DNA of 35,607 bases from an uncultured Bacilli bacterium (GTDB taxonomy: Bacteria > Bacillota_I > Bacilli_A > RF39 > UBA660). The translations under genes and the position numbers were made by a program. Where the stretch lies: positions 1 through 35,607 of the forward strand of contig CASRZA010000006.1 of NCBI GenBank assembly GCA_949439935.1, read 5' to 3'. Below the pieces are notes generated by a model, which had not been told where the DNA came from, searched no databases, and was given only the letters and a program-made list of their open reading frames with translations. This document shows, piece by piece, positions 1 through 35,607 of the stretch. Positions within the stretch are counted from its first letter, which is position 1, and each line of letters begins with the position of its first letter.

Positions 1-215
1 CCTAAGTTCCACGTTCCTTCTATTTTCTCGATCGTCTCATCGTTGTCCCTAAACGTCAAAGCTAGAGTCCCACTTGTGATAATAATACTCTCCTCTTCAT
101 TTTCTCCTACTTGTGATACGAAGTATGCATATGTTAAAGATGTAGTAAACACAACTATAGATACACACAATACTATCAACGAAATTACACTTTTCTTACT
201 TTTTCTCTCTTCCAT
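1..215 (-). CDS. TasA/camelysin-like exported protein, C-terminus cut by window edge
   Basis: Only the first 71 codons are present; the gene runs off the left edge. The start is the ATG at 215-213, with AAAGGAAGG about 12 nt upstream. The protein begins with a basic stretch (MEERKSKKS), then a hydrophobic segment, then TYAYF, followed within about 15 residues by ITSGTLALTF. The AYF after the hydrophobic core followed by a GTLxL strand is the pattern of TasA/CalY (camelysin) family proteins, which are processed by SipW-type signal peptidases and form extracellular fibres or matrix. This rests on the N-terminus only; a SipW-like peptidase would be expected beyond the edge. Confidence 0.6.
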   Translation of the reverse strand, partial: MEERKSKKSVISLIVLCVSIVVFTTSLTYAYFVSQVGENEEESIIITSGTLALTFRDNDETIEKIEGTWNL

Positions 216-248
216 ACTTTTCTGCAACCTTCCTTTAATACTCAGTCT

Positions 249-275
249 ATCATAAGTGATCGACAAATCTTGTCG
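249..275 (-). promoter_or_regulatory. possible -10 box and CGACAA/TTGTCG dyad upstream of the TasA-like gene
   Basis: A perfect 6-bp inverted repeat, CGACAA-atc-TTGTCG (261-275), lies about 46 nt upstream of the start at 215. A TATGAT (254-249, minus strand) follows it at -10 distance, so a bound repressor would cover the -35 to -10 spacer. No good -35 hexamer is seen. An operator role is inference. Confidence 0.3.
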
Positions 276-400
276 AATTTTGGGAACAAATATTATTTCA
301 CGCAATACCCACTTTATGAGTATACCCTATGATAAAAGTATATAACTAAACGCTTACAATTGCAAGCACATCGCTAGCATTTCTAGTTAAACTTTAGCAA

Positions 401-436
401 TAAAAAGGCAGATTATCAAACTTAAGGATAATCTGC
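401..436 (-). terminator. intrinsic terminator after trigger factor gene
   Basis: A perfect 10-bp stem (GCAGATTATC, 408-417, with GATAATCTGC, 427-436) is followed on the minus strand by a T-rich run (TTTTTA). It lies 11 nt after the stop at 447. Confidence 0.85.
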
Positions 437-446
437 AATTTACTAA

Positions 447-1632
447 TTATTCACCTAATACTTCGATAGCTTTGTGGATAAGTAAGTCATATTTGACAAC
501 TTCCATGCCACCATACATTTCGATGATTTCTTCTTTTTCGACACCATATTTTTTCGCTTGTTCTTCTGCATGGTTCATAACTTCTTCATCTGTTGCGGTA
601 AGTTTTTCGTTTTCAACTACGGCATCCAAGAAATATCTAGACTTAATTCTCTTCAATGCTTCAGGTTTTGCTTGTTCTTTAAATGCGTCCATCGTAGTGC
701 CTGTAAATTCTAAGTAAGACTCCAATGGCACTCCTTGGCTCTCTAATCTATGACTCAGGTCGTGGATCATTCTGTGAACTTCTTCGTCGACGATTTCGTC
801 GTTAACTTCGACAGTCATCTTTTCGATTCCAGCTTCTATCAAAGAATCGATATATTTATTCTCAGCATCTTCAGTCTTATGTTCGAGAAGATGTTCTTCG
901 ATTTTCTTTTCTAGTTCAGCTTTAGTTTTGATATCGTCATATCCTAGATCCTTAAAGAACTCTCCATCTACTTCAGGTAAAATTCTAGCTTTAATTTCTT
1001 TTACGACGACTTTAAATACAGCATCTTTACCTTTTAAGTTCTCCACATAATCTTCTGGAAACTTAACTTTAACTTCGACTTCTTTGCCTCTCCAAAGGAT
1101 AATCCGTTCCTTCCCCTCCTTCGAATGCTTCCCCGTCGACGTAACCTTTAAAATCTATGACTGCTACGTCGCCCTTCTCTACTTTTCCAGTCTCTTTGAC
1201 GACCATTTCGGCAAATCTGCCTCTCATGCGTTCTAATTCTTCTTCGATTTCCTTTTTCGTGACTTTAGGAACTTCTTTTTTAACTCCTAATTTCTTATAT
1301 CCTGAGATTTTAACTTCTGGTTTAGTGATGACCGTAAATTCTAATTCTACGTGATCTTCATCGATATCTTTGACATCGACCTTAGGCTCACATACAGGAG
1401 TCAAATCTTTATCCTTTAAACCCTTTTCATAAGCAACAGGAAGTGCAGCATCGATAGAATCCATGTACAATGACTCGATTCCGAATTTCTTTATAAATCT
1501 GTCCTTGGGAGCTTTTCCTTTTCTAAATCCGTCGATAGTTACCTCAGAATTCTTCTTTTTAAAAGTGTCATCTAAAATTTTAGTCCATTCTGAACCTTCT
1601 AATTTTACTGATATAGTATGTACATTTTTCAT
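447..1632 (-). pseudogene. tig: trigger factor, broken by an internal deletion and frameshift in the PPIase domain
   Basis: Trigger factor is the ribosome-bound chaperone and prolyl isomerase. The 5' part carries the ribosome-binding domain with the signature GFRKGKAP and the start of the FKBP-type domain (VDGEAFEGGEGTDYPLE), then reads into a stop near 1069. The 3' part, in another frame, resumes at GKEVEVKVKFPEDY and covers the C-terminal chaperone domain to 447. Compared with the family, about 20-22 residues (the GSGxFIPGFEEQLIG stretch) are missing at the junction near 1085, so this is a deletion of roughly 60-66 nt that also shifts frame, not a simple one-base error. Start chosen at 1632 (MKNVHT), with GAAGGA 7 nt upstream; an earlier in-frame ATG at 1662 lies at or before the predicted transcription start. 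Real loss or assembly collapse cannot be told apart here. Confidence 0.85.
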
Positions 1633-1663
1633 AGTGTTTCCTTCTTTCGTTTTCATGTTCAAT

Positions 1664-1692
1664 ATTATATAACAATTATGCTTTTCTTACAA
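1664..1692 (-). promoter_or_regulatory. SigA-type promoter of tig
   Basis: TTGTAA (1692-1687), 17-nt spacer, TATAAT (1669-1664). Transcription would start near 1657, which supports the ATG at 1632 as the start. Confidence 0.6.
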
Positions 1693-1753
1693 GCCTTGTT
1701 GAATTTTTAACACGCTATTTATCCTAACATAATTAAATCTTTATTGCAAGTAT

Positions 1754-3613
1754 CTACTTAAAAATCTTATCTAACTTCTCTTTTATCTGTTCCCTATTGA
1801 AAGGTTTCGCAATATAATCGGTAAAACCCAAAGAGATGTATTTCTCTCGTGCTCCTGCAACAGCATCAGCAGTAAGCGCTAAAACAGGAGAATCAAAGTC
1901 TTCGATCTCATTTAATTTACTCATGGCCACTTCCCCATTCATATGTGGCATCATTATGTCCATCAAAATCAGATCATATTTTTTTCCACTCAAGACTTTA
2001 TCCAAACATTCCTGTCCATCGTAACATTCATCGATTTCAAAATTAAACGACGAAAGAGCTTTTCTCGCAACTTTGATATTCAAATTATTGTCGTCGACGA
2101 TCAATATTTTCTTGCTACTCAAATTTCTAGGCGTCAACTTGCCTCTTTTATTCAACAACTCTAAAGAGTTGATCATCTGAGTATTTGTGAGCGGTTCTGA
2201 GATCGCTCCTATTTTTTGAGGAAGATGAACCATGAAAATCGATCCCTTTCCAAATTGACTTTTGACGTTTATTTTACCGTTCATCATTTCGACTAACGAT
2301 TTAGTGATCGCAAGTCCCAACCCAGTTCCTTCGGTAGTCGTATTTTTCTCTATATCTAATCTTTCAAATCTCGAAAATAACTTTTGTATGTTTTCCGACT
2401 TAATACCTCTACCAGTATCTTCGCAAGAGATCATCAAAGTAGTAACATTCTTGTCGTAATTGTTTAGGCACCTGATATTTAAATTTATATGTCCTTCTTC
2501 TGTATATTTGATCGCATTTGTCAGAATATTATTGACGATACTCTTGACGTGAACTTTATCTCCTATCAACTCATAAGGAAGGTCCTCGGCAATATTCAAC
2601 TTAAATTCGATCGGCTTCCCACCTATTCTCGTCGAACTTACTTTGCACATCTTCGTTATTTCTTCTCTAAAATTATACGGTTCCTCTACGATTTCCATTT
2701 TATTAGATTCTATTTTATTGATGTCTAATATGTTTCCAACGATCTCCAAAAGAGTTTCTGAAGCATTCAAAATATCCTCAGTATCTTCGACAACTTCCTT
2801 AGGAACTCGATCTTTATAGGAGGAAATATCTTCAGATAATCCCACTATAGCATTTAAAGGAGTTCTTATCTCATGTGACATACTCGATAGGAAGTCCGAC
2901 TTCGCCCTGTTAGCCTTCTCAGCTTGGTTCTTAGCGAGAGTCATGATCTCTAACATCTTTAGATCTGGATTTTCCATCGTAAAATACATGATGACAGTTA
3001 TAAACGTCTCCATATAGGTCATAAGTAGCAACTCAGGATGATTGCCCTGTATGATGATCGCGACTGTCCCGATCAATATGAACAAAATAATAGGTAAATA
3101 TCTCCTATCCCTCAATTTTTTATAATTTTTTATCATGATAAAGATGATTAATAAAATATCTATGCCAGAAATTATATACGCAAAATCGACACTCAAACCC
3201 TTAGTATATCTCTGCGAAAAATTGCCGTTTACGACGAGTTCGAGAGGCAACATAAATAAAATGATCGTCTCTATTATCAAAAGAAATCTCAAAAAAACTT
3301 TCAAAGACGCATTCTTTTTTACATCCTTCGATGTCGAAATAGATTGAACATAGGACAAAAATAATCCTATCCACGTGATGAGATATGCCAAATAAGATTT
3401 ATATATGATATTACTCAAAAAAGCGTGTTCCTTATAGATTAAAGACGCGAAAGTACACAAAAGTTCGAGAACTAAACCTACAAAATTAGATAAAATTAGA
3501 AAAGAATATATTCTAGTCTCTTCGTTCTTTATATGTCCTCGAAGAAAAAACAAAATGATCGTCAAAAGACTAAACGGAATTGCACAGATCGGAAAAAATA
3601 TACCACTACCCAT
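1754..3613 (-). CDS. membrane-bound hybrid sensor histidine kinase with receiver domain
   Basis: 619 residues. Residues 1-215 form about seven hydrophobic helices, a membrane sensor of unknown ligand. The HisKA domain carries SSMSHEIRTPL with phospho-accepting His247. The ATPase domain has the N box (NNILTNAIKY, about 361-370), G1 (EDTGRGI), F box (FSRFERL) and G2 (GTGLGLAI). The C-terminal receiver (about 500-619) has DD at 507-508, phospho-acceptor Asp552, Thr581 and Lys603. All catalytic residues are present, so phosphotransfer from His247 to Asp552 is expected. There is no HPt domain and no output response regulator next to it, so the downstream target is not in this window. The ATG at 3613 has AAAGAGGTG about 6 nt upstream. 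It is transcribed alone, from a promoter overlapping the terminator of the preceding gene. Confidence 0.92.
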   Translation of the reverse strand: MGSGIFFPICAIPFSLLTIILFFLRGHIKNEETRIYSFLILSNFVGLVLELLCTFASLIYKEHAFLSNIIYKSYLAYLITWIGLFLSYVQSISTSKDVKKNASLKVFLRFLLIIETIILFMLPLELVVNGNFSQRYTKGLSVDFAYIISGIDILLIIFIMIKNYKKLRDRRYLPIILFILIGTVAIIIQGNHPELLLMTYMETFITVIMYFTMENPDLKMLEIMTLAKNQAEKANRAKSDFLSSMSHEIRTPLNAIVGLSEDISSYKDRVPKEVVEDTEDILNASETLLEIVGNILDINKIESNKMEIVEEPYNFREEITKMCKVSSTRIGGKPIEFKLNIAEDLPYELIGDKVHVKSIVNNILTNAIKYTEEGHINLNIRCLNNYDKNVTTLMISCEDTGRGIKSENIQKLFSRFERLDIEKNTTTEGTGLGLAITKSLVEMMNGKINVKSQFGKGSIFMVHLPQKIGAISEPLTNTQMINSLELLNKRGKLTPRNLSSKKILIVDDNNLNIKVARKALSSFNFEIDECYDGQECLDKVLSGKKYDLILMDIMMPHMNGEVAMSKLNEIEDFDSPVLALTADAVAGAREKYISLGFTDYIAKPFNREQIKEKLDKIFK

Positions 3614-3642
3614 CGAGACACCTCTTTACTATATACACTACA

Positions 3643-3670
3643 ATTATACCATAATAAAAAAAATACACAA
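3643..3670 (-). promoter_or_regulatory. promoter of the hybrid kinase gene
   Basis: Extended -10 TGGTATAAT (hexamer 3648-3643) with TTGTGT (3670-3665) 16 nt upstream. The -35 lies in the 3' arm of the terminator at 3655-3681 and the spacer is that terminator's T tract. Confidence 0.55.
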
Positions 3671-3681
3671 CAAATGTGCAT
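3655..3681 (-). terminator. intrinsic terminator after the acyl-CoA-synthetase-like gene
   Basis: A 7-bp stem (ATGCACA/TGTGTAT, one G-U pair) with a 5-nt loop is followed by eight Ts on the minus strand, starting 6 nt after the stop at 3687. Confidence 0.7.
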
Positions 3682-3686
3682 TTAAT

Positions 3687-5444
3687 TTATTGTAGAGATA
3701 GTCTTTTGGCTTTCTCTACCATATTTTTTGCTCTTTTCTCTAAAGTGAGATAATCGATCTTATCTGTACCTTGTCTACGCGGAAGTTCATCGACGACTTC
3801 TATATACGTAGGGATTTCTATCTCCCTTAGACGTTTACCTTCTTCGTTATTCTTTTTACACAATTCTAATATGTAATCTTTAATACTTTCAAGATCTACA
3901 TCCTTATATTTATCTGTTAAGACTACGAATAGCGTATTTACGAACAATTTCTTCTCATCTGGCGTTTCGACCACTGCACAATCTTTAACTGGCTCAAATT
4001 TACCTATAAAATTCTGTACAGGATCTGGATATACTTTATCTAAAGTATCCGTAATATAAAATCTAGAAGCTTTCGCAGTCGGAGTAAAGTATCCTTCTTC
4101 ATCGACAAAACCTAAAGTACCTGTTTTAAAATACGTTCTTCCATTACGTTCAAACTTAGCTTCTTTAGTCAACTCTTCTTCTTTGAAATACTCTTTAAAG
4201 ACGTGTTTACCCGATACGCACAGCATGCCTTCTTCGTGATACTTTTTCTCTTCATACGTTTCGGGATCTACTATCATGGCATCCGTCCCGACGAGGAGTC
4301 TTCCAGCAGTATCCGGTTTAGACTTGATTCCTACTGGATTAGTACCACATGATACTGTTTCTGCATTCCCAGATCCATTACCTATTTCGATATCTAGATT
4401 GTTGTGGCGAGCATAGAAGTCCTTCGCATCGTCATACATCTTGCGGGTGAAGAAATCGCCACCGGATATAAACTGTTTTTGGAAAGATAAATCTTCGCTT
4501 TCAGGGACATTTCTTTTTATAAGTTCCATGAGTGCAGGACTGCCGAATATGATCTCTGGATGTTTTCTCATATAATAAACGATTGTATCTGCACCGATAT
4601 CTGGTGCTAAAATAGCTTTTTTTCCACTCAAAAGCGACATCAACGTTGAAGTGGCGAATCCATAGGGATAAGCGAAAGGTACACAGACCAAAGAACTTTT
4701 AGCGTCGTTCTCTTTTATATTACTAGAGTTCTTCAAATAAGTTCCGGCTGCCAATATATTTTCATTAGTTAGAACGACTGCCTTAGATTTTCCGGTCGAA
4801 GAACCGCTCGTAAATAAAATCAATGCATTTTCTTTAGAACTGTGCCAACCTTCAAATTTACTAGTCTGATGGCTTGCAATGCTTCCTAAACTGTTAAAAT
4901 CGACCGTAGTACCGTCATATGTAAGACGATAATTTGCATTTAGGCTTCCAGCTAATTTATTTCTGCCGAGCGTAATGACATTTTGAACTTTAGTTCCTTT
5001 TTTGATAAACGAATTATATTCTTTTGAATGATTATAATTTACGTATACAGAGGACTCAAATAAATTGAGATAGTACTTTACTTCTGCATCTGTAGCAAAA
5101 TAGTTTAAGAACGTTGTCACAGCACCGATCCTATTACAAGCTAAAAACATCACTACTGCTTGATAATAATTAGGCATCGATATCGTAACGATTTCGCCCT
5201 TTCTTACACCTAATTCTTCAAGCGCCAACGACACGATCAAAGCATCGTCGAACATTTTTTGGTAAGTTGCCACCAAGTTTAAACAATCTATAGCTTCTCT
5301 ATCCATATAGAAAGCACTTAGCATCTTCATCGCATTAAAGATATTCATATCTGGAATTATAGGATACCGTTTAAATATAGAAAACCCATCGTTCTGTGGC
5401 CTGTCGGTAGAAAGATATCCCGTTTTAGTCTTATTCAAAATCAT
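3687..5444 (-). CDS. class I adenylate-forming enzyme (acyl-CoA synthetase-like) with altered A7 motif
   Basis: 585 residues from the ATG at 5444, chosen because GGGGGAAA lies just upstream; a longer reading from 5471 has no such site. The family activates a carboxylic acid to an acyl-adenylate and usually transfers it to CoA or a carrier. Visible motifs are the AMP-binding P-loop TSGSSTGKSKAVVLT (about 212-226), GNGSGNAE near 356-363, and the A10 motif PRRQGTDK with catalytic Lys562. The A7 motif, normally TGD with the Asp holding the ribose, reads TGT here (441-443), and the following GRxK-type hinge is replaced by TAKASRF. Substrate choice, and whether full thioester chemistry occurs, are unknown. 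It is monocistronic with its own promoter and terminator. Confidence 0.8.
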   Translation of the reverse strand: MILNKTKTGYLSTDRPQNDGFSIFKRYPIIPDMNIFNAMKMLSAFYMDREAIDCLNLVATYQKMFDDALIVSLALEELGVRKGEIVTISMPNYYQAVVMFLACNRIGAVTTFLNYFATDAEVKYYLNLFESSVYVNYNHSKEYNSFIKKGTKVQNVITLGRNKLAGSLNANYRLTYDGTTVDFNSLGSIASHQTSKFEGWHSSKENALILFTSGSSTGKSKAVVLTNENILAAGTYLKNSSNIKENDAKSSLVCVPFAYPYGFATSTLMSLLSGKKAILAPDIGADTIVYYMRKHPEIIFGSPALMELIKRNVPESEDLSFQKQFISGGDFFTRKMYDDAKDFYARHNNLDIEIGNGSGNAETVSCGTNPVGIKSKPDTAGRLLVGTDAMIVDPETYEEKKYHEEGMLCVSGKHVFKEYFKEEELTKEAKFERNGRTYFKTGTLGFVDEEGYFTPTAKASRFYITDTLDKVYPDPVQNFIGKFEPVKDCAVVETPDEKKLFVNTLFVVLTDKYKDVDLESIKDYILELCKKNNEEGKRLREIEIPTYIEVVDELPRRQGTDKIDYLTLEKRAKNMVEKAKRLSLQ

Positions 5445-5471
5445 AAAGTTTCCCCCATATAAGTAATACAC

Positions 5472-5500
5472 AGTTTATCATATTGTAACTAACATGTCAA
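5472..5500 (-). promoter_or_regulatory. SigA-type promoter of the acyl-CoA-synthetase-like gene
   Basis: Consensus TTGACA (5500-5495), 17-nt spacer, TAAACT (5477-5472) with an upstream TG (TGATAAACT), placing the start site about 20 nt before the RBS. Confidence 0.7.
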
Positions 5501-5664
5501 ATTTAAGAAAATTTCCTAGTTGCAGATCTATATTCTCTTTAAGCTACTACTCACATTCTGAAATTCTATCCTCATCCTTTAATAAAAACTTTGGCGATCT
5601 ATTTCATAATAAAACTCTCAACTAATCATTACTTAATAATAGAATAAATCGCTTTAAATCAGTT

Positions 5665-5689
5665 TAAAAAAACTGCTCATCCAAGCAGT
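5665..5689 (-). terminator. intrinsic terminator ending the dnaG-rpoD-trmK operon
   Basis: A 6-bp stem, ACTGCT/AGCAGT with a 6-nt loop, begins directly after the trmK stop codon and is followed by seven Ts. Confidence 0.85.
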
Positions 5690-6361
5690 CTAGTCTATTC
5701 CTTTTTTTAAATTCTCGATTATCTCTTCTAAATAAGTAATTTTCTTTCTAGTATCTTCTGAATGCGAAGCATAGTAAATTCGCTCATAACTTCTTAACAA
5801 TTTTTCAAAATATATCAAATTATCCGGATTTACTATCAATAGGGGTCCAAATTCTAATTCTTTATCTGTATAACTCACAGCTACACTGTCCCTACCTGCC
5901 AAAATATTGACATAAGTTTTCTTGCCGTCCTCGATGATTTCCTCTGCAAATATTCTAAAATTCTTACTTGCCAAAAATCTTCGAAGATCATTATGGTTAT
6001 TATTAGATTGCAAAACTAACTTAAATACGCGGTCTAAATTAGGGCTAGAAAGAATGTCGATGATGTTCTTAGACCCCATACCAGAGATTACTATCGTATC
6101 GACATCTATCTCGTTTATTTTTTCGATTCCATAACTGAGTATTGGAAAAATGTTGCTGCCAAGCTCGTATTTCTCGATATTCTCTTTACCATTTGCAAGA
6201 GCATTAGGGTTAACGTCTCCTACATATATTGTCCTTAAAGTTCCAGTTTGAACCAAATATATGTCTAAAATAGCATGGTCACATCCGACGTCCATAACTT
6301 TATCTTCTGAATGGATATACTTTACTAAACTGTTCAATCTTTCGCTTATTTTTATCATCAT
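5690..6361 (-). CDS. trmK: tRNA (adenine22-N1)-methyltransferase
   Basis: 223 residues, usual length for TrmK (YqfN). TrmK uses S-adenosylmethionine to methylate N1 of A22 in tRNA. The SAM-binding motif reads [15 protein letters not shown] near the N-terminus, followed by VGDVNPNAL and [13 protein letters not shown], then the substrate/catalytic segment [14 protein letters not shown]. The start overlaps the rpoD stop by 4 nt (ATGA), so translation is probably coupled; GGGTGAAGA precedes two adjacent ATGs. Position directly after rpoD matches B. subtilis, where yqfN follows sigA. Confidence 0.92.
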
Positions 6362-7458
6362 TCTTCACCCAAGAAATCTTTCAACTTTTTAGCGCGCGAA
6401 GGATGTCGAAGCTTGCGTAGAGCTTTTGCTTCGATCTGTCTTATACGCTCTCTCGTAACGTTAAATCTCTTTCCGACTTCCTCTAGGGTATAACAAGTAC
6501 CATCCAAGAGTCCGAATCTGAGTTCGAGAACTTCTTGTTCTCTCTTTTGTAAAGTTTTCAGTACGTCTTTTATCTGCTCTTTCAAAATCTCATTCGTCGC
6601 ATATTCTTCTGGACTCAAGTTCGATTTATCCGGAACGAAATCACCAAAGTGCGAATCTTCTTCTTCACCGATCGGCGTATCTAAACTTACAGGGTCTTGA
6701 CTTATCTTCATGACTTCACGAACTTTTTCGACTGAGATCCCCATCTTTTTAGCTAACTCGTCCTCACTCGGTTCACGATTTAACTCTAAAGTCATCTGTC
6801 TTTGGATCCTAGCCATCTTATTTATAGTTTCTACCATGTGCACAGGAACTCTTATCGTACGAGCTTGATCGGCAAGTGCCCTCGTGATCGCCTGTCTTAT
6901 CCACCAAGTTGCATATGTGCTGAATTTAAATCCTTTATCGTAGTCGAATTTTTCTACCGCCTTCATGAGACCTATGTTTCCTTCTTGTATCAAATCCAAG
7001 AACAATAATCCTCTTCCGACATATCTCTTCGCGATCGAAACTACGAGTCGCAGATTGGATTCTGCTAAAATCTTCTTAGCTTCCTCGTCTTCCTTTGAAA
7101 CCCTTACACTTAACTCCATCTCTTCCTGTGGAGAAAGCAAACTGATCCGACCTATTTCCTTCAAGTACATTCTTACTGGATCGTTGATATTTATATCCTT
7201 GGTAATATCTTCGTCGGATAAGATCACGACTTCCTCTTCTTTTATGGAAGGGCCTCCACTCTTATCTCCCTCATCTGCACTCGACACTACTGCAATGTTG
7301 TTTTCGACGAGAGTATTGTACAAATTATCTAACGAATCGTTATCTATTTCCAAACCCTTCAAGGCATCCGCAAGCTGTTCGAAAGTTATGATTCCCTCTT
7401 TTTTACCTAACTTGACTAAATCGTCTATACGTTCCTCTAATGTTTTAATCTCTACCAT
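6358..7458 (-). CDS. rpoD: RNA polymerase primary sigma factor SigA
   Basis: 366 residues, typical for Firmicutes SigA. Region 1.1 covers about 1-58. After an acidic linker, region 1.2 begins at [11 protein letters not shown] (93-103). Region 2 contains [17 protein letters not shown] (about 135-151) and the -10-recognising stretch [20 protein letters not shown] (181-200). Region 3 follows, and region 4.2 carries the helix-turn-helix [20 protein letters not shown] (334-353) that reads the -35. All key residues are present. The start lies inside the 3' end of dnaG (14-nt overlap), with AAAGGATG about 10 nt upstream. It matches the many TTGACA/TATAAT-like promoters elsewhere in the window. Confidence 0.98.
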
Positions 7459-9211
7459 TTTTCACACATCCTTTTTTTATCTCTATTATTTCTTCTAGTA
7501 GTCTTTTTTTTCTGTTGACATCTAACTCTGTGCTTATCTCTTTTTTCAATTCTTGTATTTTTTCTTTATCTAGTATTTCCTTTAAAACGAGAATGACACT
7601 CTCCATCTCTTCCGGTTTAAATTCGCTTATCGAAATATCTCGGATCACTTCCTTTACGACCTCGTTCACGGCAGGATAATCCTCCGTGAAAGTAAGATAA
7701 TCGGCAAAGTCGATTTCCCGGTTCAACTCGAAGTAGTATATCAAATTATTTGACACAAGTCTATATTTACATTTTGGCAAATCTAACTGATAATGTAAAA
7801 ACATCCTCATACAGTCCGAATCGTTCATCATATAATACAACATCGTCTTAAATGCTTTAGTAAATTTATTATTGTTTTTTTCGATTTTTGTCGTATTCTC
7901 TGGAGTACTTTCCTCAACTTTAACCTCGGTGACGAGTTCCTTATTTTTAACTCGGCTCCTTAACAGATCCTTGTCCAGATGAAACTCTTCTGCAAGTTTA
8001 TTTATAGTGACGTCGATGAGCAGTTCGTCGGGAGATTCACTTATAAACTTTATCATGTCGTTAATATATGCAGTAAGTTCAGTAGGATTTTTAAGATTCT
8101 TATTTTTTTTCAAAGTTATTTCCATAAATTCTGGAAAACTTAAAGGATTTCTGAGGTTGTCCCTAAACGCTTCTACACCGTATGCGAGGATATACTCGTC
8201 TGGATCTTTCTTTCCAGTCAACCTTACCACGCCTATATCCACGTTTTCTTTCATCAGAGCTTGACCGCAATTCATGGTGGCGATCTCCCCAGCCGCATCG
8301 TTATCCATGACGATTATTACCTTTACAGAGAGTTTCTTTAAAAGTCCTATCTGTTCTTTTGTAAGCACCGTTCCCATCGTCGCGACGACGTTCTTTATGC
8401 CGACGCTGTAGATCCTTATCGCATCCATATTACCTTCACACACTACGATAAATTTCTCTTGACGTGCCGCGGGAGCAGCCAAATGATAATTATAAAGATT
8501 TTCGCCCTTCTTAAAGATGACAGTCTCCCGAGTATTCATATACTTCGCTTGGTCTTCTCCGTGATAAATTCGGGCTGTGTAGCCGTTTACCTTTCCCGTA
8601 GGACTTTTGAGAGGAAACATTATCCTGTTTCTAAAGAGATCGTAAGTTCCATTATTTCCTTCGCCTATCAGACCTAGAGCATCCATGTCGGCCTTACTGA
8701 TATTTTTACTCGACAAAAGTTTGTATAACATATCTGGAATCGGAAGCGACAATCCTATGCTAAAGTCCTTTATTATATCGTCGTTTAGCCCTCTTTCGTG
8801 CAGATACTCTCTAGCCTCATTACCTTGGGCAGTCCTCAAATTATTTTGATACAGCAAAGTTGCTAGATTCATTATATCGTAATACTTTTTATTCTTTACA
8901 TCTTCCTTGCTTTCTCTTACTGTAAAAGTTTCACCGATTCGATCGGCGACGATCTTTACAGCCTCTAAAAAGGATACTCCTAAAAAGTTTTCTACGAAAG
9001 TAAAGACGTTCCCCGTCGCATTACACACGAAACATTTATACATCTGTTTATCTGGGCTTACACTCATCGATGGACTGTGGTCGTCGTGAAATGGACAAAC
9101 TCCGAAATAGTTTTTACCCTTATGTTCGAGTTGAACATATGAACTTATAATTTCTACTATGTCTGCACGAGTCTGAATGCGTCTAAAATCGTTCGTCGGT
9201 CTTTCGTCCAT
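7445..9211 (-). CDS. dnaG: DNA primase
   Basis: 588 residues from the ATG at 9211. A longer reading would begin at a GTG (9220), but that GTG is part of the ribosome binding site AGGGTG, so the ATG is preferred. The N-terminal CHC2 zinc finger has Cys39, His42, Cys60 and Cys63. The TOPRIM catalytic core has [12 protein letters not shown] (Glu259) and the metal-binding DND (303-305). The divergent C-terminal domain would bind the replicative helicase. The enzyme makes RNA primers at the replication fork. It leads the operon dnaG-rpoD-trmK, the Firmicutes form of the macromolecular synthesis operon. No clear promoter hexamers were found upstream; a TTGACG near 9301 has no good -10 partner. Confidence 0.97.
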
Positions 9212-9282
9212 ATAAATCACCCTCTACTATTTATTATTCCGGAAAGTTGCGATTTTTCTCATAAAAAAATGAAAAAAATTGC

Positions 9283-9298
9283 AAAAATTGCAATTTTT
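9283..9298. repeat. perfect 16-bp AT-rich palindrome between divergent genes
   Basis: AAAAATTGCAATTTTT is a perfect palindrome in the 140-bp divergent intergenic region between dnaG and the small (+)-strand gene, with extra TTGCAA-like half-sites beside it. It could be an operator or simply AT-rich symmetry. Confidence 0.4.
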
Positions 9299-9351
9299 CG
9301 TCAAATTTAACCATTTTTTTAATATTTCATACGATATGATAGGTGATTTAT

Positions 9352-9549
9352 ATGTGTAACAACCATAACGGATTCAATAACTTTTTCGGAGGATTCTTTT
9401 GGTTTCTATTCGCCATCGTCATTTCGATAATGATCTTTTGGCAAACTCTTTTAGTGCTAATTTTCCCCATACGTTTTAATGTCTTCATCTTGTTGATCGA
9501 ACTTCTATTGTTATTCTGTATCATCTACAGAATAGTATGGCCTCACTAA
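9352..9549 (+). CDS. small two-helix membrane protein
   Basis: 65 residues from the ATG at 9352, with AGGTGAT 5 nt upstream; an in-frame GTG at 9343 belongs to that site. The N-terminus is rich in Asn, Gly and Phe (MCNNHNGFNNFFGGFF), followed by two hydrophobic helices separated by FPIRFN. It is divergent from dnaG and convergent with the YsxE-like gene, whose last 39 bases it overlaps. I do not recognise a family; small membrane proteins of this sort are common among sporulation genes, but that is only suggestive. The good RBS and hydrophobic pattern support a real gene. Confidence 0.55.
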   Translation: MCNNHNGFNNFFGGFFWFLFAIVISIMIFWQTLLVLIFPIRFNVFILLIELLLLFCIIYRIVWPH

Positions 9550-10404
9550 CCACTCCGTCTTAAAAACGTAGTCCAAACTCAAGCCGATCTCGTGACAAGA
9601 TTGAAATTCTTTCTCGTTAAATTTTATCTCCCTTGGCATACATAACAATATGAAAAGAAGTTCTTCTTCACATTCTTCTAGGTTCGCGTGCTTCAGATAT
9701 TCTTTTAATACGCTTCCAAATTCGATGTTCAGGGCTTCTCTTTGATAAAAGTTATAAATGTCTAAAACCGGCGAATCTATTGAAGATTTATCCCAACTTA
9801 TCAAAGCGTCTTTCTGACCTTTTAAGAAATGATCCAGACTCAAGTTATTATGAACGACACTCACTCTAGTCTCGCGTTTATCTTTGACTTTCTCATACCA
9901 GTCGTCGAGCTTCTCTTCACAAAATCCTATCTGGTTCATAAGTTTCGAAGAATTTCTTATAAATAAATATTCACTTGGACTCATGAATATCTTTTCTTCT
10001 ATTTTGTCGACGATTTGTCTATAATCAGTTTTATAATATTCGAGATTTTCTTTTAGATTACCATATATCTCTTTATATTTATCTTCTCTCACTTCTTTAT
10101 TATAGCTAGTCTTCGAATGAAGCATGGCGACGACCTTGATCATGTCGACACTTTTTTGATCGCTGGGATAATTGACATCGTCGACATATTCATAGATGTT
10201 CACGTCACTTCTAGAATCATCTACTAAACCGGGAAAATAGTGAAAATCTCGATGCTTTAAATATTCGAAAAGTTCCTTTACGTCTTTCTGACCTTTCGGT
10301 TTTACTACGAACTTTCCATCCATCGAGTCGATTATAGTAGAAGAACCGAGCTTAGTGATTCTATAAGGTTTATATATTTTATTGATGAGTTCTAGACTAT
10401 TCAC
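9511..10404 (-). CDS. YsxE/CotS-like spore coat protein with kinase fold
   Basis: 297 residues with the outline of the aminoglycoside phosphotransferase/CotS fold: a lobe with KFVVKPKG (Lys35 region), a central LHSKTSYN helix, and the catalytic-loop equivalent VVHNNLSLDHF (His185-Phe193) followed by LISWDKSSIDSP (metal Asp205). In active relatives the loop is HGDxxxxN; here the catalytic Asp position is Asn187, so it may be a pseudokinase. Its start overlaps the end of the SpoVID-like gene by 8 nt. In B. subtilis spoVID is followed by ysxE, a member of this fold, and this synteny is the best support for a role in the spore coat. The 3' end overlaps a convergent small gene. Confidence 0.6.
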   Translation of the reverse strand: MNSLELINKIYKPYRITKLGSSTIIDSMDGKFVVKPKGQKDVKELFEYLKHRDFHYFPGLVDDSRSDVNIYEYVDDVNYPSDQKSVDMIKVVAMLHSKTSYNKEVREDKYKEIYGNLKENLEYYKTDYRQIVDKIEEKIFMSPSEYLFIRNSSKLMNQIGFCEEKLDDWYEKVKDKRETRVSVVHNNLSLDHFLKGQKDALISWDKSSIDSPVLDIYNFYQREALNIEFGSVLKEYLKHANLEECEEELLFILLCMPREIKFNEKEFQSCHEIGLSLDYVFKTEWLVRPYYSVDDTE

Positions 10405-11122
10405 ATTTTTCTTCCGGGATTATGATCTTAGTCTTCAATTCTAACGTCTCTAAGTTATTATAAGCTTTTATGATCTCTATGGTCGATCCATATTCCTTTG
10501 CAATAGAATCTAAAGTGTCTCCTTCTCTCACGATATGGACGCGATATGTTATATATTCATCTTCCATCATAGTGGATTCTAAGATAAGATTTTTATCCTC
10601 TTCGTCCATCCTATTTTCTATCGTCTCTTCGTTTTTAGTCTTCGGCTCTTCTTCTATCGAGTAACTATCGGTATCCTCTTCCTCATCTTCTCCATCTATC
10701 TCTATGACTTCATTTCTATCTATGAATGCTGGCAATTCTATCGCATCGCAGTCTAGACTACTTAGATCGTCTTCGCTGATTTCGGGGATAGCAGGCTCGT
10801 TTGTACATTCTTCATAGCGAATTCCAAAATCGATAAATACGCTTAATTCATCGTCCTTAACATTATATTCGAAATTTTCTATGTCGTATGAAAGTGTCGA
10901 GATATCACAGTTTTTTTCTAACTCGTACTCCAATGGTAGTTGGTAGTTAAATGCCTCTTTATTGAGACTTAAAATGTTCGGTTTATAATCCCCACTTATT
11001 ATAAATTCACCAACTAATACTCCATCGTCGACAGTAAAATCGTGTTCTAAGCTGATCGAACAGATCTCCCCGATATTCGTTTTAAACAGAATATCTTTTT
11101 CGTAATTGATAATCTTCTTCAT
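10397..11122 (-). CDS. SpoVID-like spore coat morphogenetic protein with C-terminal LysM
   Basis: 241 residues from the ATG at 11122, chosen because AAAGGAGAG lies 8-9 nt upstream; a longer reading from 11176 lacks a site. The N-terminal β-rich domain (about 1-115) resembles the SpoVID N-terminus (ISLEHDFTVDDGVLVGEFIISG region). It is followed by an acidic low-complexity stretch (DGEDEEEDTDSY), and residues about 192-238 form a LysM domain (HIVREGDTLDSIAKEYGS...IIIPEE). SpoVID anchors coat layers around the forespore, its LysM binding peptidoglycan precursor. Architecture, length class and the following YsxE-like gene all agree, though the N-terminal match is weak by eye. Its RBS sits inside the 3' arm of a terminator-like hairpin. 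Confidence 0.6.
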   Translation of the reverse strand: MKKIINYEKDILFKTNIGEICSISLEHDFTVDDGVLVGEFIISGDYKPNILSLNKEAFNYQLPLEYELEKNCDISTLSYDIENFEYNVKDDELSVFIDFGIRYEECTNEPAIPEISEDDLSSLDCDAIELPAFIDRNEVIEIDGEDEEEDTDSYSIEEEPKTKNEETIENRMDEEDKNLILESTMMEDEYITYRVHIVREGDTLDSIAKEYGSTIEIIKAYNNLETLELKTKIIIPEEKCE

Positions 11123-11167
11123 AAAAAAATCTCTCCTTTTGATTAAATATATTAATCCAAAAGAGAG
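11123..11167 (-). terminator. terminator-like hairpin whose 3' arm holds the SpoVID-like gene's RBS
   Basis: Two nearly complementary arms (11167-11152 and 11146-11131, about 15 bp with single-base bulges) flank a short AT loop and are followed by seven Ts and then directly the ATG at 11122. The 3' arm contains AAAGGAGAG. The element can end transcription of the gene at 11179-11910 and can also hide the downstream Shine-Dalgarno sequence on read-through RNA. Confidence 0.7.
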
Positions 11168-11178
11168 TTTATACATAT

Positions 11179-11910
11179 TTACTTGTTTTTTAATTCGACA
11201 ATACTAGTCAAATTAGAATTTTTAAACACCGTCTTTATATCGCTTTCAAAAGGTATAGAATCGCTTGTAAATTTAAAACCATATGTCTTATTTCTTTTGA
11301 CATTATCCAAAAATTTCGCTTCGACCATGACGGTTTCCACATCTATTCCGTTCGGTTCATATAAAGTTACATATTTATACTTTTCGTCACTGTAAGACAA
11401 TATGTCGGAAATAGTATAGACGATTTCGAATTCGTTCTCGTCGATCGCAGAATACCTATTTTTACAGAAATTTTCCTCATAAGACATGTCTTTAGCACCT
11501 ATATAGATGTCTTTATTCCCTTCGATAGTATTACAGACTAACACAGCTAAATCATTTTTCTCGTTGGCATATAACTTCGTGCCTCCATCTTTATATGTCT
11601 CTTTGTTATTCATTCTTTCGATAAGTTTATCTAAAGCATCGTCGTGTTCTTTATAATAATCCTTAAATTCTACATACTTACCTTTATCGTTTATTTCGAT
11701 AGTATCTAGACAATAAGTATAAACGTTTCTATCTTCTAAGGCCATGTAGACGCTTGGCATGGAACATTTCGTAGTCGTCTTTACACTACTTTCTTCTTCG
11801 TCTAACCTGACTAATTTCGTTATCATATCGTTACAGATAGCACCTAAAAGCAACAGACCTAGACCACCGAAAACTATTATAATCTTATTCTTTTTAGACA
11901 AATTCTTCAT
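11179..11910 (-). CDS. membrane-anchored extracytoplasmic protein of unknown function
   Basis: 243 residues. A basic N-terminus (MKNLSKKNK) and one hydrophobic helix (about 10-26) indicate an N-in/C-out anchor; the remaining 215 residues are hydrophilic and mixed α/β, with five cysteines (in TKCSM, TYCLD, LVCNT, ENFCK and the membrane helix) that could form disulfides outside. I do not recognise the family. The start at 11910 has GGTGA 6 nt upstream. It has its own strong promoter and ends in a terminator-like hairpin before the SpoVID-like gene. Confidence 0.7.
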   Translation of the reverse strand: MKNLSKKNKIIIVFGGLGLLLLGAICNDMITKLVRLDEEESSVKTTTKCSMPSVYMALEDRNVYTYCLDTIEINDKGKYVEFKDYYKEHDDALDKLIERMNNKETYKDGGTKLYANEKNDLAVLVCNTIEGNKDIYIGAKDMSYEENFCKNRYSAIDENEFEIVYTISDILSYSDEKYKYVTLYEPNGIDVETVMVEAKFLDNVKRNKTYGFKFTSDSIPFESDIKTVFKNSNLTSIVELKNK

Positions 11911-11927
11911 AATTTTTCACCATAGTA

Positions 11928-11956
11928 ATTTTAACAGACTACCTTTTTAATGTCAA
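11928..11956 (-). promoter_or_regulatory. SigA-type promoter of the anchored unknown protein
   Basis: TTGACA (11956-11951), 17-nt spacer, TAAAAT (11933-11928) with an extended TG (TGTTAAAAT). It begins 8 nt after the stop of the metallopeptidase gene. Confidence 0.75.
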
Positions 11957-11964
11957 ATTTTACA

Positions 11965-12825
11965 TCACTTTTTATAATATGATATTCTTTTTTCGAGCGA
12001 GTCTTCTAGTCCATACAATGTTTTTAATTCTTGTTTACTCAAAGACAAGCCCAATAAAAACCTATCTTTTAAAGGCAACGTACCTAAAGAATTAGAAAGA
12101 TCTTCTATGTTTTTAAGGCTCATCAACTGGAAATAACCAAAAGTTGGTCCTACCGAGTCACCTTCCTCTGTACCGAATAACGCTTCACTTTCATCGTAAG
12201 ACTCCAAAAGTTCGTCCAAAGCGATGAATCTATATGAAGCCTCTAAAATATTTAAAGCTCCTGCTTCCTCACGATTTAATCTTCTTAAAATGTCACATAC
12301 AAGATCATAAGCATATCCATCGGCTAGACGTTCCTCAGGTGCTAAGGAATGAAAATTCATATATATTGCGTTTTTTTCTTTCATAGAAATGTCACTCATT
12401 ATATCGCGATCACTTAAACCGTAAGTGGCTCTAAGGATGTTCGCGAGTTGATCTCGTCTTTCGCTATCGATGATTCTTAAATGATCGGCATGATCAGTCT
12501 CATGTGCAAAAACTTCATTCGTTATGGCATGAGAACAATAAAGAGATGTTAATTCGTCGATACCTATTATACCTCTATAATCGTCTATCTCTGTCTTCAA
12601 TTCACTCAAATTTATTTTAATACCCTTGCCTTCAAAATAGAACTTTGCGACGCTTGGAAGTCTATCATCGAAAGAAATACGACTAGTATTTACATAGTTT
12701 TCTAAACTTCTAAACTCGACCAATATCTTTATAAGTCTAACGATATATTCTTCGTCGATATCTTTCCCATTTTTCATGTATTCTTTAATAAGCGTAAGAA
12801 TTCTTTTTTTCATTTCTAGCATCAT
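11965..12825 (-). CDS. predicted zinc metallopeptidase (HExxH...E)
   Basis: 286 residues from the ATG at 12825, preceded by AAAAGGGGCGAAG; an upstream extension to 12888 would start within the promoter. The zinc signature is AHETDHADH (His108, Glu109, His112), followed about 53 residues later by APEERLADGYAYD, where Glu165 could be the third ligand as in gluzincins and ImmA-like peptidases. No signal peptide or membrane helix is seen, so it is probably cytoplasmic. I do not recognise the specific family or substrate. It stands alone with its own promoter, next to the putative coat genes. Confidence 0.6.
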   Translation of the reverse strand: MMLEMKKRILTLIKEYMKNGKDIDEEYIVRLIKILVEFRSLENYVNTSRISFDDRLPSVAKFYFEGKGIKINLSELKTEIDDYRGIIGIDELTSLYCSHAITNEVFAHETDHADHLRIIDSERRDQLANILRATYGLSDRDIMSDISMKEKNAIYMNFHSLAPEERLADGYAYDLVCDILRRLNREEAGALNILEASYRFIALDELLESYDESEALFGTEEGDSVGPTFGYFQLMSLKNIEDLSNSLGTLPLKDRFLLGLSLSKQELKTLYGLEDSLEKRISYYKK

Positions 12826-12851
12826 CTTCGCCCCTTTTCCCAAAGAACAGT

Positions 12852-12880
12852 ATCTTATCATATATATACGCAAAAAGCAA
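12852..12880 (-). promoter_or_regulatory. promoter of the metallopeptidase gene
   Basis: TTGCTT (12880-12875), 17-nt spacer, extended -10 TGATAAGAT (hexamer 12857-12852). Confidence 0.6.
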
Positions 12881-12930
12881 TAACTCACAAAGCAAAATTA
12901 CTACAGATTTACTAAAAGAATCCCTATTTC

Positions 12931-12953
12931 AAAAAAATAGGACTAAATAGCCC
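12931..12953 (-). terminator. probable terminator after the frameshifted surface-protein gene
   Basis: A short stem, GGGCT/AGTCC with a 4-nt loop, is followed by TATTTTTTT on the minus strand, 45 nt after the stop at 12999. Confidence 0.5.
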
Positions 12954-12998
12954 CTTTATATCGCTTCGACTTCATCTTTAAAGTTCAAAATATATCTT

Positions 12999-14352
12999 CT
13001 AAACTTTAAGTCGAAATGGATCCGAAGCTGTCCAGCTTCCTATCATTTTACTCAAGTATTCTTGTTTAATATTGATGACAGGTGCCACTCCTACCTCAGT
13101 AGTATCGTCCATAAGTAACCCAACTAAGCTTCCAAAATTACTTAATGTCAACATTTTTATATAACTAGTAACATTATAAGGTGACATCGTCCAAATAAAA
13201 CTCTCGCGATTTAAATAGAAAAAATTGCTTGTACCCAAGTTTGTACCCGCAATGACAGCCTCATCTGCTGTGATGAGTCCTACTGGATAAGAAAGTGTGC
13301 CATTTCCACCGTTAACTTTCTCTACAGTAAATTTATCATTATCTTGAATGCAAGTTAAACGAGGTTTAATATCAGTTCTTTTCCCAATTCCACTATCGAG
13401 ACCTATAAAAAATCTTCCAAAAGAGCCAAAGGCCGTCCTATTTTTAGCATATCCTAATGCGTTATCTTCACGCCACTGTGTAATATCTTTACCAGGAATA
13501 CTTCTATCGTTACAGAATATCTCATCTCCAACGTAATCGCTATAACCTGTGTCTACTATATTCATTTTATACCATTCATCGATCACAACTTTTATATCAG
13601 AACTCGTCTCGTTTCTCTGTGCCTGTTCCTTACTTGTACTAGCTTCACCTTGAGTACCTCCAAACATATACCCTACATATTTAGCATCGTAAATTATATC
13701 ATTCCAATAATGATTGACCGCTATAAATCGATCAGTATTATATTCGCCTGCTACATAAGGTTTAGTTCCATCATAGATCATACGCATGCTACCATCTCCA
13801 TTAAATCTAATTATTCTCCACCACATATCTTTTCCGCTTGAATTTCGCCCAAACTTGACATAGTTATTTTCTACCGCTCCTCTAAAATAATAACTCGTTC
13901 CATAATCGTCTTCTAGGCTGTACAAACCATTTGCCGTTTCATCGGTCATAGCGCTTACATCAAAATCAGGTATACCTTCTTTTGTTTCTTGAATTTAATA
14001 CGAAATCGCCTATGTTTATTCTAGGAAAGTCTTTATCAAAATACAAAGTACATTGATCGGCATGCGCTAATTTAACTTTAACTTTTCTTGAAACATCATC
14101 TTGTGACAAGATACTTCCATTTTTACATGTGCTCTTTTCAAGATTTAGTACATATCCATCACTCGGAAATTCTTTTGAGCTGAGTATCTGATAGTCTCCT
14201 TCCTCATCTTGTACATACATCGCGATCATCTCTTTTTTATTTTGATTAACTTCTAAATCGTTCGGTTTATTCAGTATGTTATAAGCTAGTCCACCTGCTA
14301 TAATTATTCCTATGCTTCCTAATATTAACAAATTTTTCTTAAATTTTCCCAC
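12999..14352 (-). pseudogene. anchored surface protein, frameshifted paralog of the gene at 18596-19930
   Basis: Two adjacent reading frames together match the intact 444-residue paralog. The first (14352-13966, GTG start) gives MGKFKKN, a membrane helix, NKPNDLEV and STCKNGSILSQ, then hits a stop. The second resumes at IQETKEGIPDF and continues through DETANGLYSLEDDYGTSYY, MWWRIIRFNGDGSMRM and YPVGLITADEAV to WTASDPFRL. The shift lies near 13990-14003 and equals one extra base (or two missing) in an A/T run. The protein would be an N-terminally anchored extracellular protein of unknown function. The promoter and leader copy of the paralog is also present upstream, with one leader repeat instead of four. 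The GTG start and frameshift suggest decay; a sequencing error is possible. Confidence 0.8.
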
Positions 14353-14356
14353 GTAA

Positions 14357-14390
14357 AAAGGCCCTGCTTTCTATTTATCCGGACCTTGTC
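14357..14390 (-). promoter_or_regulatory. leader hairpin with a single copy of the 17-nt leader unit
   Basis: One copy of the unit TTTATCCGGACCTTGTC (+ strand, 14374-14390). On the minus strand its AAGGTCC can pair with GGGCCTT just before the start codon, forming a hairpin followed by Ts. The paralog has four copies. Confidence 0.5.
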
Positions 14391-14399
14391 TACTCTTAA

Positions 14400-14429
14400 A
14401 TTCTAACCCTGCGGGTACCTTCTTGTCAA
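14400..14429 (-). promoter_or_regulatory. SigA-type promoter of the frameshifted surface-protein gene
   Basis: TTGACA (14429-14424), 18-nt spacer, TAGAAT (14405-14400). The same promoter sequence is conserved upstream of the paralog. Confidence 0.7.
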
Positions 14430-14463
14430 GCTTCTTCTGCTCGATTTACTGTACTTTAGGTAA

Positions 14464-14491
14464 CAAAAAAGAACTTAACTAAAACTAAGTT
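14464..14491 (-). terminator. second (backup) terminator downstream of the cohesin-protein gene
   Basis: An AACTTA/TAAGTT inverted repeat (14472-14491) is followed on the minus strand by CTTTTTT. It lies between the first terminator and the next promoter. Confidence 0.5.
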
Positions 14492-14524
14492 GAAAAACTC
14501 TAAAAATTATTTTTAATATATAAT

Positions 14525-14549
14525 AAAAAACAGGCTTATATTCCTGTTT
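14525..14549 (-). terminator. intrinsic terminator of the glucosaminidase-cohesin operon
   Basis: A 7-bp stem AAACAGG/CCTGTTT with an 8-nt loop is followed by TTTA on the minus strand, 20 nt after the stop at 14570. Confidence 0.75.
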
Positions 14550-14569
14550 AACACACTCTACTCTTCCTA

Positions 14570-16030
14570 TTAGTGTTTCTTCTTACGTTTTTTCTTATTT
14601 TCTATAGCTTCAAAATCTTCGTCTACTTTTACTTCTTCTTCTCTAATTTCTTCCTCGACTTCTGTGTCGTCTAATTCATCCTTTTCTTCTTGTATAGTTT
14701 CTGGCTCTTTTTGCCTTAGACTTTCTTTTTGACTAGATAGCCTCTTTATAATTTTTTTAAATTTAGAATTTTTACCTGCCACGATCAAAAGCAAAAGAAA
14801 TAATACTATCGAAGCACCACCTAAAGCGATCGTATATAATTTAAACTCTTTATTGTCAGTTAAGATCTTTTCAAATGCCTTAGAATTATATTTGACGAAT
14901 AGATTATTTTCATTGTCGAATATATAGTAGTCTTCTTCTCCAGTCGCGACATTCATCGCGAATATTAAATAAAAACTGTCGTCAGCTTCACTTTGAAATG
15001 CTTCGTATTCTTCGTCATTTATCTTAATAGTAGTTCTCTTAAATCCTACTACATCATTTTCTGTCTTTACAGGTAACAATGCGATAGATGCACCTTTTAT
15101 TTCTCTATATAAACTGTATTTATTAGTCTCTTCATCGTAGACGAACATCTTTATATCGCCATTCTCATCTTTAAGTCCGACGATGGTAAGTTTTGTAAGT
15201 TCGCTTTTAAAGCATGGAACTTCTACTTCACCAATCTTGATAGTCGATGCAGTATGACCGATAGGCTCGGTTAAAAGATCAGTTTTTTTAACAACTGTAT
15301 ATTTAGAACCATCTATATCGACTTCGATCGGATTTAGATCTTTGACGTCGACAGTTATCGTATACGTTTTCAGACTACCGTTTTGAGCTGTAACCACGAC
15401 TTCGATTTTATTGATTCCCTGGGATAACTCTATCTCTCCAGCTCCACTTACTCTTGCAGTGGAATCGTTAACTTGAGCGTTTACTTTGATCTTCTCGACA
15501 GTATCTGGCACTGAAACTGTATAATTCGTCGTATCCTTATTAAACTGAGGAGACAGTTCATAACCTTCGACACTCAAACTCTTTAAAGTATTATCTTTAC
15601 TATAACTTGCTTGTATTTCGTCTTGAGTTTTGACTGTAACGCTTGCATTAGACGTACTTGGAGTAAACAAATTGTTTGGATCAGACCAAGAGACCATGTC
15701 TGGACTCATCACTTTTATACTCGCTGTTCCAGACTTTATAGCTTTAAACTTGTAAGTGTATGTCTTACTCTTAATCGCACCATCGCCATAGCCTGCCACC
15801 ATAGTATCGCCTGACTGCAAAGAGATAACCGAACTATCATAGGATATTCCAAATTTCCACGAACCTAAAGGTTCGTTGCTACTGACTTTGACAGTAACCG
15901 TAAAAGTTGAACCGACTGCTATAGTTTTTTGAGAAGTCGAAGCATTTATCGACCCACTTGCAGCACTAACTGAACTTACAAATAGAAAACACACTACCAA
16001 CCCTAATAATATTTCTTTAATTTTTTTCAT
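14570..16030 (-). CDS. membrane-anchored cohesin-like protein with cadherin-like β-sandwich domain
   Basis: 486 residues. A signal peptide (1-24, ending VSAAS) is followed by a cohesin-like β-sandwich (about 26-135; the VGSTFTVTVKVS, GSWKFGISYDSSVISL and GTASIKVMSP strands are typical). Next come a cadherin-like β-sandwich repeat (about 146-229; LKSLSVEGYELSPQF ... TYTITV), a further unassigned domain (230-395), one membrane helix (about 398-419) and a cytoplasmic tail rich in Glu and Lys ending KKKRKKKH. Cohesins bind dockerins; the gene immediately upstream in the operon ends in a dockerin, so this protein likely tethers that enzyme to the membrane. The start at 16030 follows the upstream stop by 4 nt, with GGTGAT in the upstream coding sequence. 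The cohesin call is by strand pattern and context. Confidence 0.7.
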   Translation of the reverse strand: MKKIKEILLGLVVCFLFVSSVSAASGSINASTSQKTIAVGSTFTVTVKVSSNEPLGSWKFGISYDSSVISLQSGDTMVAGYGDGAIKSKTYTYKFKAIKSGTASIKVMSPDMVSWSDPNNLFTPSTSNASVTVKTQDEIQASYSKDNTLKSLSVEGYELSPQFNKDTTNYTVSVPDTVEKIKVNAQVNDSTARVSGAGEIELSQGINKIEVVVTAQNGSLKTYTITVDVKDLNPIEVDIDGSKYTVVKKTDLLTEPIGHTASTIKIGEVEVPCFKSELTKLTIVGLKDENGDIKMFVYDEETNKYSLYREIKGASIALLPVKTENDVVGFKRTTIKINDEEYEAFQSEADDSFYLIFAMNVATGEEDYYIFDNENNLFVKYNSKAFEKILTDNKEFKLYTIALGGASIVLFLLLLIVAGKNSKFKKIIKRLSSQKESLRQKEPETIQEEKDELDDTEVEEEIREEEVKVDEDFEAIENKKKRKKKH

Positions 16031-16034
16031 AATA

Positions 16035-18095
16035 TCACCAATCTATTCCTTGTTTGATCTGATACTGTCCTAAAATATGTTTTTGGACTAGCAACAAATC
16101 TCTTATATCCAATGTATTATCTTTATTGACATTTGCAGCTTTTAAGTATGGACCCGCTAATTTAGAAGCCCCTACAATGTCCCTTTGCAACACCAACAAG
16201 TCTCTAATATCGATAAGTCCATCGCCAGTCGCATCGCCATAAATTACTAAATTGAACGATTCTGTAACTCCAGCATTAGTTACAGTTATAACTTGCCCAG
16301 TTTTAGTGGCACCACTCTTTATCTCCGTTCCATTTGCTTCATACACTTTCACATCCGCGAAATGGTGAGTATTTGTAATTTTACTGATTATATTTGAAAC
16401 ATCTTCCGATTTGATTTCATCTTCCGTTGCACCGTTGTAATCTAAATTGAATGCAAAATTATCACTCGTCATGATTCCGACATTATTTAGTACTTCTCGA
16501 GGACTATATCCGTCAGTCTCAATCCTATGAACATATATTACATAAGTAGAACTCATACCATTAGGCGCAGTTACGACGACGTTGACCCTTTCCTCGTCAC
16601 TATTCAATCTAACAGTACCAGGATTACTTAATTTTGAATTTGGATTAGTCGCTTCTGCTGACACTGTTACAGAAGCTACATCCTTTTTCACATAACAGTT
16701 GTATTCATAAGCACTAGACAAAAAGCTTGGATTAAGTTTACAGTTAGTAACAGACAGACTCTTTAAAGTAGAATCTCCATTCTGAGATACGTCTAAAGTC
16801 GTATAACTTCCCATGTTAGAATACACTGGTATCAAAAAGTCATAAACTGCATTATCCCATTCAGACAAATTGCCATGATTATTGTAGTAAGATGTATATG
16901 TCGAATAAGCTTCCTGATAAGGCGCTCTAATATTTTGCATGTATTGATTTCCATATAGAGGCTTAACGATCGTATTAAATTTTTGATAATACCCTGTCGA
17001 TTGCCCTCTACCTATATAGTTAGTAGAGATCAAGCTCGATCCATCGTATATTGAAATATACTGATTATTCCAATTTCTATTTTTAGCATAAGTAAGACCG
17101 TTTATGATTACCTCAGAATCAGTCTTTCCACTCGCTCCTATGTTAAAGAAATTATAATAGCCTACGAATTGCCCATTGTATCCCCCGCCTAAAGAGAGCG
17201 TCGATCCTCCAGTTCCTTGCTCAAGTCTAACTCTACTAGCTAAATGGACAGGACTCACGCCCCTATTTATACCTGCGTTCATAAAAGTTTCAGTAAAGTT
17301 GTGATCACCTAAAGCGCAACCGTATGAACTTGCTCCACATGTAAATGGCTTGTTGCGAGCCATAAAAGTCCCATTTAAGATTTTATCGACTGCACTTTCT
17401 GTTTGAGTTGCTGGATTATACCCTAAATTTTCAAACATGAATATGTGCGACTCATCCAAGAAATTCCTTGAATCGAGATAAAACGATATCGTCTGCTCGC
17501 TCGCTGCATGCCAACCCTTTCCGGCCAAATCTAACCAAACTCCGTTTTTATAAGCACCGTCTGCAGTTGATTTCAATGAATTGTTGCTCGTTTGGATTAC
17601 ATTTCTGCTTACTACACTAGCTTCTCCTTTTACAGCTGTCATAAAATCCATTCCACCTACGACTCCTCCTGTAAAAGAAGGTGCAAAATTCCAATTCGGG
17701 TGTATGGCATGTAATACGGCTAGCTTTGCCGCATAGTCACTCGGAAACCCCAAGTTTATTAAACTCTGTTCATATGCGTCATCTGTCGTATAATCCATCG
17801 CGATGACGTTGTTCTTAGGAATATATCCGGCATATACAAAACCAGTATACAAAAATTTAATTTTATAAAATCCGTTTTCTTCGCCTATTATTTCTACTGC
17901 TTCGGGAGAATAGAGATTTACGTCGTTTCCAGTATCACTTTTTAAATGATTACTGCTGTTTACAGCAATCGCATTTGTAGTAATCAAACTACCTGTTTTT
18001 ACTATGCCCCTTTTATATGTCCTTGCCGCATCAACAGACATATTAAAAACTATAAATGTTAAAATTATCGTTATAAAAACATTTAACTTCTTCAT
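16035..18095 (-). CDS. secreted N-acetylglucosaminidase with SH3, cadherin-like and dockerin domains
   Basis: 686 residues. A signal peptide (1-23) precedes an SH3-like domain (about 28-97) and a LytD/GH73-type glucosaminidase domain (about 115-430) containing HPNWNF, GWHAASEQT, FMNAGINRGVSPVHLASRV and the likely catalytic Glu292 in RLEQGTGG. A cadherin-like β-sandwich (about 442-524) matches the one in the neighbouring cohesin protein. The C-terminus (about 619-678) has two calcium-loop repeats, GDATGDGLIDIRDLLVLQRD and NVNKDNTLDIRDLLLVQKH, the type I dockerin pattern. It should cleave peptidoglycan glycan strands outside the cell. GGGAGG lies 5 nt before the ATG. The two genes form one operon, so enzyme and anchor are made together. 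Confidence 0.88.
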   Translation of the reverse strand: MKKLNVFITIILTFIVFNMSVDAARTYKRGIVKTGSLITTNAIAVNSSNHLKSDTGNDVNLYSPEAVEIIGEENGFYKIKFLYTGFVYAGYIPKNNVIAMDYTTDDAYEQSLINLGFPSDYAAKLAVLHAIHPNWNFAPSFTGGVVGGMDFMTAVKGEASVVSRNVIQTSNNSLKSTADGAYKNGVWLDLAGKGWHAASEQTISFYLDSRNFLDESHIFMFENLGYNPATQTESAVDKILNGTFMARNKPFTCGASSYGCALGDHNFTETFMNAGINRGVSPVHLASRVRLEQGTGGSTLSLGGGYNGQFVGYYNFFNIGASGKTDSEVIINGLTYAKNRNWNNQYISIYDGSSLISTNYIGRGQSTGYYQKFNTIVKPLYGNQYMQNIRAPYQEAYSTYTSYYNNHGNLSEWDNAVYDFLIPVYSNMGSYTTLDVSQNGDSTLKSLSVTNCKLNPSFLSSAYEYNCYVKKDVASVTVSAEATNPNSKLSNPGTVRLNSDEERVNVVVTAPNGMSSTYVIYVHRIETDGYSPREVLNNVGIMTSDNFAFNLDYNGATEDEIKSEDVSNIISKITNTHHFADVKVYEANGTEIKSGATKTGQVITVTNAGVTESFNLVIYGDATGDGLIDIRDLLVLQRDIVGASKLAGPYLKAANVNKDNTLDIRDLLLVQKHILGQYQIKQGIDW

Positions 18096-18117
18096 AGGAG
18101 CCTCCCATTCTTAAACA

Positions 18118-18126
18118 ATTATAACA
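18118..18126 (-). promoter_or_regulatory. extended -10 promoter of the glucosaminidase-cohesin operon
   Basis: TGTTATAAT, a consensus extended -10 (hexamer 18123-18118), lies 22 nt before the start codon. No good -35 hexamer is seen, which could mean dependence on an activator. Confidence 0.55.
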
Positions 18127-18160
18127 TAAAATATGATAAAAACCGAGCTATAAGGACGAT

Positions 18161-18180
18161 TATTGACATCTATTGACAAC
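18161..18180 (-). repeat. two 10-nt direct repeats upstream of the operon promoter
   Basis: TATTGACATC and TATTGACAAC lie head to tail 38 nt upstream of the -10. Spacing of one helical turn would suit a response regulator or activator dimer, but this is inference. Confidence 0.35.
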
Positions 18181-18480
18181 GAAGTCAAACTACAAGGATT
18201 ACTTATATAAATGTTATCAGAAATTCCTTTTTTTGCAAATTAAAAATTCCATCTTATCTTTTAAGTATGGCTTATGATCAATTTTGTAGATTCCAGAGAT
18301 TCTTACTTTCTCCTGTGTTACTAACAATATCTCTCTTAACTAGTCAGTTTAACTTTAATTAAGCATGCCTTCAATTCTAAATTGAGACTTTATATTCCTT
18401 ACTTTTTTGCTCTTAACGACTTATAACTTGTGTTTACAATTCAATTTTTTAAAATTGCCCTCTTTGGTTTTTTTGTCATG
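18181..18480. other. non-coding stretch, nothing recognised
   Basis: About 300 bp between the glucosaminidase promoter region and the terminator of the next gene. It is AT-rich, with no open frame that has an RBS on either strand and no recognised RNA or repeat. Confidence 0.5.
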
Positions 18481-18481
18481 C

Positions 18482-18507
18482 AAAAAATAGGCTTTATGTG
18501 CCTATTT
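18482..18507 (-). terminator. intrinsic terminator after the intact surface-protein gene
   Basis: An 8-bp stem AAATAGGC/GCCTATTT with a 7-nt loop is followed by a T run on the minus strand. It sits 88 nt after the stop at 18596. Confidence 0.75.
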
Positions 18508-18595
18508 ATCAGTGTTTCTTTTAGTTTTTCATGAACTGGAGACACTCTTTTTTGTGTTTTTCTCCCTATTTTAACGCTCTCAATGAAAACTGTCC

Positions 18596-19930
18596 TCAGC
18601 TAAGTCGGTACGGATCTGTCGCTGTTCCTGCTCCTCTCAATTGACTCAAGTATTCAGCTTTTAGATTGATTACTGGAGCGACTGCACCGCTGTGATAGAC
18701 AATGTCGTAGCTCAAAAGGCCAGTCTTATTGACAAAGAACACATTAGCAAGGCTGTTAAAAAACATGTTACTAGGCGAGAACGACCAGTACCAGCTTTCT
18801 TTTTTTAAGTAATAACTACTATTTGTTGTTCCATACTTTCCGCTTCCTGCGGCTACGATTTCATCTGCTGTGATTAACCCTACTGGATATGTCGATTTCC
18901 CGTTTCCTCCACTTTCTGCACTCACTGTGAATTTATCGTTCTCTTGTGGGCACGTGAAACGTGGTTGTACTTTACTTTCGTCTGTATTCCACACATTTGT
19001 TCTTGCCGTTGCTCCATATGCTGTTATGTTACTTCCATATCCTAACCCTGTATCACTACTCCATCCCGTAGCACTCTTTCCTGGGGTACTTCTATCATTG
19101 CAGAATATACTATCTGCGACATAATTTCCATATCCTGTGTCTACTATATTACTCTTATACCATGCTTCTACTGCCGTCTTTATAGTTGAATCCGTCTCGT
19201 TTCTTTGTGCTTCTTCTTTCGATGTACTTGCTGCTCCTTGCGCTCCTCCGAACATCCATCCTACATACTTCGTGTCAGTGTATTTTGTGTTCCATACTTG
19301 ACTCGTCAGAGCAAAACCTCTCGTGTATGTGTTAGAACCTGATGTACCTGATCCATCGTATTGCATTCTGATACTTCCGTCTCCGTTGAATCTGATTATT
19401 CTCCACCACATATCTTGGCCTGATGCATTTTTGCCGAATTTGATGTAGTTATTTGGGGTCGTTCCTCTATAGTAATAACTAGTCCCATAGTCATCTTCCA
19501 TGCTGAACAATCCGTTTGCTGTCTCATCTGTCGTCGCTGGTTTTGCAAAATTAGGATTACCATCTTGAATAGGTATCGATATATCTCCTATCTCTATTTT
19601 TGGCACTTCTTTATCAAAATATAGATTACATGCCTCCGCATGACTTACTTTTAAATTTATCGCTTTCGTAGTTGGATCTTGCGATAAGATTCCTCCATTT
19701 TTACAAGTACTCTTTTCTATATTTAGTACATACCCTTCTTTAGGAAATTCTTTAGAATTGCTAGTTTGATAATTCCCCTCTTCATCTTGTACATACATCG
19801 CAATCATTTTCTTTTTGTTTTGATCAACTTCTAAATCATTTGGTTTATTCAGTAAGCTACAACTCAATCCACCTGCTAGCACTATTCCTATGCTTCCTAA
19901 TACTATCATGTTTTTCTTAAATTTCCCCAT
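18596..19930 (-). CDS. membrane-anchored extracellular protein, intact member of a duplicated family
   Basis: 444 residues. MGKFKKN and one hydrophobic helix (about 8-25) anchor the protein; the rest is extracellular. Recognisable stretches are MIAMYVQDEEGNYQ, STCKNGG, DETANGLFSMEDDYGTSYYY, MWWRIIRFNGDGSIRM, YPVGLITADEIVAAG, YWSFSPS and a C-terminal GTATDPYRL. The WWRI(I/V)RxNGDG motif occurs in anchored proteins of gut Firmicutes; the C-terminal half is reminiscent of C-type-lectin/FGE-like folds, but I cannot assign a function. The ATG at 19930 has only a weak site (AGTAGGG), which lies in a hairpin. The paralog at 12999-14352 is frameshifted. Promoter and leader are conserved between the two, so they arose by duplication of the whole transcription unit. 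Confidence 0.7.
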   Translation of the reverse strand: MGKFKKNMIVLGSIGIVLAGGLSCSLLNKPNDLEVDQNKKKMIAMYVQDEEGNYQTSNSKEFPKEGYVLNIEKSTCKNGGILSQDPTTKAINLKVSHAEACNLYFDKEVPKIEIGDISIPIQDGNPNFAKPATTDETANGLFSMEDDYGTSYYYRGTTPNNYIKFGKNASGQDMWWRIIRFNGDGSIRMQYDGSGTSGSNTYTRGFALTSQVWNTKYTDTKYVGWMFGGAQGAASTSKEEAQRNETDSTIKTAVEAWYKSNIVDTGYGNYVADSIFCNDRSTPGKSATGWSSDTGLGYGSNITAYGATARTNVWNTDESKVQPRFTCPQENDKFTVSAESGGNGKSTYPVGLITADEIVAAGSGKYGTTNSSYYLKKESWYWSFSPSNMFFNSLANVFFVNKTGLLSYDIVYHSGAVAPVINLKAEYLSQLRGAGTATDPYRLS

Positions 19931-19935
19931 GCAAA

Positions 19936-19965
19936 AAGGCCCTACTTTCTATTTATCCGGACCTT
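19936..19965 (-). promoter_or_regulatory. leader hairpin covering the RBS of the surface-protein gene
   Basis: On the minus strand AAGGTCC (19965-19959) can pair with GGGCCTT (19942-19936, one G-U pair), which is followed by Ts and 2 nt later by the start codon. It would hide the weak RBS (AGTAGGG) or act as an attenuator. Three more upstream copies of AAGGTCC could compete as the 5' arm. Confidence 0.5.
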
Positions 19966-20019
19966 GTGTTTATCCGGACCTTGTGTTTATCCGGACCTTG
20001 TGTTTATCCGGACCTTGTC
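19952..20019 (-). repeat. four tandem copies of a 17-nt unit in the 5' leader
   Basis: The unit TTTATCCGGACCTTGTG (+ strand) occurs at 19952, 19969, 19986 and 20003, identical except for the last base of the last copy. It lies between promoter and start codon. The paralog leader has a single copy, so copy number varies, as expected of a slippage or recombination-prone repeat. Confidence 0.9.
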
Positions 20020-20028
20020 TACTCTTAA

Positions 20029-20058
20029 ATTCTAACCCTACGGGTACCTTCTTGTCAA
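20029..20058 (-). promoter_or_regulatory. SigA-type promoter of the intact surface-protein gene
   Basis: TTGACA (20058-20053), 18-nt spacer, TAGAAT (20034-20029). Similarity to the paralog's upstream region ends at the -35, so the duplicated block begins there. Confidence 0.7.
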
Positions 20059-20088
20059 GCAATATCTCAAAATTCTACGAAGGTTTTA

Positions 20089-20124
20089 CAAAAAAAGACT
20101 TTCGTCACACAGAGCAAAAGTCTT
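20089..20124 (-). terminator. intrinsic terminator after the coiled-coil gene pair
   Basis: An 8-bp stem AAGACTTT/AAAGTCTT with a 14-nt loop is followed by a run of Ts on the minus strand, directly after the stop at 20129. Confidence 0.8.
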
Positions 20125-20128
20125 CTAA

Positions 20129-20443
20129 TTAATTATTGTCTATAAAGTCGACCATTTTCTTAAATACAGCTGGATTCTTTTCTACCTTATTTATTAGATC
20201 TTCTTTATCAAACTTAGAGAAAATATTCTTAAAAGATTCTCCATCTCTTAAAAAGATTTCAGGATATTTCACTACAACTTGAGCATAGTTCTCAATACCA
20301 AAATCTTTCATATACCTAATATTATCACTTACTAATCCGACAAACAAAGATAGTTCAGAAAATGTAGTTTCATTAGTATTATCTTTAATATCTTCTAGGT
20401 CTCTGCTGTCTAGACCAAAATCATACAAATACTCTAGTGCCAT
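20129..20443 (-). CDS. small α-helical protein coupled to the coiled-coil gene
   Basis: 104 residues, probably all helical, no signal peptide, ending KMVDFIDNN. The segment YAQVVVKYPEIFLRDGESF...FSKFDKEDLINKVEKNPAVF has repeated helix-Pro patterns, but I do not recognise a family. Its start codon overlaps the stop of the preceding gene by one base (TAATG), so translation is coupled and the two products probably act together. Confidence 0.65.
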   Translation of the reverse strand: MALEYLYDFGLDSRDLEDIKDNTNETTFSELSLFVGLVSDNIRYMKDFGIENYAQVVVKYPEIFLRDGESFKNIFSKFDKEDLINKVEKNPAVFKKMVDFIDNN

Positions 20444-21849
20444 TATAGATTACCTTCTTTCAAACCTTTAATTTTTCTCAAGATAGTTATTTCAGGTCCA
20501 ACTTTTTTCATCGATTTTAAATCGTTACCATCGATAGCGTTGATAGCAAATTCGACGTCTTTACCAGTAATCACAAATGAACTATTAGTTCCATCTCTAT
20601 GATATATAGCATTTCCAGTCAATCCAGAAAGTCTATTAAAAGTCGTACCGTAAGGCTTAAGCATCTCATCGATAAAAGTATTATCCTCTTTCTTATCTTC
20701 AACGATGTTCATCATTTGAGTATCTGTCGAATTTAGTAAGTTCTCCCAGTCAGAGAAATCACTATCTAAGAAAGGACTGTTTTCGATAACTGGGTTACTG
20801 TCTTCCATCTCAGGAGCGTCACTGAAAAGACTATCTAAATTATCAGTATAGACTTTCTTTTCTTCCTTTTTAGGTTCTTCTTTTTTATCGAAACCGAAAT
20901 CGAAATCAAAACTTGGAGCAGATTCTAAAATTAAATCTTCCTTAGATTTATTATCCGATTCTATGTTTACTTCTTTCCTCGTTTCGCTTTCCTTTTGAGG
21001 TTTATATCCAGTTAAATCATAAATCTGTTTAAGAGATGATTCAAAGTCGACTTCGACCTTCTCTTCGATATCTTTTGGTTCAAAAACTGGTTCCCCTATT
21101 TTTGGCTCTTCTTTAACGGTTTTATATGTATCGCTTTTTAAAGTTTCAAGAATACTAGGTTTATCTTTGATGATTCGTGAAGAACTATCTTCTTCTCCAT
21201 CAGATTCAGTTTCCTTACTCTTAGAGACTTTTCTAGTAGCGGATTTAGCAACTCTAGATTCAGTTTTTTTAGAAGTTGCTTTCTCATTAGAAATTTCATC
21301 CAAGTCGGTTTCAGCTTTTGTAGAGATCTTTTCAAAATACTCTAAAGTTTCATTATATTTATCGAGTTCGAGATTATAATCATCCAAATCTTTATTTAGT
21401 TCGTCTATAGTACTAGTATAGTTTGCTATGTCTACCTTTACGCCCTCTATATCGCTGTTCAAACGAGCGATTTCAGAACGGTTTCTCTCTACGTCTTCTT
21501 CACAATTAGCCTTAGCTTCTTCGATGATCTTACTGTAGAGATCTTTCGTGTCGCCTTTACTAGTAGACGAATATGCATCGGCGATCTTTTTATAAGTACT
21601 TTCGACATTGTCGATCGCATCCTTTATTTCGCCTATTCTATTCTCCATTTTGACGATTTCTTGCTCGCATTTCTCGCGATGTGATTCGTTCTCATTAACA
21701 TCTCTTTCTGTTTCCTTTATTCTCGCTTCAGAATTTTTGATATTACTCTTTATATTCTCAATTAAAGTTATTAAAGTATCTTTAGCTTTTTCGATAAAAC
21801 TGCTATATACTTCGACACTTTTCGCGTCATCAATTTCAAATTTTTCCAT
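20443..21849 (-). CDS. large coiled-coil protein with charged linker and C-terminal domain
   Basis: 468 residues. Residues about 1-195 form a long coiled coil (heptads such as ENIKSNIKNSEARIKETERD). About 195-390 is a low-complexity linker rich in Lys, Glu, Asp and Ser, including FDFDFGFDKKEEPKKEEKK. The last 75 residues (TFNRLSGLTGNAIYHRDG...EITILRKIKGL) look globular. There is no signal peptide or membrane helix, so it is cytoplasmic. The layout recalls structural or scaffolding proteins, but no family is recognised. The start at 21849 has AGGGAG at an unusually long 14 nt upstream. Confidence 0.7.
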   Translation of the reverse strand: MEKFEIDDAKSVEVYSSFIEKAKDTLITLIENIKSNIKNSEARIKETERDVNENESHREKCEQEIVKMENRIGEIKDAIDNVESTYKKIADAYSSTSKGDTKDLYSKIIEEAKANCEEDVERNRSEIARLNSDIEGVKVDIANYTSTIDELNKDLDDYNLELDKYNETLEYFEKISTKAETDLDEISNEKATSKKTESRVAKSATRKVSKSKETESDGEEDSSSRIIKDKPSILETLKSDTYKTVKEEPKIGEPVFEPKDIEEKVEVDFESSLKQIYDLTGYKPQKESETRKEVNIESDNKSKEDLILESAPSFDFDFGFDKKEEPKKEEKKVYTDNLDSLFSDAPEMEDSNPVIENSPFLDSDFSDWENLLNSTDTQMMNIVEDKKEDNTFIDEMLKPYGTTFNRLSGLTGNAIYHRDGTNSSFVITGKDVEFAINAIDGNDLKSMKKVGPEITILRKIKGLKEGNL

Positions 21850-21885
21850 ACTAGTTCTAGCATCTCCCTTACTTATTCTGCAACC

Positions 21886-21914
21886 ATTTTAGCAAATAAT
21901 CTTATAAAAGTAAA
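21886..21914 (-). promoter_or_regulatory. promoter of the coiled-coil gene pair
   Basis: TTTACT (21914-21909), 17-nt spacer, extended -10 TGCTAAAAT (hexamer 21891-21886). Confidence 0.55.
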
Positions 21915-21990
21915 CCTTTTCTTTTCCACATTCCTAAAAAGAGCACATAAATTAAAGTCATTTCATATTATAAAGTGGTTGGTGATTAAT

Positions 21991-22998
21991 TTGAAAAAAT
22001 TTTTTTATAAAAGTTTAAAAGGACTTTTATTAGCATTCGTCTTCTTCTTTACGATTTTCTCTATCACGGGATGTAAAAAAGAAGACGCGGAGAAAAACTT
22101 AAAGACTATCGCGGTCGGCGAGGTCACACACAGTGCATTCTACGCGCCTTTATATGTTGCCATGGAAAATGGATATTTTGAAGAAGAAGGAATCGAAATA
22201 GAATTAACTTTGATAAGCGGTGCGAACAACGTTACTGCTGCAGTCTTAAGTGGTGATGTCGAAATCGGTTTCTGCGGACCTGAAGCTACTATATACATTT
22301 ATAATGGTGGCGAGAAAGACTATATCAAAACGTTCGCAGGCTTGACTAAAAGAGATGGACAGTTCATCGTATCTAAGAAAAAGATCGACAATTTTACTTG
22401 GGATATGTTGGAAGGTAAACAAGTTTTAGCGGGTCGCGTCGGTGGCATGCCAGAGCTAAATTTTGAAAATGCTTTAAAAAATGCAAACATAGATAAGACC
22501 AAAGTAGACGTCGATACATCTGTAGATTTCGCTTCTCTTACGAGTGCTTTCATCGGTAGTAACAAAGAAGATATATTCGTAAATCTTTTCGAACCAAATG
22601 CCACTAAACTAGTTACGATGGGTTATGGACACGTCGTTGCAAGTATAGGTGAAATGTCAGGAGAAATGCCTTACACAGCTTTCAATGCTCGAAAAAGCTA
22701 CATCGAAAATAATGAGGAATTACTTAAAAAGTTTACGAAAGCGATAGCTAGAGGTCTAGAATATTGTAATGAAAAAAGTGCTAAAGAAATAGCACAAGTA
22801 ATAATAGAACAATTTCCAGATACGTCGATAAATGACTTAATATCTATAGTAGAAAGATATAAAAATGCCGACAGCTGGTTAGAGACTCCAACGATCGAAA
22901 AGAAGTTGTTTGAGAACTTAGAAGATATCATGATAGATTCTAATCAGATCGACGAGTATGTTCCTTTTGAAGATCTAGTAAGAAATCTTTACGAATAA
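21991..22998 (+). CDS. ABC transporter substrate-binding lipoprotein (SsuA/ThiY-like)
   Basis: 335 residues from the TTG at 21991, preceded by GGTGAT 4 nt upstream; earlier in-frame TTG and GTG codons (21979, 21982) lie in or before that site. A lipoprotein signal ends in the lipobox SITGC, so the mature protein is attached outside the membrane. The fold is that of periplasmic binding proteins for sulfonates, thiamine precursors or nitrate: AVGEVTHSAFYAPLYVAMENGYFEEEGIEIEL, VTAAVLSGDVEIGFCGPEA, FVNLFEPNA. The ligand cannot be read from the sequence. No permease or ATPase gene is adjacent, which is unusual. It is one of two (+)-strand genes here and ends at a bidirectional terminator. Confidence 0.85.
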   Translation: MKKFFYKSLKGLLLAFVFFFTIFSITGCKKEDAEKNLKTIAVGEVTHSAFYAPLYVAMENGYFEEEGIEIELTLISGANNVTAAVLSGDVEIGFCGPEATIYIYNGGEKDYIKTFAGLTKRDGQFIVSKKKIDNFTWDMLEGKQVLAGRVGGMPELNFENALKNANIDKTKVDVDTSVDFASLTSAFIGSNKEDIFVNLFEPNATKLVTMGYGHVVASIGEMSGEMPYTAFNARKSYIENNEELLKKFTKAIARGLEYCNEKSAKEIAQVIIEQFPDTSINDLISIVERYKNADSWLETPTIEKKLFENLEDIMIDSNQIDEYVPFEDLVRNLYE

Positions 22999-23028
22999 AA
23001 AGTACAGGCCATCTGCACTTTTTATTTC
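22997..23028. terminator. bidirectional intrinsic terminator between convergent genes
   Basis: An 11-position stem, AAAAAGTACAG with CTGCACTTTTT (one A-C mismatch) and a 5-nt loop, has T runs on both strands. It overlaps the stop codons of the lipoprotein gene (+) and the cyclotransferase-like gene (-). Confidence 0.8.
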
Positions 23029-23288
23029 TCGCAATTTTCAAGATATTCGTCGATTTCCTTTGGAGTCAAATCTGAAAAGGACTCTCTTAATCCACCTTTT
23101 AAGACTCTTTTATAACCTTCGCCTTTGATTCTGCCTTCACCATCTACTATTCCAGGATAAGTACCTAAACTATACATTTTGAGCTCATCAATTTTGGCAA
23201 GACCTACAAAATTTAGATTTTGAGAGATATTTTCATGATTACTCATTTCCCTCATCAAAGTTCCATAGACAAAGATTCTATTTTTCAT
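23022..23288 (-). CDS. short gamma-glutamylcyclotransferase-like protein, probably internally deleted
   Basis: 88 residues; family members usually have 110-150. The N-terminus has the GGCT/AIG2 signature VYGTLMR and later TYPGIVDGEGRIKGEGYKRV. In full-length relatives a stretch of about 20 residues holding the catalytic acid lies between the GxVxGE strand and the Y(K/R)R strand; here GRIKGE runs straight into GYKRV, which looks like an in-frame deletion. The C-terminal SDLTPKEIDEYLENCEK is hydrophilic. Activity is doubtful. GGGAGAT precedes the ATG. It follows the cysteine-rich protein gene by 17 nt and probably shares its transcript. Confidence 0.55.
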   Translation of the reverse strand: MKNRIFVYGTLMREMSNHENISQNLNFVGLAKIDELKMYSLGTYPGIVDGEGRIKGEGYKRVLKGGLRESFSDLTPKEIDEYLENCEK

Positions 23289-23305
23289 ATGTTATCTCCC
23301 ACATA

Positions 23306-24448
23306 TTATTTTAATGTACCGATGCAACTGTCAGGCACTGTTATACCGACAATGTCGAACACTAGACTGCAAAGAAGTGGCACGAAGAACAGAAGCATTG
23401 CAGCGATCAATCTCTTTGTGAACTTATTCGTAGCTTTTTTCATCTGATCTTGTTCTCCACTCGTGACGGCTTTAAGCATGTCTAATGCGGTTAAAACTAT
23501 GACGAGAACAGGACCGGCATATTGTATCGTCTTAAATATGTTGTTGATGATCTCAGACATTTCACTCCCAAGAATGCTATTGCAAGACTCGTCCCCGTCG
23601 GGATCGACGCCCGTAGAAGGTACAAAGTTGTCAGACGAAATCATCTGTTTCAGCTCTTCATTTTTCTTATTTAAATCCTCTTTTTCTTGTTCGGTCAACT
23701 CGTTTTTTTGGTTTGCTTCATTAAGAGCTGTCTCCATTCTCGACTTAAATCTCTCTAGCTCACTCTTTAAATTAGAATCATTTTCGATATAATTGGTAAC
23801 GAATTCTGGAGTAACAAAGCTTGTTTCAAATCCATATCTTTCCTTAGTAGCTGTCAAAGATTTAGATTTTATCGTACTCTCTATCGAAGATACACTACTG
23901 CTACTTTTATATTCCTCGAAAGTAATGCTATCGAAAGCTGTTTTTATAAACCCGTCCATGACACTGTATATAGTCTCAGAATTCTCAGTAAGTTTATAAG
24001 GTCCTCTCTCAAAATTCAGACCACACGATTCATTATCAGAAAAACATATTTCATTTATCCCATCATAATCTACAAAAGAATATTTTGGGCACGTGAACTG
24101 TTTTTCCTTAGATGCTTGCATATGCCCTTCATGAAAATCGTAACTGATCGTTTTGACAAACACCTTCTCGAAAGTACCATGAGTCGAACTTCCTATATCC
24201 AGTGTGTTAAACATCCCAGATCTCAATGTGACTCCCCAGGGTTCATCTGTACTTAAACCATTCAAGGTAAATGAAAAATATATTTCATTTTGTATTTCCC
24301 CAGAAAAATCTGCATATTCGCACATCAGTACGGCACTTCCTCCTTTTTTTGAAACTAACCAATCATGTCTGCTATCACTCGCTGACACCTGAATAGTAAA
24401 ACTGATGATTAACAGACAAGTAAAGATCAACTTTCTAAAAATCTTCAT
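23306..24448 (-). CDS. secreted cysteine-rich protein with C-terminal two-helix pilin-like membrane module
   Basis: 380 residues. A signal peptide (1-23, ending VSA) is followed by an extracellular β-rich region with cysteines in MCEYAD, FTCPKYS, EICFSDNESCG, a helical charged stretch (about 215-275), and a C-terminal module with two hydrophobic helices: YAGPVLVIVLTALDMLKAV, then a cytoplasmic basic loop QMKKATNKFTKR, then LLFFVPLLCSLVF. The same module makes up the two small proteins at 25080-25460 and 25526-25903. Its helix-loop-helix layout resembles VirB2/TrbC pilins, but I see no VirB4- or VirD4-like ATPase nearby. Function unknown; an envelope or appendage role is inferred. Confidence 0.65.
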   Translation of the reverse strand: MKIFRKLIFTCLLIISFTIQVSASDSRHDWLVSKKGGSAVLMCEYADFSGEIQNEIYFSFTLNGLSTDEPWGVTLRSGMFNTLDIGSSTHGTFEKVFVKTISYDFHEGHMQASKEKQFTCPKYSFVDYDGINEICFSDNESCGLNFERGPYKLTENSETIYSVMDGFIKTAFDSITFEEYKSSSSVSSIESTIKSKSLTATKERYGFETSFVTPEFVTNYIENDSNLKSELERFKSRMETALNEANQKNELTEQEKEDLNKKNEELKQMISSDNFVPSTGVDPDGDESCNSILGSEMSEIINNIFKTIQYAGPVLVIVLTALDMLKAVTSGEQDQMKKATNKFTKRLIAAMLLFFVPLLCSLVFDIVGITVPDSCIGTLK

Positions 24449-24469
24449 ATAGACACCGTCCTTAATTTA

Positions 24470-24498
24470 AGTATACCATTACTCGTAAATTCATGCAA
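24470..24498 (-). promoter_or_regulatory. promoter of the cysteine-rich two-helix protein gene
   Basis: TTGCAT (24498-24493), 17-nt spacer, extended -10 TGGTATACT (hexamer 24475-24470). Confidence 0.6.
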
Positions 24499-24508
24499 TG
24501 AACAAAAG

Positions 24509-24528
24509 ACAAATTACAAGTAAATTGT
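24509..24528. repeat. imperfect 20-nt inverted repeat at the edge of the tnpB remnant
   Basis: ACAAATTAC and GTAAATTGT are complementary except at one position and are separated by 2 nt. It lies just beyond the last tnpB-like codons; IS200/IS605 elements have subterminal hairpins, so this may be the element's end. It also lies just upstream of the promoter at 24470-24498. Confidence 0.35.
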
Positions 24529-24534
24529 CACCCC

Positions 24535-24999
24535 TTACATCACGGTAAGAGATTTCTGCTTCATAGACTCTATAACTAGACTTCTCCACAGATTTAAATT
24601 CCGATAGTCGCTACCGTCTTCGTTTTTTTTAATTTGTCTCTATGCTAATTGTTCTTTCATATATGTTCCATAGATCGCTGTCGTCATATATGCATTTCTT
24701 GAATATTAACTCTTAAACTTAGGATAACCGAATCCACTTTTAAAGAATCTCTGATAATTCTTATCTAAATGGTCTAATATTTTTTGGAGTAAGCAACTAT
24801 CTGCTTCTTGTAAGAAAGGATATTCCTGTTTTAGTTTATGAGTACAGTCTTTTATATTCTCAAATCTATTTGATACTTTGTTTTTCTTCCCTAATTCAAG
24901 GTAATGGTTATAAACAAACCTAGAACAACCGAAGTTTTTATTTATCATAGTTTTTTGTTCTGAAGTTGAATATATTCTAAATTTGTAAGTTTTATACAT
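24535..24999 (-). pseudogene. tnpB: IS200/IS605-type tnpB remnant
   Basis: The first 97 codons match the TnpB N-terminus: MYKTYKFRIYSTSEQKTMIN, then FGCSRFVYNHYLELGKK, ending GYPKFKS at an in-frame TAA (24708-24706). Past the stop, the same frame continues with family-like sequence (YSRNAYMTTAIYGTYMKEQ) to about 24650, so the stop is a nonsense mutation. A further stretch down to a stop at 24537-24535 (WRSLVIESMKQKS) resembles a transposase C-terminus, less surely. The RuvC catalytic core and zinc finger are missing, so the gene is dead. No tnpA is present. GGGGAGG lies upstream of the start. The remnant separates the cysteine-rich gene from its two small paralogs. Confidence 0.75.
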
Positions 25000-25079
25000 G
25001 TCATTAACCTCCCCTGAATTTTGCTAACAACTTTTTATCGATACTTATTGTGACATTTCCACATATTCAAAAAACAAAA

Positions 25080-25460
25080 CTAAGGTAATCTGTCGGCAAT
25101 TTGTACAGCTTTTCTACAACCCTTACTAGAGGGATTGAACACACAGTCATAACAGACATCGTAATCTATTCCAGATTTGTTTTTTATATCGTTAAAACTA
25201 CCTACGAACCCGAACACCACCATACATAGAGTAGGTACGAAGAAAAGTCCTACACAAATCGCTATTTTCTGAAAAAAACTCTTCAGATTTTTCTTTACTT
25301 CGTCAGATTTGCTCGACAAGACTGCTTTGGCAATATCGATAATTCCCATGCAAATTAAGACCAATGGCAAAGACACTTTAAATATCGTCAAGGCTTGTCC
25401 TACAAACTGCAATGCTGGCGAAATGTCTTGACAAAAAGTATTGATGGATAAAATACTCAT
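25080..25460 (-). CDS. small two-helix pilin-like membrane protein, paralog 1
   Basis: 126 residues from the ATG at 25460 (GTGGGGGAT just upstream; a longer start at 25478 falls in the terminator). Two hydrophobic helices, ALTIFKVSLPLVLICMGIID and KIAICVGLFFVPTLCMVVFG, flank a basic loop (KAVLSSKSDEVKKNLKSFFQ). The extracytoplasmic C-terminus has Cys-x2-Cys (DVCYDCVF) and another Cys near the end, which could form a disulfide. It is clearly paralogous to the next gene and to the C-terminal module at 23306-24448. The layout recalls VirB2/TrbC pilins; no function is assigned. Its promoter lies inside the terminator of the gene upstream. Confidence 0.7.
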   Translation of the reverse strand: MSILSINTFCQDISPALQFVGQALTIFKVSLPLVLICMGIIDIAKAVLSSKSDEVKKNLKSFFQKIAICVGLFFVPTLCMVVFGFVGSFNDIKNKSGIDYDVCYDCVFNPSSKGCRKAVQIADRLP

Positions 25461-25476
25461 AAAATCCCCCACTTCC

Positions 25477-25507
25477 AAAAAAAGTATACTACTCCCAGTA
25501 TACTTTT
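25477..25507 (-). terminator. intrinsic terminator after paralog 2
   Basis: A perfect 11-bp stem AAAAGTATACT/AGTATACTTTT with a 6-nt loop, followed by a T run. Its 5' arm (25507-25497) contains the -10 box of the next gene's promoter. Confidence 0.85.
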
Positions 25508-25525
25508 ATGTTTCATGTTTGTCAA
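25497..25525 (-). promoter_or_regulatory. strong promoter embedded in the upstream terminator
   Basis: TTGACA (25525-25520) begins directly after the stop codon of the upstream gene; a 17-nt spacer leads to TATACT (25502-25497), which is part of the terminator's 5' arm. Transcripts would start near 25490, past that arm, and so could not fold the terminator. Confidence 0.75.
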
Positions 25526-25903
25526 TTAATACTCTCTCACAGCGTTTGTACACTCGCCATCCCAAGGAACAGTAATACATTTATAACAGATATTAAAATC
25601 CATCTGACCTTTAGCGTCGCCAAACTTGTTGACAAATCCGAATACTAGCATGACGATCGTAGGTATGAAGAATATGACGATTCCACCGACGAATCTCCAA
25701 ACTAAGCTAGTTGCAGTCTTTTTGACTTCTTCTGGTTTACTAGAGATCGCTGCCTTACCTAAGTCGATAAGCCCTAGTGCTATGATAATAAGTGGGATAG
25801 CAATCTTGATAATAGTAAGAGCCCAACCAACTAATCCTAAAATTTCGCTTGTATTCGCGCAAAAATTGCCAGCCCCAGCACCTAATAACAATAATCCGTT
25901 CAT
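25526..25903 (-). CDS. small two-helix pilin-like membrane protein, paralog 2
   Basis: 125 residues. Helices ALTIIKIAIPLIIIALGLID and GIVIFFIPTIVMLVFGFV flank the loop KAAISSKPEEVKKTATSLVWR; the C-terminus has CYKC and a further Cys (DGECTNAV). Across the three copies the shared pattern is P-hydrophobic-(L/I)D-x2-KA...KK...FF(V/I)P...VF. It has its own SigA-type promoter and terminator, so each paralog is transcribed separately, which allows different amounts. The RBS is a weak GAGAGAG-type site. Function unknown; a surface or secretion-channel subunit is inferred. Confidence 0.7.
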   Translation of the reverse strand: MNGLLLLGAGAGNFCANTSEILGLVGWALTIIKIAIPLIIIALGLIDLGKAAISSKPEEVKKTATSLVWRFVGGIVIFFIPTIVMLVFGFVNKFGDAKGQMDFNICYKCITVPWDGECTNAVREY

Positions 25904-25939
25904 CTATACATCTCTCTCTCTTTCTAAACTTATAAACTA

Positions 25940-25968
25940 ATTCTACCTTAAATAATATAGATTGTCAA
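25940..25968 (-). promoter_or_regulatory. SigA-type promoter of paralog 2
   Basis: TTGACA (25968-25963), 17-nt spacer, TAGAAT (25945-25940). Confidence 0.75.
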
Positions 25969-25983
25969 ATCAAATATTTAAAA

Positions 25984-26895
25984 TCATTCATCTTCTGAAG
26001 GTGTCTCACTAGAGTCGTCAGCATGAACTTTATCCTTATCGACATAGACAGTTTTGTCTTTCTCGCCTGTAATCTTTAATTCGACGGCAAATCCTATTAT
26101 ATAATTACTTTTATTATAAAGCTGTACGACCTCCACCGATGACAACTTATAACCTTCGTAGTTTTCTGCAACATACTTATCAAAATCGATCATGCTAATT
26201 TCGAGCATTTTACCTTCGATGTCTCTATCGTCTGGATTTAAAGCCTTCTCTAATGAGAGATACACTTTGCCTTTAAAATTTTCTTCTCCTTTAGAATTAG
26301 AGGCATATTCTAAATCTAAAGTTTTAGGATCGACATACGTTCCTTTTTCTACGACTCTTAAATTAGCACTCGCAGTCGCTTTATTTCCATATAAATCCGC
26401 GACGACTATGTCTACAGAATGAGAACCGAGAGCATTAAATTTCGCTTCATCTTTAGAATTCTTTAACGACACCAAACAAGGTTTCGAATGATCTTCACAC
26501 GTCAACAGAAAATCTCCTAAAAAATAGTCGCTACCTTCTTCGATCGTCATCTCTTGCAGAGTAAATTCTGGAGCAGTAGTATCTGCTACTTTTATCTTAC
26601 CCTTTTTTGTAGTTTTATTATAAGTCACAGTATATGTGTACTCGCCAACTTCATTTTCCTTTACTTTGGAGATATCTAATTTCCAATCTTTTTTATTAGT
26701 GATCTCCTGATTGACATAATCTTGAACCTCAGAACTCAACGCCTCACCTAATTCCAAGCGAACAGTCTTTAAAGAAAAATAAAATTTCTTAAATACAAAA
26801 AAGTATCCTGCCACTACTATCCCTATGATAATGATGACATATATGATTGCAATTTTTCTACTGTTATCTTTTATATCTAAAAAATCCTCATCCAT
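25984..26895 (-). CDS. membrane-anchored protein with Ig-like β-sandwich domains
   Basis: 303 residues from the ATG at 26895, which overlaps the upstream stop (TAATG) and has AGGTGG upstream; the in-frame GTG at 26904 belongs to that site. A short cytoplasmic tail (MDEDFLDIKDNSRK) and a membrane helix (about 15-36) precede an extracellular part. This has a β-rich domain (VGEYTYTVTYNKTTKKGKIKV), the linker ADTTAPEFTL that typically opens bacterial Ig/HYR-like repeats, and a second β-sandwich with two cysteines (LTCEDHSKPC) and GSHSVDIVVADLYGNKATASANLRV. The C-terminal region is unassigned and ends in an acidic tail. Probably an adhesin or structural surface protein, translationally coupled to the preceding small gene. 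Confidence 0.7.
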   Translation of the reverse strand: MDEDFLDIKDNSRKIAIIYVIIIIGIVVAGYFFVFKKFYFSLKTVRLELGEALSSEVQDYVNQEITNKKDWKLDISKVKENEVGEYTYTVTYNKTTKKGKIKVADTTAPEFTLQEMTIEEGSDYFLGDFLLTCEDHSKPCLVSLKNSKDEAKFNALGSHSVDIVVADLYGNKATASANLRVVEKGTYVDPKTLDLEYASNSKGEENFKGKVYLSLEKALNPDDRDIEGKMLEISMIDFDKYVAENYEGYKLSSVEVVQLYNKSNYIIGFAVELKITGEKDKTVYVDKDKVHADDSSETPSEDE

Positions 26896-27251
26896 TATAT
26901 CCACCTAGTTATTTGAATTTTTCTCGTACTCATCAACTCGTAGTTATCAAAAAAGCTTATGATGGCACTGACGATAGACTCTAAAACGTTTTCTCCTCTG
27001 CGCACCTTTATTGTCATTATATCCGCACGTATCTGATCTCTGAAACAGTAGTCGTTTATATATTTGAAAAGTACGTCGTCCAGCTTTTTAACTTTCTTGA
27101 CATTTTCTTCGTCTTTAATATCGACGCTGAAGATAAACTTCGAATATACGTCGATAAGTTTCTCAGAAACCATGTCGTCACTATAATACTCAAAATTGAT
27201 TATCGTATAAAAATGTGGACAGTGTTTAAGTACTTCTCTATTTTTATCCAT
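26895..27251 (-). CDS. small cytoplasmic protein of unknown function, coupled to the Ig-like protein
   Basis: 118 residues from the ATG at 27251 (AGGTGAT upstream; the in-frame GTG at 27263 is inside that site). It is mixed α/β with no signal peptide or membrane helix. The sequence HCPHFYTIINFEYYSDD and repeated Asp/Lys helices do not match a family I know. The stop overlaps the next start (TAATG), so both products are made together. First gene of its transcript, with a good promoter. Confidence 0.6.
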   Translation of the reverse strand: MDKNREVLKHCPHFYTIINFEYYSDDMVSEKLIDVYSKFIFSVDIKDEENVKKVKKLDDVLFKYINDYCFRDQIRADIMTIKVRRGENVLESIVSAIISFFDNYELMSTRKIQITRWI

Positions 27252-27277
27252 ATTATTTATCACCTATCTTAATATGA

Positions 27278-27306
27278 ATTATATAATAGTTTCAAAAAAT
27301 ACGCAA
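27278..27306 (-). promoter_or_regulatory. promoter of the small-protein/Ig-like-protein operon
   Basis: TTGCGT (27306-27301), 17-nt spacer, consensus TATAAT (27283-27278). Confidence 0.65.
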
Positions 27307-27318
27307 TACGTTTTTTGT

Positions 27319-27348
27319 CAAAAAAAGAACTCCCAATAAATGGGAATT
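27319..27348 (-). terminator. intrinsic terminator of the dcd-like pair
   Basis: An 8-position stem, AACTCCCA with TGGGAATT (one C-A mismatch) and a 5-nt loop, is followed by seven Ts, 10 nt after the stop at 27359. Confidence 0.8.
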
Positions 27349-27358
27349 ACTAAAATGC

Positions 27359-27877
27359 TCATTTTTCAAATTGACTATAAGCCTTACTATCTTTCACGCC
27401 CTTGCCGTTATACAATCCTTCATATCTGATATTAGTTTCTCCGACCGGCGGAAAAAAGTAGATCTGACCTATCTCCATACCTTTATGAACTTTCGTAGGA
27501 GTGACACAGGTTATTCCCAAAGTCCAAGTACCTTTAAAACCTAAATTTCCACAACCACTACTCTGATGTACCGTCAAACCTATTCTGCCTATCGAACTTC
27601 TTCCACTGATTAGAGGAACGCATTTTTCGGTTTCAGTATATTCTCTCGTCTCTGCTAAATACAGAGTGTTCGGCGACAAAATATAACCGTCGTCTGGTAT
27701 ATCGATTATTCTAGTGTCGTTTTTCTTTTTGCAATCTAAAACGTCTTCGGTATAGACCAAAAGTTTATCTCCGAGTGTTAAATTATAACTGTTAGGATTG
27801 ACATTATTCTCATTGAACGGTTCAATTACTAGGCTTCCATTTTTTATGGCATTTATAATTTCTTGTCCAGAATACAT
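27359..27877 (-). CDS. dCTP deaminase-like paralog A, catalytic Glu replaced by Gly
   Basis: 172 residues of the Dcd/dUTPase trimer fold, with NPNSYNLTLGD, the nucleotide-binding SGRSSIGRIGL (Arg93, Ser94, Arg98, matching Arg110, Ser111 and Arg115 of E. coli Dcd) and GFKGTWTLGI. At the last motif, canonical deaminases have TLE (catalytic Glu138 in E. coli); here position 121 is Gly. Dcd converts dCTP to dUTP, which supplies dTMP synthesis. With the general base missing, this copy should be inactive alone. It lies 11 nt after paralog B and aligns with it without gaps over 172 residues. A non-catalytic or regulatory role, or a mixed oligomer with B, is inferred. Confidence 0.8.
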   Translation of the reverse strand: MYSGQEIINAIKNGSLVIEPFNENNVNPNSYNLTLGDKLLVYTEDVLDCKKKNDTRIIDIPDDGYILSPNTLYLAETREYTETEKCVPLISGRSSIGRIGLTVHQSSGCGNLGFKGTWTLGITCVTPTKVHKGMEIGQIYFFPPVGETNIRYEGLYNGKGVKDSKAYSQFEK

Positions 27878-27888
27878 CTAAGCACCTC

Positions 27889-28413
27889 TTACTCGAAAGT
27901 CTCATCTTCATAGATCCTACTTGCCGTAGTATCTACTTGGCCTAAATACTTACCGGTATATTTGATATTGTCATCGCCGACGATAGGATAATAACAGATG
28001 TGACAAACTTTCATATTTGGATATATTTTGACGGGTTTTATACAACAGATCTCCAAAGTCCAAGTACCTTTAAATCCATTGTCTCCAAAACCAGCCGTTA
28101 TATGTACAGTGACACCCAGAGCTGCGAGACTGAAACGTCCACATAAAAGGGGAACATAGTGTTCTGTCTCTGTATATTCAACTGTCCTAGACAAATACAA
28201 CTCTCCTGGTCTCAATATGTAACCCTCTTCGGGTATCTTTATCTTTCTAGTCTTATTTGGCTTCTTGCACTCCAAAACATCTTCTTCATAAACTAAAAGT
28301 TCATCACCCAAATGTAAGCAATAACTATTCGGTCCAAGGTTTGACCTATCGAATGGTTCAATCTTGATATTGCCTTCCTCTATTTGACGAAGTATCTCTT
28401 CTCCTGATAACAT
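27889..28413 (-). CDS. dCTP deaminase-like paralog B, keeps catalytic Glu but lacks Ser/Arg of the binding motif
   Basis: 174 residues, same fold as paralog A: GPNSYCLHLGD, CGRFSLAALGV, TVHITAGFGDNGFKGTWTLEI. Glu121 matches the catalytic Glu of Dcd, and the HxTAG loop is closer to canonical than in A. In the binding motif, however, Ser is Phe94 and the second Arg is Ala98. It is thus the mirror image of paralog A. It is the first gene of the pair, with GGGAGG upstream and a good promoter. Dcd active sites are built at subunit interfaces, so an A-B mixed oligomer could restore complete sites; this is inference. Confidence 0.8.
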   Translation of the reverse strand: MLSGEEILRQIEEGNIKIEPFDRSNLGPNSYCLHLGDELLVYEEDVLECKKPNKTRKIKIPEEGYILRPGELYLSRTVEYTETEHYVPLLCGRFSLAALGVTVHITAGFGDNGFKGTWTLEICCIKPVKIYPNMKVCHICYYPIVGDDNIKYTGKYLGQVDTTASRIYEDETFE

Positions 28414-28484
28414 ACTACATACCTCCCTAATTTTTATTGATGAAACCTAGAATTTTTTTACTAAGCTCACTATTCACTGATTAA

Positions 28485-28514
28485 ATTTTAACATATGTCG
28501 TCTACGATTGACAA
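28485..28514 (-). promoter_or_regulatory. promoter of the dcd-like pair
   Basis: TTGTCA (28514-28509), 18-nt spacer, extended -10 TGTTAAAAT (hexamer 28490-28485). Confidence 0.65.
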
Positions 28515-28543
28515 GAAGGGATTCACGAAAATACACTAATAAT

Positions 28544-29854
28544 TTATTTTTGTACTATTTTAATTAAATTTTCGATGTCTACCAAGTTTACACATTCCTC
28601 TTCGCCAGTTTCCATGTTCTTTACATTGAACTTACCTTCCTCTAGTTCGTTTTCACCTAATACTATGACATAAGGGATGTTCTCTCTATTTGCATACTCG
28701 AAACACTTCTTTATCTTCTTTCCACTCATCTCTAACTCGACTCTTAACCCCAAACCGCGTATCTCGTTTGCGATCTTCAAAGCTTCTACTTCTGTTTCCA
28801 TCGGAATGACATAGATGTCTACCAGTGAACGCTTTTTCTCTTCTTCTCTCATTTTTAATATCTCATAAATAGTAGATAAACCGAAGCTGACTCCGACTGC
28901 AGGATATATATTCCCGTCGTCGATAAAGTCTGTTATCATCCTATCATATCGGCCTCCACCACCTAAACTGCATGACAATTCTCCGTTTTTAGCATACACC
29001 TCGAAGACATTTCCGGTATAATAATCTTGACCTCTTGCCAAGGAAGATGAAAATGCAGTTTTATCTTCTAAATCTATGTTTTTAAGGATATCTCTTAGTT
29101 TTCCTACTTCGTCTAACCCTTTACATAACATTTCATTTTCGCAGTCTCTAAATTCACTTATTAGGCCCTTAAAATCCATCTTAAAGTAACTAAGCAATTT
29201 TTCTGCACTCTCGTTCGACAATCCCAAATTGCCAAGTTCTTCTACGATTTCTTCGAAAGTTATTTTATCTAGTTTGTCGATTATCGTTACGACCTTATCG
29301 ATCGTCTCCTCCGAAGTAAACCCTCCTACTTCTTGGATAAGACCTCTCATCAAATTTCTACTGTTGTATTTTACATATACATCTATTCCCAAGGCATCAT
29401 ACCCTTTGAACCACAAACTGATGAGTTCTGCTTCTATCAAGTTACCATCTAAACCGACGACATCGACATCACATTGCAAGAACTCTCTATCTCTTCCAAC
29501 TTTGACAGGACCATCTCTAAATACTTTTCCTATCTCATATCTTTTAAAAGGAAGACGAATATCTTTCGTCAGTGAGATATATTTTGCAAAAGGCACAGTC
29601 AAATCGTAGCGAAGACCGAGCTTTCTATCTCCTTGATCGGAAAGCTTATATATCTCGTTTAAAAGATCGTTACTCTCGTCGTACTTACCTGCGAGCAGAT
29701 CATAATAACAAAGAATGGGCGTCTCAAGTGGCTTGTAGCCATACTCGACGAATACCTTGCGAAGCGTATCTTGGATAAAGTACCTTATATTCTGTTCGCT
29801 CGGATTATAATCATAACTTCCCTTTACATTCTTTAATTCTACTTTTCTTTTCAT
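28544..29854 (-). CDS. hisS: histidyl-tRNA synthetase
   Basis: 436 residues, class II synthetase joining histidine to tRNA-His. The N-terminus has ELKNVKGSYDYNPSEQ, the form of the HisRS opening found in one branch of Firmicutes enzymes. Motif 1 and GLRYDLTVPFAKY follow, then motif 2 RYEIGKVFRDGPVKVGRDRE, the histidine-binding LARGQDYYTGNVFEVYA, and GGGGRYDRM (motif 3 region). The C-terminal anticodon-binding domain starts near VDIYVIPM. AGAGAGG lies 7 nt before the ATG at 29854. Upstream are a leader peptide ORF with three His codons and an intrinsic terminator, so expression is probably tuned to charged tRNA-His. It is transcribed alone from its own promoter, inside the end of the MFS gene. 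Confidence 0.96.
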   Translation of the reverse strand: MKRKVELKNVKGSYDYNPSEQNIRYFIQDTLRKVFVEYGYKPLETPILCYYDLLAGKYDESNDLLNEIYKLSDQGDRKLGLRYDLTVPFAKYISLTKDIRLPFKRYEIGKVFRDGPVKVGRDREFLQCDVDVVGLDGNLIEAELISLWFKGYDALGIDVYVKYNSRNLMRGLIQEVGGFTSEETIDKVVTIIDKLDKITFEEIVEELGNLGLSNESAEKLLSYFKMDFKGLISEFRDCENEMLCKGLDEVGKLRDILKNIDLEDKTAFSSSLARGQDYYTGNVFEVYAKNGELSCSLGGGGRYDRMITDFIDDGNIYPAVGVSFGLSTIYEILKMREEEKKRSLVDIYVIPMETEVEALKIANEIRGLGLRVELEMSGKKIKKCFEYANRENIPYVIVLGENELEEGKFNVKNMETGEEECVNLVDIENLIKIVQK

Positions 29855-29874
29855 AATTAACCTCTCTTTTCAAA

Positions 29875-29909
29875 TTAAAAACTATACGTCCATTTTCCCG
29901 TATAGTTTT
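29875..29909 (-). terminator. attenuator terminator in the hisS leader
   Basis: An 11-bp perfect stem (AAAACTATACG, 29909-29899, with CGTATAGTTTT) and a 10-nt loop, followed by a short T run, ends 21 nt before the hisS start codon, i.e. upstream of the gene it would control. Its loop contains GGAAAATG, complementary to CATTTTCC at 29933-29926, giving a mutually exclusive alternative fold. Confidence 0.75.
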
Positions 29910-29924
29910 AATTTTCTAACTCTT

Positions 29925-30036
29925 AGGAAAATGCACGACAAACTGCACTTCCTATGTAGGCCTATTTTCCTACTTTAGAAGTGCTACGCATGAATGATGA
30001 TGGTTTTCTTTTGCTTTTTTCATAATGCATTTTCCT
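29925..30036 (-). promoter_or_regulatory. hisS leader RNA with competing pairings
   Basis: Segment A, AGGAAAATGCA (30036-30026), holds the leader ORF's Shine-Dalgarno and is perfectly complementary over 11 nt to segment D (29935-29925). Between them, GCACTTC (29984-29978) pairs with GAAGTGC (29951-29945), enclosing an inner GTAGG/CCTAC stem. GGAAAAT occurs in A, in the inner hairpin loop and in the terminator loop, while its complement occurs once (in D), so D can pair with only one at a time. This is the geometry of a ribosome-controlled attenuator. Confidence 0.7.
29970..30023 (-). CDS. hisS leader peptide with three consecutive His codons
   Basis: A 17-residue ORF, MKKAKENHHHSCVALLK, starts 22 nt after the likely transcription start and has AAAGGA 9 nt upstream. 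The three CAT codons (30002-29994) precede a nested hairpin and a terminator in front of hisS. Ribosome stalling at His codons when charged tRNA-His is scarce would change which RNA pairings form. Such leader peptides control his operons in Proteobacteria; in Firmicutes aminoacyl-tRNA synthetase genes usually use T-boxes, and no T-box motif is seen here. An alternative ATG at 30030 in another frame encodes no His run and lies within the RBS spacer. Confidence 0.7.
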   Translation of the reverse strand: MKKAKENHHHSCVALLK

Positions 30037-30051
30037 TTCAAAACTATATAA

Positions 30052-30080
30052 ATTTTATCATATGGTCAGTCTTTTGTCAA
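30052..30080 (-). promoter_or_regulatory. SigA-type promoter of hisS
   Basis: Consensus TTGACA (30080-30075), 17-nt spacer, extended -10 TGATAAAAT (hexamer 30057-30052). The -35 lies in the last codons of the MFS gene. The start site would be near 30045. Confidence 0.75.
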
Positions 30081-31249
30081 ACTTCTGCCATTCAAACGTA
30101 TGCCTACCAAAGTCTCGGCCAGTATAGCCATCGCACATAATATCATGAGATAATTTATATATTCCATGCCGACTAGAAGGCAGACGATCATCAATAGGAT
30201 GTATCCAAATGCCCTCGAAATAGAAAAGATGAGATCCCTAAATAGATAATACTCTGTTTTAAATTCATTTTTAAGAACTTTATCGTTACTCAAATTGACT
30301 ACGATGACATTATCGATCCTGTTCACCAATAAAACGAAAGAATTGTTTACCAGAAGGTAAATGATCAAAGAGTTCCTCGAAGGATAAAATGCGAACAACA
30401 TCAAAGTTAAAAAACTTACTATTCCACTTATTAAGAGCCATTTATTATATTTTTCCTTTTTTAATTTGACAGTAAATACCACTAAAACTAAAAGAGACAA
30501 AATTGCACAGAGACTATCGACAAAACCAAAATTCAAGTTCGTCTTAAAGTTATTTATTTTAGATAAAGTGATTATGAGTCCCATCACACCTGAAGAATAA
30601 GTAAGCCCAGACAAGAACGGTATCCAAAGAGAACTAAAAATATCTTTATTCGTCTTTATGATAGAAACGAACTCTTTTAAATCGACGTCTTTATTTTTAA
30701 AACTTTCATCTTTCAATTGAATGCGACGATGAACATCAAGATAAAACACATAAAGAAAATTTTTCCAGTCTGAACATAAGTAAAATAAGAGAGCACTATG
30801 CCCAATAATATAGGCATCACGACACTTACTATTTTATTGACTATGTTGACGATTCCCTCGAACTTTTGTCTTCCATCGTTGGTGACTTTTTCTGAGTTCA
30901 AAAGGTTCTTAGGAAAATGATAAAATCCATCCGCAACGCCCTTTACGATCGCAACTAAATAGACGTACTCTGGGATCTTATCATTCAGTAGCATTATCAA
31001 ACTTATATACAAGGCCTGAAGTGCTATTCCTATCCTAAAATAGGGAACTTTTACATTTTTCTTCATAGGTCTTTTTATTAGGAAAAAAGTTATTCCTATA
31101 AACAAATATAGAGTAAGATAGTACTTCGCCAAAGGTAAAACTTCATAGTTACACACTTGAAAAAAATAAAAGACAAAGAAAGTATTGAAGTATACTCCCA
31201 CAATATTTTTAAGTATATCTATCGTAAAGATTGTTCCCTTTTCATTCAT
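30066..31249 (-). pseudogene. MFS-type transporter, frameshifted in the middle
   Basis: Two overlapping frames together give about 395 residues with 10-12 hydrophobic helices, the size of a major facilitator permease. The first frame (31249-30713) starts at MNEKGTIF with GTGGTGG upstream and contains AIVKGVADGFYHFPKNLL; it ends at MFIVAFN. The second resumes at IQLKDESFKNKDVDL and runs to 30066. The shift is near 30720-30735 and equals one missing base (or two extra). Substrate unknown. The second part has no RBS of its own. Either the gene is dead or the sequence has an indel error. Confidence 0.75.
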
Positions 31250-31263
31250 AACTACCACCACTT

Positions 31264-31292
31264 ATCATATTCTCTGTTAAAAATGATACCAA
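31264..31292 (-). promoter_or_regulatory. promoter of the MFS gene
   Basis: TTGGTA (31292-31287), 17-nt spacer, TATGAT (31269-31264), 15 nt before the start codon. Confidence 0.5.
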
Positions 31293-31312
31293 ATACCATA
31301 ATTTTATTCAAG

Positions 31313-31347
31313 AAAAAAATTGTTGAAAACAAAAGTGTTTTCAACAA
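31313..31347 (-). terminator. intrinsic terminator of the phage lysis cassette
   Basis: A perfect 11-bp stem TTGTTGAAAAC/GTTTTCAACAA with a 6-nt loop is followed by seven Ts, 8 nt after the holin stop. Confidence 0.9.
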
Positions 31348-31355
31348 CAATAACT

Positions 31356-31733
31356 TTATCTATTTTCTTCCTTCAATGAAGAAAATATCCCCGTTAATTT
31401 TTTCGGTAGAGGTAGACCCATCCGGCCCCAGTTTTCAAGTATCGATAATGATTCGTTCGCAATGAAAGAGTAAAGGACTATAGTTCTTATAGCCATACTT
31501 TGATCCCACAACAACTTATCAGCTTGTACACTCAAAATCACGATCGACAAATACCCACATTTTTTTATTATACCGTTTAATCCGACTTTACTATTCAAGT
31601 TTTTTTCATAAATAGCCTTTAAAACACCCGTCATATAATCTAGCACTATTACCAAAAATAAACTGATTAAGAGAACGTCTATCCCTCCGAATAAAAACAT
31701 GCCGATTCCAAATATCACATTATAGATCTTCAT
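31356..31733 (-). CDS. phage holin (TcdE/holin-4 type)
   Basis: 125 residues with three or so hydrophobic helices and the family's hallmark segment VLDYMTGVLKAIYEKNLNSKVGLNGIIKKCGYL, then LYSFIANESLSILENWGRMGLPLP. Holins of this family form the membrane lesions that let the endolysin reach the wall. The start overlaps the endolysin stop by 4 nt (ATGA), giving coupled lysis genes. It is the last gene of the cassette. Confidence 0.9.
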   Translation of the reverse strand: MKIYNVIFGIGMFLFGGIDVLLISLFLVIVLDYMTGVLKAIYEKNLNSKVGLNGIIKKCGYLSIVILSVQADKLLWDQSMAIRTIVLYSFIANESLSILENWGRMGLPLPKKLTGIFSSLKEENR

Positions 31734-32500
31734 ATTTTTAACACCATGCCGACTTTGATCAGATTCGGATCATCTCCTATGACATCCTTATTTTTCTCGT
31801 AAAGCTTTTGCCACGTAGTGTTATATTTTTTTGCAATTCCACTTAGTGTATCCCCTTTCTCGACGATTATCGTTTTCAAAGGCAATTTTATCTTATCACC
31901 TGCGTAAATCAAATCTGGATTATCTATGCCATTTATTTCGGCAAGTAATTTATAATCGATTCCATATTTTGCAGCTATTTCGATCAAAGTATCTCCTTGC
32001 TTAACCGTATATATAATATGATCTTCAAAATTCTCAGCAGTAAGTCTCTTCTTCCCTAAAAGATAGTCTTCTGGGTTTACCCACTTTGTATTAACCTTTA
32101 CTCCATAATGTAGATGTGGACCTGTCGCATGGCCAGTCGCACCGACCTCGGCAAGAAGTGCACCTCTTTCCACTCTATCTCCCTTCGAAACGCGAATGCT
32201 ATTCTTCTTCAAATGATAATAAACTGTATATATATCTTTTTTATGTTTCAAAACGATATAATTTCCGCGCGATTGTTTCTCACTATAGCCAGAAACACCA
32301 TTGTATACTTCTGTCACTTCTCCATCTTCTGGTGCAATTACTATGGTTCCTGTCGTTAAATCGATCCCGTTATGAAACCCCTTTTCATACTTCTTAGTTA
32401 CATCATTATAAAAAGTCCTAGATCCAAACCTAGAACTTACATTAGAATAGTCATACCCCTTCAAAGGATTATACTTTATATTTTTTAATTTATAACTCAT
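31730..32500 (-). CDS. phage-type endolysin: M23 peptidase with two LysM domains
   Basis: 256 residues from the ATG at 32500 (AGGAGGAT 8 nt upstream; the extension to 32524 is rejected). The M23 zinc peptidase domain has HNGID (His43, Asp47), a YYHLKK strand, and GPHLHYGV (His129, His131). Two LysM domains follow (about 164-207, YTVKQGDTLIEIAAKYG; and 211-256, IIVEKGDTLSGIAKKYN). It should cut peptidoglycan cross-links and bind GlcNAc chains. No signal peptide is present, which, with the coupled holin, marks it as an endolysin and not a cell-wall housekeeping enzyme. Confidence 0.9.
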   Translation of the reverse strand: MSYKLKNIKYNPLKGYDYSNVSSRFGSRTFYNDVTKKYEKGFHNGIDLTTGTIVIAPEDGEVTEVYNGVSGYSEKQSRGNYIVLKHKKDIYTVYYHLKKNSIRVSKGDRVERGALLAEVGATGHATGPHLHYGVKVNTKWVNPEDYLLGKKRLTAENFEDHIIYTVKQGDTLIEIAAKYGIDYKLLAEINGIDNPDLIYAGDKIKLPLKTIIVEKGDTLSGIAKKYNTTWQKLYEKNKDVIGDDPNLIKVGMVLKI

Positions 32501-32539
32501 TAAAAAATCCTCCTCTCTTAGCATTTTTAATTGCTAACT

Positions 32540-33106
32540 TTAAGCGATCCTGTGCCAACGATTCACGACGACATATGGCTGGAGATTATTGTGAAGCTGA
32601 CTATTACCAGAATATTCAAGTGCTTCGTCAGTTCTTCCAACCCCGATATTATTGTTATTATATCCACTTGGATAACCCGTTTCATTCAAAGGCATAACAG
32701 TAGTTCTCACAACATTTAATATATGAGTATGTTTTGGCATTTCATTTACAGTTAAATTATGAGCTTTTTCGCCACCAGTTTTCCCTAATTGCAAAAATTC
32801 ACTTTGATTCTCGTCTTTACTTACTTGACCTTTAGAATCTAAAACCCAAGTACCCTGCCAACTCACATTCGGATCAAATTTCTCATCGGAGATCTCGACG
32901 TATATTCCGACAGGATAAATATCGTCGAATGTTAGTCCTGATGAAGAAGACAACTTCGTCGTGATAGAATTGACTACCAAGTTTCCCTCTCTATCTAAAT
33001 TAAATTTATCATTTTTTGAATTCATACTATTTATTGTCAGATTGTTTAACTCTGCATCTAAACCTGCACCAGTATTCGTAAAGATTTCATCTATAAAATC
33101 ATTCAT
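32540..33106 (-). CDS. phage tail-fibre/collar-type tip protein 1
   Basis: 188 residues. The N-terminal repeat-like segment (MNDFIDEIFTN ... NKFNLDREGNLVVNSITTK pattern) is shared with the other three paralogs. It leads into a baseplate/collar domain: DIYPVGIYVEISDEKFDPN, WQGTWVLDSKG, then GGEKAHNLTVNEMPKHTH and the C-terminal NNLQPYVVVNRWHRIA, typical of phage tail-collar and fibre-tip domains. Such domains end receptor-binding fibres. The ATG at 33106 has AAAGGA about 11 nt upstream. It ends 39 nt before the endolysin start. Confidence 0.8.
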   Translation of the reverse strand: MNDFIDEIFTNTGAGLDAELNNLTINSMNSKNDKFNLDREGNLVVNSITTKLSSSSGLTFDDIYPVGIYVEISDEKFDPNVSWQGTWVLDSKGQVSKDENQSEFLQLGKTGGEKAHNLTVNEMPKHTHILNVVRTTVMPLNETGYPSGYNNNNIGVGRTDEALEYSGNSQLHNNLQPYVVVNRWHRIA

Positions 33107-33141
33107 ATTTTTTCTTTTCCTTTCTTTTATTGTATAAATGA

Positions 33142-33212
33142 TTGAGTAGAAGCCATCTACTCAAAATAAAAATTGATCAGCTTTATATCTATTCTAAAAA
33201 AGAATACAACTA
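33142..33212 (-). repeat. intergenic repeat between fibre genes, copy 1
   Basis: Nearly identical to 33814-33886. It contains an 8-bp hairpin TTGAGTAG/CTACTCAA (33142-33164), the shared AAAATTGATCAGCTTTA stretch, and a TATTCT/AGAATA hairpin next to the stop codon. It marks duplication of whole fibre units including their spacers. Confidence 0.75.
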
Positions 33213-33782
33213 AGCGATCCTATGCCAACGATTTACGACGATGTAAGGTTGAAGATTTCCTGCTTCTCCTGTACCGGCATAATTGGTTCTCAAATTTGAA
33301 CTGCTGCCGAATTCGTTAATAAAATTGTGTTGCCATGCCCAATTAGTGACATTTAAGACCTCGCCCCCATCATCTGTACAAGATATAGAGACTCCCGATC
33401 CATCTGGTCTGTTGAAACGTATGTCATGATAGTGCTTCTGTGGATTTTTATCTCCTCCGACTTTGTTTATCGTATCAAATTCCACTTGATCGGGATCCTT
33501 TGATACAGTAATGAGTCCCTTAGTATCTAAAGCCCAAGTTCCTTTCCAGCTCACATTCGGATCGAACTGCTCATCGGAAGTCTCATAATATGTACCGACA
33601 GGATAAATATCGTCGAAGGTAAGTAAAGAGGACTCTGATGTTTTCGTCGTGATAGAGTTGACTATCAAGTTTCCTTCGCTGTCTAAATTAAACTTGTTAT
33701 CTTTTGAATTTATGCAAGTTACCACTAAGTCGTTTAACTTTACATTTAAACCATCTTCTGTATTTGATATAAAATCATCCAT
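33210..33782 (-). CDS. phage tail-fibre/collar-type tip protein 2
   Basis: 190 residues from the ATG at 33782 (AAAGGA upstream; the longer reading to 33836 is rejected). The N-terminus MDDFISNTEDGLNVKLNDL matches the paralogs in pattern but differs in sequence. The middle has YPVGTYYETSDEQFDPN and WKGTWALDTKG. The tip differs from protein 1 and is shared with protein 3 (HYHDIRFNRPDGSGVSIS, WAWQHNFINEF), ending NLQPYIVVNRWHRIA. The variable tip between conserved ends suggests a different receptor or partner for each copy. Confidence 0.8.
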   Translation of the reverse strand: MDDFISNTEDGLNVKLNDLVVTCINSKDNKFNLDSEGNLIVNSITTKTSESSLLTFDDIYPVGTYYETSDEQFDPNVSWKGTWALDTKGLITVSKDPDQVEFDTINKVGGDKNPQKHYHDIRFNRPDGSGVSISCTDDGGEVLNVTNWAWQHNFINEFGSSSNLRTNYAGTGEAGNLQPYIVVNRWHRIA

Positions 33783-33813
33783 AATTTTTTCCTTTCTTTT
33801 TTTATATAAACAA

Positions 33814-33886
33814 TTGAGTAAAATCCTTCTACTCAAAATAAAAATTGATCAGCTTTAATGTCTATTCTAAAAAAGAATATAATCTA
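33814..33886 (-). repeat. intergenic repeat between fibre genes, copy 2
   Basis: Second copy of the spacer seen at 33142-33212; identity continues into the 3' coding parts of fibre genes 2 and 3. Confidence 0.75.
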
Positions 33887-34468
33887 AGCGATCCTATGCC
33901 AACGATTTACGACGATGTAAGGTTGAAGATTTCCTGCTTCTCCTGTACCGGCATAATTAGTTCTAAGATGAGAACTGCTATCGAATTCATTAAAGAAATT
34001 GTGCTGCCATGCCCAATTAGTGATATTTAAAACCTCGCCCCCATCTCCTGTACAAGAGATGGAAACTCCTAAACCGTCTGGTCTATTGAAACGTATGTCA
34101 TGATAGTGCTGCTGTGGACTCTTATTTCCACCAACTTTGTTTATCGTATCAAATTCCACTTGATCAGGATCTTTTGATACAGTCGCACGACCTTTAGTAT
34201 CTAAAACCCAAGTACCTTGCCAACTCACATTCGGATCGAAGTGTTCATCAGAAGTCTCATAATATACCCCGACAGGATAAATATCGTCAAATGTTAGTCC
34301 TGATGAAGAAGACAACTTCGTCGTGATAGAATTGACTACCAAGTTTCCCTCTCTATCTAAATTAAATTTATCATTTTTTGAATTCATACTATTTATTGTC
34401 AGGTTATTTAACTCTGCATCAAAACCGACGTCTGTATTCGTAAAAATTTCATCTATAAAATCATTCAT
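33884..34468 (-). CDS. phage tail-fibre/collar-type tip protein 3, a chimera of 1 and 2
   Basis: 194 residues. The N-terminal half is almost identical to protein 1 (MNDFIDEIFTNT, ELNNLTINSMNSKNDKF, KLSSSSGLTFDDIYPVG), also at DNA level. From about residue 95 (ATVSKDPDQVEFDTINKVGG) to the end it is almost identical to protein 2 (HYHDIRFNRPDG, WAWQHNFFNEF, NLQPYIVVNRWHRIA). The switch lies between the WQGTW strand and the tip. This is the pattern of recombination between tandem copies. Receptor-binding tip function is inferred from the family. Confidence 0.8.
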   Translation of the reverse strand: MNDFIDEIFTNTDVGFDAELNNLTINSMNSKNDKFNLDREGNLVVNSITTKLSSSSGLTFDDIYPVGVYYETSDEHFDPNVSWQGTWVLDTKGRATVSKDPDQVEFDTINKVGGNKSPQQHYHDIRFNRPDGLGVSISCTGDGGEVLNITNWAWQHNFFNEFDSSSHLRTNYAGTGEAGNLQPYIVVNRWHRIA

Positions 34469-34510
34469 ATTATTTCTTTTCCTTTCTTTTAATTTTTTTT
34501 CATTTAAAAT

Positions 34511-34530
34511 GGATAGCCTTTACGCTATCC
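34511..34530. other. 7-bp hairpin between fibre genes 3 and 4
   Basis: GGATAGC/GCTATCC with a 6-nt loop. On the minus strand it is followed by ATTTTAAAT, so it may be a weak terminator or an RNA-stabilising hairpin. Confidence 0.45.
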
Positions 34531-34615
34531 AGGATCAAAATATTTCATATTTAAAAACACCAACCATAAACAAAAAACGAATCTATCCCTAGTCAATTCA
34601 TTTAAATTAATCAAA

Positions 34616-34640
34616 GAAAAACGACGATAAACTCATCGTC
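34616..34640 (-). terminator. probable terminator after fibre gene 4
   Basis: A 6-bp stem GACGAT/ATCGTC with a 6-nt loop followed by GTTTTTC on the minus strand, 18 nt after the stop at 34658. It would allow graded expression of the later copies. Confidence 0.6.
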
Positions 34641-34657
34641 TTATAAGTTTTAATTAC

Positions 34658-35212
34658 TTACTTCACTCTTTCCCAACAAAAAGCCACTTCATAAGGTGGC
34701 ATATTATTGTGTGGTTGATTATTACCAACAGCATTTTCCCAAACATAATTTTCTTTTCCACTACCAGGAGCCTGAATATTATCGATAGTTTCTACTCCAT
34801 ATCCAGAATCATAAAAAGTCTTAACAGTGTATCCATAACAATGAGTGTGTCTAGGTATCTCCCCTTCTGTTAAAACGTGCTCCTCTTCTCCACCTTTAGT
34901 TCCTGCAAGAAATTTTTCGCCTGCTGCCAATACAAAAACATCTTTTATTCTTTTCCATTCACCTTCAAAAGTATTATTCAACTCCTCCGAGATATCATAT
35001 CTATTCCAATAGATTGTTCCCACTGGAAAATAAATTTTTTGTGGTTGGTCAATTCCTTTCGTAGCCGTTATTGAATTTACAATTAGATTCCCTTCACAAT
35101 CTAAATTAAATTTATTATTTTTTGAATTTATGCAATTTACTGTCAGGTTGTTAAACTCTCCATTTAAACCGTCCTCAGTTTTCGTAAATGCATCTAAGAT
35201 ATAATCTTTCAT
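34658..35212 (-). CDS. phage tail-fibre/collar-type tip protein 4
   Basis: 184 residues from the ATG at 35212 (GAAGGAAA upstream; the reading from 35284 has no site). MKDYILDAFTKTEDGLNGEFNNL and the NNKFNLDCEGNLIVNSIT segment match the other copies. The tip is the most divergent: YFPVGTIYWNRYDISEELN, GEWKRIKDVFVLAAGEKFLAG, GGEEEHVLTEGEIPRHTH, ending HNNMPPYEVAFCWERVK. That is the classic tail-collar domain with its HTH metal-type motif. It is the first fibre gene in transcription order. Confidence 0.8.
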   Translation of the reverse strand: MKDYILDAFTKTEDGLNGEFNNLTVNCINSKNNKFNLDCEGNLIVNSITATKGIDQPQKIYFPVGTIYWNRYDISEELNNTFEGEWKRIKDVFVLAAGEKFLAGTKGGEEEHVLTEGEIPRHTHCYGYTVKTFYDSGYGVETIDNIQAPGSGKENYVWENAVGNNQPHNNMPPYEVAFCWERVK

Positions 35213-35317
35213 AAAATTTCCTTCTTTCTTTCTTTTATTTTTTTTTATAGATAAAAACAGTTGAATGTGGTCATTCCAACGCAAAGTACTTCAAACTCAA
35301 AAACTCTCTTTAAGCAA

Positions 35318-35354
35318 CAAAAAATGAATTAATCCCAATATCGATTAATTCATT
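35318..35354 (-). terminator. intrinsic terminator after the right-edge gene
   Basis: A perfect 12-bp stem AATGAATTAATC/GATTAATTCATT with an 8-nt loop is followed by a T run on the minus strand, 11 nt after the stop at 35366. Confidence 0.85.
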
Positions 35355-35365
35355 AAATTTTCGCA

Positions 35366-35607
35366 TCATCCGTTAACTTTTTTTGTTACCACATATATTT
35401 TCATCTCATTTTGTTCCTCTGTCTCGTTAAAAAAGATAAGTTTATAAATGTTGAAGATCGGACTTTTCAGAATTAGTTTATTTCTTTCAATTAGTTTTTC
35501 TTTGTCACTTATAATTTTTCCGTCTTCATCGACTATATAAAGTCCATCCTGTCCTTCGTTCACTTGTCCCTATGATACCATCAGCATTCAAGAACCTACC
35601 CCACACA
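35366..35607 (-). pseudogene. 3' end of a possibly phage-related gene, with a frameshift; cut by window edge
   Basis: From the edge one frame reads VWGRFLNADGIIGT and then runs into a stop; a second frame takes over near 35563 with NEGQDGLYIVDEDGKIISDKEKL and continues to the stop at 35366. The join GIIGT|NEGQDGLYIVDEDGK is smooth, so one protein was probably encoded and an indel lies near 35560-35566. It precedes the fibre genes in transcription order and probably belongs to the same phage-derived cassette. No family is recognised from this fragment. Confidence 0.5.

Follow-up and report, generated by a model that had tools for sequence, protein, structure and literature searches.

How transcription of hisS is controlled in an uncultured Bacilli bacterium is the question raised by the window analysed here, a 35,607-nt stretch of contig CASRZA010000006.1, in which the gene is preceded by a short open reading frame (ORF) with a run of histidine codons and by an intrinsic terminator. 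Our analysis makes it highly probable that a ribosome-mediated transcription attenuator makes expression of this hisS depend on charged tRNA-His. The promoter, the 17-codon ORF, the three CAT codons, a nested hairpin, the terminator and hisS, which had been noted in a first-pass annotation of the sequence, were all confirmed on the minus strand, as was its count of three GGAAAAT motifs and one ATTTTCC. The following features make up the element.

30052-30080, minus strand: sigma-70-type promoter, TTGACA (30080-30075), a 17-nt spacer and TAAAAT (30057-30052); near-consensus (11 of 12 matches), overlapping the end of the upstream MFS-like ORF.
30026-30036, minus strand: leader RBS arm AGGAAAATGCA, able to pair with B; a genus-specific add-on.
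29970-30023, minus strand: leader ORF of 17 codons, MKKAKENHHHSCVALLK and a stop codon, with equivalents in related elements (67 elements in total).
29994-30002, minus strand: CAT CAT CAT, three consecutive His codons, the presumed sensor.
29978-29984, minus strand: segment A (GCACTTC), the final leader codons, lying under a ribosome positioned at the stop codon.
29945-29951, minus strand: segment A' (GAAGTGC), partner of A or, extended to 29944-29953, of B.
29925-29935, minus strand: segment B (TGCATTTTCCT), partner of A', of the terminator 5' arm and loop, or of the leader RBS.
29878-29909, minus strand: intrinsic terminator hairpin AAAACTATACG-GGAAAATGGA-CGTATAGTTTT, whose loop GGAAAATG (29898-29891) pairs with B.
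29872-29881, minus strand: U-rich terminator tail (TTTTTAATTT), overlapping the stem end.
28544-29854, minus strand: hisS, histidine--tRNA ligase of PRK12420-like type, with its ATG at 29854.

The region folds at -49 kcal/mol compared to a shuffle mean of -30.5 kcal/mol (z = -5.84), and none of 200 dinucleotide shuffles folded as well. The strongest pairing in the window is the 11-bp complementarity between the RBS arm (30036-30026) and B (29935-29925), reported in the first-pass annotation and reproduced here (-17.1 kcal/mol, p = 0.003). The same annotation had proposed mutually exclusive pairings that include the terminator loop, and B does pair with this loop, but the key helix A':B, formed by AGGAAGTGCA (29953-29944) with B, had been overlooked; this helix excludes RBS:B as well as the pairing of B with the terminator loop, and it is kept in relatives.

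The hisS product scored 332.5 bits against TIGR00442 (cut-off 286.75), with PRK12420 as the nearest model, below its own cut-off, and the gene was the sole hisS match found in a genome that is 91% complete. An Rfam search of the window returned no family at the gathering score and, when relaxed, chance-level families only; likewise, the covariance model of the Rfam His_leader (RF00514) had no match in the window. Control of this hisS by a T-box or another RNA that binds uncharged tRNA could be expected from the T-box sequences found before hisS in other family members (GGTGGCACCGCG or close variants in L010, L011, L012, L016 and L018) and from the eight T-boxes at other places in the source genome, but RF00230 was unmatched in the window at both gathering and relaxed thresholds and the leader contains no T-box sequence, which refutes this explanation at the sequence level and leaves it a negligible probability. 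Since eight T-boxes occur elsewhere in the genome, the T-box system is available to this organism, yet unused before hisS.

Comparison of the regions upstream of hisS in 60 relatives and in 80 named loci having the same HisS type revealed 17 His-run leaders, each with 2 to 5 His codons. A single relative from the same genus (L003) was found to have one; the remainder come from other genera of the family, Brevibacillus thermoruber (L043), a Clostridiaceae MAG (L045), Bacillaceae and Paenibacillus. The element was absent before two further hisS genes of the same genus (L002/G004 and L004/G006), and some family members, including these two, carry neither a T-box nor a His leader before hisS. The hisS of L013 belongs to a lineage otherwise with T-boxes but carries a His leader, indicating that control has switched among close relatives; hisS can be compared among such relatives under a T-box, a leader peptide or no attenuator. 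Bacillaceae HisS proteins related to that of the window are likewise encoded by genes with His-run leaders. In these Bacillaceae leaders (L046, L047, L048, L051, L053 and L060) the HHH run lies just before the stop codon and A:A' is present as a long hairpin, while, unlike in the window's family, no clear B or antiterminator segment was found, and the switch may work differently there.

An alignment of seven members defined the order of the core segments, with A closing the leader ORF and A' and then B following it. A covariance model of this core with segments chosen by eye (R1) matched in 38 of 386 family genomes, and R3, a wider model based on 25 diverse members, matched in 65 of the 386 at E <= 0.02, with E < 1e-4 for about 60 matches, all E-values of R1, R2 and R3 being rough, the genomes mostly fragmented and some incomplete, and the members related, so that these counts represent non-independent events. 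One antisense match (L125, minus strand) was included in A5, an alignment of 52 rows, and through it in R2, but not in R3. When class and phylum were searched with R2 and R3, the matches outside the family had E values of 5e-4 to 0.01 and were treated as chance because none had a codon-run leader. L197, with neither leader nor terminator, was dropped as a member, and an exact-pattern scan of viral contigs gave no match. The Brevibacillus element is itself one of the sequences from which R1 was built, and the Paenibacillus elements (L054, L059), unmatched by R1, have the same folding scheme.

Because A' is common to both, A:A' and A':B are mutually exclusive, and both helices are maintained by covariation. 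Among the 25 diverse members 95% of cells were paired in A:A', with five of eight pairs changed on both sides, and 94% in A':B, which is kept by compensatory changes; in neither case did any of 500 shuffles reach the observed score, and slid controls gave 21-57%. Because the A':B structure of R1 guided the fitting of the alignments A5 and A6, the A':B counts lean towards this helix, whereas A:A' lies outside that structure. The three segments also change together: most His members have GCACUUG/CAAGUGC/GUGCUUG as A/A'/B, and the Trp group has CACUUAUA/UAUAAGUG/UGCUUAUA. A terminator was found in 68 elements, and the pairing of B with it exceeded shuffles at p < 0.05 in 43 of the 68, being borderline for the window alone (p = 0.05). 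Judged from sequence comparison, the conserved core is A:A', A':B and B:terminator, with the 11-bp RBS:B pairing outside it. Conservation in relatives, which the first-pass annotation had put forward as a check, accordingly held for the His run, the terminator and compensatory changes in A:A' and A':B, while the 11-bp pairing proved to be limited to the genus. The element thus comprises an RBS, a predicted short ORF and a cognate codon run, mutually exclusive helices with compensatory change, and an intrinsic terminator with a competing antiterminator before the gene. The upstream gene lies on the same strand as hisS and intergenic terminators are common, but the notion of an ordinary leader with the terminator of that upstream gene, in which His run and pairings coincide by chance, is contradicted by the covariation, spacing and codon concordance of an element shared by many genera, and by a promoter placed between the upstream gene and the terminator, and its probability is minute.

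For the codon concordance, the genes behind the core were named by HMM or similarity. His codons were present in 22 of 22 hisS members with a called leader and in both hisG members (L111 and L116), Trp codons in the leader of the single trpS member (MKKRTVNNLWRHIGNTYTSRY) and Cys-Cys codons in that of the single cysS member (MLLYRNTCCMKSMHLSL); cognate codons hence precede every downstream gene of clear amino-acid specificity. One of the leaders, L139 (the copy of L013), had received an automatic Trp label and was counted as His, since its leader MNRLWKQHIHHLIMGA precedes hisS. The earlier proposal of a His leader peptide that attenuates transcription of hisS is thereby supported by the relatives. 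Arg runs (RRR or RRRR) were found before ten M20 hydrolases and one gene without assigned function, and W-[RH]-H leaders precede the core in nine elements (L154, L156, L180, L183, L184, L190, L193, L194 and L195), one leading to trpS and eight to M20 hydrolases. In the latter eight Trp is the likely sensed residue, because the trpS leader is nearly identical, with Arg or His as alternatives.

A small-molecule riboswitch or a protein-binding leader with an incidental ORF would be in line with the strong conservation of the core sequence around A' and B. However, the same core is combined with codon runs that change with the downstream gene (His, Arg, Trp or Cys), for which a single ligand cannot account, the three-way pairing itself explains the conservation, and the core has no Rfam aptamer match, so that we regard this explanation as very improbable. 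Instead, the data suggest that one A/A'/B/terminator chassis probably serves as a modular, codon-swappable attenuator in this uncultured Bacilli family, in which His, Arg, Trp and Cys runs would control cognate synthetase, biosynthetic and peptide-hydrolysing genes, and that, as part of the same reading, it is a leader-peptide equivalent of the T-box, the two occurring side by side within genomes. Leader-peptide attenuators are usually seen as separate inventions, one per operon, whereas here a single scaffold with swapped codons would be used in a T-box-using lineage. The codon run would then label genes of unassigned function with the amino acid to which they respond, which amounts to a direct and testable functional assignment.

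Several such genes were observed. Arg-run leaders (e.g. MKLFLQNNRRRYR) stand before ArgE/DapE-type M20-family hydrolases in L144, L150, L152, L155, L185, L187, L188, L189, L196 and L198. His leaders stand before PRTase-like genes (L113, L121, L125, L133, L135, L136, L141, L143, L146 and L179), before a 466-aa protein without Pfam match (L137, L140, L147 and L151) and before GNAT-like acetyltransferase genes (L118, L181, L182 and L186). These three groups are candidates for functions in histidine metabolism or salvage, and would belong to histidine metabolism if the modular chassis is real. Another His leader precedes a gene for a weakly histidine-racemase-like protein (L149:1245-2021, minus strand; NF052224 and NF033599, both below cut-off).

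In the enterobacterial his and trp attenuators, the position of the ribosome on cognate codons selects between alternative helices, one outcome being an intrinsic terminator. The element before hisS would follow the same logic, in which stalling leads to read-through and completion of the leader to termination, although the window sequence is unrelated, is unmatched by RF00514 and would regulate a synthetase gene. Transcription of the leader by RNA polymerase would proceed together with translation of the 17-codon ORF by a ribosome. When charged tRNA-His is scarce, the ribosome would stall on CAT CAT CAT without its front edge reaching A, A:A' would form, and the free B could pair with the terminator loop and 5' side, allowing read-through into hisS. 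When charged tRNA-His is ample, a ribosome at the stop codon would cover A, so that A':B would pair, the terminator would fold and transcription would stop. In the genus of the window, the additional RBS:B helix probably causes further termination on transcripts whose leader is untranslated. The parts, their conservation, the covariation of A:A' and A':B, the codon/gene concordance and the spacing on which this scheme is based derive from sequence and comparison.

Which of the pairings terminates had been considered undecidable from the sequence by the first-pass annotation; for the conserved core, anatomy and folding at stall and stop positions now point to read-through upon stalling and termination upon completion of the leader, while for the window itself this polarity is less certain owing to RBS:B. 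The distance from the first sensor codon to A is 16-18 nt in 51 of 67 members (17 nt in the window and in 37 of the 67), which leaves A clear of a ribosome stalled on the codons, yet covered by one at the stop codon. When RNA upstream of the ribosome front was removed from the partition function of the window, the terminator probability did not exceed 0.10 as long as the front lay at nt 1-40, and was 1.0 from nt 43 onwards; the His codons at nt 22-30 place a stalled front at about nt 33-41 and the stop codon at about nt 63, assuming a front about 11 nt beyond the start of the A-site. At equilibrium, the terminator probability (L054 left out) was unchanged for the strong terminators of L043, L045, L061 and L065, and the transcript was therefore also folded with its end before the 3' terminator arm. 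Under these conditions A':B had on average 0.5 pairs in the stalled state compared to 10.8 at the stop codon over 67 members, and B:terminator 12.0 compared to 5.7, with a B:terminator difference below 3 pairs or reversed in 20 of the 67. Folding of L003 distinguished stall from stop weakly.

The main uncertainty for the window itself is RBS:B, which could override the switch there. With the RBS left free and a ribosome on the His codons, B pairs with the RBS in preference to the terminator, which still forms; indeed, a free RBS keeps B bound wherever the ribosome was placed, in a thermodynamic model that ignores the bulk of the ribosome. These results, together with the rank of RBS:B as the strongest pairing and its weaker form in L003, would suit a leader that is dominated by RBS:B and senses its own translation initiation, with the His codons being secondary. 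Outside the genus, however, the pairing is not kept: it exceeded chance in just 4 of 67 members, approximately the chance rate, and was rejected as part of the general mechanism and retained as a genus-specific add-on. Moreover, the window retains its His codons and the 17-nt spacing to A, and a helix closed around the ribosome may be sterically blocked, so that this overridden control is unlikely, though less so than a T-box, a riboswitch or an ordinary leader. Within the preferred attenuator, RBS:B may enforce termination when the leader is untranslated or narrow the conditions of read-through.

The window is not the first leader of its type, since Naville and Gautheret (2010; PMC2965389) had already described a His leader before a hisS paralog, hisS*, and before hisZ in Bacillus. 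As described there, the Bacillus leader likewise combines a short His-run ORF with an intrinsic terminator and replaces a T-box, and a His-run leader with terminator before a hisS homologue is also what we find in the window, where, in contrast to Bacillus, hisS is the only copy found and not a second one. The available text of that report gives neither a segment-level mechanism nor a scaffold common to other amino acids. Similarly, attenuators of his operons with a His-rich leader, terminator and antiterminator have been described for Firmicutes, namely in the B. cereus group, Peptostreptococcaceae and Erysipelotrichales (Ashniev et al., 2022; PMC9413887), and our hisG members L111 and L116 may be of the same kind; hisS and a scaffold common to other codons do not appear in the main text of that study. 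In placing His leader peptides in proteobacterial his operons, the first-pass annotation was in this respect incomplete. Candidate ribosome-mediated attenuators with cognate codons were also proposed before cysS in Rhodobacterales (uORFC-8-2) and before aroF in Acholeplasma (uORFC-13-1) (PMC8632094), which come from other lineages and, by their descriptions, are distinct motifs that each carry a single type of codon. In open-licence papers, supplements aside, we found no account of different codon runs on a common scaffold. The window hence represents a further His leader of a known type, and what appears to be new is the use of a single scaffold for hisS and hisG with His codons, for trpS with Trp, for cysS with Cys-Cys and for M20 hydrolase genes with Arg runs.

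The surroundings of hisS were also inspected. Directly downstream lie two dCTP-deaminase-like genes side by side (27359-28413, minus strand; PF22769). Upstream, two overlapping ORFs in different frames (30066-31261, minus strand), each with a weak MFS similarity (PF07690, below cut-off), resemble a single transporter gene split by a frameshift, whose end is overlapped by the hisS promoter. Further upstream (31356-35284, minus strand), a holin (PF05105), a LysM/peptidase-like ORF and several similar ORFs, of which the one tested matched PF21939 (Gp10_C), point to a prophage or a tail-like remnant adjoining the hisS region.
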